A stretch of DNA of 64,000 bases from positions 1 to 64,000 of the forward strand of contig JACTMU010000111.1 of the NCBI GenBank assembly GCA_014584465.1, in the 5' to 3' direction. Source of the stretch: Pseudomonadota bacterium (GTDB taxonomy: Bacteria > Bdellovibrionota > Bdellovibrionia > Bdellovibrionales > JACTMU01). Shown here piece by piece: positions 1-64,000 of this stretch (positions are counted from its first letter, which is position 1; every line of letters starts with the position of its first letter). Position numbers and translations under genes: made by a program. The notes below the pieces were generated by a model, which ran no database searches, was not told where the DNA came from, and saw only the letters and a list, made by a program, of their open reading frames with translations.

Positions 1-16
1 AACAGAAGAAAAAACG

Positions 17-796
17 CTACGAGTAAAAACGTAACCTTCTGGAATCATGAGAGAAAAAATTCCAGAGATACGGTGCGGCGACTAACGGAATGTAGGATCC
101 ATAGATCGTGTTGTAGTTCAGAAATCGACTGTTCACCCAGATGTAAAGAAATGGACTTTGCGAGAGCGCAATGGCGGCGAGCAGTGCTGAGATGGATGAA
201 CTCAACCATCCGATCTTTGAGTTGGGGATGACGTTGTAGAGCAGGAGAAGCAAAACAAATGTAAGAACGAAGGCTCCAAACTCGAGGGGAAAGCTTTTTA
301 AGGTACTGGGAGCAATGGCCGAAATGGATCCAATCAAAAGGGCAATGCCAGGGGGTCCAAAGAGTACGAAAAAGAGTCTTAAGATGAATTTGGGGATGGT
401 CATCTTTCTCTTTTCACATTGCCAGATCTTTTGAATGGACTCGTCGATGAGGTCGATGAGTCGAATCGAGGTTGCAACCAAGAGAATGTAACCGACAAAT
501 CCAATGGCCTCGAAGCTGGTCTGCGAAGCAATCTTCTGAAGTTCACCGACGATCGAAGCGTTGATTCCGGGTGTATAGTGGTTGATGAGTGTGAAGATCC
601 ACTTCTCGATCACGTTTCCAAGTCCCGTGAGCAAGTGAGCGGCAAAGAGACTTACAGTGAGAAATGGTACGATTGCCAAAATCGAGAAAAACGCGAGCGA
701 GGATGAGAGCAAATTGAGGTCAGATCGTTGCAAGGTCTCAAACAATGAGATGAGTGGGGGAGAGTGCCAACGGCGCAGGATCTGCCAACGACTCAT
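17..796 (-). CDS. YihY/BrkB family inner-membrane protein, short or frameshifted C-terminus
   Basis: Polytopic membrane protein of the YihY/BrkB (once called RNase BN) family; its molecular function is not firmly known. It shows at least five hydrophobic segments, and the family-like stretch NYNTIYGS near the C-terminus, after which family members normally carry a last membrane helix of the type IPLFLLWxYLSW. Here the protein reads IPLVAAPYLWNFF and then a polar tail before a stop. A run of six A on the plus strand (54-59) precedes an alternative frame that stays open to the window edge (reading GYVFTRSVF), so a frameshift, sequencing error or decayed end is possible. Its ATG overlaps the stop of the rhomboid gene upstream (4 bp), indicating one operon. 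Confidence 0.75.
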   Translation of the reverse strand: MSRWQILRRWHSPPLISLFETLQRSDLNLLSSSLAFFSILAIVPFLTVSLFAAHLLTGLGNVIEKWIFTLINHYTPGINASIVGELQKIASQTSFEAIGFVGYILLVATSIRLIDLIDESIQKIWQCEKRKMTIPKFILRLFFVLFGPPGIALLIGSISAIAPSTLKSFPLEFGAFVLTFVLLLLLYNVIPNSKIGWLSSSISALLAAIALSQSPFLYIWVNSRFLNYNTIYGSYIPLVAAPYLWNFFSHDSRRLRFYS

Positions 797-1419
797 ATTC
801 GACCCCTAAGGAAGAAGAGGTAGTAGAAAATCCCCGTTATGGCTCCTCCAAGGTGGGCGCCGTGGCCAATGGGGAGAGAGCCACCTTGGGTTTGAGCGAC
901 CAAGCCCCACACATCGGCAACCACGAGGAGAACAGCTCCCCAAAATGCAGGAAGTGGGATAAGGCCAAAGATGAGAATCTTTTCTCGGGGGAAAATAAGT
1001 GAGAATGTAAGGATAACCCCAGAAATGGCGCCTGAAGCACCAAGGGCGGCAAGGTCAGGGTCGCCCAAGAGCCACGCAGAGACGACCGAGTGGCTCAGAG
1101 ATCCGACCACTCCGGCTGTAAGATAGAAGAAAAGAAATCGACGGGCACCCAAAACTGCTTCAAGAATGGATCCAAATTGCAATAGAACGTACATATTAAG
1201 AAATATATGAAAAAACATATTGTGTGAGAAGACGGAGGTTATAAGAGTCCAGATTCGACCTTCAAGTAGAGCGGTCCAACTTACCAAAAAATGTTCTAAC
1301 ATCATGGTAGGTTCGAAATAGATGGGCCAGTGCCAGGAGAGATAGACCAAGACGTTCACGCCAATGATGAGTGGAACTAAAGGACGAGAGGGGCTTCGTT
1401 TTCGAATCATCGTTCGCAA
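793..1419 (-). CDS. Rhomboid family intramembrane serine protease
   Basis: Intramembrane protease of 208 residues that cleaves transmembrane segments of other membrane proteins. About six hydrophobic helices are visible. The HxxxN motif lies at 71-75 (HIFLN), the catalytic serine is in GASG (Ser129), and the catalytic histidine is in AHLGG (His189), so the Ser/His dyad is complete. There is no extra cytoplasmic domain. It lies between tag (13 bp overlap with its start) and the YihY gene (4 bp overlap), so the three are probably co-transcribed; substrates cannot be guessed from the sequence. Confidence 0.93.
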   Translation of the reverse strand: MRTMIRKRSPSRPLVPLIIGVNVLVYLSWHWPIYFEPTMMLEHFLVSWTALLEGRIWTLITSVFSHNMFFHIFLNMYVLLQFGSILEAVLGARRFLFFYLTAGVVGSLSHSVVSAWLLGDPDLAALGASGAISGVILTFSLIFPREKILIFGLIPLPAFWGAVLLVVADVWGLVAQTQGGSLPIGHGAHLGGAITGIFYYLFFLRGRI

Positions 1420-2003
1420 AACAACCTCTCGACCTCTCTATGACGAAAACAGTTCGTCAGGTGGTCGTTGACCATTCCAACCGCTTGCATGTGAGCATAG
1501 ATGATGGTTGAACCCACAAAGCTGAAGCCCCTTTTCTTGAGATCTTTGCTCAAGAGATCGGAGACTTTGCTTGTGGCAGGTAATTGGTTCATGCTCTTCC
1601 AGTGGTTTTGAATGGGCCTGCCTTCGACAAACTGCCATTGATAGTTGGAAAAACTCCCAAATTCATCTTGAATCTTGAGAAAGGCCTTTGCATTTTTGAT
1701 GGTGGATTCAATCTTAAGGCGATTTCGGATGATGTTGGGATTTTGAAGCAACGACTGGATTTTTTTTTGGTTGAAGCGAGCGATTTTTTCGGCACTGAAA
1801 TTTGAAAATGCTTCGATGTATCCGCCCCGACGCTTCAGAATCGTGATCCAACTGAGTCCAGCTTGTGCTCCTTCAAGAGTTAGGAATTCAAAAAGACGTT
1901 GATCATCAAAGAGTGGGACTCCCCATTCACGGTCATGATAGTCTACGTAAATTGGGTCTGTTCCACACCAGTTGCATCTTTGAATTGATTTTTGAGTTGG
2001 CAT
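1407..2003 (-). CDS. tag: DNA-3-methyladenine glycosylase I
   Basis: Base-excision repair enzyme that removes 3-methyladenine from alkylated DNA. The 198 residues align over the whole length with the Tag family: the zinc-binding set is present (Cys10 in RCNWCG, His23 in DYHDREWGVP, and the His and Cys of VNDHLTNC near the C-terminus), as is the LEGxQAGLSW signature with its conserved Glu. The KKRGFSFVGSTIIYxxMQA block is also typical. Length matches the family. Probably first gene of the tag-rhomboid-YihY unit; an AAAGGCG sequence about 11 nt upstream of the ATG is the best ribosome-binding site. Confidence 0.96.
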   Translation of the reverse strand: MPTQKSIQRCNWCGTDPIYVDYHDREWGVPLFDDQRLFEFLTLEGAQAGLSWITILKRRGGYIEAFSNFSAEKIARFNQKKIQSLLQNPNIIRNRLKIESTIKNAKAFLKIQDEFGSFSNYQWQFVEGRPIQNHWKSMNQLPATSKVSDLLSKDLKKRGFSFVGSTIIYAHMQAVGMVNDHLTNCFRHREVERLFCER

Positions 2004-2030
2004 AAAAAGCAGCGCCTTTAAGAAAATACA

Positions 2031-2750
2031 CTATGTATTTTTGAGTAAATCATTCAACGTCAAATCTGTGAGTTTGCGAATTCCATGAAGAAGGTGCCAC
2101 AACACGGCCAAAAGGATAAGAATGGATGGGATGGCGATCACGACAAAACCGAGCCAAGTCATTTGAGCGATCTGACTGTTGAGTATGGTGGCGCGCTCGA
2201 CCTCATTGAGAGCTGGATCGATGTCTACAAAGATCCATCGCGCAAGAAGAAAGTTCAAAAGAGCACTGAAGTAGAAGGAGCCTGACAAAAAAAGGGTGGA
2301 GTTTCGAATGTGTCCCTGAAGCTGATCTACCGCTCCGCGCTCCTCAAGTCTTGTTTGAATCAAATCAATTTTTAGAATTCGGTCGTTAAACAAGAGAATT
2401 TCGATAAAGGGTCTTCGAGAATAAGCTGAGATGGTCACTGCAATTCCGATCAAAAGAGGAAACGCACCTTCTTTGACGGCAAACCAAAAGCCTTCAAGAT
2501 TGAGAAGTGCAAGACCTCCCGTTAATAAAACATTCACAACGCCAAGCACCGATAACCAGTTTTTTTTATGGGCCTTTAGATATTCGTAACATCCATATCC
2601 AATCGGAAAGGCCAGAGCCACAAAGAGAGCAATTGTTGGCCCATGAGGTTGCACGTGCTTCGTGATTTGGTTGAGCAAAATGACAGGAAGAAGGACATTG
2701 AAGAAGATATTCAAAAAGGCGTCCCTGGGATTTTCTTGAGTTTGGTGCAT
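2031..2750 (-). CDS. VC0807-like integral membrane protein
   Basis: A 239-residue protein with five to six hydrophobic segments and a soluble stretch around residues 120-150 (RILKIDLIQTRLEERG). The pattern SVLGVVNVLLTGGLALL followed by WFAVKEGAFPLLIG resembles the uncharacterised VC0807 family of bacterial membrane proteins. That assignment is from memory of the family pattern and is moderate. No catalytic residues or transport signature can be named. It is divergent from the hsp20 gene and 27 bp upstream of tag, so it may head the same minus-strand unit. Confidence 0.6.
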   Translation of the reverse strand: MHQTQENPRDAFLNIFFNVLLPVILLNQITKHVQPHGPTIALFVALAFPIGYGCYEYLKAHKKNWLSVLGVVNVLLTGGLALLNLEGFWFAVKEGAFPLLIGIAVTISAYSRRPFIEILLFNDRILKIDLIQTRLEERGAVDQLQGHIRNSTLFLSGSFYFSALLNFLLARWIFVDIDPALNEVERATILNSQIAQMTWLGFVVIAIPSILILLAVLWHLLHGIRKLTDLTLNDLLKNT

Positions 2751-2852
2751 AGTCGTAGAATGACAAGACTTGGCATGGTGTCAAGATGGTTTTTTCTCTA
2801 GAATCGACAAACCCCTGAGCAATGGATCATCTTGAATTTTTTCTGATTCGAT

Positions 2853-2881
2853 CTTGACAGGACCTCATTGAGCCCCATCAT
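2853..2881 (+). promoter_or_regulatory. Heat-shock (sigma-32/RpoH type) promoter of hsp20
   Basis: CTTGACA at 2853-2859 and CCCCATCAT at 2873-2881 are separated by 13 nt. The RpoH consensus is CTTGAAA, 13-14 nt, CCCCAT-T, so this is an almost perfect match. It lies about 50 nt upstream of the hsp20 ATG, which is the expected place for a start site near 2888. Confidence 0.85.
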
Positions 2882-2929
2882 AAGAGTGAAAAGGAATAGA
2901 GTGATCCAACCAATAACAAAGGAGTCGAT

Positions 2930-3379
2930 ATGAAGTACGGTATAACACCTTGGGGCAAAGAGTGGGAGAGATGGCCAAATCTATGGAAAAAAGGTGCGTT
3001 AGAGACCTTTTTTGATGATGTATTTAATCCAGAGCGGCAGCTACAGGCAAAACAGTACATGCCGGCGGTCGATGTGGAAGAGACGGAGAAGGAGTACGTA
3101 CTGAAGGTCGATCTTCCAGGCTTTAAGCGAGAGGACATCAATGTAGAGTTGCATGATCGGCGATTGACGATTTCGGGAACACGTAAGGAAGAGCGTGTGG
3201 AGAAGAGCAAGGGTTATCATCTGGAAGAGAGAGCCTATGGGGAGTTCAAACGCTCTTTTGAGATGCCAGAGAATGTAGATTCCGAGAAGGTAGATGCAGC
3301 TTATGAAAATGGGGTGCTGATGCTTCGAGTCCATAAGGCGACTCCACTGAGCTCAAGGAAGATTCAAATTAAAGGTTAA
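2930..3379 (+). CDS. Hsp20/alpha-crystallin small heat-shock protein
   Basis: ATP-independent holdase chaperone of 149 residues that binds unfolding proteins in the cytoplasm. The alpha-crystallin domain spans about residues 45-140: it starts with MPAVDVEETEKEYVLKVDLPG, continues with the EDINVELHDRRLTISG strand pair and the conserved A-x-x-x-NGVL motif (AYENGVLML), and ends with a short tail RKIQIKG. The ATG is set by AAGGAG six nt upstream. Regulation by heat shock is strongly suggested by the RpoH-type promoter just upstream, and transcription ends at a good hairpin right after the stop. It is a single-gene unit. Confidence 0.97.
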   Translation: MKYGITPWGKEWERWPNLWKKGALETFFDDVFNPERQLQAKQYMPAVDVEETEKEYVLKVDLPGFKREDINVELHDRRLTISGTRKEERVEKSKGYHLEERAYGEFKRSFEMPENVDSEKVDAAYENGVLMLRVHKATPLSSRKIQIKG

Positions 3380-3390
3380 CCCTATTTTAA

Positions 3391-3424
3391 GGAAGGGGCC
3401 TGGCAAAAAGGCCCCTTTTGTTTA
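3391..3424 (+). terminator. Rho-independent terminator after hsp20
   Basis: The stem AAGGGGCC (3393-3400) pairs with GGCCCCTT (3410-3417) across a 9-nt loop, followed by TTTGTTT. It sits 12 nt after the hsp20 stop codon. Confidence 0.9.
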
Positions 3425-3621
3425 TCTATATTCTAATTCGCGTTAGCCCCTATCTGGTGAGGGCCCATTCACTTCGGGCCGGGTGAACCCGGTTCTTTGT
3501 CGAGTTCTCATGAGATAAGAAAGAGAAAAGGAAAATAGAGATCATTTCTGGTTCGAGGTCGGTACTCAAAGTACACCGACACCTTGTATGATCAATCAAG
3601 GAGTTTATTACAACTGAGTAT
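3425..3621. other. Intergenic region with small hairpins
   Basis: No gene is visible. It contains the palindrome CCGGGTGAACCCGG at 3479-3492 preceded by GGGCCC and GGGCC tracts that could fold with it, and the palindrome CTCATGAG near 3508. Their role is unknown; the region must also hold the promoter of the DUF3307 gene. Confidence 0.4.
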
Positions 3622-4002
3622 ATGGCAGAACCTATCCAACTAGCTTTCGTGTTGCTTGTGATCTATCAAATCAAGCACTTTGTTGCAGATTTTCCTCTCC
3701 AGCGCGAGTACATGCTCAAAAAGGTGTCGCCTGACTGGGATTTCTTGCTACCGCTGACGACACACTGTCTGGTCCATGCTGCCTTGACCTTTGCCATTGT
3801 TCTTGTGGTACGCCCACAGATGTGGTGGTTATCTCTATTGGATTTTGTGGTCCATTTTTTAATGGATCGTATCAAATCGGGTCCCAAGTACCTTGGAAGG
3901 TTCAATGATCGCGACAAACCCGGCTTTTGGAACTGCTTAGGGTTTGACCAGACGGTTCACCACATAACTCATATTTATATCGTCTACCTTTTGATTCAAT
4001 AG
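3622..4002 (+). CDS. DUF3307 family membrane protein
   Basis: A 126-residue protein with the features of the DUF3307 family: the N-terminal IKHFVADFPLQREYML block, a conserved HCLVHA segment in the middle, and the C-terminal FWNCLGFDQTVHHITH motif. Three or four short hydrophobic helices carry several His and Asp residues, which hints at metal binding or catalysis in the membrane, but no function is established. The ATG at 3622 follows AAGGAG at a long distance of about 18 nt, so translation may be weak or the start imperfectly placed. It stands alone, convergent with the matrixin gene. Confidence 0.8.
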   Translation: MAEPIQLAFVLLVIYQIKHFVADFPLQREYMLKKVSPDWDFLLPLTTHCLVHAALTFAIVLVVRPQMWWLSLLDFVVHFLMDRIKSGPKYLGRFNDRDKPGFWNCLGFDQTVHHITHIYIVYLLIQ

Positions 4003-4050
4003 CATCTCGTAATTAGGACAAAAAAGATCGAGCCAGAATTTCAGAAGAAC

Positions 4051-4719
4051 TTAATTGTGCCTGGCGCGAATATTTTGGGCTTGGGCGGGAACGCAGGAGA
4101 GTCCCAACGTAGGTTGCTCGTTGCTATAGTTTGGATCTGAGGGATAGAGATAGGTGAGTCCCATGATGTCATCTTGCTGAAGACGAGTGATGTTGGAGTC
4201 CACATAGTAGGACATTATGGCATGAGTGGTCTCTTGTGGATGATCCAGTCCAAGACAATGCCCAAGTTCATGGGTCATGGTTCGGATGAAAGATTTTCCA
4301 CTTCCTAATTCTGAAGGAGAAATCGTGATTGTGCATCCTGTAAATTGATCGCCTTCATAAGTGAAGTTTGCCACGCCACCTGCTTGACTTCCGGTGGATT
4401 CAAAACAGATTGAGATCTTTCTTCGGCTGTGAAGGGTTGAGTTGAACTCGGGGTCGGTCAAAGTGTCTGCCAAAGTTAGGAAGACAGTTGAAAGGTTGTT
4501 AAAGTCCGAGATGACCGACGTGACGGCCGTGTCAAAAGTCAATGTGGTATCTGCAAGAGGATCATTGCTAGGGAGATCATTGGTGCCAATGTTGGGGCGA
4601 CTGCAGAAATCAAGCCAGATCTTTGGATCCGAAACTGAAACGTCCCATTTCATTCCGCCTGGATAGACTCGAAACCCTAGCGAGAGAAAGATCATAAGAC
4701 CTACGAGAAGTCTCCTCAT
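4051..4719 (-). CDS. Secreted matrixin-type (M10) zinc metalloprotease
   Basis: A 222-residue exported protease. The N-terminal 20 or so residues form a signal peptide (RRLLVGLMIFLSLGF). The zinc site HELGHCLGLDH gives His150, Glu151, His154 and His160, and the downstream Met-turn is IMSYY (Met169), as in metzincins of the matrixin group. Cysteines at 39, 105 and 129 and later could form disulphides. No pro-domain cysteine switch is obvious. A GGAGG eight nt upstream fixes the ATG. It is 12 bp downstream of two outer-membrane barrel genes on the same strand and is probably co-expressed with them. Confidence 0.9.
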   Translation of the reverse strand: MRRLLVGLMIFLSLGFRVYPGGMKWDVSVSDPKIWLDFCSRPNIGTNDLPSNDPLADTTLTFDTAVTSVISDFNNLSTVFLTLADTLTDPEFNSTLHSRRKISICFESTGSQAGGVANFTYEGDQFTGCTITISPSELGSGKSFIRTMTHELGHCLGLDHPQETTHAIMSYYVDSNITRLQQDDIMGLTYLYPSDPNYSNEQPTLGLSCVPAQAQNIRARHN

Positions 4720-4731
4720 TTTTCAATCCTC

Positions 4732-5169
4732 CTAAAACTCAAAGGTCAGTCCGACCTGACCATCAGCTTTGAGAAAGCCGTTGATAAGACCGATCGAGGC
4801 AAGCTCTCCACGAAAATGAAGACCCCAGAAGAGCTCTTTTCGAATGCCGAGAGATCCGTAGAAACCAGGACTCGTGCCTGGACCTAGGACCAAGCCAAAT
4901 CCAGTGTAGTAACTGTGATCAAAAATGAAGATCTTATCAAAACCGTACGAACCATAGCCGAGAAGTCCAAGTTCCCAATGATTCATACCAACACGCAAAG
5001 AGCCTGGGAAAGTAAAAAGAGGTCCAAACGCCGCATAGATGTGATAATCATTTTGTGCTTTTACAGGACTGCTGAGTGTGAGCAGTGAGCATAACGTGAG
5101 GGTGATCCACAACCTACATGAACTGTACCACATGCCTTGGATTAAAGAGATCTCCGATCTCCTTTTCAT
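4732..5169 (-). CDS. Small outer-membrane beta-barrel-like protein
   Basis: A 145-residue exported protein of unrecognised family. I place the start at 5169 because this ATG overlaps the TGA of the upstream gene in ATGA form; longer versions would run into that gene. After an uncleaved-looking start, a hydrophobic segment WITLTLCSLLTLSSPVKA ends in an AxA-type signal-peptidase site. The mature part alternates polar and aromatic residues, is rich in Gly/Phe/Tyr, and ends in the strand VGLTFEF with a C-terminal Phe, as expected for a barrel inserted by BamA. No function can be named. Confidence 0.65.
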   Translation of the reverse strand: MKRRSEISLIQGMWYSSCRLWITLTLCSLLTLSSPVKAQNDYHIYAAFGPLFTFPGSLRVGMNHWELGLLGYGSYGFDKIFIFDHSYYTGFGLVLGPGTSPGFYGSLGIRKELFWGLHFRGELASIGLINGFLKADGQVGLTFEF

Positions 5170-5672
5170 AGTTGAAATCCTAGCGATAGGATCGTGACAT
5201 CTTGAAAACTCAGCATCAGATGGCTCCATGGGGATCTAATGCCATAGAGAGATTCCAAGGAGATGTAACATGGACCCAAAAAATACCAATTGACAAGAAA
5301 GGAGGGACCTAAAGCGAGGTCCTGAGTCGAATCAACCGATTGAGAGGGGTCCTCTCGAAAGCCACGGGAGGCAAAAAAGAGACCTCCTCCAAGACCTGCA
5401 CGAAGTGAACCCCAAAAAAAGGAACCAGAACTCCAAAGCTTATGAAAAGTTGCAAGATAAGCGGAGTGATAATAGAGAGGGGACTTTACACCCGTAGCTG
5501 AAACAGAAAAGGCCCAATCGGTGAAGATGAGAGTTCCCTGAAGGGCTGGAACCGTTCTGCCACTGGTTGCTGAGCTCATTCCGACTCCAAGCTCAATTGA
5601 GGCTAGAGAAATGCGAGAGCAGAACAATGAAATCAAGAAAAGAAATGGGAATGTTTGTCTAGAAAGTCTCAC
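5166..5672 (-). CDS. Small outer-membrane beta-barrel-like protein
   Basis: A 168-residue exported protein with a signal peptide (QTFPFLFLISLFCSRISLA) and a Gly/Ser/aromatic-rich mature part with alternating amphipathic strands, ending VTILSLGFQL, which looks like a last barrel strand. The start codon is GTG at 5672. The stop overlaps the next barrel gene by 4 bp, so the two are translationally coupled. They share general architecture but little visible sequence identity. Family not recognised. Confidence 0.65.
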   Translation of the reverse strand: MRLSRQTFPFLFLISLFCSRISLASIELGVGMSSATSGRTVPALQGTLIFTDWAFSVSATGVKSPLYYHSAYLATFHKLWSSGSFFWGSLRAGLGGGLFFASRGFREDPSQSVDSTQDLALGPSFLVNWYFLGPCYISLESLYGIRSPWSHLMLSFQDVTILSLGFQL

Positions 5673-5824
5673 CAGTAAATAGTAGACCTTAGGATCGTCG
5701 GCCTGTCTATATGAGTTAAAGAAGCATCATGTTGAACGCAAGAAGCACTAAGAGAAATGAGCTTATGACTATGATGGCGTGGTCATCCACGGGAACCTCT
5801 TTGGTGCAATACAAGTTTCTATCG

Positions 5825-5907
5825 AGTGGCTGGCGCGAAACGTGCTTCCGAGTGAATTGGCATAAGTTTTCCTTATACCGAGGCGAGCTGACGAAGGGCC
5901 AGCCACT
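5825..5907 (+). repeat. Nested-hairpin repeat, copy A (internally deleted)
   Basis: An 83-bp element bounded by the inverted pair AGTGGCTGG (5825-5833) and CCAGCCACT (5899-5907). Its first 80 bases match the left half of copy C at 60654 with about 8 differences, including the ATAAGTTTTCCTTATACC inner stem and the start of the conserved loop (GACGAAGGGC). It then jumps straight to the closing arm. It therefore looks like a copy C-type element that lost its right half. It sits in the 352-bp divergent gap (5673-6024) between a barrel gene and slt; I see nothing else certain in that gap apart from the promoters it must contain. Confidence 0.85.
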
Positions 5908-6024
5908 ACTTACTATCGGCACCAAAGTCCAGGTTCTTTAAGGCCTCTCAATTTGAGTCAAAACGCTCGTCGGGTTGAACTGAGGCTGATCGTGCCTTAT
6001 CCTTATTCTATGGATATTGGTTTA

Positions 6025-8244
6025 ATGAGAAGAGCCATTGGCACTTATGGTAGTTCTTTGATCTTCTTTTTAGGGTGCTCCAGCACTGCGAGCAATGATC
6101 ACTTCACAGGAGGACTTGAATTCTTCGGAAGTGGCGCGCCCAAGCCGTTGGTGACTCAAGATGAGATAAAGAGCAGGGACTCAAAAAGTCTAGAGATCTT
6201 TCTTGAAAGCAAGGCTTATCGAAGCAGCACTCAGGCAATGAAGTGGTGGATGCACTTTATGAGAGGCAAAGTCTGGAGTTCCAATGATCCGAGGTTAGCC
6301 TGTCTAAGCTACAAAATATTGGCCAAGGAGAAAGAGTTTCCGCTTCGACAGTTGGCTCAATTGCGAGTTTATCAAACATGCCCCAATGCGAGTGAGCTGA
6401 TCGGATGGAGTGAGATGGATTCCCCGATGACCTTTGCACCATGGCTCAGAGATCTTGCAGTTGAAGTAGGGCTTGATCAGTCTCGAAGAAAACGAGATTG
6501 GTGGAATCAAATGCATCTTGCATTGGAGAAATCAAAGCGAGTATCTCTTCAAAATGAAAAAATCGATTTGATTCAAGAGGCACTTTCCATTGCCCGAATT
6601 CATCGAGATCCAGGCTATATAGTCGATATCGAGCAGTTACTTTATAAGGTGGCGCCAAGACTTCGTTCTGATCCCACTCCAGACGAATATCTCTCAATGG
6701 CCTATGACTATCGACGCGTTCAGGAGTTTGAGCGGGCAAGGGATTACTACCGGCGGGCCATTGATTCTTTGTCAGATCCAGAGAAGGTCTTTCAGGCTTA
6801 TAAAGGAATGCGAATGACCTACAAGCTGGAACATGACAAGAAGCTTTATCTTGAGTGGACCGACCGAGGTGCAAGCTTTGTCTCAAAGGTTTTTCAAAAA
6901 AAGCCGCTTGCCTACAGCGTCCTTCACTTTGAGGCGCAGACCATGAGAGCACGTGCTCATTGGACGGAAGGTGGTGCAAAACGGGCAAAGAACATCTTGA
7001 AGCAGCTGACTCGGGATTTGAAAAAGTACAGACCCTTAGGGGAGGTCTATTGGCTTCAAGCTCGAATTGAGGAAGAGGCGAAGAATTATCGAGGAGCACT
7101 GAGCTGGTTGGAGTTGGCCGCAAAGAGTGAGACATCCGATTCGACCATGCTTGCTCAGATCAGATGGTATCAAGCCTGGAACCATCGAAAACTTGGAGAG
7201 TTAAAAAAGGCTCAAGAAGTACTTGAGAAGCTCGTGAAGATGACAGCCCAGACATCTGATGGCAACGGCTCTTCACGATATCGCTTTTGGCTTGCAAAGA
7301 CCTCGTCGGAGATCGGAGACAAGGCTCGAGCACAGACTGAGCTTGAAGCACTTACGAAGGAAGATCCTCGGGGGTACTATGGCCTCTTGGCCTATCGTGA
7401 ACTGGCAACTCAATTTGCAGTTCCATTGAAAAGTGGTCAGTTGGATGAGAGTCGAGAGATCTTTTCTTCAACAGCACTGTCAGAGGGTGAGCGGCTTCAG
7501 CTTGAATGGTTATTGTCCCTAGGCGAAAAAGAGATTGCGGGAGAATATTTGGTCCACTTGGCACGGAACTTTGAGACTCGTAAAGATATTTCCCCTGAGG
7601 ATTGGTTGCAACTTCTTAAGCTTATGGCCAAATCCGAAAATTTCCTAAATCTCTATCGTTGGTTGGCGCGGGTTGATGGTGGAGTTCGAGAGAAGTTTTA
7701 TACGGATTATCCTCGTCTTATATTTCCGCAGCCCTACAAGAAGATTGTCGATTCAGCTTCCTATCAATTTGGTATCTATCCAGAGTTGATCTATGCGATC
7801 ATGCGGCAGGAATCAGCCTTTGACCCCAAAGCGAGAAGTTTTGCTGATGCCTTTGGACTCTTGCAAATCATTCCGAAGGTTGCAAAGGAGTCAGCTTCAC
7901 GAGTGAAGATGGAGATCAATGCGTCCACAGATCTCTATGATCCTGAGACCAACATCGTTCTTGGATCGTCCTATTTGCGAGAACTTTGGGATAAATACAA
8001 CGGTCAATTCATACTTGCCGTGGCCTCTTACAATGCAAATGAGAAGGCGATCAAGGGATGGATCAATTCACGATTCAATGGCGATCCTCTGGAGTTCATT
8101 GAGGACATCCCCTACAGTGAGACTCAAACCTACGTCAAACAGGTGCTGCGCAACCTCATCTTCTATCGAAGAATCAATGCAGGAGAACAGCCCATACCCT
8201 TTCCTGAGTGGTGTCTAGAAAATATACAGGACTTTAAAAGCTGA
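6025..8244 (+). CDS. slt: Soluble-type lytic transglycosylase (Slt70-like), probable lipoprotein
   Basis: Cuts the glycan strands of peptidoglycan, leaving 1,6-anhydro ends. About 739 residues from this start. The C-terminal 150 residues form the SLT catalytic domain: MRQESAFDP with the catalytic Glu (about residue 596), GLLQIIP, and ASYNA, all canonical. Before it lies a long alpha-superhelical, TPR-like region (DYRRVQEFERARDYYRRA and similar repeats), as in Slt70. I prefer the ATG at 6025 because it gives a lipoprotein-like signal ending IFFLGC; an in-frame ATG at 6010 and a TTG at 5953 are also open, and none has a strong ribosome-binding site. A single-gene unit. Confidence 0.92.
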   Translation: MRRAIGTYGSSLIFFLGCSSTASNDHFTGGLEFFGSGAPKPLVTQDEIKSRDSKSLEIFLESKAYRSSTQAMKWWMHFMRGKVWSSNDPRLACLSYKILAKEKEFPLRQLAQLRVYQTCPNASELIGWSEMDSPMTFAPWLRDLAVEVGLDQSRRKRDWWNQMHLALEKSKRVSLQNEKIDLIQEALSIARIHRDPGYIVDIEQLLYKVAPRLRSDPTPDEYLSMAYDYRRVQEFERARDYYRRAIDSLSDPEKVFQAYKGMRMTYKLEHDKKLYLEWTDRGASFVSKVFQKKPLAYSVLHFEAQTMRARAHWTEGGAKRAKNILKQLTRDLKKYRPLGEVYWLQARIEEEAKNYRGALSWLELAAKSETSDSTMLAQIRWYQAWNHRKLGELKKAQEVLEKLVKMTAQTSDGNGSSRYRFWLAKTSSEIGDKARAQTELEALTKEDPRGYYGLLAYRELATQFAVPLKSGQLDESREIFSSTALSEGERLQLEWLLSLGEKEIAGEYLVHLARNFETRKDISPEDWLQLLKLMAKSENFLNLYRWLARVDGGVREKFYTDYPRLIFPQPYKKIVDSASYQFGIYPELIYAIMRQESAFDPKARSFADAFGLLQIIPKVAKESASRVKMEINASTDLYDPETNIVLGSSYLRELWDKYNGQFILAVASYNANEKAIKGWINSRFNGDPLEFIEDIPYSETQTYVKQVLRNLIFYRRINAGEQPIPFPEWCLENIQDFKS

Positions 8245-8401
8245 GCAGGAAAGAGAGTTAAGACGCCTTTGCGGGTCTAAAAAAAGCATGCAATTTCAAA
8301 TAGTTACGCTTCATCTTATGGGTTTCTGCCTTGGCACCAACCTTGCTCTATAGAGGTCATCAACATGAGCTAGGCGCTCATCCATTCATTGAGAAAGGAA
8401 G

Positions 8402-9847
8402 ATGGCAGAGACTATGGAGCAGAAGAAGAGAAGGGTTGCAAATGGTGTTATTATTACGATCTGTGCTTCGCTCATTGCGATCTTCACCGGTTTTGTAATA
8501 TTGTGGAAGAATCGAGTCCAAGAAAAGATGAGTGAGGGAGAAGACCTTCATCACAGTGCGATGTCGAGCTCTTCCAAGTTGGGCCAGAAGGCCCCACGCC
8601 GAACCAAATCGAAGATGAAAAGGAAGACGGAGCTTGGTGTTCCTAAGGCTGTCGAAACAGAACAAAAGAGTGAGTCTCAAGTCATTTTGAGTGACCCAGC
8701 AATGAACAAGAAGTGGGGTTTGGATCAAACCGAAGCCAATCGGGCTTGGAACATCACTCAAGGAAGTCGAAATATTGTTGTTGCGATCATCGATACGGGA
8801 ATTGATGTCGATCACGAAGATCTTCGAGGAAATCTTTGGGTCAATCAAGGTGAAAGTGGTGTGGATTCTAGTGGAAAACGAAAAGAGACCAATGGCGTCG
8901 ATGATGATGGCAATGGGTTTGTGGACGATGTACATGGATGGAACTTTGTGAACAACAACAACGATCTCTCTGATCATCATGGACATGGGACCCACATTGC
9001 GGGCATTGTAGGAGCGCGCGGTGGGAACGGGGTCGGAACCTCGGGCATTTCGCCTCAAGTAAGTCTGATGGCCCTCAAATATTATGACCCCAGTTCATTC
9101 AACAACAACAATCTCAAAAACACAGTCTCTGCAATCGAATATGCTACTCGCATGGGTGTTCATATCATCAATTATTCTGGTGGTGGTTTGGAGCACAGTC
9201 AGGCAGAGTACGATGCCATTAAGCGAGCTCAACAGAAAGGAATTCTCTTTGTAGCAGCAGCCGGAAACGAAAAGTCCAATTCAGACCATGCAAAATATTA
9301 TCCTGCCGATTACGACCTTTCAAACATCATCTCGGTCACGGCCGTTGATCCGCACACAAAGGTGCTTCCAACCAGTAACTATGGGGTTCACACTGTGGAT
9401 ATTGCGGCTCCAGGACTCAACATTCACTCAACTCTTCCTCACAATCAATATGGAACGATGACTGGAACTTCGCAGGCCACAGCCTTTGTGACTGGGGTCG
9501 CGGCGCTGATCAGGGCTTACAATTCAGAGTTTGATGCCGCAGCCATCAAACGCTACATTCTTCAAACTGGAGATGAGCGTCCTCATCTCTTGACCAAGAC
9601 GGGAACATCGAAGCAGCTGAACTCCTTTAAGGCGTTGAGTACGCTTGATCAAGGAGTGGGGCTCACGGGAGTCGTGGCTCGAAATACAGCGAAAATGAAA
9701 CCCAGTCGCTTTGCAATCGATAGCGTCGCCTCTGATGATCCTGCACTTAGGGAGTCTTCGGATCGGCAGGCCAAGCAGATGCTACTCTTTGGTCAAGATT
9801 TGATTCAGATTCTTCGGAAAAATCGAGGGATACGTGTTACGCCCTAG
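8402..9847 (+). CDS. Membrane-anchored subtilisin-family (S8) serine protease
   Basis: A 481-residue protease exported to the periplasm or surface and probably anchored by the single hydrophobic segment at residues 15-35. The catalytic triad is intact: Asp131 in AIIDTGID, His195 in HGHGTHIAG and Ser357 in GTSQATAFVTG, with the oxyanion Asn289 in AAAGNE. Residues 166-177 (VDDDGNGFVDDV) form a calcium-binding loop usual in bacterial subtilases. The basic linker 60-80 precedes the catalytic domain and a 90-residue tail of unknown role follows. GAAAGGAAG just upstream fixes the ATG. Its stop codon is part of a direct repeat flanking hairpin element B. Confidence 0.94.
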   Translation: MAETMEQKKRRVANGVIITICASLIAIFTGFVILWKNRVQEKMSEGEDLHHSAMSSSSKLGQKAPRRTKSKMKRKTELGVPKAVETEQKSESQVILSDPAMNKKWGLDQTEANRAWNITQGSRNIVVAIIDTGIDVDHEDLRGNLWVNQGESGVDSSGKRKETNGVDDDGNGFVDDVHGWNFVNNNNDLSDHHGHGTHIAGIVGARGGNGVGTSGISPQVSLMALKYYDPSSFNNNNLKNTVSAIEYATRMGVHIINYSGGGLEHSQAEYDAIKRAQQKGILFVAAAGNEKSNSDHAKYYPADYDLSNIISVTAVDPHTKVLPTSNYGVHTVDIAAPGLNIHSTLPHNQYGTMTGTSQATAFVTGVAALIRAYNSEFDAAAIKRYILQTGDERPHLLTKTGTSKQLNSFKALSTLDQGVGLTGVVARNTAKMKPSRFAIDSVASDDPALRESSDRQAKQMLLFGQDLIQILRKNRGIRVTP

Positions 9848-9848
9848 T

Positions 9849-10003
9849 TAGGGGCTGTCCGGTAATTCCATTTTTGCCGATTTCTATAAGTTTTCCTTAT
9901 ACCTTCGTTGAGCCTCCTCGAGTTAGCGCCTCTGGCTAGCCCGCCTCGGTATAAGAAAAACTTATAGAAATCGATCAAAAAGCGAATTACCGGACAGCCC
10001 CTA
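9849..10003 (-). repeat. Nested-hairpin repeat, copy B, with flanking direct repeats
   Basis: A 155-bp element with perfect 20-bp terminal inverted arms: TAGGGGCTGTCCGGTAATTC at 9849-9868 and its complement at 9984-10003. Inside, TATAAGTTTTCCTTATACC (from about 9894 region) pairs with GGTATAAGAAAAACTTATA. The loop, read on the minus strand, contains GGCTAGCC, GGCGCTAACTCGAGGAGG and CTCAACGAAGG, almost the same as copy C, while the outer arms are unrelated to those of copy C. The element is flanked by the direct repeat TAGTTAG (9845-9851 and 10002-10008), like a target-site duplication. It lies between two convergent genes. Confidence 0.9.
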
Positions 10004-10024
10004 GTTAGCGATGTGCCACAACCT

Positions 10025-10447
10025 TTAGATGCTCGTGCGAAATCTGAGGCGAAGGAGGACCAACAGAAGTCCCAATCCAGCCAGAAGGAGGCCCCATCCA
10101 CCTTGAGGCAACAGAAACCCTGAAACGATCATGAATCCCGACAGTGCATAGCCTAGAGAAAAGACTCCAAACCGTCGAAATTGGGTTTGAGGGCTCTCTG
10201 CGTGAAATGGCATTTCGGACTCCGCAAGAACTTCGAAGAGTTTGACCATGGATTGGGCAGTTTCATCAGAGGGTTGAACCTCTAGAATCTTTGCATATTT
10301 TTCGCATCCGTAGGCCACCTTGTCGTTGACGAAACAGAGATCAATGAAATCGTAGTGAATCTCGGGCTTATGATAGGAGGCCATCACCTCCTCCCACTTT
10401 CGAGACAACATTTTGGATTCTTGCTGGTCAGAATCAGCTAAGACCAT
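10025..10447 (-). CDS. Hypothetical protein with two C-terminal membrane helices
   Basis: A 140-residue protein I do not recognise. Residues 1-90 are soluble, charged and probably helical (SRKWEEVMASY, SDETAQSMVKLFEVLAE), with Cys38 and Cys48 spaced CFVNDKVAYGC. Residues 95-135 hold two hydrophobic helices separated by PQGGWG, and the end is basic (RLRFRTSI). It may be a small membrane-anchored adaptor. It is divergent from lnt with only 34 bp between the starts, and convergent with the subtilase across hairpin element B. Confidence 0.6.
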   Translation of the reverse strand: MVLADSDQQESKMLSRKWEEVMASYHKPEIHYDFIDLCFVNDKVAYGCEKYAKILEVQPSDETAQSMVKLFEVLAESEMPFHAESPQTQFRRFGVFSLGYALSGFMIVSGFLLPQGGWGLLLAGLGLLLVLLRLRFRTSI

Positions 10448-10481
10448 TGCCTCTCCCTAAGGGATCGTATTTAATAGGGGG

Positions 10482-12053
10482 GTGAAGAGATTTTTGTTCC
10501 ATCATCGTTATTCTATTTTAACAGGGATCTTAGTGGGAACAAGCTATATTCCCTTTCCCCCGTGGGCTTTGCTGTTTTCTTTGGTTCCTTTATGGTGGAA
10601 TTGGTCTAAAGCCCAGAGGGCTAGAGAGATCTTTTGGTCGGGTTGGATCTCCCAGTTTGTACTCACACTCATAGGCTTTTATTGGGTCACTCATGTCTCT
10701 CATGAGTTTGGAAAGATCCCGATGGCACTCTCCATCCTTATTCTTCTTGGCTACTGCGGATTTGCAAATTTGCATATCCCGCTTGCGGGAATGATTTGGT
10801 TTGCAATAAAGAGGCGAGTCTCGATGCCATTTTCGGTGGAGATGGCTCTTCTGGTTCTCGTGACATTTCTCTTGGAGTTGGTTTATCCACAGATTTTTCC
10901 ATGGAACCTCGGATATCCATGGATCTACACAGGAACCCAAGTTCACCAAGTGGCTGAGTTTGTAGGGTTTGAGGGATTGAGTCTTCTGACGCTCATATTC
11001 AATGGTTATCTCTGTGGGTCTTATGGAATGTGGCGCAGAGGTGCTCTTCGAAACCCTGTATGGCCTTTGCTCAGTGCCATGATCGTTCTTGGATTTTTGG
11101 TCACTGTGGGCCAGGTGCGATTGGAACAGCTCCAAAAAGAGGAGTACAAATCGGTTCGGATTCTTCAGGTTCAGGCGAACATTGGCAACCATCAAAAGAT
11201 CATGGCGGAAAAGGGGGATGAATTCGATGACTACATTCGAGGCCGTTACATTCATCTCACAACTCAGGCCCTCAATGAAGATCTGGGGAATAGAGTCGAT
11301 CTGCTGGTTTGGCCTGAGGTGGCAATACCAGAATACCTAGACTCACGATTTCATTTTCGTCATGGGCCCAAAGAGCTCAAATACTTTTTGAAATCTACAG
11401 GAATTCCGTCGGTCATTGGAGGATTTTCGCGAACACCGAAGGGGGTTTTCAACTCTCTCTTTGCTTTTGACGGGCAGGGTGAACTGATCGGTGATCCCTA
11501 TCGTAAGACCATCTTACTTGCCTTTGGCGAATATTTTCCGGGGGCCAACTATTTTCCATTTCTTAAGAAGATCGTCCCTGCGATTTCAGATTTTTCGCGT
11601 GGTTCCGGGCCAACTGTCAAGCGTGTAGGTGGTCTTGAGGTGGGGTTTCAGATCTGCTATGAGTCACTTCATCCCGAATTCGTGAAGAGCCTCGTCGAGC
11701 ATGGAGCCCAGATCTTCGTGAATGCAACCAATGATTCATGGTTTGGGACTTTCAGTGAACCCTGGCAGCACTTTTACATGACTGCCGCACGTGCGATTGA
11801 ATTTCGCCGACCCGTGATTCGAACGACCAATACGGGGCTCACCAGTGCCGTCATGGCAGATGGAACACATCTGAGAATCTCCCCGCTCTTTGAAGAGTGG
11901 ACCGCAATTCAAGAGGTCTTCTACCTTGAAAATCCTCCAAGAACCCTATATAGCATGATCTGTGGGTGGTATTTTTGGATCATAATGATCATTTTGATAG
12001 GGATCATCGGATTTTATGGTTTTAAGAAATCTCGACTGGAATCAAATCGTTGA
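10482..12053 (+). CDS. lnt: Apolipoprotein N-acyltransferase
   Basis: Adds the third acyl chain to the N-terminal cysteine of lipoproteins in the inner membrane, required for sorting to the outer membrane in most Gram-negatives. It has 523 residues: six to seven membrane helices at residues 10-210, then a periplasmic nitrilase-like domain (about 225-480) and a last helix. The catalytic triad is visible as Glu279 (LLVWPEVAIP), Lys342 (YRKTILLAFGE) and Cys392 (VGFQICYESLHPE). The start is a GTG preceded by a G-rich stretch; the spacing is poor and the exact start is uncertain. Its 3' end overlaps mutS2 by 38 bp. Confidence 0.95.
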   Translation: MKRFLFHHRYSILTGILVGTSYIPFPPWALLFSLVPLWWNWSKAQRAREIFWSGWISQFVLTLIGFYWVTHVSHEFGKIPMALSILILLGYCGFANLHIPLAGMIWFAIKRRVSMPFSVEMALLVLVTFLLELVYPQIFPWNLGYPWIYTGTQVHQVAEFVGFEGLSLLTLIFNGYLCGSYGMWRRGALRNPVWPLLSAMIVLGFLVTVGQVRLEQLQKEEYKSVRILQVQANIGNHQKIMAEKGDEFDDYIRGRYIHLTTQALNEDLGNRVDLLVWPEVAIPEYLDSRFHFRHGPKELKYFLKSTGIPSVIGGFSRTPKGVFNSLFAFDGQGELIGDPYRKTILLAFGEYFPGANYFPFLKKIVPAISDFSRGSGPTVKRVGGLEVGFQICYESLHPEFVKSLVEHGAQIFVNATNDSWFGTFSEPWQHFYMTAARAIEFRRPVIRTTNTGLTSAVMADGTHLRISPLFEEWTAIQEVFYLENPPRTLYSMICGWYFWIIMIILIGIIGFYGFKKSRLESNR

Positions 12054-14328
12054 AAGACTCTCTGGATTTGCAACGTCGTCCGATGGGGCCGCACGTCTGC
12101 AATCGATGGAACCTCTGTCGGGCCCAGAGTACGCCCTCGAGAGTTTCGAGAAGATTGAAGAGGCCCTCTCTCTTTTGAATTTTGGTCCGCGTCCTCTCAT
12201 GGAGAGCCTTGATCTTTATCACATGTGGATGGATCGTCTGGTGAAAGGGGCCATCTTAAAGCCCCTTGAGATTAAGGATATTCGTTTCTTCCTTCGGGAA
12301 ACATTGGAACTTGAAAATCTTTTGAGGTCGCCAGGTGGTAAATGGTCCCATCTTCTTCTGGGTGAGTTGATTCCAGCGGCGCCGCCGATCTCCGCCATTG
12401 AACACTTGATCACTGAGTCTGGGGACATTCGAACCGATGCCAGTGAGACTCTTTATCGACTGAGTCGAGAAAAAGATGAGCAGATTCGGGAAATCCAGCG
12501 AATCTTGGATCAGATCGTTAAGAACCATGAAATGGAGGGGGTCCTTCAGGATCGATATGTTACGACACGTGAAGGGCGATGGGTTATTCCTGTTAAGAGT
12601 GGCATGCAGCACTCTATGGGGGGGATCATTCATGCCTCGAGTCAGTCCAAACAGACCGTATTTATGGAGCCAGAAGAGACCGTTCGCCTTAACAATCGTC
12701 TCAAGGAGATCGATGCGGAGATTGAGGCTGAGATTGAGCGGCTGTTGATCCAGATTTCCGACTATTTTCGAACACTGGTTGAACCCATAACCAGGAGTCG
12801 CGTGGCACTGTTGGAGGCCGATGTGGTCTTTGCAAAGGCCCAGCTGACGGCAGCACTTGATTCACATCGTTGTCTGTTTCATCCGAAAAAGGTGGATCTC
12901 AGGGGGCTTCGTCATCCCCTCATGGTTCTTGGTCGTGAGGCCGTGATTGCCAATGATGTTGCACTGACTTACGACCGTGGAGTTCTTTTGCTTTCAGGTC
13001 CCAATGCAGGTGGAAAGACCGTGTTGCTTAAGTCGGTTGGATTGGCTGCACAAATGGCTCGTTGTGGTCTTCCAATTTGTGCTGAGGAGAGCTCCTCGCT
13101 TCCATTTTTTGACTCCATTGTGGTTGGAATTGGTGATGCACAAAATGTGGACGATCATCTGAGCACATTTGCCGCTCATCTTAAAGTTCTTGGGGAGGCC
13201 TCAAAGCTGATCGGTCCTCAAAATCTGCTGCTGATTGATGAGATTTGCGGTTCGACCGATCCAGAGGAGGGCAGTGCACTTGCGCGAAGTTTCATCGAGA
13301 GATTTGCAAGCAACGGAACATTTGCAGTGGTAACGAGCCATCTGGGTCCGCTTAAGATGGGCTGGGATGAGAAGTCACGAGTGGTGAATGGGAGTCTTGA
13401 GTATGATTCCAAAAGTGGACGACCCACTTTTCATTTTCTCCTAGGAGTTGCGGGTCAGTCCTTGGCACTTCAGATGGCCGAGCGTGTAGGTGTCGACAGC
13501 AGTCTCATCAAAAGGGCCGTAAGTCTCTTAAGTCCTGAAGTGAAGAGCCAATATCAGAGCATGAAGGAGATGGAAGATTTGAAGGCGGAGCTCTTTCATC
13601 TGCGAAAGGAACTCGTCCAAGAAAAAGAGAGGGCCTCGGAACAACGGCGTAGATATCTGAAATTGATTGAGCAGTTTCGAGTTGAGCGTGAAAATTGGAT
13701 GAACCGTCTGATCAAGAAGGCTGAAAAGAATCTCGACGAGATCATGCAACAGGAGGGTGCACGTGAGATTTTAGAGCGGCATCGAAGAACCTCTGAGATA
13801 AGATCTGAGTTTCCAACAGTTGTGAAGCACGCAATCACCAAGTCTGCATTGCAGAAGCCTGATTCTCTGGAGAGTTTTGAAAGAATCTTCCCCCCAGGTA
13901 GCACAGTCTTTGTTGAGACCATTGGGAGGGGTGGCGTTGTGCAGGGTAAACCAAATGCAAAGGGCGAAGTCCCAGTGCTTTCTGAGTCGATGCGAGTGGT
14001 GGTACCTTGGACGGAGATATCACCTCCAAAAGGGTCCATGGGTCGTACCACCTCTCCTGGATTACGACTTCGGTATGAGGTGAGTGAAGGGATGCGAGTG
14101 GTGGATCTTCGGGGTCGAAGAGTTGAGGAGGCCATATCGATTTTGGAAGATCAACTGGATGCTGCAACGGTCAACTCAGAGGATCGACTCAAAGTGATAC
14201 ATGGTCATGGTACGGATGCACTGAAAAAAGCCATTCGAAACCACCTCTCCCGTTCGGTCTACATCAAGAGCTGGTCCTCGGGGGGGGCGCATTCAGGTGG
14301 AGATGGGGTCACATTGGTTGAGCTTTAA
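12016..14328 (+). CDS. mutS2: MutS2 family DNA-binding ATPase/endonuclease
   Basis: 770 residues, full length for the family. MutS2 suppresses homologous recombination and, in some species, rescues collided ribosomes; which role applies here is not visible. The order is: N-terminal core and lever (1-300), ATPase with Walker A GPNAGGKT (328-335) and Walker B LLLIDEICGSTDPEEGSAL, a charged coiled coil (about 510-590, rich in E/K/R), and a C-terminal Smr nuclease domain with VDLRGRRVEEA and IHGHGTDALKKAI. There is no mismatch-recognition domain, as expected for MutS2. Coupled to lnt by overlap; its stop is 2 bp from the convergent neighbour. Confidence 0.96.
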   Translation: MVLRNLDWNQIVERLSGFATSSDGAARLQSMEPLSGPEYALESFEKIEEALSLLNFGPRPLMESLDLYHMWMDRLVKGAILKPLEIKDIRFFLRETLELENLLRSPGGKWSHLLLGELIPAAPPISAIEHLITESGDIRTDASETLYRLSREKDEQIREIQRILDQIVKNHEMEGVLQDRYVTTREGRWVIPVKSGMQHSMGGIIHASSQSKQTVFMEPEETVRLNNRLKEIDAEIEAEIERLLIQISDYFRTLVEPITRSRVALLEADVVFAKAQLTAALDSHRCLFHPKKVDLRGLRHPLMVLGREAVIANDVALTYDRGVLLLSGPNAGGKTVLLKSVGLAAQMARCGLPICAEESSSLPFFDSIVVGIGDAQNVDDHLSTFAAHLKVLGEASKLIGPQNLLLIDEICGSTDPEEGSALARSFIERFASNGTFAVVTSHLGPLKMGWDEKSRVVNGSLEYDSKSGRPTFHFLLGVAGQSLALQMAERVGVDSSLIKRAVSLLSPEVKSQYQSMKEMEDLKAELFHLRKELVQEKERASEQRRRYLKLIEQFRVERENWMNRLIKKAEKNLDEIMQQEGAREILERHRRTSEIRSEFPTVVKHAITKSALQKPDSLESFERIFPPGSTVFVETIGRGGVVQGKPNAKGEVPVLSESMRVVVPWTEISPPKGSMGRTTSPGLRLRYEVSEGMRVVDLRGRRVEEAISILEDQLDAATVNSEDRLKVIHGHGTDALKKAIRNHLSRSVYIKSWSSGGAHSGGDGVTLVEL

Positions 14329-14330
14329 CC

Positions 14331-15698
14331 CTACTGAAGACTGTCAAAACTGGAGATGCGCTTTCCTTGGGCATTTGAGATGGTTCCAGCATCGTTGGAG
14401 ATGCTCCAACGTCGTGACCCATAGGGGTTTCCCAGAGAGTCGCTCTCTTGAACAAAGCTGTGGACCGCGATTGAGGTGGGGTGCCAATTTCCATTCAGCT
14501 CGTTAGTTCTATTGGCCTTGTAAGAGTAGGTGATCTTGGCTCCAGAAGAAAGGGACTGGTTAGGCCAAGAGATCCGTCCCCACTCCTGATCATATTCATA
14601 ACCCTCTGGCGCCACGCTGGTGAGGTCAAGTTCATGAAATCCCGAGGGCAGATAGGAAAGGACGTCGACTGTTGTGCTGCTCTCTCCAGGATCTACCGTG
14701 ATCACGATGGATTGAACTTCATTATCTTCGCTCAAGTCAGAGCTACTTGTGAGTCTCAAACTCTGGTTTACGGGGGCGCTGAGATCCTTATCCAAATTTG
14801 CTTTGAGATTGAGTGGATCAACATGACTTTGACTCCACTTCATCCAAAGAAGAGTCTCCTCCCTTTCATTATTATTGTTCAAAGTGGTTTCACTAAAATT
14901 AAATGGATGAATGGCTGCGGACAAAAGTTCACCTGTGTAGGAGGTCGCCTCACGGATGAGCTCACGCGCGGTCAACGTTTTCTTGTTGTCATCAACAAAC
15001 CCCGGAATGCCTCGATAAAAGTAAGCCGTCAATCTTCGGTTGTCGGCAAGAAGAATGGGCACTCGGTGTGGATGTCCCATGTTGCCAAACGCCAGAGTCG
15101 TAAATTGAGCTGGAATGAGCGAGCTTGGAGACCCTGCATCCGAAAAGAGATAGGACAAAGTATCTAAGATCTTGTTGTTCTCTTCACCAACAAGTTGATT
15201 GACCGCGCTGGTTGCTTGATCGATCGAGGTCTTCACTTTTTCCGCAGGGAGGGCGGACCACCCCGATTCCACAAATCTTCCATTGACCGACCACTCAGGA
15301 TGGGGATGGGTGCCAAACTGATGGCCCATCGTCAACCAGTTTTTTATGGTCTGAGATTTTCCATATTGAAGTGAATAGTATGCAAAAGAAAGCGTGAAGT
15401 GAATCGAAAGTTTAAAATTGTAACTGTCTGCAGATTTTACAAGTTCTTCCAAGAGGGCAAAATTTCTTGAAAAACTTAAGTTCGTGACTGGATCGCAATG
15501 AACAACCATCAGCGAATGATTCACCTTGCTCTCTTCAATATCATTGAGGTCATTGGGTTGATCGTCATCTTGAACATCATCGTTCACAACGGAACTATCC
15601 GGGATGCCCGTGAGTTGATCTACGGAGCTTAGCTCTCCGCAATTTTGCCAACCTAAGATGGAAATTAGAACAATGAAAAAGGCAACTTGTTTGCTCAT
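14331..15698 (-). CDS. Lipoprotein with polysaccharide-deacetylase-like fold
   Basis: About 455 residues. From the ATG at 15698 (AGGTG close upstream) the protein starts with MSKQVAFFIVLISILGWQNC, a lipoprotein signal with Cys as acceptor; an in-frame ATG further up at 15731 lacks a ribosome site. Then comes an acidic linker (DDVQDDDQPNDLND). The core has VVHCDP near the start, MGHQFGTHPHPEW, and later AAIHPFNFS, the layout of the metal Asp, His-x-x-x-His and closing His in NodB-like carbohydrate deacetylases. The sequence is divergent and activity is not assured. The last 150 residues are beta-rich. Family assignment is an inference. Confidence 0.6.
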   Translation of the reverse strand: MSKQVAFFIVLISILGWQNCGELSSVDQLTGIPDSSVVNDDVQDDDQPNDLNDIEESKVNHSLMVVHCDPVTNLSFSRNFALLEELVKSADSYNFKLSIHFTLSFAYYSLQYGKSQTIKNWLTMGHQFGTHPHPEWSVNGRFVESGWSALPAEKVKTSIDQATSAVNQLVGEENNKILDTLSYLFSDAGSPSSLIPAQFTTLAFGNMGHPHRVPILLADNRRLTAYFYRGIPGFVDDNKKTLTARELIREATSYTGELLSAAIHPFNFSETTLNNNNEREETLLWMKWSQSHVDPLNLKANLDKDLSAPVNQSLRLTSSSDLSEDNEVQSIVITVDPGESSTTVDVLSYLPSGFHELDLTSVAPEGYEYDQEWGRISWPNQSLSSGAKITYSYKANRTNELNGNWHPTSIAVHSFVQESDSLGNPYGSRRWSISNDAGTISNAQGKRISSFDSLQ

Positions 15699-16006
15699 GA
15701 ACACCTGATTGGAGTTAAATTTAAGCTTCATGGGATCATGTAGCCACAATAACACACAAGCGCGAAAGTCGATCCACATTTATAGGGTACAACATCTGAC
15801 ACGATTTTCAAGTGCAAACTGCCGTCTCAATTTAAGACTGAATTTCACCAGAAAGAACAAGTAGGTGGGTGAGAAAATTGATGGATTGAACCACGAGTTC
15901 ATTTTTGATTTCTGACTTTCTGATTTTAGATCTGGATTCTAAATTCTAAATTCTAAATTCGGATTCCGGCTGAAGGGTATCAAGATGAAACAGTGATTTG
16001 AGGATT
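15699..16006 (-). other. Intergenic region with ATTCTAA tandem repeat
   Basis: This 308-bp gap holds no gene. It contains a 25-bp run of the 7-bp unit ATTCTAA (3.6 copies, 15936-15960), flanked by GATTTTAGATCTGG and GGATTCCGG, which give a weak hairpin. It should contain the promoter of the deacetylase-like gene; TATAAA at about 15779-15784 on the minus strand is a possible -10 but has no well-spaced -35. Confidence 0.5.
15936..15960. repeat. Short tandem repeat (unit ATTCTAA)
   Basis: Three full copies and a partial copy of the 7-bp unit ATTCTAA, in the gap between the hybrid kinase and the deacetylase-like gene. It could vary in copy number and is the sort of repeat that can affect a promoter, but no promoter is identified across it. 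Confidence 0.8.
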
Positions 16007-17818
16007 CTATGATGCCAAATTCTTGTCGGAACGTTGGATGGGAGGATAAGACTTTAAAAGATGAGTGAGCTTTTCCAGTGAGATCGGTTTGGGAAGGAAG
16101 TCATTCATGCCTGCCTCGATGCACTTTTCGCGATCGCCCTTTAAAGCATTTGCTGTGATTGCGACGATTGGAAGTTGCTCATCAGGATATCGTTTCCGAA
16201 TCTCCATCGAAGCTTCGTATCCATCCATTTGAGGCATTTGACAATCCATGAGAATGCAGTCTGGCCACGCTACTTCAAGAGCAGAAAGAACTTCAAGGCC
16301 ATTGTTGGCAATTGTAACTTGGTGACCGAGGCGTTCTAACATCTTTACAGCTACCATTTGGTTGACGGGATTGTCCTCTGCAAGAAGTATCTTGAGAGGC
16401 TGTGAAGGTCCAATTTCTTTGGAAGGCTCTTCGGTTCGAAGCGATCGAGTGGGAGCAGAGGATTCCTCTACGATGATGGTAAAGCAGAATTTGGACCCAC
16501 CTAAGGGGTTCGGTTCGTACCAAATGTCACCGGACATCGCTAGGCACAGCCCCTTTGAGATGGCCAGACCAAGCCCTGTCCCGCCAAACGTGCGAGTGGT
16601 GGAACCGTCCACCTGAGAGAACGACTGAAAGAGTTTGTGCCGAAGTTCTTCAGGGACTCCCGATCCAGTGTCTTCAATCTCAAACAAGATCTGTTTCTTC
16701 TTTGTAACAGTATCAGATGCGTCGATGGAGATTGTAATATGTCCCTTTTCTGTGAATTTAAGTGCATTGCTCGTAAGGTTCATGATGATCTGATGGAGTC
16801 TGGTGGCGTCTGCAAGAATGGATCTTGGCGTCCGACCCGATATATTGACAATGAAGTTGAGACCCTTCTCGCTTATTTGTTGACTCCAAAAGTTCTTAAT
16901 GAGTTCCATTTCTTCGTGGAGGTCAACGGGACCAATTTCAATTTCTAATCGACCCGCATCGATCTTTGAGAAGTCCAATATGTTATTGAGAAGAGTTAGA
17001 AGTCCTTCGGAGCTCCTGCGGATGACCATAAGTTGGTTCTTCACTTCGGATTTTTCAACGGAATTGACCAACAATGAGATCGTTCCGATGATGGCATTCA
17101 TGGGCGCACGGATCTCATGAGACATGTTGGCTAAAAATTGAGCCTTGGTCTTTGCAGCCGATTCTGCTCTTTCAAGGGCCAATTGAAGCTCCTTTTCATG
17201 TCTCTTCTTTTTGGTAAGATTGTGTGTGACTGCAATGTATCCAGTGACCTTTTGGTCTTCATCCAAAATGGGTAAGATGGTCGCACTCACAAAAAATGGA
17301 GTTCCATCTTTGGCTCGATTTTGAAACTCCCCTCTCCAAACCTCTTTGAAAGAGATGGTTTCCCAGATGTTCTTAAAGAAGACTTTGCTGTGAACTCCGG
17401 AGGCAACGATTGAGTGGGGCTTACCCACAAGTTCTTCACGTTTGTACTTAGAAAAGGTGCAGTAGTTCTCGTTGACATAGGTAATGATGCCGTTGCGATC
17501 AGTCATTGTAATTCCAGAGGATTCTTCAAGTGCTTGAAGGAAGACCTTGTTCTTATTTTCAAGAGCCTCCTTGAGTTTCTCATGGGCATTGATGAGCTTG
17601 TCTTGGCGATCACCAACCAAAGAGAAAACCAACCCAAGGATGAATGGAGCTGAATTGATGATCCACATCAACATCTCTTGATGGGCTTCTAGGACGGTAC
17701 GACCAGTCAATAGAATGTAGGCGACTGTTGAAAATAGGGGAAAAGTAGCGCCAAAAGCGATACCAAAGAGAGTATACTTTGCCCTTTTTGACAAGTTCTT
17801 GGTTGCTCTATTCATCAA
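16007..17818 (-). CDS. Membrane hybrid histidine kinase (PAS-HisKA-HATPase-REC)
   Basis: A 603-residue two-component sensor. Two membrane helices lie at residues 14-37 and 50-68, followed by a short coiled coil, a PAS domain (about 92-205), the HisKA box NMSHEIRAPMN with phospho-acceptor His234, the ATPase N box NLTSNALKFTEKG, G boxes DTGSGVP and GTGLGLAI, and a C-terminal receiver with acidic pair ED481-482, phospho-acceptor Asp525 and Lys near PKPIS. There is no HPt, so phosphate must pass to an external HPt or the receiver is inhibitory. It begins 21 bp after tsaE and may be the last gene of that operon. The stimulus is unknown. Confidence 0.93.
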   Translation of the reverse strand: MMNRATKNLSKRAKYTLFGIAFGATFPLFSTVAYILLTGRTVLEAHQEMLMWIINSAPFILGLVFSLVGDRQDKLINAHEKLKEALENKNKVFLQALEESSGITMTDRNGIITYVNENYCTFSKYKREELVGKPHSIVASGVHSKVFFKNIWETISFKEVWRGEFQNRAKDGTPFFVSATILPILDEDQKVTGYIAVTHNLTKKKRHEKELQLALERAESAAKTKAQFLANMSHEIRAPMNAIIGTISLLVNSVEKSEVKNQLMVIRRSSEGLLTLLNNILDFSKIDAGRLEIEIGPVDLHEEMELIKNFWSQQISEKGLNFIVNISGRTPRSILADATRLHQIIMNLTSNALKFTEKGHITISIDASDTVTKKKQILFEIEDTGSGVPEELRHKLFQSFSQVDGSTTRTFGGTGLGLAISKGLCLAMSGDIWYEPNPLGGSKFCFTIIVEESSAPTRSLRTEEPSKEIGPSQPLKILLAEDNPVNQMVAVKMLERLGHQVTIANNGLEVLSALEVAWPDCILMDCQMPQMDGYEASMEIRKRYPDEQLPIVAITANALKGDREKCIEAGMNDFLPKPISLEKLTHLLKSYPPIQRSDKNLAS

Positions 17819-17839
17819 GAATCTATCGGATGAATGAGG

Positions 17840-18280
17840 CTAAGGATTGAGAGTGACCTGACGACTCTGGTCGGGAAGCAACGTCAGAGAAATCTGAGAG
17901 ACCTTCCACGACTTAGGTATAAGACGAAAATCAATGCGTTCGGCCCACTCGATGAGGATGAGGCCCTGACTCTTCTGAAAGAGATCCCAAATACCAAGAG
18001 ATTCCAATTCGGCGTTTGAGGAGATACGATAAAGGTCGAGGTGGTCGATGATGCCACTCTTTGTTGGATACTCATGATGAAGAGCAAATGTGGGGGAGCT
18101 GATCTGCTTTCCACCCAAAGTCTCCACCAAGTGGCGCACAAGCTGTGTCTTTCCTACTCCCATCTTGCCTGAAATGAGAACGACCTCTTTGGGTCCCAAT
18201 TGCTTTGCAAAATCTCTTGTCCAATTTCGAAGTTCCTCAAGATTCTTCACGTTGGTTCGGGGAGCCAATGACTCCGACAT
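17840..18280 (-). CDS. tsaE: tRNA t6A biosynthesis ATPase TsaE
   Basis: Small P-loop ATPase (146 residues) that works with TsaB and TsaD to form N6-threonylcarbamoyladenosine at position 37 of ANN-decoding tRNAs. The Walker A GKMGVGKT is at 38-45, followed by the family motif SSPTFALHHEYP, HLDLYRI and the late LILIEWAERI block. Length is normal. The ATG overlaps the stop of the NAD(P)HX repair gene by 4 bp; tsaE is very often placed next to this gene in bacteria. Confidence 0.95.
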   Translation of the reverse strand: MSESLAPRTNVKNLEELRNWTRDFAKQLGPKEVVLISGKMGVGKTQLVRHLVETLGGKQISSPTFALHHEYPTKSGIIDHLDLYRISSNAELESLGIWDLFQKSQGLILIEWAERIDFRLIPKSWKVSQISLTLLPDQSRQVTLNP

Positions 18281-19791
18281 CAGATGAGTGCTCCAGAAGC
18301 AAGTCGACCCATGAGAACGGGGAGGTGATCCCTCAAGTCGGACGGGGTAAGGGCCCGCTTATCATGGCCGATGCGGACCCACTCATCGGCCATGCGTCCA
18401 TGAATGTAGGCTGCGGTCGCAGTTGCTTGGATTTGTGGAAGTCGCTGAGCCAGAAATCCTCCGATCATGCCTGTGAGAACATCTCCGGTCCCCGCTTTGG
18501 CGAGCGCAGAATTTCCGGCGAGGATGATCATGCATCTCCGTTCCACGGTAAGAATCGAACGATATCCCTTTAGAAGTAAATTGCACCCCATGACCTCAGA
18601 TCCTTTAAGGGCGTAGTGGAATCGGTCCAGTTCAATTTCGTGGGCTGAAACTTTAAGAATTCGTGAAAGTTCTCCACTGTGTGGAGTGACGATCCAAGTT
18701 TTTGGTAGTGGCAAGAGACCAAATTGAGCACACGTCGTAATAGCATCGGCATCAAGGACCACTCTTGAAAAGCCCTCTTTCTTAAGTCTTTCTATTAAGG
18801 TGGCACTCTTTTGATGAACACCAATACCTGGACCAATCGCGATTGCAGAAAACTTCTTCTTCCACAAATCGGGATCCTCAACAGTTGCGGTGAGCAACTC
18901 TGGCGTTTCTGGAAGAATCTCTTTGGGATCGGAAAAACTCGCAAAGGTGACATAGCCTGTTCCAACTCTTTGAGCTGCCTGGGCGCAAAGAACGCCTGCG
19001 CCCCACATTCCAGGCTGGCCCGCAATGACAAGGAGATGTCCATGATGAGACTTGTTGGAGGTGTCGGCCCGTTTTGGGAGATATCTTCGAGCAAGGCGTT
19101 CATTAAAACCATAATGGGTTGTCGCAACTCCTCTTAAGACCTCAAAGGGAAATCCAATCGGCATAACTCGAAGTCGTCCCACGTGTCGAGGTCCATCAGA
19201 AACAAAAAAACCAGGTTTGGCCAGGCCAAATGTGATGGTCATCGAGGCGTGAACGGCCCCTCCAAGGACAACTCCTCGATTGCAGTCAAGACCCGAAGGT
19301 GAGTCGAGGCTCACAATGGGAACTTTGCAGCTGTTCAAAGCATCGATGACTTTGAGAAAGGGCCCCTGAATCTCTCGATCCAGTCCTACACCAAAGAGGG
19401 CGTCCACAATAAACTTCGATGAACGAACCTGCTCAAGTTTTTCAGGACTCTTTTCAAGATCGATCCAACGAATTCCATGAAGTTCCGCTCGTCTGAGTTG
19501 CTTTTTAAAAAGCTCAGACCTCTTTTCTTCGGGGGCAAGGTAGAAGATATCCAGATCTCGATGCCCAAGGGAGTGAAGATGGCGAGCCAAAACAAGACCG
19601 TCCCCACCGTTGTTACCTGGGCCACAAACAATGGCAATCTTTCCACGTTTGAGTTCCGGATAGAAGGCTTGGTCAATTTCTCGAGCGGCACTGCAGCCAG
19701 CAGATTCCATCAGAATTTCGCTGCTCACCTCGTAGACCTTTTGGGTCAAGAGGTCGATTTCACGAATCTGTTCGCGACTGGCAAGTCTCAA
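18280..19791 (-). CDS. nnr: Bifunctional NAD(P)H-hydrate epimerase / ADP-dependent dehydratase
   Basis: Metabolite-repair enzyme (503 residues) that converts damaged NADHX and NADPHX back to NAD(P)H. The N-terminal epimerase half (1-210) carries SAGCSAAREI, VCGPGNNGGDGLVLARHL and the SLDSPSGLD motif with its catalytic Asp; the C-terminal ribokinase-like dehydratase half (about 235-495) carries KSHHGHLLVIAG, VTPHSGELSRIL, LLKGYRSI and AKAGTGDVLTGMIGG. The start is TTG, overlapping the pdxJ stop as TTGA, so translation is coupled to pdxJ. Confidence 0.95.
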   Translation of the reverse strand: MRLASREQIREIDLLTQKVYEVSSEILMESAGCSAAREIDQAFYPELKRGKIAIVCGPGNNGGDGLVLARHLHSLGHRDLDIFYLAPEEKRSELFKKQLRRAELHGIRWIDLEKSPEKLEQVRSSKFIVDALFGVGLDREIQGPFLKVIDALNSCKVPIVSLDSPSGLDCNRGVVLGGAVHASMTITFGLAKPGFFVSDGPRHVGRLRVMPIGFPFEVLRGVATTHYGFNERLARRYLPKRADTSNKSHHGHLLVIAGQPGMWGAGVLCAQAAQRVGTGYVTFASFSDPKEILPETPELLTATVEDPDLWKKKFSAIAIGPGIGVHQKSATLIERLKKEGFSRVVLDADAITTCAQFGLLPLPKTWIVTPHSGELSRILKVSAHEIELDRFHYALKGSEVMGCNLLLKGYRSILTVERRCMIILAGNSALAKAGTGDVLTGMIGGFLAQRLPQIQATATAAYIHGRMADEWVRIGHDKRALTPSDLRDHLPVLMGRLASGALI

Positions 19792-20522
19792 CGGCTTTTC
19801 CCTCGTACAATTTGCTTCATCTTCTTCACACTCTGCTTGATCCCCAAGGTCAGTGCATAGCAGACAATCGAGTGTCCGATGTTGAGCTCCTCAACGTGGG
19901 GAAGACGAATGATTTCAGCTGTGGTTGGCCAGTCCAACCCATGACCTGCATGAACCTCAAGACCAAGGCGGTGGGCAAGTTCAGACGCATTGGAGAGGCG
20001 AATCCACTCTCGTCTTTTTGCAGCACCCCGAGACTGAACCCACTTTCCCGTGTGAAACTCGACTGCTTGAGCTCCCGCTTCAGCTGAGGCGCGCACCTGC
20101 AAGGGATCGGGTTCTATGAACATGGTTACGGAGATCTTGAGTCGATTCAGCTGACCACAGTAGCTCTTGAGCCGTCGATTCAATGAGGCCACATCAAGCC
20201 CACCTTCCGTTGTTAGCTCGGCACGCTTTTCAGGGACAAAACAGACATGGTCAGGGCGCTCTCTTTTGGCAATTTTCAACATCTCAGAGGTGGCGGCCAT
20301 CTCAAGATTTAATGGAACAGGACATTTTTTTTTGAGCAGAGTGAGATCTTGATCTTGGATGTGTCGTCGATCCTCTCGAAGATGAAGAGTGATTTGGTCG
20401 GCACCACCTTGAATCGCCTGCAAGGTGCAGTCGAGTAGGTTTGGGTAAGAAGTGGTGCCGGCACGCACCTGCCGTAGGGTCGCAACATGATCGATGTTCA
20501 CGCCCAAGCGAATTTTTTTCAT
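19788..20522 (-). CDS. pdxJ: Pyridoxine 5'-phosphate synthase
   Basis: Last step of the DXP-dependent vitamin B6 route: condenses 3-amino-2-oxopropyl phosphate with deoxyxylulose 5-phosphate. 244 residues, full family length, TIM barrel. Diagnostic segments include LGVNIDHVATLRQ at the N-terminus, ITLHLREDRRHIQD, CFVPEKRAELTTEGGLD, VSMFIEPD-like VTMFIEPDPLQ, GLEVHAGHGLDW and EELNIGHSIV. ATG overlaps the glmM stop by 4 bp. Its place inside the cdaA-glmM operon is shared with several deltaproteobacterial genomes as far as I recall. Confidence 0.96.
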   Translation of the reverse strand: MKKIRLGVNIDHVATLRQVRAGTTSYPNLLDCTLQAIQGGADQITLHLREDRRHIQDQDLTLLKKKCPVPLNLEMAATSEMLKIAKRERPDHVCFVPEKRAELTTEGGLDVASLNRRLKSYCGQLNRLKISVTMFIEPDPLQVRASAEAGAQAVEFHTGKWVQSRGAAKRREWIRLSNASELAHRLGLEVHAGHGLDWPTTAEIIRLPHVEELNIGHSIVCYALTLGIKQSVKKMKQIVRGKSR

Positions 20523-21994
20523 GTTGAGAATCTCTTTTGAAGAAAGGTTGCGACCTCTTCTCCAAACTCATTGATCAGTCGTTCATCTTTGCCTTCCAAA
20601 AGAATTCGCACAAGTGGTTCAGTTCCGGAGAATCGAACAAAAATTCGTCCATCACCAAGAAGCTTGTCGGAGATCTTCTGAATCAATTCATTGTAACCCG
20701 GGAGCGAGGAAAGACTTCTTCTTTCCTGGACTCGGACATTGATCAGAACCTGAGGAAGTTCAGTCATGATGGCTCTAAGTTCTGAAAGTGGGTGATTTCG
20801 ATCTCGCATGACGGACATCACCTTGAGTGCTGCGATCAGTCCATCACCGGTTGTGGAATGGTTAAGAAAAATAATGTGTCCAGACTGTTCGCCTCCCAGT
20901 ACATAGGAGCTTTTCCTCATCTCCTCCACGACATTCTTGTCTCCCACATCGGCACGTACAATTCTAATATCCAATCTCTTCATGGCTTGATCCAAACCAA
21001 AGTTACTCATCTGAGTGGCTACAAAGGTGTCATGAGGAAGTATCCCTGCCTTTTTCATGTGACTTGCACAGATTGCAAGGATGTGATCTCCATTTACGAT
21101 TGAGCCTTTTTCATCACACATGATCACTCGATCTGCATCTCCGTCGAGACTGACTCCAAGGTCCGCCCGATACTTCAAAACATTTTCCACCATCTTTGAA
21201 GGATAGAGTGCGCCTGATTTGTCGTTGATGTTTGTACCATTGGGTTCGTTGCCGGTGACAACGACTTCAGCACCGAGCTCTTGAAATACTGCTGGTGCCA
21301 CCTTGTAGGCAGCTCCGTGAGCACAATCCAGGACAATTCGAAGTCCTTCCAGAGTGTGCTCCTTTGGGAACGTGTTTTTTACAAAGACGATGTAACGACC
21401 CGCACTGTCGTCAATTCTTCGAGAACGTCCAATATGGCTCCCCGTATTCAAGTAGGAGTTCAAATTGGAATGAAAGACGAGATTTTCGATTTCACGTTCA
21501 AGTTCGTCAGGGATCTTAAAGCCATCGGCTCCAAAGATCTTAATTCCATTATCTTGATAAACATTGTGTGATGCTGAAATGACAATTCCCGCATCAGCTC
21601 GCATGTTCTGAGCTAAAAATCCAATGCCCGGGGTAGGAAGAGGACCCACCAGCTGGACGTGAATGCCCATAGAATTAAGGCCGCTTGAGAGTGCCTGTTC
21701 GATCATGTAGCCGGAAAGTCGAGTGTCCTTCCCGATGACGACTTTGTGAGGACCCCCAACTCCCTTTTTTTGTTTGAGGAGATATCCGAGGGCCTGTCCG
21801 ACCTTAAGAACGATGTCTGAGGTCATCGGGAATTGATTGGCGGTTCCACGTATACCATCGGTTCCAAAGAGGCGTTGGGGAGCTTTTGTCTTCATCGGAG
21901 GGCTCATCTCTTCAATGATCTCATCATTGCGACTTTGGTTCTTCTTGGGATTCTTTGGCAGAGTTCCCGTTTGCTGGACTGCTTGTTGTGCCAT
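20519..21994 (-). CDS. glmM: Phosphoglucosamine mutase with N-terminal extension
   Basis: Converts glucosamine-6-phosphate to glucosamine-1-phosphate for UDP-GlcNAc, the precursor of peptidoglycan and LPS. The catalytic serine loop is VISASHN (Ser142), the metal loop DGDADR, and the sugar and phosphate loops GGEQSGH and RFSGTEPLVR are intact. With 491 residues it is about 40 longer than usual: the conserved RLFGTDGIRG begins only at residue 41. The start at 21994 has an excellent ribosome site (TAGGAG, seven nt away), so the extension and a 71-bp overlap with cdaR appear real. In Gram-positives GlmM binds and inhibits CdaA. Confidence 0.95.
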   Translation of the reverse strand: MAQQAVQQTGTLPKNPKKNQSRNDEIIEEMSPPMKTKAPQRLFGTDGIRGTANQFPMTSDIVLKVGQALGYLLKQKKGVGGPHKVVIGKDTRLSGYMIEQALSSGLNSMGIHVQLVGPLPTPGIGFLAQNMRADAGIVISASHNVYQDNGIKIFGADGFKIPDELEREIENLVFHSNLNSYLNTGSHIGRSRRIDDSAGRYIVFVKNTFPKEHTLEGLRIVLDCAHGAAYKVAPAVFQELGAEVVVTGNEPNGTNINDKSGALYPSKMVENVLKYRADLGVSLDGDADRVIMCDEKGSIVNGDHILAICASHMKKAGILPHDTFVATQMSNFGLDQAMKRLDIRIVRADVGDKNVVEEMRKSSYVLGGEQSGHIIFLNHSTTGDGLIAALKVMSVMRDRNHPLSELRAIMTELPQVLINVRVQERRSLSSLPGYNELIQKISDKLLGDGRIFVRFSGTEPLVRILLEGKDERLINEFGEEVATFLQKRFST

Positions 21995-22439
21995 GGTCGA
22001 CTCCTATATCCTCAGGCGGTTCGCGCTCAAACCTTCGCAAATGCACGGTGACCGAATTAGGTTCAAACGAGAGTACTCTGAGGTCTCTTGGCAAGTCAAT
22101 TTTTTCAGAGGAAAGTGAGATCTGGTGATGACCTGGGGAGAGGCCTGTCAAATCGAGTGTCAATGGGCGCTTACTTTGAAGAAATTTCTTAAGGACGATC
22201 CGAGGACCAATCACTTCGACGCGAATCGACCGAGTCGGGGAGTTGGCAATGACGTGATCTTGCGCCAACTGAAATTCAATCTGAACAGTCTTGTTTGCAA
22301 TGTCTCTCTCGCCTTTGACCGCAACCCAGAGAACCATGGTGACAAATAGAGCAACCAATTTGTAGCTGAAGTTTTCATTGAACCAGCTGGGCCAAAAGTC
22401 GGAGGCCCATCGAGAGGGAGGGTTCGTGGATGTCTTCAC
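21924..22439 (-). CDS. cdaR: YbbR-domain protein (CdaR-like regulator of diadenylate cyclase)
   Basis: 171 residues: a cytoplasmic N-terminus, one membrane helix (YKLVALFVTMVLWVAV, about 26-41), one YbbR domain (45-140) containing the typical GPRIVLKKFL and LDLTGLSPGHHQISL segments, and a Ser/Glu-rich, low-complexity tail. Most CdaR proteins carry two to four YbbR domains, so this is a minimal form. By analogy with Firmicutes it should interact with CdaA in the membrane and tune c-di-AMP synthesis. It is coupled to cdaA by a 4-bp overlap, and its tail is encoded in the region that overlaps glmM. Confidence 0.88.
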   Translation of the reverse strand: MKTSTNPPSRWASDFWPSWFNENFSYKLVALFVTMVLWVAVKGERDIANKTVQIEFQLAQDHVIANSPTRSIRVEVIGPRIVLKKFLQSKRPLTLDLTGLSPGHHQISLSSEKIDLPRDLRVLSFEPNSVTVHLRRFEREPPEDIGVDHGTTSSPANGNSAKESQEEPKSQ

Positions 22440-23236
22440 AGAGTCCCCCTTTCGGTGCGATACTTGAGTCCATAGACATCGTAGAGTGTCTGCCGCAGTT
22501 CCGAGAGTCCCACTTGGGGTGTGAACTGGCCCCCATGGGCAATGCCAATGGCACTCTTTTCTTCGCTGACCACAATGACGATGGCATCGGTCTCTTCAGT
22601 AAGGCCAATGGCAGCCCTGTGTCGAGTTCCTAAGTTTTTGTCTAGAATGGGATTCTTACTTAGGGGAAGGAAACATCCCGCCATGGCCATACGACCTTTT
22701 CGAATGATGACGGCTCCGTCGTGGAGTGGACTGGTCGTATGAAATAGAGAAAGGAGCAGTTCGGCAGTAATGTTGGAATCAAGCTCCGTTCCAACCTCTA
22801 TGAAGTACTCAAGACCAATCTCTCTTTCTAGAACAATGAGTGCTCCAAAACCACGGTCGGCGAGTTGAACGGCAGCCTTGGCGATCTCTTCCACAATTTG
22901 GGTCTCTTGTGCTACGTTGCTGCCAAACAGGAAGGGATTGCTTCCGATTTGAGCTAAAGCGCGGCGAATTTCACCCTGAAACAGGATCACCACGATGACA
23001 AAGAGGTTTGAAAAGAATTTTTCAAGGATCCAGTTGAAGGTGGCCCACTCAGCCCAAATGCTAGAGATGTAAGCGATGGCCACAATGCCCAGACCTGAAA
23101 AGATTTGAACTGCACCTGAACTTTTGATCAAGAGGAGGATTCGATAGACAACCAACCAGACCAAAAGAAGGTCGATCAGATCCATAAATCGGATGGTCGT
23201 AAGGATGAGTTTTAAATTCTCAATCACTGTCTGCAC
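22436..23236 (-). CDS. cdaA: Diadenylate cyclase (c-di-AMP synthase)
   Basis: Membrane enzyme that joins two ATP into cyclic di-AMP. 266 residues: three membrane helices in the first 95, then the DAC domain with the substrate motifs DGA (173-175, in SPLHDGAVII) and RHR (205-207, in GTRHRAAIG), both intact. The start is GTG with AAGG eight nt upstream. The gene order ftsH-cdaA-cdaR-glmM recalls the conserved cdaA-cdaR-glmM cluster of Firmicutes and implies that cell-wall synthesis and c-di-AMP are linked here. No phosphodiesterase or c-di-AMP receptor is visible in the window. Confidence 0.95.
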   Translation of the reverse strand: MQTVIENLKLILTTIRFMDLIDLLLVWLVVYRILLLIKSSGAVQIFSGLGIVAIAYISSIWAEWATFNWILEKFFSNLFVIVVILFQGEIRRALAQIGSNPFLFGSNVAQETQIVEEIAKAAVQLADRGFGALIVLEREIGLEYFIEVGTELDSNITAELLLSLFHTTSPLHDGAVIIRKGRMAMAGCFLPLSKNPILDKNLGTRHRAAIGLTEETDAIVIVVSEEKSAIGIAHGGQFTPQVGLSELRQTLYDVYGLKYRTERGTL

Positions 23237-23266
23237 GTCGTGTGCCTTTCAACACTCAAAACAGCA

Positions 23267-25243
23267 TCATGCTGTCACTGGATCTGCACTTCCTAGAGGA
23301 TCTTTCTTCTCATCACTTTGCGTTTGAGCTTCCGCTCCTGCGCTGGAACTTTCTTGAGAGGCCGAGGCATTTTCATCGGCCAGCTCTTTTTTTCGAGATT
23401 CGCGAGCCGTACGAATTTCACTAACCCCACCACCCTTTACAATTATATCGACCTCGGAACCATCGATCGTCTCATATTCAAGTAGGATCTTGGCAAGACC
23501 GTGGAGTTTATCCTCATGAATCTTAAGTATCTCCACAGCCTTCTTGTATCCAGCTGTGACCAGATCATACACCTCCTGGTCGATCTCCTCTGCTTTGGAT
23601 TCAGAATAGTCCTTGGTTTGGTTTGTGGACATCCCCAAAAAGACAGGACCCTCTCTCTTTTCATAGCTCAATGGACCCAATTTTTCGCTCATGCCCCATT
23701 CACAAACCATTCGTCGTGCAATTTCGGTGGCGCGCTCAATGTCGTTTCCAGCCCCCGTGGTAGAGTCCTTAAAGATAAGCTCTTCGGCTGCACGACCACC
23801 AAATAGAAAGGCAATCATATTGTTGGCCTTGGTTCTGCTGAGGTTGAGGCGTTCCTCTTCAGGAAGAGTCTGGGTAAGACCCAGCGCCATTCCTCGTGGG
23901 ATGATGGTCACTTTGTGAATAGGATCTGTTCCTGGAAGAAACTTGCCAACAAGCGCATGTCCAGCCTCATGGTAGGCTGTGATCTTTCGATCCTCATCGC
24001 TGATGACCATCGATTTTCGTTCTGAGCCCATCATCACCTTATCTTTTGCCCGTTCAAGGTCATCCATGTCGATCTTATTTTTATTTCCTCGTGCGGCCAG
24101 CAGTGCGGCCTCATTGACGAGGTTTTCAAGATCGGCCCCCGAAAAACCAGGAGTTCCTTTCGATATGGTTTCAAGATCGACCTCCGTGGAGAGGGGGGTC
24201 TTCTTGGCGTGGACCTCAAGGATCTTCTTTCGACCCGAGTAGTCTGGCTTACTCACCACGACCCTTCGATCAAATCGGCCGGGACGCAAAAGCGCTGGAT
24301 CTAGCACATCAGGACGGTTGGTTGCGGCAATGAGGATGACTCCTTCATTGCTTTCAAACCCGTCCATTTCAACCAGCAGTTGGTTGAGGGTCTGTTCACG
24401 TTCATCGTGGCCTCCGCCCATGCCAGCTCCACGGTGACGACCGACCGCATCGATTTCGTCAATAAAGATCAAGCAAGGCGCATTTTTCTTTCCCTGCTCA
24501 AAGAGGTCACGCACTCGACTCGCCCCGACCCCGACGAACATCTCCACAAAGTCCGATCCTGAAATTGAAAAGAAGGGAACGCCGGCTTCCCCTGCAACAG
24601 CTCTTGCCAGAAGAGTCTTTCCGGTTCCTGGGGGCCCGATCAAAAGAACCCCTTTGGGGATCCTCCCGCCCAAGCGTGTGAACTTCTTGGGCTCTTTCAA
24701 AAACGCCACAATCTCCTGAAGTTCCTCCTTGGCCTCATCAACACCTGCAACATCACTGAAGGTCACCTTGCGCTTACTTTCGTTCAGAAGTCGGGCACGA
24801 CTCTTCCCAAAACTCATCGCCTTTCCACCACCGATCTGGATCTGTCTCATAAAGAACATAAACATACCGATGATCAAAAGTAGTGGAAGCCAATTGATCA
24901 GCAGAGCCTGCAAGAGGCCATTGGATTCCGAGTGTTCGTAGTTGGGAATGATTCCATATTTCTTAAGTGCCTCAAAACCGGAGTCTCCCGTATTTCCAAC
25001 AATACTGAAGGTCTTGCCGCCATACTGCTTTTCAAACTCGGGTTTGACCTCACCGACGATTTCGCGTGAATCTTCACGAAACGTGACCGATTGAATCTCG
25101 TTTCGCTCCAACGCCTCAATGAACTTTGAGTAGTTGAAGTTGGCAATGACGGATTGGCGTTGATGCTCATACATTTGAAATAGAAGTATCGCAACAACCA
25201 CCAAAACGGCCCACAAGGCCAATGTCTTTTGAGGTGAACGCAT
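23267..25243 (-). CDS. ftsH: ATP-dependent zinc metalloprotease FtsH
   Basis: Membrane-bound AAA+ protease that degrades misfolded membrane proteins and regulatory proteins. 658 residues: a membrane helix at 7-24, periplasmic domain, second helix at 114-132, AAA domain with Walker A GPPGTGKT (203-210), Walker B IFIDE and the second region of homology with its arginine fingers (RPGRFDR), then the M41 protease with the zinc motif HEAGH (425-429). The C-terminal tail is Ser/Gln/Glu-rich. It starts 30 bp upstream of cdaA and is the first gene of the long minus-strand operon. AGGGG lies ten nt upstream of the ATG. Confidence 0.97.
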
Positions 25244-25472
25244 GATCTAAACCCCTCTCTTATCCTCTTTTTTCTCTATCAAAATGCCGAGGTGAAAAAC
25301 AAAAATCTTCTCTTCTCACGGACGACAGCATGAACATAGGTAACAACCTCATGAAGAATATCATATAAGCTCCACATCAGCAAAGAATCATGCAATCCTG
25401 CGACTTTGCCCGCCTGAAGATGAGGATTTCGCAGTCTCGACGCGCAATATTACTTCGTCTGGACAGAACCTT

Positions 25473-25500
25473 AGGCACTCTCCTCTAGGCACTCTCTTTT
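25473..25500. repeat. 14-bp tandem duplication at the end of the cyclase gene
   Basis: AGGCACTCTCCTCT (25473-25486) is followed directly by AGGCACTCTCTTTT (25487-25500), 12 of 14 identical. The cyclase stop codon lies at the joint. The remaining gap up to ftsH (25244-25472) contains no gene. Confidence 0.7.
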
Positions 25501-27650
25501 AGACCAAGTAGATCAAAGTGCTGGTCGATCTTGGATTTGAGCTTTTCATCGGAAGTTGCATGGTAAAGGGAGCGAAGAAATCCCATCTGATCTTCGCTTT
25601 GAATGGCCTTGATGGCCTGCAGAGCCTGGTGGGAGATCGAGTCGTGGGAGTGTGCAATGAAGCTGGGGAGCTTGAGTATAATGTCTTGAAAGCGTCGATG
25701 GGCTGCAAGGTAGATCGGGTTGTGGTGTCGGTAGTGGGTGCCAATCATGCCGACAGCATAGAGGCCAGAGGCCACAAAGAGTGGATCCTTGTTCTTCAGC
25801 ATGAACCAAATCTCTCGAATCACCCGTCCTGTAATCTCGATTTTCCCGTGGCGAATCAGAAGATTTGAGAGAAGCCTTCCATTTCCGGTGCTATGAAAGT
25901 GTCTGTAAGAGATGGGTGCATTCAAAGAATCAACAAGGACATCCTGCTCGATGAGCGTGGCTGTTAAGCGAGGGGAATCGATGGCTAAGACTTGGCGATG
26001 AGTTGCGTTAAGTTCGGGGTCAAGATTCTCAGCCGTCAGAAGATGATCTGCACATCCCACTAGAGCTGTCAGACGTTTAATGAGGTTCGAGGGATCTTCT
26101 GCTTTTGGAAGATGAGAGAGGAGCTCTTGAAGAAGCATCTGATACCCCTCTTTAAACTCAAGTACCGATTGTTTGAGTTTTACGCTTCGAAACACTAGAA
26201 TGATTGAAAAGAAAAGCGAGTCCTCAATCTGCCTCTCATTTTTCTTAAGAAACTCAAACATCTCTCTTATGTCTGCGTTGGATCGATAAAAAACTACGAG
26301 AGAATGGAGGCTGCTCTCTCGCTTCTCCTTGAGAAGCTCAAGGAGGGGTCTGTGTGATCGATAAGAGTAGAGCGGACGTGAACCTCCGGGCACACCTCTT
26401 AGAACAACCTCCTGCTCCAGTTCACCTGTGCAGAGAGGTTCTATCCGTGTTGCCACCTCTTTGCCGTAGTAGATGGTGTGAGACGCCTTTTCATGGATAT
26501 GGGATAAGATCCGTACGGTTTCAATGAGAATGCCACCTGCCAGGGAGTGTCCGTTGACAAGCCTACCAAATCGAAGGGACCCATGAGCCACTGAGGACTT
26601 CACAATCCAGGGACAGCCGATTTCCGTTTTTGTATGGTCTGAAAATAGGTCGGCCTCTTGATGGATTGTACGAATGCAACTGACTGCGGCAAGTGCGGAG
26701 TTCTCATGTTCTTCATCTTTGAAGTAGTAAATCACCTCATCTCCAATGAACTCGTACACGTATCCTCCATACCTTGAGATGGTGTGGCTGATCAGGACAA
26801 AGAAATCGTGGATGCTCTCCATGAACTTTTCTCGATCGGATCGGTTGAACATGGTCGAAAAATCATTGATGTCTGTGCGGACAAGTGTGCAATCAAAGGA
26901 GTAAGGAGGCTCACGGCCCGAAGAGAGCTCGCGTTTGAGGGCCGGCAAGAGATGTTCATTGAGGGTTTGATTTTCCTTTGAGAGATCTTCGATCTGTCTT
27001 TCGTAGAGTGAGAGCCCTCGAAGGAGAAGGTCTGCTTCGGTGGATTTTGGCTTAATCTTTTTGCTTCCCAAACGATCGGGACTTTTGAGCGCGGAGATGA
27101 GCTGGTAGATTTCGCGAAAGAAGAAGAACCCAATGATCGCAACTAAGAATACCACCAGAATGTTGTTGCTGTCTGTGTGTCGTGCGTGCGATTGGAGGCT
27201 TCGATCAAAGAATCTGATCTTATCCACAAGACGAAAACCAATGGTCAGAATGTTCTCGCCGACCTTCGTGCTTGCGTAGATGATGTTCTCTTCAGGATCA
27301 CTCATGAGTTGATCGACTGTTGGACTGTATTGGTCGAGAGGACCCATGGAGGCCCAAGGGTCGTTGGATCGAAGGGTCTGGTTTTGATTCCAAAGAAAGT
27401 AGAAATCAAAGTGTCGTCCCTCAACGGCCTGATCAAGGTAAGAATAGATCGCTTGTTCATTGCCCGTTTGTTCTAGAATTTTGACAGTTCCAATGTAAAT
27501 GTAGATGTTCAGTGCCTGCTGATCTTCATATTTTACACGATACTCTCGTAGGTAATTGATGATTTCCAGTTTGGATGCGATGTTGTAGATCGCTCCCAGA
27601 GCCACCAGAAATAGGACAAATGTTGGAATTCTAGATAGGAACAACTTCAT
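25485..27650 (-). CDS. Membrane class III nucleotide cyclase with N-terminal sensor and helical C-terminal region
   Basis: 721 residues. Membrane helices at about 10-28 and 165-182 enclose a periplasmic sensor of about 130 residues with a coiled-coil-like start (INYLREYRVKYEDQQAL). A cytoplasmic coiled coil leads to a class III cyclase domain (about 245-420): VRTDINDFSTMF with the metal-binding aspartates, GGYVYEFIGDEVIYYF with the second metal Asp, and the glycine-rich SVAHGSLRFG. Substrate (ATP or GTP) cannot be decided. The last 300 residues are alpha-helical, with HEAT-like pieces (DPLFVASGLYAVGMIG, SISHQALQAIKAI). Its ATG overlaps the stop of the secreted protein upstream. Confidence 0.85.
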   Translation of the reverse strand: MKLFLSRIPTFVLFLVALGAIYNIASKLEIINYLREYRVKYEDQQALNIYIYIGTVKILEQTGNEQAIYSYLDQAVEGRHFDFYFLWNQNQTLRSNDPWASMGPLDQYSPTVDQLMSDPEENIIYASTKVGENILTIGFRLVDKIRFFDRSLQSHARHTDSNNILVVFLVAIIGFFFFREIYQLISALKSPDRLGSKKIKPKSTEADLLLRGLSLYERQIEDLSKENQTLNEHLLPALKRELSSGREPPYSFDCTLVRTDINDFSTMFNRSDREKFMESIHDFFVLISHTISRYGGYVYEFIGDEVIYYFKDEEHENSALAAVSCIRTIHQEADLFSDHTKTEIGCPWIVKSSVAHGSLRFGRLVNGHSLAGGILIETVRILSHIHEKASHTIYYGKEVATRIEPLCTGELEQEVVLRGVPGGSRPLYSYRSHRPLLELLKEKRESSLHSLVVFYRSNADIREMFEFLKKNERQIEDSLFFSIILVFRSVKLKQSVLEFKEGYQMLLQELLSHLPKAEDPSNLIKRLTALVGCADHLLTAENLDPELNATHRQVLAIDSPRLTATLIEQDVLVDSLNAPISYRHFHSTGNGRLLSNLLIRHGKIEITGRVIREIWFMLKNKDPLFVASGLYAVGMIGTHYRHHNPIYLAAHRRFQDIILKLPSFIAHSHDSISHQALQAIKAIQSEDQMGFLRSLYHATSDEKLKSKIDQHFDLLGLKESA

Positions 27651-30271
27651 TGAACAACCAAACGTCCAATTTCTCTAGAGTAGATCAACTTGTGTCGGAA
27701 CTTCTGGGGGCCCAATTCCTGACCTTTATGATCGACCACAAGAACATGGTGACGATTGAGTTCGATGGAGAGCCAACGCCTCTTAAGCTCGACCCTCACT
27801 GTATCGTAGTCAGAAGTCAAATAATCGATGAGGTCCTGTGTGGATCTAAAAGTTCGCCTTTTCCCTTGGCCCAAAGTCCCCTTTTGTGAGATGGAAAGAT
27901 TTTTGGTCGGATTTTGAGCACTGGTTTGGCCACTTGGATTTCGCTTTGCAAAGGGACCTTTCGTCGTACCCGATGAGGTTTTGGATCCGATCTTTGAACC
28001 ATCTTGAGCTGTCTTGTCTTGAGGATTTCCGCCGTTGCCGACCTTCACGAGGTTGGGACTCCACGGTCTCATGTTGAACTTATTCAGGAGCTGCTCGATG
28101 GATCTTTCAGGGGCCTTGTTTTCAGAGGGTCCTAATGTCTCTCGTGGCTTGAGAGTTCTTAAAAGGACTTCGAAGTCGTCAAGAATTGAGCCACGATCAA
28201 ACGTGTCGCGTATGATCTCTTTCATTTCGGCAATCGAGGTGCCAAAGTTGACCGCGACAACATGCTTCGTTGGAGTGGCAGATCTTGAGCGAGAGCTTCT
28301 TCGATCTGGAGACTCCAGTGAACGGATTCCTTGCGCGATTGATTGGAATTGAGGAGAGAACAGTTCGAGGATTGAGTCACTTGAACGAGTTTCGTTTCTA
28401 GCTATGGAGGATGATCTGTCGACCTCTCGGGTGTTTGACCAGGGTCCCGATGAACGAGAGTCCTCTCCAGGGGAGTCTGGCGTGACTTCTCGATGAGCAT
28501 CTTCATGAGTATTTGCTCGTTCCCCCTCACTGCGACCAGTTTCTGAGGCGATATCCTCAATGACCTCTTTAGGGATGTGGGGATTCAGAGCAACCTTGAG
28601 AGCTGGTCCATCAGGTAGTTCGAGAGGAACACCTTCGTCGGGAGGAGCATTGGGCGAGGGTGAAGAAGGGATGGGTTCCGCGGTTTCACTCCTTCTCCGA
28701 TCTTCTTTGGTCTGAGCAAGGTCATTGTCGGCAATGGGGGCAATCACGGGCGACAAGGGGATCATATCCGATTTTGAATCCTGCCTGAAGGTGGGCGGTA
28801 TGAGGTGGTTGAAATCTTCAAGACGCATGAGCAGACAGCTATCTGTCTCTTTGGGAACTGCAGCTCGACTCGATGGCAGTAAGAAATCACCCAGTTTCCA
28901 AGAGCGAAACAGGTCAGTGAGCAAATCCAAAACTTTTGCGAATTTTCCGTCTTGAGGTTTGGACAGAGGCGCCTTGAGATCAGCTGGACAGCTGTTGAGT
29001 TGAGCTAAGACGTTCTGGGTCGCCGTCTGAAGCTCACCACAGGCATCTTTATACTCTTGGGACAAGCATTGAGGGAGCTTCTCCATATAATTTTCTTGGG
29101 TCCAGCGGATCTCTTTGGTCGCGCTTTCATCGCAATTGGAGTTCCCTTTGGCGAGGCAGGTCTCAAGGTGGTCTCTTGCGGAGTTCACAGCCTCGGCCCA
29201 TTTTTCAAGGTAAGCCCTTTGGACCTCTTTCGGAAATTTATCCAGGGCCGCAGCCAATTTTGCGGAATCTTGAATTTGAGCCAAAAAGGCTAGGATTGCG
29301 AAAATTTGTGCTTCTTCGAGCTGCTTTTGAGAATATTCTTTGCATGATCCAGTGGACCCGCCCGAACAACAATCTGCGGCAGCTAGGACTTTGCTTTCCA
29401 AATTTAGATTAGGATGGAAGAGTTCGTGGATGGCCTCTTTGGCATAAAACTTGGTGACCTCCAAATCCTCAGGGTTCTCTGTAAGATTTGAATCGTAGTG
29501 CCTCAGATTCATGGTTCCGTACTTATCATCCATGGAGGATGTTTTGGCTACTTGGCAAGTGATTTTCTTAAGGGGGCTTCCTTCGCTTATTTGGAAAAGA
29601 GGAAGGAGCGTATTTGAATCTGTGGCCTCAGGGGTCCAACCCTTGTCAATACAATCCTCCATCTGCATAAGAGCAAGATAGACGCCTGTAACAATTTGAT
29701 TGAAATCGCTACGGTACCGGCAACTCTGGTCAAAGAGGTTCGAATCGCGAAGTGCGAGATGAACGAAGTCGTCTTTCAGGTGAGTTACCTTAGCTTTGAG
29801 TTTGTTCAGGGGTTCTCCGTTCTCGCAGGTATCTCCTCCACCACTGTTGTACCAAATCCTCCACGGATTGAATTCATGTTGAGTCAAGAGATATCTCTTT
29901 TCATGTTCCACCAAGTTGTAGACGTAGTGGTGTGTTCCATCTTTCTGATCGATCCAGTACTCAATTCGAAAATATTGATTGCGCAGAGGCAAGGAGTGGC
30001 GCACTCGAACATCCTTCGTTCGAACTTCTTGGAGATCCAAAGTGCCGTCGCTATCGTAGTCAATGGCACTCTTTTGAAATTTCTTATGTGAGATCAATCG
30101 GGAACTTGGTCGAGAGGGAATTGTTGAATTTCGAATCAGAACGCTGTACTTCTCACCGTCAACCTCAAGGGTCTGGACCGTTTGAATGGCCTGCGCTGGG
30201 ACATGCCAGAGGATGACGACCATAGCTCCAAATGCAAGCCAAGGACATCGCGATCGTCTCTTTCGATTCAT
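27647..30271 (-). CDS. Large secreted protein with HExxH zincin-like motif and EF-hand loop
   Basis: 874 residues, family not recognised. A signal peptide is clear (WLAFGAMVVILWHVPAQA). Residues 71-82 (DYDSDGTLDLQE) form a perfect EF-hand calcium loop (D1, D3, D5, D9, E12). Residues 282-286 are HELFH, preceded by FYAKEAI and followed by PNLNLESK, which resembles the active-site helix of a zinc protease, although no third ligand can be fixed. A cysteine-rich stretch (CCSGGSTGSC) follows. Residues 500-760 are low-complexity, rich in S/P/E/R, and the C-terminal 70 residues are basic. AAGGGA eight nt upstream fixes the ATG. It is coupled to the nucleotide cyclase gene by 4 bp. Confidence 0.65.
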   Translation of the reverse strand: MNRKRRSRCPWLAFGAMVVILWHVPAQAIQTVQTLEVDGEKYSVLIRNSTIPSRPSSRLISHKKFQKSAIDYDSDGTLDLQEVRTKDVRVRHSLPLRNQYFRIEYWIDQKDGTHHYVYNLVEHEKRYLLTQHEFNPWRIWYNSGGGDTCENGEPLNKLKAKVTHLKDDFVHLALRDSNLFDQSCRYRSDFNQIVTGVYLALMQMEDCIDKGWTPEATDSNTLLPLFQISEGSPLKKITCQVAKTSSMDDKYGTMNLRHYDSNLTENPEDLEVTKFYAKEAIHELFHPNLNLESKVLAAADCCSGGSTGSCKEYSQKQLEEAQIFAILAFLAQIQDSAKLAAALDKFPKEVQRAYLEKWAEAVNSARDHLETCLAKGNSNCDESATKEIRWTQENYMEKLPQCLSQEYKDACGELQTATQNVLAQLNSCPADLKAPLSKPQDGKFAKVLDLLTDLFRSWKLGDFLLPSSRAAVPKETDSCLLMRLEDFNHLIPPTFRQDSKSDMIPLSPVIAPIADNDLAQTKEDRRRSETAEPIPSSPSPNAPPDEGVPLELPDGPALKVALNPHIPKEVIEDIASETGRSEGERANTHEDAHREVTPDSPGEDSRSSGPWSNTREVDRSSSIARNETRSSDSILELFSPQFQSIAQGIRSLESPDRRSSRSRSATPTKHVVAVNFGTSIAEMKEIIRDTFDRGSILDDFEVLLRTLKPRETLGPSENKAPERSIEQLLNKFNMRPWSPNLVKVGNGGNPQDKTAQDGSKIGSKTSSGTTKGPFAKRNPSGQTSAQNPTKNLSISQKGTLGQGKRRTFRSTQDLIDYLTSDYDTVRVELKRRWLSIELNRHHVLVVDHKGQELGPQKFRHKLIYSREIGRLVVQ

Positions 30272-30464
30272 GTTTCAATTCCCTTTGAATGTGGCAAGAA
30301 GTCTCTGAGTTTTTCGCGCCACCCACCCTATCGGTTGATTCATGCTCCAACTTGAGTCTCGGCGAGGCAAAAACTGGTGGAGGGTCACACTGCTGTGTGG
30401 ACCGCTCGCGCCATTGTTCAACTTATTGACGGGTGGCGAGAAGTTGAGCTAACTCTGTGAGTTT

Positions 30465-31172
30465 ATGAGGCGATCGAAACGAAATCTGCGAGGCGAGGAT
30501 TTGGGTCTCTATCTTGTGTTGGACCCGACCACAATTCGAAAAGGCCCACTCCTTGAGGTGCTGGAGAGGGCCCTCTTGGGTGGAGTTAACATAGTGCAGT
30601 TGCGAGAGAAGAGCTGCTCAGATGAGGAGTTTATCTCACTGGCACAAGAGGTGTTGAAGCTCACGGAGATTTTTCAAGTTCCCATGCTGATCAATGATCG
30701 AGTTCACATTGTACCTAAAGTCCGAGCCCAGGGTGTTCATGTTGGACAGGGTGACATGCATTGGCGTGAAGCCAGGCACACCTTAGGTCCTGATGCGATC
30801 ATTGGCGTCAGTGCTAGCACCGATGAGCAGATCCAGAGGATCGAAGATGGTGCGGTCGACTATCTAGGTGTGGGTCCCGTTTTCTCATCAACAACTAAGA
30901 TCACACAAAGAGAGCCATTGGGAGTCGAGGGCTTTTCTCGATTGCGTTCGATCACGGATCATCTTCTTGTGGCCATTGGTGGGATCCATCTCGAAAATGC
31001 AGAGTCTCTGCTTCAGGCAGGTGCTGATGGCGTTGCTGTTGTTTCAGCGATATGCGGTGCCGTGGATCCCTGGGAGACAGCGAGACTTTTTAGTGAAAAA
31101 GTTCGTGGATCAGGTGATGATGGCCTGATGAGACTCATAAAGGGTGAGAGAAGAGATGAAGAGTTATGTTAG
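30465..31172 (+). CDS. thiE: Thiamine-phosphate synthase
   Basis: Joins HMP-pyrophosphate and thiazole phosphate to give thiamine phosphate. 235 residues, TIM barrel, with the family signatures [35 protein letters not shown] and VAIGGI, and a 20-residue charged tail. It looks intact. The 193-bp leader (30272-30464) was inspected for a TPP riboswitch, and the conserved CUGAGA and GAUAAUGCCAG-type segments were not found. It overlaps the broken thiD gene by 29 bp, so an intact thiE-thiD pair was once present. Confidence 0.93.
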
Positions 31173-31488
31173 ATGCTTGACCATTGGAGGATCGGACAGT
31201 GGAGGGGGCGCAGGGATTCAGGCTGATCTTAAGACCTTTTGCGCCTTAGGAGGTTATGGAGCTACCCCAATCATTGTCGACCCGGTGATGATGTCGAAAA
31301 GCGGTGTTCATCTTCTGAGTCAAGAGGGTGTGGTAGCGCTTCGAGAGAAGCTCTTTCCAACATCTATGTGCCAGGTTCCGTTTGCTGGACGCAATAAGTC
31401 AATCAAGCCATTGATGCTCGGATTCTTGTTTCAAGCACTCGATCGCTTCGGGTATTTGAACCCGGATCTGAAATTAGAAATGGGCTAA
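31144..31488 (+). pseudogene. thiD: thiD remnant (HMP-phosphate kinase): internal deletion and repeat insertion
   Basis: The N-terminus [21 protein letters not shown]-type motif (first 30 residues) is a perfect ThiD start, but the sequence then jumps in frame from GGYGA to [13 protein letters not shown], losing about 60 residues that normally lie between. After REKLFP the reading frame enters repeat element E1 at 31368 and ends in it; the C-terminal half with the GTGC catalytic motif is absent. The product cannot be an active kinase. The organism must have another thiD, salvage HMP-PP, or lack thiamine synthesis. The element's other end lies 3 bp from the tilS stop, so the missing part was deleted, not split. 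Confidence 0.9.
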
Positions 31489-31614
31489 AAACCATGAAAG
31501 CCGCCACCAGAGCAGAAGTGCTCGAAAAAATAGACCTCACCGTATCACTGGGGCTCCATTTCTAATTTCAGATCCGGGTTTGAACCCTTGCGCCAAGCAA
31601 ACGGAACCTGGCAC
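31368..31614. repeat. Long nested inverted-repeat element E1 inside thiD
   Basis: A 247-bp element. Outer arms: GTGCCAGGTTCCGTTTGCT (31368-31386) and its exact complement at 31596-31614. Inner arms: a 25-bp perfect pair at 31459-31483 and 31556-31580, starting AACCCGGATCTGAAATTAG. Between the inner arms is GGCTAAAAACCATGAAAGCC and about 50 further bases. The inner part recurs at 39884 (element E2). It holds no open reading frame that looks like a protein and no transposase. Confidence 0.9.
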
Positions 31615-31616
31615 CT

Positions 31617-32636
31617 TTAGATCCAAAATGAGGTGGGTTCAACCTGCCATGTTTGATGGGCAACCCGAAAGGTGTAGTGATTTTGATTTGAGTTCAATCG
31701 TTTGAGGATCTCTTCGATCTGGCCATGACTGTAATTCTTTGCCCCTTTTGAGTGTAAGTAGGAGGCAATGATCTGTCGTTTTTGCTCTGAGCAAAGGCTC
31801 AAGAAATGGGTTCGATCGATGGAGCCATCACTTCGAAGATGGTTTTCTAAAGGGGGAGCTTTGTTTGGTTGAAAGGAGTGTGAGATCAACTCAAGTGAAC
31901 GCGAGAGGGCTTGCACCGCACCTGTTCTCTTACTTTCCAACGGTGGGAGCCACTCATCGCGGATCCAATTTCGAAGTGGGTCTGAGCTCCTGTTGGAGGG
32001 ATCTTCAATCCATGGAAGAGCTCTTCGACGGGCATAGGACTCAATCTCGGATCGACCTTCATGAAGGAAGGGGCGAATGCGATCTGATGAAAACGGCGCC
32101 ATGGATTTGAGGCCCTCAATTCCTGTGCCGCGAATAAGGCGAATGAGTCGTGTGACCAGAAGATCATCTTGATGGTGCGCTAGAGCAAGAAAGTGGAAGC
32201 CGCCCTCTTCTTTAAATTTCAGGAGCATTTTGTATCGAAACGCACGAAGCTCTGCCTCATCTGATGGATTACGGATTGCACGATCAGAAGGTTCAATCGA
32301 ACTCAATGAGGCTTTAGTGGGTGCCTCGAAGAATCGGTTCGTGAAAAATGAGAGTCCTCTTTTGAGAGCCTCATCTTCTCCAAGTTGCACAGCCCTTCTT
32401 CGGTAGGCAAGTCGAGCTTCGTCTTGGGTTGAATCGATCTCACTGTGGTCGATCGTGGCCACACCAATTTTGAATTTCATGACGTGTGAAAGACGGGTTA
32501 AGACTTCTAAGAGAGAGAAAGAGTCGACTCCCCCGGAAAACCCAACTAAAATGTGAGCCCCAGAGAGCTCTTGTTTTTGGAGTTCATTGCAAACTCGGCG
32601 TTCAAAAGCGTCGAGTCGTTCATATCGATTGCCCAT
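31617..32636 (-). CDS. tilS: tRNA(Ile)-lysidine synthase
   Basis: Essential PP-loop ATPase that converts cytidine 34 of tRNA-Ile(CAU) to lysidine, switching its reading from AUG to AUA. 339 residues; the ATP motif SGGVDS sits in LVGFSGGVDSFSLL (about 31-46), followed by TIDHSE, LALAHHQDD and the RLIRGTGIEGLKSM and RPFL segments typical of TilS. It is in the range of shorter TilS proteins that have a reduced C-terminal domain. Its TAA stop is at the border of element E1. In related genomes tilS often lies next to ftsH; here about 6 kb separate them. Confidence 0.94.
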   Translation of the reverse strand: MGNRYERLDAFERRVCNELQKQELSGAHILVGFSGGVDSFSLLEVLTRLSHVMKFKIGVATIDHSEIDSTQDEARLAYRRRAVQLGEDEALKRGLSFFTNRFFEAPTKASLSSIEPSDRAIRNPSDEAELRAFRYKMLLKFKEEGGFHFLALAHHQDDLLVTRLIRLIRGTGIEGLKSMAPFSSDRIRPFLHEGRSEIESYARRRALPWIEDPSNRSSDPLRNWIRDEWLPPLESKRTGAVQALSRSLELISHSFQPNKAPPLENHLRSDGSIDRTHFLSLCSEQKRQIIASYLHSKGAKNYSHGQIEEILKRLNSNQNHYTFRVAHQTWQVEPTSFWI

Positions 32637-32697
32637 GTCGTCCGCACCTCTAGCAAATCTTGTGAACTATATCAACTTGAATCTGAGATTGGCGGGT

Positions 32698-33741
32698 TCA
32701 CTTGGGTTTAGGAGAGAAGATTTCCGAACTTGCTCGCCAAATGAGAAATCCCTCGTGAAGGGGTTCTCCCAAAGTGGCATCGCTGCGCTTTTTCCCCAGC
32801 AAAGTGAGAATTGAGGTCCCAAAGATATTGTGAAATGAGATTCCTGCTGAAATCTCTTCACGATAGTTCTGCTCATTTTCGGAGAGATAGAGTTTGTCGT
32901 AACGAGATATGAGTGACAGGGACTCTCCTAGGGAGATTGAGAGATCAAAATGGCCTCCGCCAAAGCGATGCATTCCCGATTCTTGCAAAGTTTCACCTAT
33001 ATAGATCTCAAGTTGACTTTGCCAACTGGGATCGTTTTGCATCAGGTGAAGTCCTCCAATTCGGATCTTACCATCCTCAGAGATGTTGTAGAGTGGAGAG
33101 GTTGAAGTGATCCCCTTCGGATTTGTCGAATCGGTCGTCGTGCGCCCCACCGATCCACTCAATGCGATTTGAAACGGGCGAGTGTACCCCCATCCCCACT
33201 GGCAGGTCAGCCAATATTGGTTGTCCTGATCAGGTGCACTTTCGCCGTGGGAGAGTATGATGGAGGTAAAATAGTCTTGGTGAGTCAGCCAATAGCTTGC
33301 CCCAAAATCTCGAAGAAGAAGGAAACGCTCCTGATAGAGAAGACTTCTTGGAAGAATGAGGTGATACTCTTGTGAACCACTTTCTAGACCAAAGTAGATA
33401 GGGATCAATCCAAAGCGAACTTCCCCAACGGGCGCGTTCCATTCAAGGTAGGCCTCTAAAAGTGTGAAGTCCTCTGCAGATACGGAGTCTCCGTACCATC
33501 GTGGCTGTGGCCTCAGCATGGAATCACCCATCACAAAATGGGCAGAGACGTCGTGAAGGCTCTGCCACTGAAGTTCAAGGAGGTATCGTTGAAACGAAAG
33601 TCCCCCTGATTTGGGCTCCGTTGTGTGAATTTGAGGCTCAAGAAGAAAGCGTCTGAGAGAGAGCTCTCCGATGGATTCAGAGCCCAACGTGGGCAGGCAA
33701 AAGAGAAATGCAATCAAAAGCTGGGTGATCACTACAACCAT
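32698..33741 (-). CDS. Outer-membrane beta-barrel protein
   Basis: About 347 residues from the ATG at 33741, which yields a good signal peptide (VVVITQLLIAFLFCLPTLGS); upstream in-frame codons belong to the divergent promoter region. The mature protein is a string of amphipathic strands with many Trp, Tyr and Phe (VRFGLIPIYFGLESG, YWLTCQWGWGYTRPF, GGGHFDLSISLG), typical of porin-like barrels. The segment GEVRFGLIPIYFGLE recalls phosphate- or alginate-porin-like barrels, but I do not recognise a family. It is 61 bp upstream of tilS on the same strand. Confidence 0.7.
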   Translation of the reverse strand: MVVVITQLLIAFLFCLPTLGSESIGELSLRRFLLEPQIHTTEPKSGGLSFQRYLLELQWQSLHDVSAHFVMGDSMLRPQPRWYGDSVSAEDFTLLEAYLEWNAPVGEVRFGLIPIYFGLESGSQEYHLILPRSLLYQERFLLLRDFGASYWLTHQDYFTSIILSHGESAPDQDNQYWLTCQWGWGYTRPFQIALSGSVGRTTTDSTNPKGITSTSPLYNISEDGKIRIGGLHLMQNDPSWQSQLEIYIGETLQESGMHRFGGGHFDLSISLGESLSLISRYDKLYLSENEQNYREEISAGISFHNIFGTSILTLLGKKRSDATLGEPLHEGFLIWRASSEIFSPKPK

Positions 33742-33808
33742 TTCTCTTTGAGTGTATCGACAAACCTGGACCTTCACAATCAGAAGAAGGTCTGTTAGTC
33801 TTTTGTAT

Positions 33809-35236
33809 ATGATGTCCGTAGCCCACCTCGTTCTCTCTTTTGTGGTGATCTTATTCCCTGTGATCAGCTGGTGTGGTATCAAGGTGTACCGAGAGCCGAC
33901 CAGCCTCTTTTCATCAGGTGAGGAGGAGTTGGTCAAGCTGAAAGAGGCCACAAAAATCGTGGTCTCTAAGCTCTGGCATAGAGTGCGCTGGGGAGAGAAA
34001 GAGGCATGGATTCCCAGTGAGGATCTTCTCCTTCCAACCGACCTCTATCGTAAAGGAAAGATCAATCGAGAGGCACCTCTGCGTAGAGACCCCTATTGGA
34101 ATCTTGATCCCCACTCAAATCTCAAGCGAGATTCTGTTGTTACCATCTACAAAACGGAAGAAAATTGGGCGTTGGTCCAGCTCGATCCTCAAATTCCAGG
34201 CTGGATCGACATCTCTCATTTGGATCCCGTTGAATCAGATTGGGGGTACTTTTATACGAAGAATCAAGTTCAATTGCACGTACAGCCAAAAGAGGAGAGC
34301 TCCATTGCAAAGCTCGCACCCCAAGGAGCTCGGTTGATTCCAGTTGCATTGAAAAGTCCATGGATGAAGGTGCTTTATGATGGTGCCTCTGGCTACGCTC
34401 ACCTTGGTCAGCTTTTGACTAAGGTTGACATTGCATCTCATGTAGCTGTGAACAGTAAGTGGGTTGAGGTCGATGCAGTTCTTGGTGGATGGATCCGTTT
34501 CAAAGATGGGCAGTTTGTGGACTACGCTCTGGTTCAAGGTCTTCGAATAAAGGAGAGTTGGGCCTACATAGCCAAGCCTCAAAGCACGGTCTACACTGAG
34601 CCCTCCTTTGAGTCTGAGAAGGTCGAAGAGTTGACCTTTCTCCACCCAGTTCAACCGCTTGAGAGAAGAGTGGTCAAGTGGGGGAGAGCCGAACTCAAAA
34701 AGGGGCAGAGTCTTTGGTGGCGGGTGGAGGACAAGGGTGCAAATGAGAGTGTCCGTGCAGGTCCAAGTGGTCAGGCTCAGTCCGACCGACCTTTGAATCG
34801 TAAAGTTCTGGAGACCTCAGAGCTCTTCAGTCGTAAAATCTTCGATATTGCCGCAAGTCCAGTGACACCGAACTTGATGTTTGCCTCAGCTCAAGGAATC
34901 TTCCGAACCTACGATGGCAACCGCTGGGAGGGAGTGAAGGGGTTTGAAGGGGAGAACCACCCCATTGCCATTTCGAAAGAGGGAACGGTCTACGTGGGCT
35001 CCTTTCGAAGTGATGACCAGGGTCACACCTTTCAAAACTACATAAAGTGGGATGAGATCGTCGAGATCATTCACAACAAACTGCAACACATTCCTAATGA
35101 GCTGCGTATTGAAAAGATTGATCTGATCGGAGAGCTTGGAAAGACGATTGAGCTTTCCATTAAAACGGACCTTCCCTCTCCAATTGTTCTTTTAAGTGAC
35201 AATCAGGGAAAGAGTTGGTCGCTGCGCAGGCAGTAG
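33809..35236 (+). CDS. Exported protein with repeated SH3-like domains
   Basis: About 475 residues from the ATG at 33809, which gives the signal peptide MMSVAHLVLSFVVILFPVIS; an upstream ATG at 33752 would put basic residues in front and lies in the divergent promoter. Several repeats have the bacterial SH3 pattern of alternating hydrophobic strands around WAxVQL/WxKVLYDGxxGYxHLxxL (for example SPWMKVLYDGASGYAHLGQL), suggesting wall binding. The C-terminal 130 residues contain PNLMFASAQGIFRTYDGNRWEGV and DNQGKSWSLRR, like beta-propeller (BNR) repeats. Function unknown. hypC starts 20 bp downstream, so they may be co-transcribed. Confidence 0.65.
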   Translation: MMSVAHLVLSFVVILFPVISWCGIKVYREPTSLFSSGEEELVKLKEATKIVVSKLWHRVRWGEKEAWIPSEDLLLPTDLYRKGKINREAPLRRDPYWNLDPHSNLKRDSVVTIYKTEENWALVQLDPQIPGWIDISHLDPVESDWGYFYTKNQVQLHVQPKEESSIAKLAPQGARLIPVALKSPWMKVLYDGASGYAHLGQLLTKVDIASHVAVNSKWVEVDAVLGGWIRFKDGQFVDYALVQGLRIKESWAYIAKPQSTVYTEPSFESEKVEELTFLHPVQPLERRVVKWGRAELKKGQSLWWRVEDKGANESVRAGPSGQAQSDRPLNRKVLETSELFSRKIFDIAASPVTPNLMFASAQGIFRTYDGNRWEGVKGFEGENHPIAISKEGTVYVGSFRSDDQGHTFQNYIKWDEIVEIIHNKLQHIPNELRIEKIDLIGELGKTIELSIKTDLPSPIVLLSDNQGKSWSLRRQ

Positions 35237-35256
35237 TGATATGAGGGTGAGTTTCC

Positions 35257-35502
35257 GTGTGCCTTGGAGTCCCTGGTAAAATTGTCGCAGTTCATGGTAA
35301 TGACGGAGTTGAGCGTTCAGCTCAGGTTGATTTTGCGGGAGTCCGTCGAGAGGTCTCACTTGCCTGTTTGCCCGAGGCTCAGGTGGGCGATTATGTGATG
35401 GTGCATGTAGGCTTTGCCATCAGCCGGATCAATGAGAAGGCCGCCGCTGAGAGTCTTCATCTGTTGCGCGAGCTTGAAGAGAAGTTGGGGGAGAGTTCAT
35501 GA
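35257..35502 (+). CDS. hypC: [NiFe] hydrogenase maturation chaperone HypC
   Basis: 81-residue chaperone that together with HypD builds the Fe(CN)2CO unit and delivers it to the hydrogenase large subunit. The essential Cys2 is in the canonical [10 protein letters not shown] start, and [19 protein letters not shown] is the family's second signature. The start is GTG with GAGGGTGAG upstream. The stop overlaps hypD by 4 bp. Confidence 0.96.
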
Positions 35503-36614
35503 GATATGTTGATGAGTATCGCGATCCCACCTTAGTTCAAAGCGAGGTCCACCATTTGAAAGAGATCGTTCGTCGATCGGTCACCGTCATGGAGATCTGT
35601 GGTGGTCAAACCAATTCAATTATGAAATATGGGCTTCAGGATCTCATTCCAAAGGAGATTGAACTTGTTCATGGGCCGGGGTGTCCGGTTTGTGTGACCC
35701 CTTTGGAGTTGATCGATCGAGCGGTCCATCTGGCACTTCTTCCCGAAGTGATCTTTTGCTCTTTTGGAGATATGCTGCGTGTTCCGGGAAGTCAAAGTGA
35801 CCTATTCAATGCCAAGGCTCAGGGTGGCGATGTTCGCACTGTCTATTCACCACTTGAAGCAGCTCAACTTGCAGAGGCTCACCCCGAAAAAGAGGTCATC
35901 TTTTTTGCCATTGGTTTTGAAACAACGGCCCCTGCAAATGCAATGGCCTTGTTCTATGCACTAAGGAAGGGACTGAAGAATTTTTCGCTATTGGTCTCCC
36001 ATTTTCTTGTGCCGCCTGCGATGGAGGCCATTCTCTCTTCACCGAAAAATCGAATCGAAGGGTTTTTGGCAGCAGGACATGTCTGTACGGTGATGGGGTA
36101 TGAGGAGTATCTTCCCATAGCGGAGAGATACAAGGTGCCCATCGTGGTGACAGGATTTGAGCCTGTCGATCTTCTTCAGGGGCTCATCATGTTGGTGAAG
36201 CAGTTGAATGAGGGGCGCTACGAGGTGGAGAATCAATATGTGAGATCTGTGAGGCGTGAAGGAAATCACAGTGCCATGGAGATCATGGACAAGCTCTTTG
36301 AGCGGTCGGATCGAATCTGGAGAGGGATCGGATCGCTTCCGATGAGCGGTCTTCGTTTGAAGCGGGAATATCAACAATTTGATGCAGAAGAGAAGTTTTC
36401 TCTCTCTCACATTCAAGCAAATGAGGATCCTGACTGCATCAGTGGATTGATCATGCAAGGCGAGAAGAAGCCCTTTGATTGCACCCATTTTGGGAAGAGG
36501 TGCAATCCGGAGAATCCCATAGGTGCGCCCATGGTCTCGACTGAAGGGGTCTGCTCTGCCTACTTTCGATACAGTCGAAAGAGTGGTGGTGCCACAGAGA
36601 GCGCAGGGCAATGA
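35499..36614 (+). CDS. hypD: [NiFe] hydrogenase maturation protein HypD
   Basis: 371 residues; iron-sulfur protein that scaffolds assembly of the Fe(CN)2CO cofactor with HypC and HypE. Cys34 (MEICGGQT) and the [11 protein letters not shown] motif (Cys62, Cys65) are the active cysteines, and the C-terminal CDHF-like region ([38 protein letters not shown]) supplies the [4Fe-4S] ligands. Complete and coupled to both neighbours by 4-bp overlaps. Confidence 0.97.
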
Positions 36615-37633
36615 ACAGCTGTCCACTTCCTCATCGAAATTTCGAACGAGTGCTGATGGGTCATGGCAGTGGAGGTCGCTTAACTCAGAGACTTCTTGAT
36701 GAAGTGGTCCTACCTCTTTTTGATCGAGAACAAGTGAATGATCACCATGACGGTGCGACTTTAGAACTTCCTGGAGGGCCGCTCGCCTTTTCCACCGACA
36801 GCTTCGTAGTTACTCCTATATTCTTTGCAGGGGGTGACATAGGAAAGTTGGCTGTCTATGGAACCGTCAACGATCTTGCCATGTGTGGAGCTAAACCCCG
36901 ATATCTGAGCTGCAGCTTGATCATTGAAGAGGGGTTTCTGATCTCTGATCTGCGTCGAGTGATCTCCTCCATGGCCGAGGCCGCCAAAGAGTGTGGAGTG
37001 AGGATCGCAACTGGTGACACAAAAGTAGTGGAAAAAGGAAAAGGAGATGGGATTTTCATCAACACAAGTGGAGTCGGCGAGATTCTGAGGAGCTCAAAGC
37101 CACAGAACATTCGTCCTGGCGATCAGGTGATTTTAAGCGGCGATGTCGGGAGGCATGGTTTGGCAGTCATCGCTTCTCGGCAGAATTTTGAGAGTGATCT
37201 AAAAAGCGACTGCCAAGATCTTTCAAAAGTTGTATTGGAGATCATCAAATCGGGATTTGAGTTTCACTGTTTAAGGGATCTGACTCGAGGTGGGCTTGCC
37301 ACCAATCTTCGTGAATTGGCCGTATCTTCTTCCTGTGGAATTGTTCTTCACGAGCAGACCATACCCGTGTGTGATTCAGTAAGAGGGGCCTGTGAAATTC
37401 TAGGAATTGATCCGCTCTACTCAGCCTGCGAGGGACGTATGGTCCTCATTGCGCCGAAAGCGTCATCGAGCCTGCTCCTTGAATTTCTGTCTGGACATCC
37501 TTGTGCTTCTGATCCGAGGATCATTGGTGAAGTGGTGCAGGATGGCCGCGATCCACTGGTGCTTCGTAGCGAATGGGGGAGCGAGCGCATCCTTGAATCA
37601 CTGATGTATGAGCAGCTTCCGCGAATCTGTTGA
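36611..37633 (+). CDS. hypE: [NiFe] hydrogenase maturation protein HypE
   Basis: 340 residues; ATP-dependent dehydratase that turns the carbamoyl group on its own C-terminal cysteine into thiocyanate for the cyanide ligands. [18 protein letters not shown] at the start, [27 protein letters not shown] and the terminal PRIC with Cys340 are all canonical. hypA, hypB, hypF and hydrogenase subunits are not in the window, so the rest of the system must be elsewhere. Confidence 0.97.
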
Positions 37634-37639
37634 AGTAAC

Positions 37640-37652
37640 AGTGCCAGGCACT
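37640..37652. repeat. Short palindrome AGTGCCAGGCACT between convergent genes
   Basis: A 13-bp palindrome with a central A lies in the 21-bp gap between the ends of hypE and the DUF302 gene. The same motif, with small changes, occurs at other convergent junctions in the window (31368, 47503, 56196). Without a T tract on either side it is a weak terminator at best. Confidence 0.75.
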
Positions 37653-37654
37653 AT

Positions 37655-38038
37655 TTAAAGAGCTTCGAGTGCCCGGTGAAGTCTCTGGTCTGCATCTTTT
37701 GCAAACTCAACGAGCTCGGAATCGTTGAGAAGGGTCATCATGGCAGAGGGTTTTGCCAACTCAATTGAGACCTTCCCATTTCCAATATCACGGACGACAG
37801 CATTGCAAGGCAGAAGTGAAGTGACATCGCTATTTCGTTGATAAGCCTCAAAAGCCATTTGTGGATGGCATGCCCCAAGAATAACCAACTGAGGGACATC
37901 TTTGTTCAGCTTCTCCTTCATCTTCTTGTCAAAATCGATTCGTGTAAGAATGCCAAAACCCTCAGTTTTCAATATCTCTTCGACTCTTTTGACTGCGGCT
38001 TCCACACTCAATGAGACTTCTCTTTTAAAATTCACCAT
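37655..38038 (-). CDS. DUF302 family protein
   Basis: 127 residues of the DUF302 family, a small beta-alpha fold of unknown function often found near redox or sulfur genes. Family marks are the alternating VKRVEEILKTEGFGILTRIDF start, the ILGACHPQMAFEAY segment with its conserved Cys-His, the LLPCNAVVRD segment with a second conserved Cys, and a closing helix. A GGAGGTG five nt upstream of the ATG predicts strong translation. No signal peptide. It is convergent with hypE; a functional link to hydrogenase is only a suggestion. Confidence 0.9.
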   Translation of the reverse strand: MVNFKREVSLSVEAAVKRVEEILKTEGFGILTRIDFDKKMKEKLNKDVPQLVILGACHPQMAFEAYQRNSDVTSLLPCNAVVRDIGNGKVSIELAKPSAMMTLLNDSELVEFAKDADQRLHRALEAL

Positions 38039-38273
38039 AATGACACCTCCATATTGAACGAATGCAGAAAGAGTGTAGGAAATGGCAGAAGGCGTGTCAA
38101 GGCAACGATCTGTTCAATCTTCGATTTGTGGAGCTTGATTCACTCGTACGGCAATAGGGTGTCGGATGCTCTGAACTTAAGAAGGCATCCTGAAGGCCCC
38201 TTGGCGGAGAGTGCAAAGGAATCTATAAAACTTTGCAAAGGATCGTGTGGAGAACCGTCACATAATGTGATAT

Positions 38274-38434
38274 AGTCCGTTCGGAAAATTCTGCGATGCA
38301 AATTGCGAAGGTGTTTTTTGTCAGATTGAACAAAGATCGACGAAGGACTAGCCAGAAGCTAATTCGATGAGATCTTTGTTCAATCTGATGAAAAAGAACA
38401 AGCTAGTTGTGTCGTAGAATTTTCCGAACGGACT
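38274..38434 (+). repeat. Nested-hairpin repeat, copy D (divergent arms)
   Basis: A 161-bp element. Outer arms AGTCCGTTCGGAAAATTCT (38274-38292) and the exact complement (38416-38434). Inner arms TCAGATTGAACAAAGATC (38321-38338) and the exact complement (38371-38388). The 32-nt loop contains GACGAAGGACTAGCC and TAATTCGATGA, which line up with the loop of copy C (GACGATGGGCTAGCC, TAACTCGAGGA), although neither arm resembles that of any other copy. It lies in the 481-bp gap (38039-38519) between the DUF302 gene and the response regulator; the remainder of that gap shows no gene. Confidence 0.85.
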
Positions 38435-38519
38435 GTAGCTTTTCTAAAATTGGCTGTGTGACAACCCGAATTTAAGTCGGAGCCCAACAGGATGTGCAAA
38501 AGTAGGATAGGCGACCAAG

Positions 38520-39896
38520 ATGACCTATGAAGAGAAGAAGGCGGCAAGTGAGCGCCCGTTATTGCTCTTGATTGAAGATGATCTGACTTTATCAGGTCTG
38601 TTGGGAGAGCATCTTGAAAGATCTTTTAGGGTTCACGTGGCAACAACTCTTCGGAGTGCAAGGAATCTCTTTGCATCGATCCATTTTGATCTTGTCTTAA
38701 TGGACATTTATATGCCAGAAGGCAGTGCGGTTGACCACATTCCCAGTTTTGTAGGAAATGGTTTTACAAGAGTTGTGGTCATGACATCTCACCCGGAGAT
38801 TTCTACTGCCATAAGGGCAATTGGCAATGGTGCATTCGACTATCTTTCCAAGCCCTTTGAGCTGGAAGTATTAGAGATCACGCTTCGACGTGCCCTGAGC
38901 CATTCTCATTTAGAGAAGAGGGCCTGCGTGCTCCAGAGACAAAGAGTATGGACATCGGGATTGATGGATTTGGATGGGAAGTCGGAAGTTCGGGTGAGAC
39001 TCAAGATGGAGATTAAGAAGTTCGCACAGTGTGGCACACCGGTCTTAATCCGTGGTGAGAGCGGAAGTGGCAAGAGCCTGGTCGCTAAGATCCTTCATCG
39101 AGAGAGTCCGCGTGGCGACGGTCCATTTATTGAGGTGGTTTGTTCCAAACTTCGTCGAGATTCGTACAGAGCTGAACTTTTCGGATCCGAACCAGCCGAC
39201 AGCGAGTTGGGCAAAAAGAGAATAGGCCTTGTTGAGCTGGCGCAAGGAGGGACGCTCTATTTTGATGAAATAGGGGATCTTCCTGCGGAGATTCAGGAGG
39301 ATCTCCTCTATTTTCTTGATGCAGGATCTATGAGAAGGATTGGCTCAGAGGGAGATTTGGATGTGAATGTGCGAGTGTTGGCTTCAACTCAGCGCGATCT
39401 TGCCAACCCTTCGGAAGGATTTCGGAAAGATCTTTTTTATCGGCTCAATGTCTTTTCGCTTTTTTTACCCTCTTTGCGGCATTGTAAAGATGACCTACCG
39501 CACTTTCTTGAAAAAATGATTTCGGATTTGTGCGAACAGCTCCAGAGAAAACCATTCTCCGTTTCACGCGACGTGTTTAGGGTCTTTCAGGCCTACGATT
39601 GGCCGGGAAATTTCCGTGAGTTGCGCAATGTTTTAGAACGTGCAGCCATTTTGATCGAAAATGGTGAGTTGAATACGGACATTCTTCCGATCGACCTTGT
39701 TGACGGGGTGACTCAAGGGTGCCTATTTAATTGTTTCTGTAATTCAAAGGAGGGCCATTTCCCCTCTCTTGCAGAGCTCGAACGAGCTTATGTATCATTG
39801 GTCTATCTCAGGTCGGCTCAAAATAAGAGCCGAACGGCAGAGATGCTGGGAATCACCCGGCAGACCTTGCGTCAGAAGCTTTCAACCCGGGTCTGA
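38520..39896 (+). CDS. NtrC-family response regulator lacking the GAFTGA motif
   Basis: 458 residues: receiver domain (13-125) with acidic pair ED19-D21, phospho-acceptor Asp62 and KPF; AAA+ domain with Walker A GESGSGKS (179-186) and Walker B GGTLYFDEIGD (243-253) and the FYRLNVF and NVRVLASTQRDL segments; Fis-type helix-turn-helix at the end (RTAEMLGITRQTLRQKL). In NtrC proteins ELFG is followed by the sigma-54 contact loop GAFTGA; here the loop reads SEPADSELGKKRIG, so activation of sigma-54 polymerase is unlikely. The final TRV and stop come from repeat element E2. It is a close sister of the regulator at 40114. Confidence 0.92.
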   Translation: MTYEEKKAASERPLLLLIEDDLTLSGLLGEHLERSFRVHVATTLRSARNLFASIHFDLVLMDIYMPEGSAVDHIPSFVGNGFTRVVVMTSHPEISTAIRAIGNGAFDYLSKPFELEVLEITLRRALSHSHLEKRACVLQRQRVWTSGLMDLDGKSEVRVRLKMEIKKFAQCGTPVLIRGESGSGKSLVAKILHRESPRGDGPFIEVVCSKLRRDSYRAELFGSEPADSELGKKRIGLVELAQGGTLYFDEIGDLPAEIQEDLLYFLDAGSMRRIGSEGDLDVNVRVLASTQRDLANPSEGFRKDLFYRLNVFSLFLPSLRHCKDDLPHFLEKMISDLCEQLQRKPFSVSRDVFRVFQAYDWPGNFRELRNVLERAAILIENGELNTDILPIDLVDGVTQGCLFNCFCNSKEGHFPSLAELERAYVSLVYLRSAQNKSRTAEMLGITRQTLRQKLSTRV

Positions 39897-39964
39897 AGTT
39901 AGAAATGGGCTAAAACCCACGAAAGCCACCACCAGATCCGAATTTCTAATTTCAGGTCCGGGTT
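39884..39964. repeat. Inverted-repeat element E2 at the 3' end of the response regulator
   Basis: An 81-bp element with 23-bp arms (39884-39906 and 39942-39964) that pair at 20 positions; the left arm reads AACCCGGGTCTGAAGTTAG. The first 60 bases match the inner part of element E1 at 31459, including the GGGCTAAAA and GAAAGCC segments and CCACCAGA, so E2 is a shorter copy of the same family. The stop codon of the upstream gene lies in its left arm. Confidence 0.85.
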
Positions 39965-40113
39965 TCAAATCAGATCTGCTGTATACAAGATCAACTCGCC
40001 GCATCAACGCATGGTAAAAAAATGACCACTTTTGAAGTGGGCAAGGGCAATATTGGAGAGGAGCTTGTCTCCTCAAGAGATCCAACGTTTTCTATAGAAA
40101 GGGAGACTGATCG

Positions 40114-40680
40114 ATGGATAAGCAAAGGGCTGAGATACTTCTCGTTGAAGATGATCGATCTTTACAAGATGTTCTTACAGAACATCTCAGTGGCAAATAT
40201 CGTGTTCAGCTGGCTTCATCGGCCAAAGAAGCTCTTCAATCCATGGAATCAAATAGCTTTGATCTCATTGTTTTGGATCTTCATTTGCCCGACGGGAGTG
40301 GCATTGATCTCATGCAACACAGTCTCTCTGATGTGAGTGATCCCCCGTTCATTGCCATGACATCTCATCCTGATGTGGATGTTGCGGTCAATGCGATGAA
40401 GGTCGGTGCTGTCGATTACATTGTGAAACCTTTCGAGTTGGGTGACTTTGATCGAGTTGTTGAGCGGGCTCTTCAAACTTCAGGAAAGAGAGAAAAGATT
40501 CAAAAGCGACAGATCACATTGCGGCTCGACGTATCGGTGATCGACTACTTTAAAAGATTGGCCAGCGAAACGGGGATCACATACCAGAATTTGATCAACC
40601 TCTACCTACGTGGTTGTGTTCAAAAGGGTGAGCGTCTCAATTTTGAGTGGAAAACTGGTAAAGGATCGCAGGTTCCTTGA
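40114..40680 (+). CDS. Response regulator with ribbon-helix-helix (antitoxin-like) output domain
   Basis: 188 residues. The receiver (1-122) has EDD at 12-14, phospho-acceptor Asp55 (LIVLDLHLPDG) and Lys105 in VKPF. A short basic linker leads to residues 132-175, KRQITLRLDVSVIDYFKRLA and then TGITYQNLINLYLRGCV, which has the beta strand and two helices of a ribbon-helix-helix DNA-binding fold, most like the BrnA/CopG class of antitoxins. Receivers with this output are unusual. The receiver is clearly related to that of the regulator at 38520 (shared MTSHP and VKPFEL or SKPFEL blocks). It is convergent with the Amt-kinase gene. Confidence 0.85.
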   Translation: MDKQRAEILLVEDDRSLQDVLTEHLSGKYRVQLASSAKEALQSMESNSFDLIVLDLHLPDGSGIDLMQHSLSDVSDPPFIAMTSHPDVDVAVNAMKVGAVDYIVKPFELGDFDRVVERALQTSGKREKIQKRQITLRLDVSVIDYFKRLASETGITYQNLINLYLRGCVQKGERLNFEWKTGKGSQVP

Positions 40681-40700
40681 TTCGATTTTAGATCCGATTT

Positions 40701-42869
40701 TTAACTCTGAGATTGAATAGGAAGTAAGATTTGAAAACAGGTTCCTGGAGTGGTTTTTGGGACCAAAGAGAGGTCGCCTCCATAACTCTTGATGACGTTG
40801 TAGGAGAACGAGAGCCCTAGACCTGTCCCTTTCATAAGGGAAGAGCTATCGTACTTTGTCGTGAAGAAAGGCTCAAAGATCTGTTCTCTTATGGTTTCGG
40901 AAATTCCGTGTCCAGTATCACACACGAGAATTTGAACCCTACCGCCCTCAAAGACCGTAGAAATTGAGAGAACCTTGTCAAGAGTTTCGCCCATTGAATC
41001 AACTGCGTTTTCTATGAGGTTGCTGATGACTTGATGAAAATGGATTGCAACGCCCTCAATCAAGGGGATCTCTTTCAGGTCTGCCTTAATTTCAACTTGT
41101 TTGGTTTTGACAAGTCGAATCTTTAAGAGATCAATTTCACTCTGTATGATCTCATTCAAGTTGATCTGAGCAGGTGGAGTGATTGAGGCTCGTGCAGAAA
41201 CAAGCAGGGAAGAGATGATCTGTTTGAGTTGCTTTCCAGCGGTTGTGATGATCTTTACATACTTGTTGTTGGCGTCCTCACGTTCCATTTTTGAAGCACA
41301 CAAGAGAATGCCTGAGAGAGGGTTTTGCAGATTGTGAATGATCTCAGCTGAATGAGTCCCTATGAATGCCAATTTTTCGGATTGGAGAAGTTTCGTGGTC
41401 CGAAGCTGAACTTCCCTTTCCAAATTGTCGTTGATCTGCTTCAGGGCTTCCTGAGTCTTTGCCAATTCCGTGGCGCGCTCTTCCGCCTCTTGTCTTAAAA
41501 TATGCTCCTTGTTCTGCGCATTGACGAAAGCCTTCAGAACCTTATTGTAATAGCGAGCAATTTGGCCCACGGTTGTGTAAGGTTCTTCATGAGCTGGGGT
41601 TTGAAATTCTTGTTGGTCACTGTGTTTTTTCATATCAGTCAAGAGGTCTGTAAGTTCTGTTGTGGCTCCATGCTCTGAATAGTTCAGGCCTTGCATTTCA
41701 TCTTCAAGTGAAATTCGAAGAGGCTTGAAACGGTTGATGATGCGAAAGAGAAGATAACTGAGCCCAAAGGACCAAATTCCTGTAGCTGCAACTCCTTCGA
41801 CTTGCACTGCAAGTTGGGAAGAAGTTGAAAGACCAGTCCCCAAGAGCTCTGAATTTCCAAAGAAACCTACGGCAAGTGTTCCCCACACACCACCGACAAG
41901 ATGGGCCGGAATCGCATGAACGGCATCGTCAATCTTAAGACGGTAAAGAAGAGATATGGCCATTTTCGAGAGGAGTCCTGCGACTGCGCCAATAAGAATG
42001 GCTGACCCTGGGACGACGGCACTGCAGCCGGGAGTGATCGCAACAAGCCCAGTGAGGAGCCCCGTGGAGAGCTCTTCAATGGAGGCCACCTTCTTGCTGC
42101 TTTGAAGCACCCAAAGATAGGTGGCAACCATTCCTGCAGATCCACTCAAGAGTGTTTTAACCATGATGGGAGCCGTAGATTGATCCAGACGTCCGAGGGC
42201 TCCAGCGTTGAAGCCGAGCCAACCAATCACAAGAAGAAGAACACCAAGCATCGTTAGGGGTAGGTTGCTGCTGGAGAGAACATTGGAGCGATCAAAACGG
42301 CCCGATCGCGGTCCAATGACAAGAATGGCGGCAAGTGAAATCCACCCTGCAACGCTATGAACAACTGTTCCACCTGCGAAATCGACGAAGCCTTGAGATT
42401 TGAGCCATCCCGACGAACTGATTCCATCAGCACTCTTCCAGACCCAATGGGCAACAAAAGGGTAGATTAAAAGGGAGGTCACAAAGACCATCATGAGATA
42501 GGTCCTCAGGCGGACTCTTTCTGCAATTGCTCCCGAGATGATGGTGGCCGAGGTACAGTAAAACGCTAGGTTGAAGAAGAAATGTGGGGTAAGAGAGGCG
42601 TCACTGTTCCAAAAATGGACGAGCGATTGGGGGTCGAGAAGTTGCAATCCGACAAAGCCGTGAAAGCTTGGCCCAAAGATCATCATGTATGCGGCAAAAT
42701 AGAAAAGAAGAGAGCAGAGCGCAAAATCCATGACGTTGTTGAAAGCAACGCTGATGGAGTTCTTAGACCGAGTGAGGCCTGACTCCAAGCACAAAAAGCC
42801 AAGTTGCATAAGGATCACTAGGACAGAGCAGAACAAAATCCATAAATCATGGATCGTCAAATTCTTCAC
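40701..42869 (-). CDS. Ammonium transporter-histidine kinase fusion
   Basis: 722 residues. Residues 1-395 are a full Amt/Mep/Rh channel of about eleven helices, with the twin pore histidines conserved as His171 (GGTVVHSVAGW) and His323 (AIPAHLVGGVWG) and the closing MQGLNYSEHG. A coiled coil (440-500) connects to a histidine kinase: His512 in EIIHNLQNPLSG, N box NLIENAVDSMGE, CDTGHGISE and GTGLGLSFS. It most likely senses ammonium by conduction or binding and phosphorylates the two nearby response regulators. No PII/GlnK gene is adjacent. It is divergent from the BBP2 porin gene. Confidence 0.94.
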   Translation of the reverse strand: MKNLTIHDLWILFCSVLVILMQLGFLCLESGLTRSKNSISVAFNNVMDFALCSLLFYFAAYMMIFGPSFHGFVGLQLLDPQSLVHFWNSDASLTPHFFFNLAFYCTSATIISGAIAERVRLRTYLMMVFVTSLLIYPFVAHWVWKSADGISSSGWLKSQGFVDFAGGTVVHSVAGWISLAAILVIGPRSGRFDRSNVLSSSNLPLTMLGVLLLVIGWLGFNAGALGRLDQSTAPIMVKTLLSGSAGMVATYLWVLQSSKKVASIEELSTGLLTGLVAITPGCSAVVPGSAILIGAVAGLLSKMAISLLYRLKIDDAVHAIPAHLVGGVWGTLAVGFFGNSELLGTGLSTSSQLAVQVEGVAATGIWSFGLSYLLFRIINRFKPLRISLEDEMQGLNYSEHGATTELTDLLTDMKKHSDQQEFQTPAHEEPYTTVGQIARYYNKVLKAFVNAQNKEHILRQEAEERATELAKTQEALKQINDNLEREVQLRTTKLLQSEKLAFIGTHSAEIIHNLQNPLSGILLCASKMEREDANNKYVKIITTAGKQLKQIISSLLVSARASITPPAQINLNEIIQSEIDLLKIRLVKTKQVEIKADLKEIPLIEGVAIHFHQVISNLIENAVDSMGETLDKVLSISTVFEGGRVQILVCDTGHGISETIREQIFEPFFTTKYDSSSLMKGTGLGLSFSYNVIKSYGGDLSLVPKTTPGTCFQILLPIQSQS

Positions 42870-43078
42870 CTCAAATTGGGAGTTGCTTCAAAATCCGCTT
42901 ACTTGCCGAGTGCAAGGTTATTTGGGTTTCAGGCTAGAACTAAAGTCGAGGAATTTCAAGAAACTCCATAAATTCTCATTTTCTGTTGACATCCATTGAA
43001 GCAAATTTACTCTAAACACATGATGATTTAATTATTTTATATTGCATTGTATGCAAACAACCAACAGGAGCATCATCT

Positions 43079-44092
43079 ATGGGGATTCGAGCCACGTTCA
43101 TCATCAGCCTGCTACTAGGAACATCAGCCTCGTTTGCGAGCGAGGGCGTCAAAGTTTCTGGGTTTGCCGACGCGCAATACCATTTTGATCGGGGAACACC
43201 AAACACGTTCATACTCAATCAGGGTGCTCTCTATCTTTCAAAGAGTGAGGGCGCTATGGAGGGTCTCATTGATCTTCCATTTGCCACGGATTCAAGTTCG
43301 GGCAACAACTTCCTTTTTGCGACGGCCCAGGCCCAGGCCTTTGTCAAATACAAATATGATTTTGGTCTCAAGTGGACCCTTGGTCAGTTTGATACCATTT
43401 ATGGTTTTGAACTCAACGATACAAAGGATGTTCACTTTGCTCGCCAGGGAATTGTCTTTGCTCAAATGCCGGTCACTCACACGGGCCTCTTACTCGATTA
43501 TGGATTCGGACCAGTGACCTTGATGCTTCTTGTCTCCAATTCTGGGGGTAAGGGGGCGCAGGTAACTGCACGAAAACCTGAAGCTGGAGTGCGTCTCTCA
43601 TGGAGCAATGAGACCTTTTCTCTAGGTGCAGGAACACTCGTCAATGGCTTTGATGGGACAAACGCGGACGTTCCAACGGAGGATCTTGGCAATGAACAGC
43701 TCATCGACGTGACCGCAGGCGCAGGTTTTGGACCCATTCGAATCGATGCGGCCTTGGATATGATATCGAACAAAGATGGTAAGACCAAGGTTGCGGTCGG
43801 GAGCGATACGCCTGCCCGAGATCCTATTATGGGACTCCTTCTTCAGTTGGGTTATGCAATCAGCGATAAACACTCAGTGGCTCTTCGGTATGAATCGGTA
43901 TCTGACGCGGAGCTAAGTGGTGGGACTCTCAACCAGACAATCCAAACGAAGGCGGGTCTAGGACTTAAGGTTCAGATGAGTGAATCGATGATCTTTAAGG
44001 CGGATGTCTTCTCAAACTCAGAACAGCTCAGCGATGCAGCCTCCAAAGAGACCTTCGTTGACGGAAATATCGCGGCAATTGTCCTATTTTAG
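43079..44092 (+). CDS. BBP2-type outer-membrane porin
   Basis: 337 residues with a clear signal peptide (ATFIISLLLGTSASFASE) and a mature barrel of the beta-barrel porin-2 (OmpL-like) type: VSGFADAQYHF, ALYLSKS, LKWTLGQFDTIYGFEL and VTHTGLLLDYGFGP are typical, and the last strand ends AAIVLF. AGGAG ten nt upstream of the ATG is a good ribosome site. TTGACA at 42985-42990 could be the -35 of its promoter, although the -10 is poor. Divergent from Amt-kinase, so joint control by ammonium signalling is possible. Probably a general or small-solute pore. Confidence 0.82.
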   Translation: MGIRATFIISLLLGTSASFASEGVKVSGFADAQYHFDRGTPNTFILNQGALYLSKSEGAMEGLIDLPFATDSSSGNNFLFATAQAQAFVKYKYDFGLKWTLGQFDTIYGFELNDTKDVHFARQGIVFAQMPVTHTGLLLDYGFGPVTLMLLVSNSGGKGAQVTARKPEAGVRLSWSNETFSLGAGTLVNGFDGTNADVPTEDLGNEQLIDVTAGAGFGPIRIDAALDMISNKDGKTKVAVGSDTPARDPIMGLLLQLGYAISDKHSVALRYESVSDAELSGGTLNQTIQTKAGLGLKVQMSESMIFKADVFSNSEQLSDAASKETFVDGNIAAIVLF

Positions 44093-44132
44093 GACAGTTG
44101 AGTCGTCTCAATGTGTTCCTCCTAGTTGCAAA

Positions 44133-44170
44133 GGGTCTGTCCGGCCAGGGCGGGCAGACCCACTTTTTTT
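44133..44170 (+). terminator. Rho-independent terminator after the porin gene
   Basis: GGGTCTGTCC (44133-44142) pairs with GGGCAGACCC (44152-44161) over a short loop, followed by ACTTTTTTTACTT. Confidence 0.88.
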
Positions 44171-44271
44171 ACTTAGCCTAGGTCGATAAGTAAAAAATAA
44201 TTAAAGCTTAGGTTTTTTGATCCGAAATGTAATGAGTAAACAATGAAGTCATTTTCAGCAAAGGGGGCCGC

Positions 44272-46740
44272 ATGAAATGGTGGCGGAAGATTGAACTAAA
44301 GAAAAAGTTGATCCTTTCTTTTCTATTCTTTGGATTTGCACCGGCGGGAATCATCTCGTGGATCTCTTGGGAGAGCACAATGAAATCTCTTAAGGGGCAG
44401 GCAGAACAGCAACTCACATTTGTGCGCGAGACGAAAATCATGGAGCTCGATGCCTTGTTCAATACCATGCGCGGTCAAGTGCGAACGATGGCCAACTCGA
44501 CCATGGTTGTGGAGGCGATGAAGGCTTTCAGTAAGAGCTATTACAACTACGCTGAAGAGTTTAAGAGTAAGCCATCGGTCGATGAAATGAAGAAGTCGGT
44601 TCGAAGCTACTACGAGAGCCAGTTTGGGCAAGAGTATCGTGCAAAAAATGGTGGAAAAACGCCCGCCGAACTTGAATCCATTCTGGATCGCCTGAATCCC
44701 AATGGACTGGCCCTTCAGTACAGCTACATCAGTGCCAATCCCAATCCGTTGGGGTCGAAGCATGAGTTGATGGGAGCTTCGGATGGCACAACCTGGTCGA
44801 GCACCCATCAGAAGTTTCACCCATCCTTCAAAGGATTTCTTGAGGAGTTTGGGTATTACGACATCTTTCTTGTGGAGCCCAAAGACGGTCATATCGTTTA
44901 TACCGTTTTCAAGGAGCTCGACTTCACCACATCCCTCTTGAATGGATCCTACGCAAAAACCAACATTGGAGATGTCTTTCGAGAAGCAAAGGGTGCTGCA
45001 AAGGCCGACTACGTGGCGCTTACCGATCTTAAGGAGTACTTCCCCTCCTACGAATTTCCAGCCGGATTTATTGGCGCTCCCATCATGGAGGGGAACACCC
45101 TTCTTGGTGTGCTCATCTATCAAATCCCTGTTGAGAAGATCAATAGCATCATGACCAACCAGGCCAAGTGGAAAGAGACAGGATTTGGTGATTCAGGCGA
45201 GGTCTATCTCATTGGAAGTGACAAAAAGATGAGAAGTGTTTCAAGATTTCTCTCTGAAGATCGGGAGGGGTATCTAGACATAGCCAAAACCTTCGTGTCT
45301 AAAGATCAACTTGATTACATCAGTTCCAAGGGTACTTCGGCTCTGGCCCAACCTGTTGATTCTAAGGGTGCTCGTGATGCCATTAGTGGCAATACCGGAT
45401 TTGATGTCTTTCCTGATTATCGCGGCGTACCTGTATTCAGTTCCTATCGGCCCGCTGGGATCAAGGGTCTTGATTGGTATGTATTGTCAGAGATTGATGA
45501 AGCCGAAGCGCTTCAGGCCGTAGAGTTGGGACGGATTATGCTTGCGGTGCTTGCCATCAGCATGCTCTGTATTGGTCTTTTTGCATGGTACTTCTCAAGT
45601 CAGCTCGCCACAGTCATTCTCAATATTGTGAAACGACTTAAACTTACGACTTTTGCAACTCTTAAAGACAGCACCCAGGTCAATGAGGCCTCTCAAAAGG
45701 TCTCTGAAACGGCAACGGAACAGGCCTCTTCGGTTCAAGAGATCTCCACAACATTGGAAGAGCTCTCTGCGATGGTTAAAAAGAGTGTTGAGTTTGCAAA
45801 TGAATCTACAACCAGTGTCATTCGCTGTCAGGAGATTTCCCATGAAGGAAAGACCGCGGTGGACAACATGACTCGTGCGATGGATGAGATCAACAGTGGT
45901 AACAAAGAGATCATGGATGAGGTCACCGCAAGTAATGAACGAATGGCGAACATTGTCAAAGTGATCAACGAGATTTCAGATAAGACCAATGTGATCCACG
46001 ACATCGTATTTCAGACGAAACTTCTCTCGTTCAATGCCTCTGTGGAAGCGGCTCGTGCTGGAGAACATGGGAAAGGGTTTGCGGTCGTTGCCGAAGAGGT
46101 GGGAAGTCTTGCGCGCATGAGCGGTGAGGCAGCCAGAGAAATCAAGGCCATGCTTGCCTCAAGTGTCACCACCGTTCAAGACATCGTCAAACATTCAACG
46201 GACGGTGTAAAACGAAAGATTCAGGATGGGGCGACCAAAGTGAATGCGGGACTTGATTTAACCAAAAGATGCGGTGAAGTCCTCGATCAGATTGTAGACA
46301 ACATTGCAGGCGTAACTCGCATGATGTCCGACCTTTCGGCAGGGGCGTCTGAGCAGTCTAGCGGAATTGAGAATATCTCGACGGCCATGAACCAAATCGA
46401 TCACAGCACCAACATCAATGCAGAGACGGCCAATCAGACTCTCAACAGTGCACAGAAGTTGTCCGATCAAGCAAGAATCCTTCAAACCATTGTGGAGGAT
46501 CTTCAAGCCGAGGTTATGGGCTTAGAAGGTGGAGCTGATGTTTCCATTGCCAATGCTGGGAGCGAAAGTCTTGATGAAGATGAATCTCTCGATTGGTCTG
46601 CCCGTCAAAATGTTCAGGATTTAACCAATAAGAGAAAGTCGGGTTCGCGTTCTTTCTCATCGCCTCAGCGATCATTCAAAAAGGTCTCTGGAAACGATAC
46701 AGTCCATGACGATCAGGAAGATCGTTTTGAGAAACTTTAA
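44272..46740 (+). CDS. Methyl-accepting chemotaxis protein
   Basis: 822-residue chemoreceptor. A membrane helix at about 12-32, a large periplasmic sensor (35-415) with Cache-like order (helical start, then YISANPNPLGSKHEL and GSYAKTNIGDVFREA), a second helix (LAVLAISMLCIGLFAWYFSS), then a long helical signalling domain whose hairpin tip is DIVFQTKLLSFNASVEAARAGEHGKGFAVVAEEV. The usual tip residue pair I-x-x-QTNLLALNA is QTKLLSFNA here, a modest variation. There is a charged C-terminal tail with no CheB/CheR pentapeptide. The ligand is unknown; it is a single-gene unit ending at a strong terminator. Confidence 0.93.
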   Translation: MKWWRKIELKKKLILSFLFFGFAPAGIISWISWESTMKSLKGQAEQQLTFVRETKIMELDALFNTMRGQVRTMANSTMVVEAMKAFSKSYYNYAEEFKSKPSVDEMKKSVRSYYESQFGQEYRAKNGGKTPAELESILDRLNPNGLALQYSYISANPNPLGSKHELMGASDGTTWSSTHQKFHPSFKGFLEEFGYYDIFLVEPKDGHIVYTVFKELDFTTSLLNGSYAKTNIGDVFREAKGAAKADYVALTDLKEYFPSYEFPAGFIGAPIMEGNTLLGVLIYQIPVEKINSIMTNQAKWKETGFGDSGEVYLIGSDKKMRSVSRFLSEDREGYLDIAKTFVSKDQLDYISSKGTSALAQPVDSKGARDAISGNTGFDVFPDYRGVPVFSSYRPAGIKGLDWYVLSEIDEAEALQAVELGRIMLAVLAISMLCIGLFAWYFSSQLATVILNIVKRLKLTTFATLKDSTQVNEASQKVSETATEQASSVQEISTTLEELSAMVKKSVEFANESTTSVIRCQEISHEGKTAVDNMTRAMDEINSGNKEIMDEVTASNERMANIVKVINEISDKTNVIHDIVFQTKLLSFNASVEAARAGEHGKGFAVVAEEVGSLARMSGEAAREIKAMLASSVTTVQDIVKHSTDGVKRKIQDGATKVNAGLDLTKRCGEVLDQIVDNIAGVTRMMSDLSAGASEQSSGIENISTAMNQIDHSTNINAETANQTLNSAQKLSDQARILQTIVEDLQAEVMGLEGGADVSIANAGSESLDEDESLDWSARQNVQDLTNKRKSGSRSFSSPQRSFKKVSGNDTVHDDQEDRFEKL

Positions 46741-46793
46741 CTTAGGTTCCTACAAGAAGGCCAATTAATCCCTTATTGTCCTTCCCTTTCTTT

Positions 46794-46831
46794 CACACGG
46801 CTTTGAACGCATCAAAGCCGTGTGTTTTTTT
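46794..46831 (+). terminator. Rho-independent terminator after the chemoreceptor gene
   Basis: CACACGGCTTTGA (46794-46806) pairs exactly with TCAAAGCCGTGTG (46812-46824) over ACGCA, followed by TTTTTTT. Its T tract runs directly into the palindrome at 46828. Confidence 0.93.
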
Positions 46832-46890
46832 AGGTGCCAGGCGTATTTTTCGGATGCAAAGCATCCGAAAAATACGCCTGGCACCTAAAA
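46828..46890. repeat. Perfect 30-bp palindrome, left of the hemerythrin gene
   Basis: Two 30-bp arms (46828-46857 and 46861-46890) pair perfectly across AAA. The arm begins TTTTAGGTGCCAGG and continues CGTATTTTTCGGATGC. The 26 bases from AGGTGCC on are identical to the arm of the palindrome at 47503, on the other side of the hemerythrin gene. Confidence 0.95.
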
Positions 46891-46966
46891 CATTGTCCCG
46901 ACCAAAGTTCATAACAGTTGAGCCAACAATTGCTTTCAAAAGGGTAAATGATATGCTTGGATCGTT

Positions 46967-47488
46967 ATGTCTAGAATTCGATGCCCTAAATGCAGTCATG
47001 TTTTTTTCCCTCCGGATCTATCTTCAAGAGAAGTTGATCTTACAGACTATATCAAGCGGTCGGATTTGAGTTGGAAATCGATCTACAATTTGAAGATACC
47101 TCATATCGACGATCAACACCGAAAACTCGTTGAATCAATAGTAAGTTTGCACAAGGCAGTTCAAACATCAGATCTGCGTGATGGTATGGTGATGAAGATG
47201 ATTGTTTTTATGGATTCCTATGTGCGAGTTCATTTGATGGATGAAGAAAAAATGTTGGAGAAGATCTCTTTTCCTGATCTTTCTAGACATAATAAGCTAC
47301 ATGCCTATTTCTTGGAAAAAGTTGAAGAATTCAAAAGACATTATTCAGAGTCAGGTATCACGGCAAGCCTCATCATTCAGTTTTTGATTGATTGGTTCAT
47401 TGATCACGTTCAAACAGCTGATAGGGAATACGCAGCTTACATCACCACGAACAACATAGACATCGCTCAACTCTTTTCCGAAAAGTGA
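46967..47488 (+). CDS. Bacteriohemerythrin with N-terminal CxxC segment
   Basis: 173 residues. The four-helix di-iron oxygen-binding domain (about 35-160) has the ligand set His51 (IDDQH), His89 and Glu93/94 (VHLMDEEKM), His108 and His112 (SRHNKLH), His147 and Asp152 (DHVQTADREY). Before it, MSRIRCPKCSHVFFPP gives one CxxC pair as in the zinc-ribbon motif, too short for a full ribbon and possibly a dimer metal site. It probably senses or stores oxygen, perhaps in relation to the chemoreceptor upstream. It is bracketed by two near-identical palindromes. Confidence 0.92.
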   Translation: MSRIRCPKCSHVFFPPDLSSREVDLTDYIKRSDLSWKSIYNLKIPHIDDQHRKLVESIVSLHKAVQTSDLRDGMVMKMIVFMDSYVRVHLMDEEKMLEKISFPDLSRHNKLHAYFLEKVEEFKRHYSESGITASLIIQFLIDWFIDHVQTADREYAAYITTNNIDIAQLFSEK

Positions 47489-47502
47489 CTTCGGTCAATC
47501 CA

Positions 47503-47559
47503 AAGGTGCCAGGCGTATTTTTCGGATGCGATGCATCCGAAAAATACGCCTGGCACCTT
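47503..47559. repeat. Perfect 27-bp palindrome, right of the hemerythrin gene
   Basis: Arms 47503-47529 and 47533-47559 pair perfectly across GAT. The arm starts AAGGTGCCAGGCGTATTTTT and differs from the copy at 46828 only at its outer end. Its last bases overlap the stop codon of the secretin gene on the minus strand, so it separates two convergent genes and could stop transcription from both sides. Confidence 0.95.
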
Positions 47560-48835
47560 AGAGGCTGGTGGCTTGTTTGAGCTCTCGTACCAGTTGAGGG
47601 GTTATAAATATCAGGAGTTCGGTGTCGAGCTTTCGCTCATCTTGATACTTAAAGAGCCACCCAATGATGGGGATGGAAGAGAGAAAGGGGACGCCGGTTT
47701 GGCTGGTCCCAAAGGTGTTCTTGATGAGGCCTGCCATGGTGGCAGTGCTGCCATTTTGAACAATGATCGAAGTGGAGGCAGAGTTGTCGAAAATCCCTGG
47801 GATGCCGTCCACCTTTGTGGCGTCATCGGGTTCGCTGCTTGTGACGTCAATCTTTAACTTTATGTGCTGTTCATCCAAAACGGTTGGGAGTACAGACAAG
47901 GTTAATCCTGCTGAGATGGATTGAACGCCACCTGTAAGACTTGCTTCGGATGATCCCGAAGAGCTGGACGAACTTAGAGTTCGAACGTTGTAGGTGATGC
48001 CACTGTTGATCTTAGCAGCCATGTTGTTGATGGTAACGACTTTAGGTCGTGAGATGATTTTGGCGTCCCCACTGCTCTCAGCTGCAGCAAGTCGAGCTTC
48101 AAGTGCTCTTGAGTCGACCGAACCAATTTTTAATTTGAAGGCGACGTTGGGAGTTCCGGGTGCAGGATTGTTGATGAGCCAAGAGCCGCTTGAAACATTG
48201 CTCAATGAGGTGTTGGTGAGATCCCCAAAGGAGATGCCCAGCTCCTGGACCTTATTTTTACGCACTTCCACAATCTGTCCCTCGATCATGACTTGGTTGG
48301 GCTGAATGTCGATGACATCCAGTAGAGATTTGATTCGGGAGTAGCCCTCAAATGAACCCATAAAAACAATGGCATTGGAGCCATGATCCACAAAGATCTT
48401 GTCATTCTTTCCAATAAGGGTCGTGAGATCTTTGCTGAGGTCACCAGCTGTGAGATACTTGAGTTGAAAACGGTGCAGACTCGATTTTGCGGAGAGGGAT
48501 CCGGACTCCTCATTTGAGGCCTCCGTTGAGGCAACATAGATTGTGTTTTCCTCAATGGTGAATTTGAGCTTGTAGTCACGTTCAATCTGTTCAAATGCCT
48601 CTCTCAAGGTCACATCTTTGAAGGCATAAGAGATTCGACTGGTCACGCTGTCAGCAACTTTGTAGGAAAGCCCAGTCTGTTTTGAAACGAGCTCAAGAAA
48701 CTCACTAAGAGCTCCGTCACGAATGTTGATGGTGAAACGCTTTTCGACAAAGGAAGCTGGATAGCGATCTGAACCAGAAACTGTGAAATGGAAGAGAAAC
48801 AGTAGGATCGTCGTGGTCAAGAGGTGAAGTTTCAT
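47558..48835 (-). CDS. mshL: MSHA/type IV pilus-type secretin
   Basis: Outer-membrane channel subunit of 425 residues. After a signal peptide (LLTTTILLFLFHFTVSGS) come an STN/N0-like domain (31-105, FTINIRDGALSEFLELVSKQTGLSY), an N1-like domain (118-190, FQLKYLTAGDLSKDL and FVDHGSNAIVFMG) and the secretin domain (200-420) with VMIEGQIVEVRKNK, ISRPKVVTINNMAAKINSG and the closing GVPFLSSIPIIGWLFKYQ. The order resembles MshL more than PilQ. It is the last of seven overlapping genes. It is short for the family (MshL is usually over 500 residues). Confidence 0.92.
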   Translation of the reverse strand: MKLHLLTTTILLFLFHFTVSGSDRYPASFVEKRFTINIRDGALSEFLELVSKQTGLSYKVADSVTSRISYAFKDVTLREAFEQIERDYKLKFTIEENTIYVASTEASNEESGSLSAKSSLHRFQLKYLTAGDLSKDLTTLIGKNDKIFVDHGSNAIVFMGSFEGYSRIKSLLDVIDIQPNQVMIEGQIVEVRKNKVQELGISFGDLTNTSLSNVSSGSWLINNPAPGTPNVAFKLKIGSVDSRALEARLAAAESSGDAKIISRPKVVTINNMAAKINSGITYNVRTLSSSSSSGSSEASLTGGVQSISAGLTLSVLPTVLDEQHIKLKIDVTSSEPDDATKVDGIPGIFDNSASTSIIVQNGSTATMAGLIKNTFGTSQTGVPFLSSIPIIGWLFKYQDERKLDTELLIFITPQLVRELKQATSL

Positions 48836-49311
48836 GGATGATCCTCCTTCATGGGATTCTCTTTCTTTGGCAAGTGATCGGTGGATGAACCTTTGTGATC
48901 GGTTGGAGAGGTCTCTTGGAGTGTGGCAAGTTTGCGACTGTTCACAGCTGGCAAGGTGAGTTCAATCAGGGAGCTGTCGCTTTGAAGTACAACATAGTTA
49001 GGCCCTATCGTCACCACTTCGTAGTCTTCGATGATCGAATGAGCTGAAACCCCTTTGCCGTTGATCACCGCCAAGGGATTTTGTTCATCATACAGGATTG
49101 AGGTGAGTTTCAGGGATCTCTTTGGGGTTTGATCCATTGCAAAGCCTGGTGTCTTAAGAAAGGGATCCTCTCCCCAAGCCAACTCCACTTCATGATCAAG
49201 AAGATGGACATCCACCTCAAGGATCAAATCCAGATCTTGATCGGCATCAGATCTAGGTGGTGAAGCGACAAGCAGAATAAGAAGTGCAACCATTCGCGCA
49301 ACAGAAATCAT
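48832..49311 (-). CDS. Periplasmic pilus assembly protein (MshK/PilP-like)
   Basis: 159 residues from the ATG at 49311, which overlaps the preceding stop as ATGA and has AAGGAG eight nt upstream. A signal peptide or anchor (SVARMVALLILLVASPPRSDA) is followed by an acidic stretch, then ASxLxxx strands similar to PilP and GspC homology regions: RSLKLTSILYDEQNPLAVINGKGVS, then VVTIGPNYVVLQSDSSLIELTLP. This fold links the inner-membrane PilMNO platform to the secretin. The tail is charged and low-complexity. Assigned by position and pattern. Confidence 0.72.
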   Translation of the reverse strand: MISVARMVALLILLVASPPRSDADQDLDLILEVDVHLLDHEVELAWGEDPFLKTPGFAMDQTPKRSLKLTSILYDEQNPLAVINGKGVSAHSIIEDYEVVTIGPNYVVLQSDSSLIELTLPAVNSRKLATLQETSPTDHKGSSTDHLPKKENPMKEDHP

Positions 49312-49871
49312 AATGAGGTCTCCTTGGAGTAGAGAGATAGATCGATGCTCGAAGTGCACTTTTGAAGTTCATCGGAGATTCGAGTGATCTCCACAGCGCT
49401 CACTTCTACGAGAAATGGTGATTTTTCAAAGAAATCCAGGAACTTGCCTAGCGGAATGAACGGGGATGAGACGTCGATGCGAAGTCGATTTCGGATGAGA
49501 CCATTGTCCATATTCGAGATGTCGGTCTCCACTCGATTCAATGTAAGACCCAACTCCGAGGCCACCTTGGTCATCTCCTGAAAAAAGCGTGTCGGCGTCT
49601 GGCCCTTCAGGGCTTCAGAGATCAGCTCTTCAGGTGATTTCGCATTCGAATCATTTGAAGTGGAGGCCGGAGAGCGCTTTTGTTGAGAGGCTAGAATGGA
49701 TTGCGAAGTTGCGATCTGCCCTTCAAGAAGGCTCAATTGACTTGCAAGCTTCACTGTTTCTTGATGGTTTTTAATGTAGAGGTATTTGATCAGCCCCAAG
49801 GAGACGGAGACGGTGGTCACAATCGTTAAGATGCGTTCTCGTTTGGACATCTGCACTTTGAGAAGTTTCAT
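49308..49871 (-). CDS. pilO: PilO/MshJ-like inner-membrane alignment protein
   Basis: 187 residues: short cytoplasmic start, one membrane helix (ILTIVTTVSVSLGLIKYLYI), a coiled coil (about 40-65), then a ferredoxin-like periplasmic domain (LGLTLNRVETDI, LRIDVSSPFIPLGKFLDFFEKSPFLVEVSAVEITR) typical of PilO and GspM. It should pair with the PilN-like protein upstream and form the periplasmic part of the alignment complex. Both ends overlap neighbours by 4 bp. Confidence 0.82.
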   Translation of the reverse strand: MKLLKVQMSKRERILTIVTTVSVSLGLIKYLYIKNHQETVKLASQLSLLEGQIATSQSILASQQKRSPASTSNDSNAKSPEELISEALKGQTPTRFFQEMTKVASELGLTLNRVETDISNMDNGLIRNRLRIDVSSPFIPLGKFLDFFEKSPFLVEVSAVEITRISDELQKCTSSIDLSLYSKETSL

Positions 49872-50494
49872 TTCTTTGCCACCTTTGCAGGAGAGCTCTT
49901 CTCATTGTTGGTCGAATTCTTCGATGGATTTGAAGAGGGCGCCTCTTTTTTAGCGAGAGTTTCAAATGAAAACCGAAAGAGTGGAGGTTGAAAGGTTGGA
50001 AGCAGATCTGAGGATTTAAGAACAATCTCTCGGTAGTAATAGGAGTTCTTGAGTCCATCGTAGAAGCTTGCGATCTTCAGTTGAGATGAGGTTTCTCCGC
50101 GAATCGCAGTGTCGATCTTTCCAGATTCATTAGAAAATTTGAGATAGATCAGCCAGCTCTCTTGAGGGATGAGAAGAGAGAGTTCCTTGAACGACTCAGA
50201 CCACTTAACTTGCTGTGACTTCATCTCTTCAATCCATCGAATGTGGGAGTTGGCTTGATCGTTCTGGGGTTGAGGGGCTGTTGAAGCCAGGGTGACTTCA
50301 AGGTTCTTAAGCTCGCCCTCCTTGATTGCGACGCTCTTTTGAAGCTCTCGCTTGGATTGGACCTTCAAGAGTGCAAGGGCCAATACAGAACCGATGATCA
50401 CAAAACTGAATCCAAGGAGGAGCGCGTCGACAGTCACGGCAGGCGGTCGCTTGAGATCGGGAGTCAAAAGGTTGATTCGCTTGGATCCCCTCAT
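49868..50494 (-). CDS. pilN: PilN-like pilus assembly protein
   Basis: 208 residues. The N-terminal RINLLTPDLKR is the conserved PilN peptide (INLLP-like) that docks in the groove of PilM. A membrane helix (LLLGFSFVIIGSVLALALLKV) and a coiled coil follow, then a periplasmic domain (SWLIYLKFSNESGKIDTAIRGET, IASFYDGLKNSYYYREIVLKSS) as in PilN and GspL. The tail is rich in Ser, Asn and Lys. Overlaps neighbours by 4 bp at both ends. Confidence 0.88.
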   Translation of the reverse strand: MRGSKRINLLTPDLKRPPAVTVDALLLGFSFVIIGSVLALALLKVQSKRELQKSVAIKEGELKNLEVTLASTAPQPQNDQANSHIRWIEEMKSQQVKWSESFKELSLLIPQESWLIYLKFSNESGKIDTAIRGETSSQLKIASFYDGLKNSYYYREIVLKSSDLLPTFQPPLFRFSFETLAKKEAPSSNPSKNSTNNEKSSPAKVAKK

Positions 50495-51552
50495 GCTACC
50501 CCCGCCAGAGCCAAGCCGACTGCTGTGGCCATAAATGGTGCAAGTTGATCAAAGTCCACATTGCCGTCGGATCCATCTTTTGAAAAGAGCTCAACCTTTC
50601 GAAAGGGGTTTGGGATCAAAGTTTTGATCTTGTAGTGATCCTCAAAGATTTGACAAAGTTCCGGATGTCTTGCGCATCCTCCCCCAACTACAAAGATATT
50701 GGAAAGTGGAAAGTCCTTAGAATGAACCATAAAGTAGTCAATGTTCTTCTGAATCGAATTGAGAATTCCTATAAAGAGATTGTCCACGCGCTGTTCGACC
50801 TCGCTGAGCTCTTCTGGGTTGGCTGACAGGTTCATCCTTTCTTTGAGTTTTTCACTGTCAAGGTAGCTCATTTGGCCTTCGTTCATCAGAGTTTGGTTGA
50901 TGTTGCCAACGCCTACAGCTTCGACCGACATCAAATGGACTTGACTGTCCAGAATGAGAGCCGTTGTGGTGTGAAGTTCACCCAGCTCAATCAGTATGGA
51001 GTTGTGGTTGGGCTTGGTGTATTCATTAAACTCAAGCATGGCTGCAATGGCGAGAACGTTGATGTCGACGGAGCTGGGTGATAGAGAGATGCCTGAGAGG
51101 AGATCACACTGCTCTTTGAGATCACTCTTTTTGGCCCAGAAGATCTTATAGAGGCCCGAACGATCTGAAGCGACATCTGAGCGTGACATCTTGTAGTAGT
51201 CAAAAGTGATCTGATCCAAGGAGCCCTCAAATTTCTGCTCCATGTCCAATTGAAGCGTGCTTTTCAACTCCTTTTCAGAAAGGTCGGGAAGTTGTAGGTC
51301 ATAGGTTTGAATGGCTTGATCTTTGAGAGAAGTGATGACTTTGCCATTTTTCAGCTTCTGGGCCTCCATAAGAGCCCGAAGAGTGTCTTTAAGATCTCTT
51401 TGGTTTGGATACTCTTGGTTCGATAGGGCCAGATCTAGAAAGAAGTTTCTTTTGAGGAGGACCTGTTCCCCCTTTTTTTGAAGCTCCACAACCTTGATGT
51501 TTCGGCTTCCTAAATCAATTCCAAGTGTTGTCGAAGATTTAAAGAGGCTCAT
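50491..51552 (-). CDS. pilM: PilM/MshI-like actin-fold ATPase of the pilus complex
   Basis: 353 residues from the ATG at 51552, which overlaps the TPR gene stop (ATGA) and begins MSLFKSSTTLGIDLGSRNIKVVEL, the usual PilM start. The actin-like nucleotide fold shows TLGIDLGSRNIKVVEL as phosphate-1, SILIELGELHTTTALI as phosphate-2 and NIFVVGGGCARHPELCQIF as the adenosine motif. Cytoplasmic, it binds the N-terminal peptide of PilN. Longer starts would reach into the preceding gene. Confidence 0.92.
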   Translation of the reverse strand: MSLFKSSTTLGIDLGSRNIKVVELQKKGEQVLLKRNFFLDLALSNQEYPNQRDLKDTLRALMEAQKLKNGKVITSLKDQAIQTYDLQLPDLSEKELKSTLQLDMEQKFEGSLDQITFDYYKMSRSDVASDRSGLYKIFWAKKSDLKEQCDLLSGISLSPSSVDINVLAIAAMLEFNEYTKPNHNSILIELGELHTTTALILDSQVHLMSVEAVGVGNINQTLMNEGQMSYLDSEKLKERMNLSANPEELSEVEQRVDNLFIGILNSIQKNIDYFMVHSKDFPLSNIFVVGGGCARHPELCQIFEDHYKIKTLIPNPFRKVELFSKDGSDGNVDFDQLAPFMATAVGLALAGVA

Positions 51553-52313
51553 GGGGGTGTCTCCCTGAGTTCTGAGCGATGAAGAGAGTTGATCATGCGA
51601 ATTCGACGCTCGATCTTTTTTTTGGTTTGTGAGTCCTCCGTTGAATTTGTGCGCGCAAGGTAGGCCTTGTAACTGGCAATAGCCTCGGACCACAATCGAT
51701 TTTGCTCAAGAAGGGTTGCAAGATTGAGATCGATCTTTGGATCATGGTCGGCGATCAAAGCTCCTCGTCGATAATACTCCTCTGCAGATTTGAAGTCCTC
51801 TCTCTTTCGTTTGATGGCCGCGAGATTGTTGAGCGCTGTTGCATGGGCAGGATTTTTTTCAATCACCTTTTCAAGGAGCTCCTCAGCCTTCTGAAGATCA
51901 CCCTTTTTTGCAAAGACTGAGGCGAGGTTGATGGTCAGACTCGCCTGATCCGGAGTTCTTGTAAGAAGCTCCTCAAAATGGCGAATGGCCTCTTCAAGAT
52001 TGCCATTGTAAAAGAGTTGAAGCCCTCTTTGGTTCTCGGTTTTCAAAGTGGCAAACTCATTGAGAGCCTGCACTTGACCAGGACTTTGGCTCTGAGCTGT
52101 TGGAGGAGGATTCGAATTGGCTCCTTTCTTAAATTGGAGCCACAGAGTCACTCCGGCAGCAAGAACGATTAAAATGAAACCAAGGACCTTCCAGCGTTTA
52201 AGAAAAAAAAGACTCTTTGAGCTTAAAGATCGACGAGGAGCCGCGTGAGGCTCATGGGTAGGTTTTACCGGGTCTTGATCAATGGACTGAATCTCCTTGA
52301 GGATCTTGCTCAT
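51549..52313 (-). CDS. TPR protein of the pilus operon (MshN-like)
   Basis: 254 residues. A basic cytoplasmic start, one membrane helix (VLGFILIVLAAGVTLWLQF, about 44-62), a Pro/Ser/Gln linker, and three to four TPR repeats (about 95-225; GNLEEAIRHFEELLTRTPDQ, GDLQKAEELLEKVIEKNPAH and DFKSAEEYYRRGALIADHDP). MSHA operons contain such a TPR protein, MshN, next to the MshM ATPase, as here. It probably faces the periplasm and helps secretin or pilus assembly. Confidence 0.8.
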   Translation of the reverse strand: MSKILKEIQSIDQDPVKPTHEPHAAPRRSLSSKSLFFLKRWKVLGFILIVLAAGVTLWLQFKKGANSNPPPTAQSQSPGQVQALNEFATLKTENQRGLQLFYNGNLEEAIRHFEELLTRTPDQASLTINLASVFAKKGDLQKAEELLEKVIEKNPAHATALNNLAAIKRKREDFKSAEEYYRRGALIADHDPKIDLNLATLLEQNRLWSEAIASYKAYLARTNSTEDSQTKKKIERRIRMINSLHRSELRETPP

Positions 52314-53164
52314 AGAGAAAAGATCCTCTCAAAGCCCCTTTGAACCTGGTTCCAAATGCCTTGAGACTCTTGTTGTGTGACCGATCGAATGAGTTCAGGA
52401 ACAATCAAGCGGATCTCTCGGTCTGTCCCCGCCTTAAGAACGCGATCACAGATTGAGTTGACCACGCGAGGGACTCCTTGGGAATACTTTGCAATCAGCT
52501 CACTTGCTCTGGGTTCAAAGCGGAGAAAATTGCCACCGCCAGCACGCTCCACACGGTGTTGAATGTAGAGCCCCACCTCGTTGGATGAGAGAGGAGTGAT
52601 CGTGAGTTCCTTTGATATTCTCTGTTTGAGTTGTCGAACCTCTGAAAGTAGGAGCTTTTGAGAAAACTCATTTTGGCCAAAGAGGATGATGTGAAGAAGT
52701 TTTGTTTTGCCGCCTTCAATGTTGCTAAGAAGGCGTATGGTCTCAAGTGCTTCAAGTGAGAGGTGCTGAGCCTCATCGACCATGAGGAGAGTTTTTCGGC
52801 CTTTTTTGGCGTTCTTGATCAAATGATCTGTGAGCAGTGAAAGGTGATCCTTAAGCGACAGATTGTTTGGGGCGTGGATGCCAAACTCATCATTGATCGA
52901 AGCAATCAACTCTTTGCCATTGAGCTGAGGGTAGAGGACTAAGGCCGAATCCGCAATTCGTTTGGATCCTTCGATGACCAGGCGACTGAGAATCGTTTTC
53001 CCACAGCCCACCTCTCCCGTGACCACGACAAATCCATCGCCGCGATTGATCGATTGGACAATGCCGTCGAGGGTCGCCCTGTGCGTGTGAGAGGGGTAGT
53101 AGTACCGGAGGTCCGGTGTCTGCGAGAAGGGGTCTTGTCTGAGGCGATAGAAGGAGTTGAACAT
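52310..53164 (-). CDS. mshM: ExeA/MshM-like AAA ATPase
   Basis: 284 residues of the GspA/ExeA/MshM group. Walker A VTGEVGCGKT (about 48-57), Walker B KTLLMVDEAQHL, sensor region LLHIILFGQNEF and the arginine-bearing LKQRISKELTI, then a winged-helix-like end (YSQGVPRVVNSICDRVL). The typical YRLRQDPFSQTPDLRYYYPS start identifies the group. This is not the pilus motor (MshE/PilB type) but a helper of secretin assembly. It is the first gene of the seven-gene operon; the 263-bp divergent gap (53165-53427) must hold the promoters of both transcripts, and I could not identify them. Confidence 0.92.
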   Translation of the reverse strand: MFNSFYRLRQDPFSQTPDLRYYYPSHTHRATLDGIVQSINRGDGFVVVTGEVGCGKTILSRLVIEGSKRIADSALVLYPQLNGKELIASINDEFGIHAPNNLSLKDHLSLLTDHLIKNAKKGRKTLLMVDEAQHLSLEALETIRLLSNIEGGKTKLLHIILFGQNEFSQKLLLSEVRQLKQRISKELTITPLSSNEVGLYIQHRVERAGGGNFLRFEPRASELIAKYSQGVPRVVNSICDRVLKAGTDREIRLIVPELIRSVTQQESQGIWNQVQRGFERIFSL

Positions 53165-53427
53165 AGCTTCTCATCGGCATTTGAAGCTCTTTTCTCAAGA
53201 TCGCAATGAGGTTCTAAGCGTTGACCAGGACTTGAATACTTCGTTTCAAATTCCATGCAAAGGACCAGCAAAGCAGGACTCGTCGAAAGCCGCGGTTGGG
53301 GCGAAGAGCCTGGATTTTGGACTAGAGTTTGCTTTGCAGCTGCGAGTTGCATGGAGAATTTTGCAATTTCGATTAAAGTAGATAGAAGAACGCACTACGT
53401 TTCTTTGCTTAACAGGAGTTAAAGGTT

Positions 53428-53946
53428 ATGAAACAGAGATGTCAATTTGAACGCAATCACGAAAAGGGTTTCACCCTTGTTGAAATCCTCATGGTTCTCC
53501 TATTGGTGGGTATCTTGGCGGCTGTGGCGATCCCTCAATTTGTCGATTTTCAGGCTGATGCGAAGAACTCCGCGACCGAGTCGAACTTGGCAGCACTTCG
53601 GACAGGGATTCTCAATCAGAGGGCCCAGGCGAACCTAAGATGTGCCACGACCGGATGGCCGCCAGCCGCTGACATCAATGCAAACAGCATCAATAATAGC
53701 GCGTGCAGTTTAACTCCAGTTGCAGATAATAAGTTTGTAGCAAGCGAGAATATTCCATTTAACCCTTGGGGCACGAGTAAGACGGTTCTTAATTGTACCG
53801 ATCCAGGAGGGGATTGCACGCGTGGAAATGCTACGGGTTGTGGTGGAGCCGGCTTTTCAGGAGGCTGGTGCTACAATAGTAACACAGGGGAAATTTGGGC
53901 AGACTCCCAAGCAAATGGGGGAACGCCCACCGAAGAGAGTTTTTAG
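53428..53946 (+). CDS. Type IV pilin (GspG/MshA-like), probable major pilin
   Basis: 172 residues. A short basic leader MKQRCQFERNHEKG is cut before FTLVEILMVLLLVGILAAVAIPQFVDF, the class-III prepilin signal with Glu at +5. The globular domain has the GspG-like N-P-W-G segment (IPFNPWGTSK) and several cysteines (TDPGGDCTRGNATGCGGAGFSGGWCYN) that can form disulphides. First of four consecutive pilin genes and the best candidate for the main subunit, since its AGGAG-like site and leader are the clearest. Confidence 0.9.
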   Translation: MKQRCQFERNHEKGFTLVEILMVLLLVGILAAVAIPQFVDFQADAKNSATESNLAALRTGILNQRAQANLRCATTGWPPAADINANSINNSACSLTPVADNKFVASENIPFNPWGTSKTVLNCTDPGGDCTRGNATGCGGAGFSGGWCYNSNTGEIWADSQANGGTPTEESF

Positions 53947-53972
53947 GTCCGTTTAGGGAGTCCCTCGAGTTG

Positions 53973-54425
53973 ATGAAGAGCCCCTTTGGATTCACCTTAA
54001 CTGAGATCTTGATGGTGCTTCTTTTGGTCTCCATTCTCAGTGCAGTGGTGATTCCTCAGTTTGTGGATTTTGGTGATGAAGCAAAGAAGGCGGTGACGAA
54101 CGACCGCCTTCTTGCGTTTAAACTCGCGATCATTGGGGATTCGCGCATCGTCAGTAATGGAGCCTACCTTCAGCCTGGATTTGAAGCCCAAGTCGGGGAT
54201 CTTCCCAACAATTTGGATGAACTTGTGACTCAAGGGGCACTTCCGGCCTACAATCCCTTCACCAAACGTGGATGGCGTGGGCCCTACATTTCCAACAGTG
54301 ATTCCAGTTGGAATCGCGATGGATGGGGGAATCTCTTAGTTTATAGCAAGGCGGGGAGAACCCTCACGAGTTGTGGACCCGATGGTGCATGTGGAAATGC
54401 CGATGACCTGAGCATGAGCTTTTAG
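53973..54425 (+). CDS. Type IV pilin-like protein (GspG-like)
   Basis: 150 residues from the ATG at 53973, giving the leader MKSPFG before FTLTEILMVLLLVSILSAVVIPQFVDF with Glu at +5; a longer start at 53895 overlaps the previous pilin. The globular part has WRGPYIS, DGWGNLLVY and the loop SCGPDGACGNADDL, which resembles the calcium-binding C-terminal loop of GspG but carries two cysteines. AGGGAG lies 12 nt upstream, a weak spacing. Confidence 0.85.
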   Translation: MKSPFGFTLTEILMVLLLVSILSAVVIPQFVDFGDEAKKAVTNDRLLAFKLAIIGDSRIVSNGAYLQPGFEAQVGDLPNNLDELVTQGALPAYNPFTKRGWRGPYISNSDSSWNRDGWGNLLVYSKAGRTLTSCGPDGACGNADDLSMSF

Positions 54426-54976
54426 TGTTGGGCCGACCCAAAGTTTTTCGGATTAAGATTCTCTTATTGATCTTGATTTTCATTAAAGGTTGGAAACAAA
54501 TTCATCCTTTTTGTCACTCTCATCTTTGGACTCATCAACGTGGATTTTCGTTTGTCTCCGTCCTTATGTTGATGATCGTGATGGGAATCGGTCTGGGTGC
54601 AGCCATCCTCACAACTCAACCAACCCTTCGGACGGATCAGGTTGATGTAACCTGGAAGAGGCTTGGTGCTCTCGAAGAGGCGATTGATCGTTATCGAGTT
54701 CATCATAAGGGACTTCCACCTTCCACAAGTCTCGATCAGCTTGTGAGCCAGGGTGGCGAAGCCAATTGTACGGTGGACACAGATCCATCAAGCTCAACCT
54801 ATCGAAAGATGCTCAATTGGTGTGGCCCCTACATTGATCCGGTCTTTCAGCAAGATGCCAGCGAGTTTCAGCGAGATGGGTGGGGAAGTACAATTGAGTA
54901 TGATACAGTCTCTTTAAGAAGCTGCGGTGCCAATCGTGTGTGCGGTGATGGAGATGACCTTGTTGAATCACTTTGA
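54425..54976 (+). CDS. Minor pilin-like protein lacking Glu5
   Basis: 183 residues from a GTG that overlaps the stop of the preceding pilin. A long N-terminal part precedes QRGFSFVSVLMLMIVMGIGLGAAIL: the position that is Glu in normal pilins is Ser, as in tip pseudopilins such as GspK, which lack Glu5. The globular domain has WCGPYID, RDGWGSTIEYD and SCGANRVCGDGDDL, the same cysteine-framed loop as the pilin before it. The true start may be downstream of the 25-residue hydrophobic segment at 10-20, which is not typical of a leader. Confidence 0.72.
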   Translation: MLGRPKVFRIKILLLILIFIKGWKQIHPFCHSHLWTHQRGFSFVSVLMLMIVMGIGLGAAILTTQPTLRTDQVDVTWKRLGALEEAIDRYRVHHKGLPPSTSLDQLVSQGGEANCTVDTDPSSSTYRKMLNWCGPYIDPVFQQDASEFQRDGWGSTIEYDTVSLRSCGANRVCGDGDDLVESL

Positions 54977-56183
54977 AGTTCGGTCCAGAGGATTTACCCT
55001 TGTGGAAATCATTATGGTCATGGCCCTGGTGGGAATTCTCACAGTGGCATCACTGACTCTATTTGAGGGGAGTCTTGATGAGAGCCGATTCGATGCGACT
55101 GTCAAAGAGCTTGAAGCCATTCGAGAGGCACTGATTGGAAATCAAGAGCTTCGAAGCGGAGGGCAAAGGATCAGCTTTGGATACAATGGAGATGTGGGTG
55201 CTCTTCCCACCAATGGACAGGGTTTAGGTGCGTTGACGGCGGCGCCTGGTGGAGTGTCGGCCTGGTCTGTGAATCAGACGGTCCACTTGAGTCTGGGATG
55301 GAACGGTCCCTACATTACGACCAACCTCTCCAACTCAGACATCACCACAGATGGTTGGGGGCGCACTTACTCCTACAATGGATCCACCAATCCCGCGACG
55401 ATCACGAGTTTGGGAGCCAACGGCGCTGCAGGTGGCAGCGGATTTGACAGTGACATCACCATATCGATTCCTAACACTTCGCTCATGGCAAATGTGTATG
55501 GATTTATCTCTGATGGTGCGATTCCCTATGTCGGAAATGCGGTGGTGGAGCTCTACCAGCCCAATGGATCTGGTGCCCTTCAAACTCTCTCTGACAACGT
55601 GGTCTCCGGAGACAATGGATCGTTCTCCTTTAACAATGTTCCATTGGGATTGAGATCCATTCAGATCTGGATCCCGAACAAGGCCTCTCCCACCTTTACG
55701 GCAGGCCCCATTTCCATCACAGTCGATCAAGCCAACTACTTGATCCCCACTTCACTGACGGCATTTGCCATCAGCGGAGGCGGTGGAGGAGGTGGTGGTG
55801 GAACTGGGTGCGCTTCAGCTTCGGTGGCCTATGTGCCGGCCAGTGCCTCCTTGTCCGGTGGGGGCAAAGTCCTTAACTACAATGTCAACATTCTTAAAAA
55901 CGTGACTGTTTCCACTGCGGTGTTGACCTTTGGAAAGTCGGCGCTCTACAGCCGCTTTGATTTGGATGGGCTCTCCTACCTCTGTTCGATGCCCAAACAA
56001 CTTTCACCCTGTCCGTTGACGACCGCTCAAACTGCAACGCTCACACCTGGTATGTCTTTGACGATCGGATCGAATCGAGTGGGACGAATTGATTTTGATA
56101 AGAACATGACCAGCACGACCATCGACATTCAGCTCAACTACAGTGATGCAACTTGTGACGTGATGAGCATCACCGGCATTTAG
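54954..56183 (+). CDS. Large multi-domain pilin-like protein
   Basis: About 409 residues from the ATG at 54954; a TTG at 54963, nine nt after a GGAG, is another possible start. The prepilin signal RSRG/FTLVEIIMVMALVGIL has Glu at +5. A GspG-like domain follows (WNGPYIT, DGWGRTYSYN, SLGANGAAGGSGFDSD), then an SpaA or carboxypeptidase-regulatory-like beta sandwich (about 185-265; ANVYGFISDGAIPYVGNAVVELYQ), a run of nine to ten Gly (GGGGGGGGGT) as linker, and a last beta domain with cysteines. It is much larger than normal pilins and may be a tip adhesin. Overlaps the preceding gene by 23 bp. Confidence 0.8.
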   Translation: MTLLNHFEVRSRGFTLVEIIMVMALVGILTVASLTLFEGSLDESRFDATVKELEAIREALIGNQELRSGGQRISFGYNGDVGALPTNGQGLGALTAAPGGVSAWSVNQTVHLSLGWNGPYITTNLSNSDITTDGWGRTYSYNGSTNPATITSLGANGAAGGSGFDSDITISIPNTSLMANVYGFISDGAIPYVGNAVVELYQPNGSGALQTLSDNVVSGDNGSFSFNNVPLGLRSIQIWIPNKASPTFTAGPISITVDQANYLIPTSLTAFAISGGGGGGGGGTGCASASVAYVPASASLSGGGKVLNYNVNILKNVTVSTAVLTFGKSALYSRFDLDGLSYLCSMPKQLSPCPLTTAQTATLTPGMSLTIGSNRVGRIDFDKNMTSTTIDIQLNYSDATCDVMSITGI

Positions 56184-56195
56184 TGTCTGGCATTG

Positions 56196-56208
56196 AGTGC
56201 CTGGCACT
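56196..56208. repeat. Short palindrome AGTGCCTGGCACT between convergent genes
   Basis: The complement of the motif at 37640, here between the stop of the large pilin gene and the stop of the gene at 56210. A second half motif, GTCTGGCA, lies just before it (56185-56192). Confidence 0.75.
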
Positions 56209-56209
56209 T

Positions 56210-57226
56210 CTATGGGCACCACGCTTCAGGTTCAAGAGGCTCAAGAGAGGTGATTGTGGGACTGACGGGAGCCAAAGACGAAGTCTCTCGAAAGATCTGA
56301 CTTTTCCTCTCAAGTTCACCTGCTGCTGCAGAGAGATTGTGAAATCGTTGAGTCAACTCATGGGCGCGCTCTCGAATTTCGCTCTCATATTTCTTGGCCG
56401 CAGAGAGATTGAGTTGTTCGTAAGAGGTCGGTGGTTTGGTCCCACGAGGTAGGAGGCTCTCATAAACATCAAGTGCCTTACGGACATCGTCCTCTGTGGA
56501 GTCCCATGAGGGACTCTTTTCCTTTCGGTTAAGATCTCCCCCTTTTTTCTTTGAGAGGGTGAAGCTCTTGGCCACATAGTCGACCGCAGCTCGGACCAGA
56601 GGGTGTTGATGAGACGCGGTCCACTCCTTCTCAAGAGGCTTTCCTTGAACTAGGTGCTCTTTGGCTAGGGCTGCGATGACCTCAGTTTGGGCCTGAGTCA
56701 TCATGTTTGCAATTTCGGTCTGCTGAGCCATATGTCTTGAAGTGGCTTTTCGAGCTTCAAGGGCCTGTTGGGAGAGCTCATGGTATTTGCGCTGGTCCTG
56801 ATCCACAACTTTTTTGTTAGGAATGGTGATCTCCTCAAGATTGCATTGGGGTAGAGGGGTGCAAGAGCGATGAAACTGCAGGCGCATCTGCGATGATTCT
56901 CCTTTCATTGCAACGCGTTCCAAGCCTGAGTTGGAGGATGAAGAGGTTTCGCCGAGAATGCCACGAGAATCCACCAACTTGGAGTGCCACTCCTCGTTGG
57001 GGGATTTTTTGGTGAGAAGTTCTAAGCGTGCATTGGGTGAAGATCCTTCGGCGTAGCGAATCATATAATATTCTGAGCGCGCGGGATTCCATCCTTGGCA
57101 GAAGATCTTGTGAGATGAATGGGCAGGAGGATTGTGTGAGCTCTGGCGACTTATGCTCATCACAACAAGTGACAAAGTGGCTGCAATGGTGATAAGAGCT
57201 CCTAAATAGGTGAGCTTGTTGAACAT
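56210..57226 (-). CDS. Hypothetical membrane-anchored protein
   Basis: 338 residues, family not recognised. One hydrophobic segment at 5-25 (LTYLGALITIAATLSLVVMS) is a signal anchor. The first half is beta-like with three cysteines (CQGWNPARSEYYMIRY, CTPLPQC); the second half (about 140-320) is charged and helical with coiled-coil character (QQALEARKATSRHMAQQTE, AAKKYESEIRERAHELTQR). It is convergent with the pilin genes and may act in the periplasm, perhaps with the pilus, but nothing proves it. Confidence 0.6.
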   Translation of the reverse strand: MFNKLTYLGALITIAATLSLVVMSISRQSSHNPPAHSSHKIFCQGWNPARSEYYMIRYAEGSSPNARLELLTKKSPNEEWHSKLVDSRGILGETSSSSNSGLERVAMKGESSQMRLQFHRSCTPLPQCNLEEITIPNKKVVDQDQRKYHELSQQALEARKATSRHMAQQTEIANMMTQAQTEVIAALAKEHLVQGKPLEKEWTASHQHPLVRAAVDYVAKSFTLSKKKGGDLNRKEKSPSWDSTEDDVRKALDVYESLLPRGTKPPTSYEQLNLSAAKKYESEIRERAHELTQRFHNLSAAAGELERKSQIFRETSSLAPVSPTITSLEPLEPEAWCP

Positions 57227-57365
57227 AATTGAAATCCTTTTAAGTTAGGTTTGAAATGTTGGCAGTAGGTCGGGTCTTAATGTTTCCCCTTTACCATCTC
57301 CATCTCCTCTTACGGGCCATCTCCTTTATCATCGGAGGTGGGGCCAAAAACTTCATTGAATTCCT

Positions 57366-58121
57366 ATGAGTTCCAAATTTATCCAGACCTCCGATGGCAG
57401 TTGGACCGTGCGTTCAGGTGAAGGTGTAGGGCAACTCATGCACACGATGCACGGGGCTTATGGCGAGACTCTTCATGTCTATGGCCGAGCCATCAACCGG
57501 ACGCTTAATCAGGACCATGGTTTGGCTCCTCGGTTTCTGATCTTTGGCCTTGGGTTGGGATACATCGAAATGACCTTGGCGGCCCAGGTGCTCAAGATGA
57601 GAAGTGAAGGGAAGAGGGTTTGTGACTCTCTTGAATTGGTCTCTTATGAATCTGAATCCGAGCTGAATCAGAGATTTGTGAATTGGGTCTATGGCGATCT
57701 GGAAGATTCCCCAGAGTCTCGCCACTTTCTTGATGCCTATGAGAGTTTTGAGCTTCGAATTGCCAATGAGTTTTCGTTGAGTTCCACTTCTCAGACACCT
57801 CGTGGTTATTTACGAGAATTGCACCATCAGGGTCGATGGAGACTTCCTGGTGCGTTTGATCGCAACACAGAGGTCGATCAACTCTTTGACTGCATACTTT
57901 TTGATCCCTTTAGCCCTGCACAGTCCCCCGAGATTTGGGAAGATGAGTTCCTGCTACGTTTCTTGAAAATCTGTGCGGCCCCGACTTCGATCTTTGCGAC
58001 CTATGCCTCAAACGCAAGGATCAAGCGGGCCCTCTCCCTTTCAGGATTTGAGATTCACAAGGAGCCTGGATTCAGTGCGAAGAGAGAATTCATCTTGGCA
58101 ACGAGATCGTCCAATCGTTAG
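57366..58121 (+). CDS. mnmD: MnmD-type tRNA 5-aminomethyl-uridine methyltransferase (DUF752)
   Basis: 251 residues matching the methyltransferase half of MnmC, which makes the mnm5 group on uridine 34 of certain tRNAs. Signs are YGETLHVYG, the SAM-binding RFLIFGLGLGYIE (about 56-68), the conserved CILFDPFSPAQSPEIW (176-191) and the C-terminal FATYASNARIKRALSLSGFEI and AKREFILA. The FAD-dependent MnmC half is absent, as in stand-alone MnmD proteins. The family match is good but the region around the first Glu of the SAM site is atypical. Confidence 0.85.
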   Translation: MSSKFIQTSDGSWTVRSGEGVGQLMHTMHGAYGETLHVYGRAINRTLNQDHGLAPRFLIFGLGLGYIEMTLAAQVLKMRSEGKRVCDSLELVSYESESELNQRFVNWVYGDLEDSPESRHFLDAYESFELRIANEFSLSSTSQTPRGYLRELHHQGRWRLPGAFDRNTEVDQLFDCILFDPFSPAQSPEIWEDEFLLRFLKICAAPTSIFATYASNARIKRALSLSGFEIHKEPGFSAKREFILATRSSNR

Positions 58122-58364
58122 ACAGGGACCAAAACTGGCCAGAACGTACAGTGGCAATGCCCTTTTTGGGCTCCTAGAGATCTTTCCACGTGAGCGAATT
58201 TTCACTAGATCCTACTTAGAGCCTTGCTGACATCTCTATGGATCCTTTTTGTGGAGGGGATCCATGGCATGGATCGTGAATATAATTCAAGGCGTAGCGA
58301 AACTTTTGACATCCAATCGGGATTTCCGATGGATGATGTACAGGGTTTAGACGGAGCAAATTTT

Positions 58365-58994
58365 ATGAAAAAGATGATCGTAAAAGCAGCACTTTTTTCA
58401 GTTCTAGCCTTGAAATTGGGCGGTTGTGGCGATGGCGGTGGCGATGACGGTGGAGATCCAGCACCTCCGGCACCACCACCCGTAGTGGTAATTCCTGTGG
58501 ATGCCTCCGGACTTTGGGAAGGAAAGCTCAAAATCACCAACAAGAAGATCTACGAAAGATTTCTCGAAAAGTTTTTGATCATTTGCGACCGCGGATGGTC
58601 CATCAACTTTACAACAACACCAACGGGTCAATTTGTCGACATTGAGGACTGCGACACTCACAAAGACGCGGGGTATGTCTACATTTATCGTTCCAACGAC
58701 AGCCACTACTGGTTGGACTGGAGCGCGGGTTACCACGCCCAATACGCCTGGTTCGATCTGGAGCGCGAACGGCAGTTTGAGGTGAGCTATTCTCTTTTCA
58801 ACGACAGTCAAGGATTTACGCTCATCGCGAGCGATGTTTTTGGTGGAGCCTGGTTGACTCAAGGGTTCAGTGACTTCCGCATGGAGGTTGAATTTGGCAG
58901 CACCGACGATGTTGAGATACAAGACGCACACTTCTTCTATGAAGGAAATGAGTTTGCAAAGGCCTCCACTCTCAGGGACTACGAGGGTCAGTAA
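58365..58994 (+). CDS. Small lipoprotein of unknown function
   Basis: About 209 residues from the ATG at 58365 (GGAG ten nt upstream), giving MKKMIVKAALFSVLALKLGGC: a lipobox LGGC with the acceptor Cys. A Gly/Asp-rich and Pro-rich linker (GDGGGDDGGDPAPPAPPP) follows, then a beta-rich domain beginning ASGLWEGKLKITN, which resembles lipoprotein domains that start SGxWxG. Cysteines in FLIICDRGW and DIEDCDTHKD may pair. No neighbour gives a hint of function. Confidence 0.75.
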   Translation: MKKMIVKAALFSVLALKLGGCGDGGGDDGGDPAPPAPPPVVVIPVDASGLWEGKLKITNKKIYERFLEKFLIICDRGWSINFTTTPTGQFVDIEDCDTHKDAGYVYIYRSNDSHYWLDWSAGYHAQYAWFDLERERQFEVSYSLFNDSQGFTLIASDVFGGAWLTQGFSDFRMEVEFGSTDDVEIQDAHFFYEGNEFAKASTLRDYEGQ

Positions 58995-59134
58995 CGGTAA
59001 GGGTTCTGACAACCGGCAAAAAAAGTCGAAAAAAAGTGAAATCTGGTATTTTCCCATTGACCAGAGGCTTCTCTTTAGTTTCAAATTTACCTCATAGAAA
59101 GATTAACAACACAGTTCACCTCACAGGAGTAATC

Positions 59135-59407
59135 ATGAACAAGGCACAATTGATTGAAAAAGTTGCTCAAGAAACCGAAATGACTAAAGCTGATACAGAG
59201 AGACTTCTTGATGCTTGTCTGGATACAATTCGTAAATCCGTCAAGAAGGGCGACGATGTGAAGCTCGTTGGTTTTGGCACTTTCACTAAAGCAAAAAGAA
59301 AGGCACGAACTGGCCGTAACCCTCAAACAGGTGAATCCATTAAGATTCCAGCAGCATGGTATCCTAAATTCCGACCTGGAACTGAGTTCAAGGACATCGT
59401 ACGATAA
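59135..59407 (+). CDS. hup: HU family nucleoid protein
   Basis: 90 residues, a standard HU/IHF fold that bends and compacts DNA. The start is set by AGGAG seven nt before the ATG, giving MNKAQLIEKVAQETEMTKAD; KLVGFGTF and RKARTGRNPQTGESIKIPA are the typical DNA-binding arm, although the usual K-V-P-x-F reads AAWYPKFRPG. It has its own terminator downstream. Confidence 0.95.
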   Translation: MNKAQLIEKVAQETEMTKADTERLLDACLDTIRKSVKKGDDVKLVGFGTFTKAKRKARTGRNPQTGESIKIPAAWYPKFRPGTEFKDIVR

Positions 59408-59519
59408 TCCTGCTTAAGCATTGAGCAATTTCTGAGTTCACCTTTCTCTCAACCAAATGAAGAGAAATGGTATGCTCAGGAGCATGTCGGGCCTAAATAA
59501 TGCACTCGAACATGAACTG

Positions 59520-59557
59520 AAAAGGATCAGCTTAGGTTGATCCTTTTTGTTTTTTTG
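59520..59557 (+). terminator. Rho-independent terminator after hup
   Basis: AAAAGGATCA (59520-59529) pairs with TTGATCCTTTT across GCTTAGG, followed by TGTTTTTTT. Confidence 0.9.
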
Positions 59558-59601
59558 GACGTGTGGGCAGAGTCAAGAAGTCAACTCAACAAGGATGAGA
59601 G

Positions 59602-60597
59602 ATGACCATAGCGCAGTTTTCTACATCAGTCCGAAAGGTAGCTGTGTTGACCAGCGGAGGTGATGCTCCTGGGATGAATGCGGCGATACGGTCGACGGTT
59701 CGAACCGCGATTGATGGTGGTCTTGAGATCTTTGGTGTCTATCATGGATTCAAAGGACTGCTCAATCGAGAGATCTCTCCTCTATCTACAAGTTCGGTTG
59801 CCAACATCATTCAAACGGGTGGGACGATCCTAAAGACGGAGCGATGTCGTGAGTTTCTTGAGCCTCAGGTGCGCAAGAGTGCCGTTGAGATCTTAAGAGG
59901 CGCTGGGATTGATGCTCTTGTTTGCATTGGAGGAGATGGAACCTTTCGAGGGGCTCACCTGCTTTGGAAGGAGCATCAGTTCCCGGTGATCGGTGTTCCT
60001 GGGACGATCGACAATGACATCGTCGGGACCGACTTCACCATCGGCTTTGATACCGCCATCAATACGGCATTGGATTGCATCGATCGAATTCGTGACACGG
60101 CTGCAAGTCACAATCGCCTCTTCATTGTGGAGGTGATGGGACGAAATTCTGGTTTCATTGCACTTGCGGTGGGACTGGCCTGCGGTGCTGAGGAGATCTT
60201 TATTCCAGAGCGTCCTGTCGTGATTGATCGTGTCGTGGATCGAATTCGTCAAGGCATGGACCGCGGGAAGAAGAGCAGCATCTTAGTTGCTGCAGAGGGG
60301 CAAAAGCCAGGCAGAGCCTATGACTTGGCTGAGGCCATTCGCAAGCGGGCTGGGTTTGAAGCCAAAGTTTGTGTTTTGGGTCACATCCAAAGAGGGGGAA
60401 AGCCTACGGCCACGGATCGCAATATGGCAAGTCGCATGTCGTTTGGTGCCATTCAGGCTCTTCAACAGAGATATTGTGATGCGATGGTAGCCATTCAATC
60501 GGGTCAAATCCAACTTGTTCCTCTGGAGACCACCTTTGATGGTGCCAAAAAGATCTCATTTGATCTCCTTGATCTCGTTCAGATTCTCTCGAAATAG
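59602..60597 (+). CDS. pfkA: 6-phosphofructokinase
   Basis: 331 residues; phosphorylates fructose-6-phosphate, the committing step of glycolysis. TSGGDAPGMNAAIR, CIGGDGTFRGA, GVPGTIDNDIVGTDFTIGFDTA and the catalytic-loop MGRNSGFIAL segment are all canonical. GGDGT (not GGDDT) and GTIDND (not PKTIDND) point to the ATP-dependent type. AAGGATGAGAG upstream of the ATG is a usable ribosome site. It stands between the hup terminator and hairpin element C. Confidence 0.96.
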   Translation: MTIAQFSTSVRKVAVLTSGGDAPGMNAAIRSTVRTAIDGGLEIFGVYHGFKGLLNREISPLSTSSVANIIQTGGTILKTERCREFLEPQVRKSAVEILRGAGIDALVCIGGDGTFRGAHLLWKEHQFPVIGVPGTIDNDIVGTDFTIGFDTAINTALDCIDRIRDTAASHNRLFIVEVMGRNSGFIALAVGLACGAEEIFIPERPVVIDRVVDRIRQGMDRGKKSSILVAAEGQKPGRAYDLAEAIRKRAGFEAKVCVLGHIQRGGKPTATDRNMASRMSFGAIQALQQRYCDAMVAIQSGQIQLVPLETTFDGAKKISFDLLDLVQILSK

Positions 60598-60652
60598 GAA
60601 CCGAGTAAGATTGACAGCACGGCGTGAATCGAGTTTATTCGTAATGTCTATA

Positions 60653-60819
60653 TGGTGGCTGGCGCGAAACCTGCTTTCGAGTGAATTTGCATAAGTTTTT
60701 CTTATACCGAGGCGAGCCGACGATGGGCTAGCCAAAGGCGCTAACTCGAGGAGGCTCAACAAAGGTATATGGAAAACTTATGACAAATTCACCGAAATGA
60801 GGTTTCGCGCCAGCCACCA
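60653..60819 (+). repeat. Nested-hairpin repeat, copy C (longest arms)
   Basis: A 167-bp element. The outer arms are a perfect 20-bp pair (60653-60672 and 60800-60819), whose last 19 bases on the left read GGTGGCTGGCGCGAAACCT. Pairing continues almost without break through GTGAATTTG and ATAAGTTTTTCTTATACC, so each arm is about 55 nt. The loop (about 60711-60762) contains GACGATGGGCTAGCC, GGCGCTAACTCGAGGAGG and an inner GAGCC/GGCTC pair. It occupies half of the 300-bp gap between pfkA and livK. Confidence 0.9.
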
Positions 60820-60832
60820 CAATAGTGTGTCC

Positions 60833-60873
60833 CACCAAGTGAAGAGACTAAATTTGGAGCCTAATACTTGGTG
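60833..60873. promoter_or_regulatory. Small inverted repeat upstream of livK
   Basis: CACCAAGT (60833-60840) and ACTTGGTG (60866-60873) form an 8-bp inverted pair with a 25-nt spacer, about 35 nt before livK. It may be an operator or leader hairpin; there is no independent support. Confidence 0.35.
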
Positions 60874-60908
60874 AATTGGATTAACTTTCAAAATGGAGAA
60901 TGAAGAAA

Positions 60909-62078
60909 ATGTTTAAGAAAAGTCTATGGTCTTTTGCCTTTCTTGCTCTGTCGATGGCAGGTTGTACAAAAAAGGAGTCTTCTCCAACAGAAGGGGGAAG
61001 TGCTCAAAAAGGATCTTCACAAGAGATTGTGGTTGGGGAGTTTGGATCGATGACTGGTCCCAATGCAACTTTTGGTGTGAGCACTCATAGGGGCATTGAG
61101 CTTGCATTTGAAGAGGTGAATCAAAAGGGTGGAATTCAGGGAAAGAAGCTCAAATTGATCTCTTTGGATGACCAGGGAAAACCTGAAGAGGCTGCGGCCG
61201 TGGTCAGTCGTTTGATCACTCAGAACAATGTTGTAGCCCTCTTGGGAGAGGTTGCAAGCAGCAACTCATTGGCTGCAGCGCCCATTGCTCAAAGATATAA
61301 GATTCCTATGATCAGTCCAAGCTCGACCAACCCTAAGGTCACAGAGGTTGGCGATTACATCTTTCGCGTCTGCTTTATCGATCCGTTTCAAGGAACCGTC
61401 ATGGCCAAATTTGCTCACGAACATCTTAAGGCCAAAAAAGTGGCGATCTTAAGAGATGTAAAGAATGACTACAGCGTGGGGTTGGCCGACTTTTTTACTG
61501 AAAAGTTCAAAGCTTTGGGTGGCCAAATTGTCGCCGATGTGAGCTACGTGGCCGGTGATTCTGATTTCAAAGCACAGCTAACTCAAGTTCGCAGCACTCA
61601 ACCCGACGCAATCTTCATCCCAGGGTACTACACCGAAGTGGGGCTCATCGCTCGACAGGTCCGAGAGCTTGGCATTAAGGCGACCCTATTAGGTGGAGAT
61701 GGTTGGGACAGTTCGAAGCTCTACGAAATTGGAAAGGACTCCATCAACGGCTCTTTCTTCTCCAACCACTACACAACTGAGAGCACGGATGCATCGGTGA
61801 AGGAGTTCATTGATGCCTACAACAAGAAGTATCAAGAGGTCCCTGATGGTTTGGCGGCTCTTGGTTATGATGCCGCTCGCATTTTGATTTCATCTTTAAG
61901 TCGTATTTCAGGTGAAATCACATCGACTGCGATTCGAGATGAAGTGGCAAAGACCAAGGAGTTTAAGGGAGTCACGGGGGTGATCACAATCAATGAAAAA
62001 CGTGATGCGATTAAGAGTGCCGTTGTGGTTCAAGTTGATGGAGCTTCCAATCGCTACGTGACAACGGTTGAGCCTTGA
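60909..62078 (+). CDS. livK: Branched-chain amino-acid ABC transporter substrate-binding lipoprotein
   Basis: About 389 residues, type 1 periplasmic binding fold (LivJ/LivK family). I prefer the ATG at 60909 because GGAG lies ten nt before it; the one at 60900 is only one nt after the same site. The lipoprotein signal reads MFKKSLWSFAFLALSMAGC. Family marks are VGEFGSMTGPNATFGVSTHRGIELAFEEVN, LISLDDQGKPEEA, ISPSSTNPKVT and PDAIFIPGYY. Substrate is likely Leu/Ile/Val or a related amide. First gene of the liv operon that runs out of the window. Confidence 0.94.
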   Translation: MFKKSLWSFAFLALSMAGCTKKESSPTEGGSAQKGSSQEIVVGEFGSMTGPNATFGVSTHRGIELAFEEVNQKGGIQGKKLKLISLDDQGKPEEAAAVVSRLITQNNVVALLGEVASSNSLAAAPIAQRYKIPMISPSSTNPKVTEVGDYIFRVCFIDPFQGTVMAKFAHEHLKAKKVAILRDVKNDYSVGLADFFTEKFKALGGQIVADVSYVAGDSDFKAQLTQVRSTQPDAIFIPGYYTEVGLIARQVRELGIKATLLGGDGWDSSKLYEIGKDSINGSFFSNHYTTESTDASVKEFIDAYNKKYQEVPDGLAALGYDAARILISSLSRISGEITSTAIRDEVAKTKEFKGVTGVITINEKRDAIKSAVVVQVDGASNRYVTTVEP

Positions 62079-62991
62079 TCGACCGTTTGTGCAAGATTTT
62101 GTTCAACACCTCATCAATGGGATCAGTTTAGGGAGCATTTACGCTCTGATTGCGCTGGGGTATACCATGGTTTATGGTATTCTCCAGCTGATCAATTTTG
62201 CACATGCCGATGTCTACATGGTCGGGGCTTTTGCGGCTTACTATGTGGCCCGCTTTTTTGGGATTGATTCCAGCCCTGGGATCTCGACGTTGATTCTTCT
62301 CTTAATTGTATCGATGGTGAGTTGCAGCGTCTTGGGTCTTCTGATTGAACGATTCGCCTATCGACCATTACGAAATTCGCCCCGTCTCAATATTCTGATC
62401 ACGGCCATTGGGGTGAGTTTTTTTCTTGAGTACTTGGGGCAGATCGTCTTTGGACCTGATCCTAAGGTTTTTCCTGATGTGCTGGTGGATGCAAACCTCT
62501 TCTCCTGGGGACAGGTTCAACTTCGCTCCTTTGATGTCGCAATCTTTTGTGTTGTGATGATCACCATGTTGGCTCTCAACTTTCTGATTTATCGAACGAA
62601 AGTAGGAAAGGCGATGAGAGCTGTGAGCTCCAATCAACAGGTGGCCGCTTTGATGGGGGTCAATGTGGATCGGATCATTGCAGTGACCTTTGTGATAGGT
62701 TCTTCTTTGGCAGGAGTGGGGAGTGTTTTGGTTGGGATGAAGTATCCCAAGATTGATCCCCTGATGGGACTGCTGATCGGTCTTAAAGCCTTTGTGGCTG
62801 CAGTATTGGGAGGCATTGGAAACCTTATGGGTGCCATCTTGGGAGGAATCATCATGGGACTCTCTGAGGAGATGGTGGTTGGATATTGGGCCAGCACCTA
62901 CCGGGACGCATTGGCCTTTGGCATTCTCATTTTGATTTTGATTTTTCGACCAGCTGGGCTTCTTGGAAAGAGCCAGATCGAGAAGGTCTAG
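62068..62991 (+). CDS. livH: Branched-chain amino-acid ABC transporter permease LivH
   Basis: About 300 residues with eight hydrophobic helices. NGISLGSIYALIALGYTMVYGILQLINFAHAD is the LivH signature at the N-terminus, and the EAA-like loop KVGKAMRAVSSNQQVAALMGVNVDRII contacts the ATPase. The start is either the TTG at 62068 overlapping the livK stop or the GTG at 62089; neither is clearly favoured. Confidence 0.95.
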   Translation: MSLDRPFVQDFVQHLINGISLGSIYALIALGYTMVYGILQLINFAHADVYMVGAFAAYYVARFFGIDSSPGISTLILLLIVSMVSCSVLGLLIERFAYRPLRNSPRLNILITAIGVSFFLEYLGQIVFGPDPKVFPDVLVDANLFSWGQVQLRSFDVAIFCVVMITMLALNFLIYRTKVGKAMRAVSSNQQVAALMGVNVDRIIAVTFVIGSSLAGVGSVLVGMKYPKIDPLMGLLIGLKAFVAAVLGGIGNLMGAILGGIIMGLSEEMVVGYWASTYRDALAFGILILILIFRPAGLLGKSQIEKV

Positions 62992-62993
62992 AT

Positions 62994-64000
62994 ATGAAGC
63001 CAGAGCCTAAGACCCTTTTTAAGAAGTCGCTCATTGTTCCGATCATCTCCGTTTTTCTTGTGATTGCTTTTGCTTTGTTCATCGATTTGAGTGTCAACGC
63101 CTACATTCAGCTCCTTTTCATCTACATTTGTGTCAATGCGATCATGGGGTTGGGATTGAATTTGGTCAATGGACTCACAGGTCAGTTCTCCATTGGTCAT
63201 GCGGGATTCATGGCTGTAGGAGCCTATCTTTCGGCTTATGTGAGCACGAAGATCTCCTTTTTTGCCGCTCCATTTGAGATGTTCAACTTTCCGATCTATG
63301 CGATCAGTGGAGGGTTGCTTGCGGCAACAGCAGGTCTTGTCGTAGGACTTCCCTCGTTGAGACTCAGAGGAGATTATCTTGCAATTGTGACTTTGGGGTT
63401 TGGCGAAATCATTCGAGTGGTTCTGCTCAACGTGGACGCCATTGGTGGAGCCCGCGGCTTTTATGGAATTCCTGGATTTCAGGATTTGGTAGTTTCAATT
63501 GGTGGAACTCCGATCGTCGTGCATGCATTCTTTTTGGGATTTGTTCATGCACTTCTTTGGTTGTTGGTCACATTCCTGGTCATTTGGCGGCTGGTTCGAA
63601 GCACTCACGGAAGGGCCTTTAAGAGTGTTCGTGAAGATGAGATTGCAGCTGAGGCCATGGGAATCAATACGACTAAGGTGAAGGTGCGGGCTTTTGTGCT
63701 CTCAAGTTTTTTTGCCGGAGTGGCAGGTTCGATCTTTGCCCACTTTGCCAACTATTTGAATCCTTCGACCTTTAGCTTTATTAAGAGTGTGGATGCCATC
63801 ATCATTGTGGTCTTAGGTGGTATGGGGAGTCTCACGGGGTCCTTAATTGCGGCAGTCGTCATCACACTTCTTCCTGAGATTTTACGACCACTTCAAGAGA
63901 TCACTGGAGTAGATCTACGGATGGTCATCTATGCATTGCTTCTCATTGTTTTGATGATTGTTCGCCCTAAGGGAATTATGGGATCTAAGGAGCTACCTGA
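62994..64000 (+). CDS. livM: Branched-chain amino-acid ABC transporter permease LivM (3' end cut by the window)
   Basis: An ATG two nt after the livH stop opens a frame that remains open to the window end (335 codons and two bases). It reads MKPEPKTLFKKSLIVPI, a membrane helix, then MGLGLNLVNGLTGQFSIGHAGF, the LivM signature, and several more helices, with the EAA loop near GRAFKSVREDEIAAEAMGI and PKGIMGSKELP at the cut end. The ATPase genes livG and livF are expected just outside. Confidence 0.94.
   Translation, partial: MKPEPKTLFKKSLIVPIISVFLVIAFALFIDLSVNAYIQLLFIYICVNAIMGLGLNLVNGLTGQFSIGHAGFMAVGAYLSAYVSTKISFFAAPFEMFNFPIYAISGGLLAATAGLVVGLPSLRLRGDYLAIVTLGFGEIIRVVLLNVDAIGGARGFYGIPGFQDLVVSIGGTPIVVHAFFLGFVHALLWLLVTFLVIWRLVRSTHGRAFKSVREDEIAAEAMGINTTKVKVRAFVLSSFFAGVAGSIFAHFANYLNPSTFSFIKSVDAIIIVVLGGMGSLTGSLIAAVVITLLPEILRPLQEITGVDLRMVIYALLLIVLMIVRPKGIMGSKELP

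Follow-up and report, generated by a model that had tools for sequence, protein, structure and literature searches.

A putative response regulator that joins an NtrC-like receiver to an antitoxin-type ribbon-helix-helix domain

INTRODUCTION

Response regulators of the OmpR, NarL and PrrA/ActR classes consist of an N-terminal receiver, a short linker and a small C-terminal DNA-binding domain, which is a winged helix or a helix-turn-helix (HTH). BrnA antitoxins of brnTA type II toxin-antitoxin modules (PF14384, PF12441) repress their own operon and carry a ribbon-helix-helix (RHH) domain at the C-terminus (PMC11980606, PMC5086665). The only combination of RHH and receiver that we found in searchable papers is the Arc-type RHH-HisKA-REC of Lokiarchaeum (PMC5847659), and none of these papers reported a receiver with a C-terminal BrnA-type RHH. 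A fusion of an ammonium transporter (Amt) domain with a histidine kinase is known from Ks-Amt5 of Kuenenia (PMC5764959), the response regulator of which was stated as not yet identified (PMC12918730).

Here, we analyze an open reading frame (ORF) of 188 codons in a 64-kb window (the whole stretch of DNA that was analyzed, 64,000 nucleotides). Its predicted product shares with BrnA antitoxins the C-terminal position of the RHH, the strand pattern Q-x-T-x-R/K/N and an RHH core that is about 50% identical and has nearly all invariant residues. Unlike the antitoxins, it has a receiver in the place of the N-terminal segment and no BrnT gene next to it. The receiver sequence is like that of NtrC/AtoC-type regulators, one of which is encoded by the upstream neighbor, but RHH stands where these regulators have AAA+ and Fis domains. 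The overall layout is that of the OmpR, NarL and PrrA/ActR classes, although recognition of DNA would be by beta-sheet. The Lokiarchaeum proteins also unite RHH and receiver in one polypeptide but place HisKA between them, whereas the protein described here appears to be a response regulator. A convergent gene (40701-42869) encodes an Amt-histidine kinase fusion as in Ks-Amt5, and here two response-regulator genes adjoin it.

RESULTS

The ORF begins with ATG, and the purine-rich AAAGGGAG lies 5' of its start as a plausible ribosome-binding site. The features of the gene are as follows.

40114 to 40680, + strand: putative response regulator, NtrC-like receiver plus BrnA-type RHH, 188 aa (ORF, Pfam, AlphaFold2)
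40135 to 40449, + strand: receiver domain, aa 8-112 (Pfam Response_reg, E = 3.7e-23; key residues; AlphaFold2 pLDDT mostly >93)
40486 to 40503, + strand: linker from helix alpha5 to the RHH, approximately aa 125-130, low confidence (AlphaFold2 pLDDT)
40504 to 40653, + strand: RHH domain, approximately aa 131-180, with strand KRQITLRLD and helices 140-153 and 157-171 (Pfam, alignment, AlphaFold2, Foldseek)

An earlier note on this DNA had described a complete receiver with Asp55, a C-terminal RHH of the BrnA/CopG kind and the lack of a neighboring toxin gene, and all three observations held. The catalytic set of the receiver is intact (acidic pair Asp13/14, phospho-acceptor Asp55, Thr83, Tyr102 and Lys105): the aspartates, the Thr/Ser and the Lys that characterize response regulators are all present. 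The C-terminus matched BrnA_antitoxin (PF14384) over aa 118-166 with 27.7 bits (cut-off, 26.1), and CopG_antitoxin scored 25.5 bits, slightly below its cut-off of 28. No toxin gene adjoins the ORF. The protein is not a member of the NtrC family, as it has neither the AAA+ sigma-54 interaction domain nor the Fis-type HTH; only its receiver is NtrC-like. From the profile matches and the modeled fold, we infer a DNA-binding response regulator with an antitoxin-type RHH output.

We predicted the structure of the fusion with AlphaFold2 from an alignment that combined receivers with RHH relatives. The model (mean pLDDT, 88) contained a well-folded receiver, an extended segment at approximately residues 131-139 and the two C-terminal helices, connected to the receiver by a short linker of about 7 residues (pLDDT <50 at aa 126-130). 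When the C-terminal 71 residues were folded alone, the same two helices were obtained. The top nine Foldseek matches of this isolated model in the PDB were RHH proteins, including Arc, CdbA, VapB, PutA, TacA2 and Reg576; each E-value exceeded 1 because the domain is short (45 residues). The strand lacks a DSSP assignment because one chain was modeled. The predicted single chain has the strand-helix-helix order of the RHH superfamily, with polar and hydrophobic residues alternating in the strand. Q133, T135 and R137 point outward and align with R4, T6 and T8 of CopG, positions that read bases in RHH proteins. By sequence, CopG was the sole sensible PDB relative, and a weak one (E of about 0.1 to 0.2). 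The earlier note had staked its reading on this prediction, and an RHH fold is what was obtained.

Next, we considered how widespread the fusion is. No second fusion was detected with an RHH query in 141 genomes of the order, nor in 369 genomes of the phylum, in 395 genomes from the phylum to which a Desulforhopalus belongs, in 399 from that of a gammaproteobacterium or in 392 from that of a Brocadia. The order and phylum samples overlap, and the total is about 1,550 different genomes from four phyla; as the E cut-off was 1e-22, fusions whose receiver has diverged strongly may have gone undetected. In the full-protein searches, the passing matches besides the window's own were receivers ending at approximately aa 122-145 in ORFs of at least 341 aa, and a scan of the genome's contigs with the full fusion protein returned receivers. 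The plasmid and phage collections held no fusion among the matches examined. Weak BLAST matches in Caballeronia, Sinanaerobacter, Elusimicrobia and Bacillus were rejected as fusions (receiver alone or with a winged helix or HisKA), as were Rhizobium plasmid matches reaching aa 154 (annotated as ordinary response regulators). The output domain had been called rare, and the searches bear this out. The combination of receiver and BrnA-type RHH, as judged from sequence and model, is real, well supported and rare; it is known from one genome, with no orthologue found.

The fusion gene follows, in order, hypCDE (hypC, hypD and a hypE-like gene, 35257-37633), a DUF302 gene and the NtrC-like regulator gene; the Amt-HisKA-HATPase gene comes after it, in convergent orientation. 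Beyond the latter are genes for a BBP2 porin, an MCP-like protein (by its sequence) and a hemerythrin. Rfam gave no known RNA within the 64-kb window. The two neighbors are as follows.

38520 to 39896, + strand: NtrC-like response regulator, REC + AAA + Fis HTH, without GAFTGA (Pfam, tree, alignment); likely receiver paralogue
40701 to 42869, - strand: ammonium transporter-histidine kinase fusion, convergent; proposed cognate kinase (Pfam)

The closest models to the fusion receiver were FixJ, AtoC, NtrC and LuxO. The fusion and the upstream NtrC-like regulator are 38% identical over 134 aa, a match that runs through the linker and ends at residue 133, where the RHH strand starts. Both genes encode the motif MTSHP around Thr83, which occurred in 0 of about 140 other distinct receivers collected, and a tree joined the two receivers with weak support (89/22). 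Local duplication of the receiver is therefore likely, although not proven.

The upstream regulator itself has a Walker A motif (GESGSGKS) but LFGSEPADSELGKKRIG in the place of GAFTGA. Pfam labels a sigma-54 domain in this product despite the missing motif; because GAFTGA is missing, partnership with sigma-54 is improbable, and the protein probably does not work with this factor. Before the gene, at 38271-38437, are nested long inverted repeats (arms of 36 nt and 25 nt, 83% and 92% complementary, respectively) that had no Rfam match and are possibly a MITE-like element or a structured leader.

The convergent gene lies 20 bp from the fusion gene. Pfam identified Ammonium_transp (E = 1.2e-104) and HATPase_c (E = 7e-21) in its product, with HisKA marginally under its cut-off (E = 1.6e-5). 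This Amt-histidine kinase is a candidate for sensing ammonium in a bacterium that is not an anammox organism. The best-scoring models for its kinase half were AtoS, VirA-like and ZraS, two of which (AtoS and ZraS) are known partners of NtrC-type regulators; an NtrC-like receiver thus fits the kinase half as a partner. At E 1e-120, the Amt-kinase was not found elsewhere among about 140 genomes of the order, and in this sample the fusion likewise occurs in this genome only. Against a pairing of the two stand the convergent orientation, the lack of a shared operon and the NtrC-like regulator, which is equally near as a partner. We consider the chances that the fusion regulator pairs with this kinase to be even.

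To place the RHH domain, we compared it with its nearest relatives in the order, which are stand-alone BrnA-type antitoxins of 71-73 aa (51-53% identical). A BrnT gene lies upstream of several of them, by Pfam where checked. The fusion keeps 12 of the 13 RHH-core columns that are invariant in ten antitoxins (the single change is Ile to Leu at aa 136), whereas in the N-terminal segment MKKEYDFSK, the place of which is taken by receiver and linker, it keeps none of the five invariant columns. This difference points to the RHH having been under constraint after the two parts were joined. Each of the two BrnT genes in the genome has an antitoxin of its own downstream; the fusion is therefore not a displaced antitoxin, and no toxin is left without a partner. 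Measured against BrnA antitoxins, then, the fusion has the RHH profile and lacks both the KKEYDFSK segment and an adjacent brnT. The suggestion that the domain was recruited from a toxin-antitoxin protein agrees with these comparisons, which make an antitoxin origin of the RHH very probable. The fusion itself would have arisen by local duplication of a receiver and capture of the DNA-binding half of an antitoxin.

Two other antitoxin loci drew our attention. In the genome's own brnTA (contig C91, L190 1471-2014), a palindrome with 10-bp arms, ATAGTACCACcatGTGGTACTAT, lies just 5' of brnT and is probably an autoregulatory operator. In L010 (1200-1665), the brnT upstream of a BrnA antitoxin seems frame-disrupted, leaving an antitoxin without a working toxin, the type of intermediate that recruitment would require.

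Finally, we searched the DNA in front of the fusion gene for operators.

39965 to 40113, + strand: region 5' of the gene, containing three short palindromes, CCACTTttgAAGTGG (40026-40040), GAGGAGcttgtCTCCTC and TTTCTATAGAAA; candidate operators only
39884 to 39964, no strand assigned: REP-like inverted repeat, present genome-wide

The 149 bp upstream of the fusion contain three palindromes with arms of 6, against an expectation of 0.27 from shuffled sequence (P = 0.0025); among stretches of this length in the window, about 1% have three or more. Promoters of brnTA, the genome's own among them, also contain palindromes. The three upstream of the fusion have no sequence in common and are therefore operator candidates only; one also resembles a minus-strand terminator. 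Of the two places proposed earlier for an operator, the fusion's own promoter showed this excess, but no motif beyond 8 bp was common to the upstream region and the Amt-kinase promoter. CCACTTNNNAAGTGG has a single exact copy in the window, with near-matches at chance level. The inverted repeat of the REP-like element is 23 nt long, its arms are separated by 35 nt, and the element has a further copy in the window (31455-31517). It was rejected as the fusion's operator because about 50 genomic sites match parts of it.

DISCUSSION

On balance, we favor the view that the fusion is an antitoxin-RHH response regulator whose binding to palindromes is controlled by a kinase. Asp55 would be phosphorylated by a histidine kinase, for which the convergent Amt-kinase, a possible ammonium sensor, is the most plausible choice. 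The phosphorylated receivers would then pair or reorient and so change how strongly the RHH dimer holds short palindromes. The targets would include the regulator's own promoter and nearby genes (the NtrC-like gene, the Amt-kinase gene and perhaps hyp), where the protein, like BrnA at its own promoter, would repress or modulate initiation. Control of DNA binding by phosphorylation is the part of this scheme that we regard as quite probable; that phosphorylation raises binding is somewhat favored.

Folding and dimerization go together in Arc and CopG, and RHH dimers are usually obligate. Since RHH folds usually need the dimer, the receiver may not be the dimerization switch; by analogy, the RHH of the fusion may already be dimeric, with the receiver acting by steric gating or cooperativity. 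For the same reason, the sign of the phosphorylation effect could go either way. The fusion could thus be a constitutive RHH dimer on DNA that lets go when its phosphorylated receivers clash with the DNA or with each other. Besides obligate dimerization, the short linker speaks for such a repressor: in RHH-DNA complexes, the ribbon sits in the major groove, and a short linker would hold the N-terminal receiver beside the DNA. Most DNA-binding response regulators, however, bind better when phosphorylated, and we consider release by phosphorylation rather unlikely.

Alternatively, the gene may have arisen by chance and be neutral, with a duplicated receiver fused to an antitoxin remnant and perhaps no role other than draining phosphate from a kinase. 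Its occurrence in one genome would suit this explanation, but the 12 of 13 invariant RHH-core residues preserved despite divergence to about 50%, the intact catalytic residues and the plausible ribosome-binding site make it improbable. That the RHH half, or the receiver replacing the N-terminus, still neutralizes BrnT and brings a toxin under two-component control is suggested by the identity to BrnA and the two BrnT genes of the genome, but the loss of the KKEYDFSK segment, the antitoxin downstream of each BrnT gene and the absence of a toxin gene beside the fusion leave this very improbable.

Under the favored reading, a kinase-controlled regulator with an antitoxin-type RHH, the DNA-binding domain of an antitoxin would have been taken as a two-component output; its source (BrnA), the likely receiver donor and the junction are readable in the sequence. 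A more specific proposal, which we make tentatively and hold to be rather doubtful, is that a duplicated NtrC-like receiver and the DNA-binding half of BrnA form the output of an ammonium-sensing Amt-kinase, a type of regulator undescribed in searchable papers. The fusion offers a test case for phosphorylation control of the RHH, a beta-ribbon DNA-reading fold. It is also a possible response regulator to pair with an Amt-histidine kinase, a sensor whose partner was stated to be unidentified in Kuenenia (PMC12918730).
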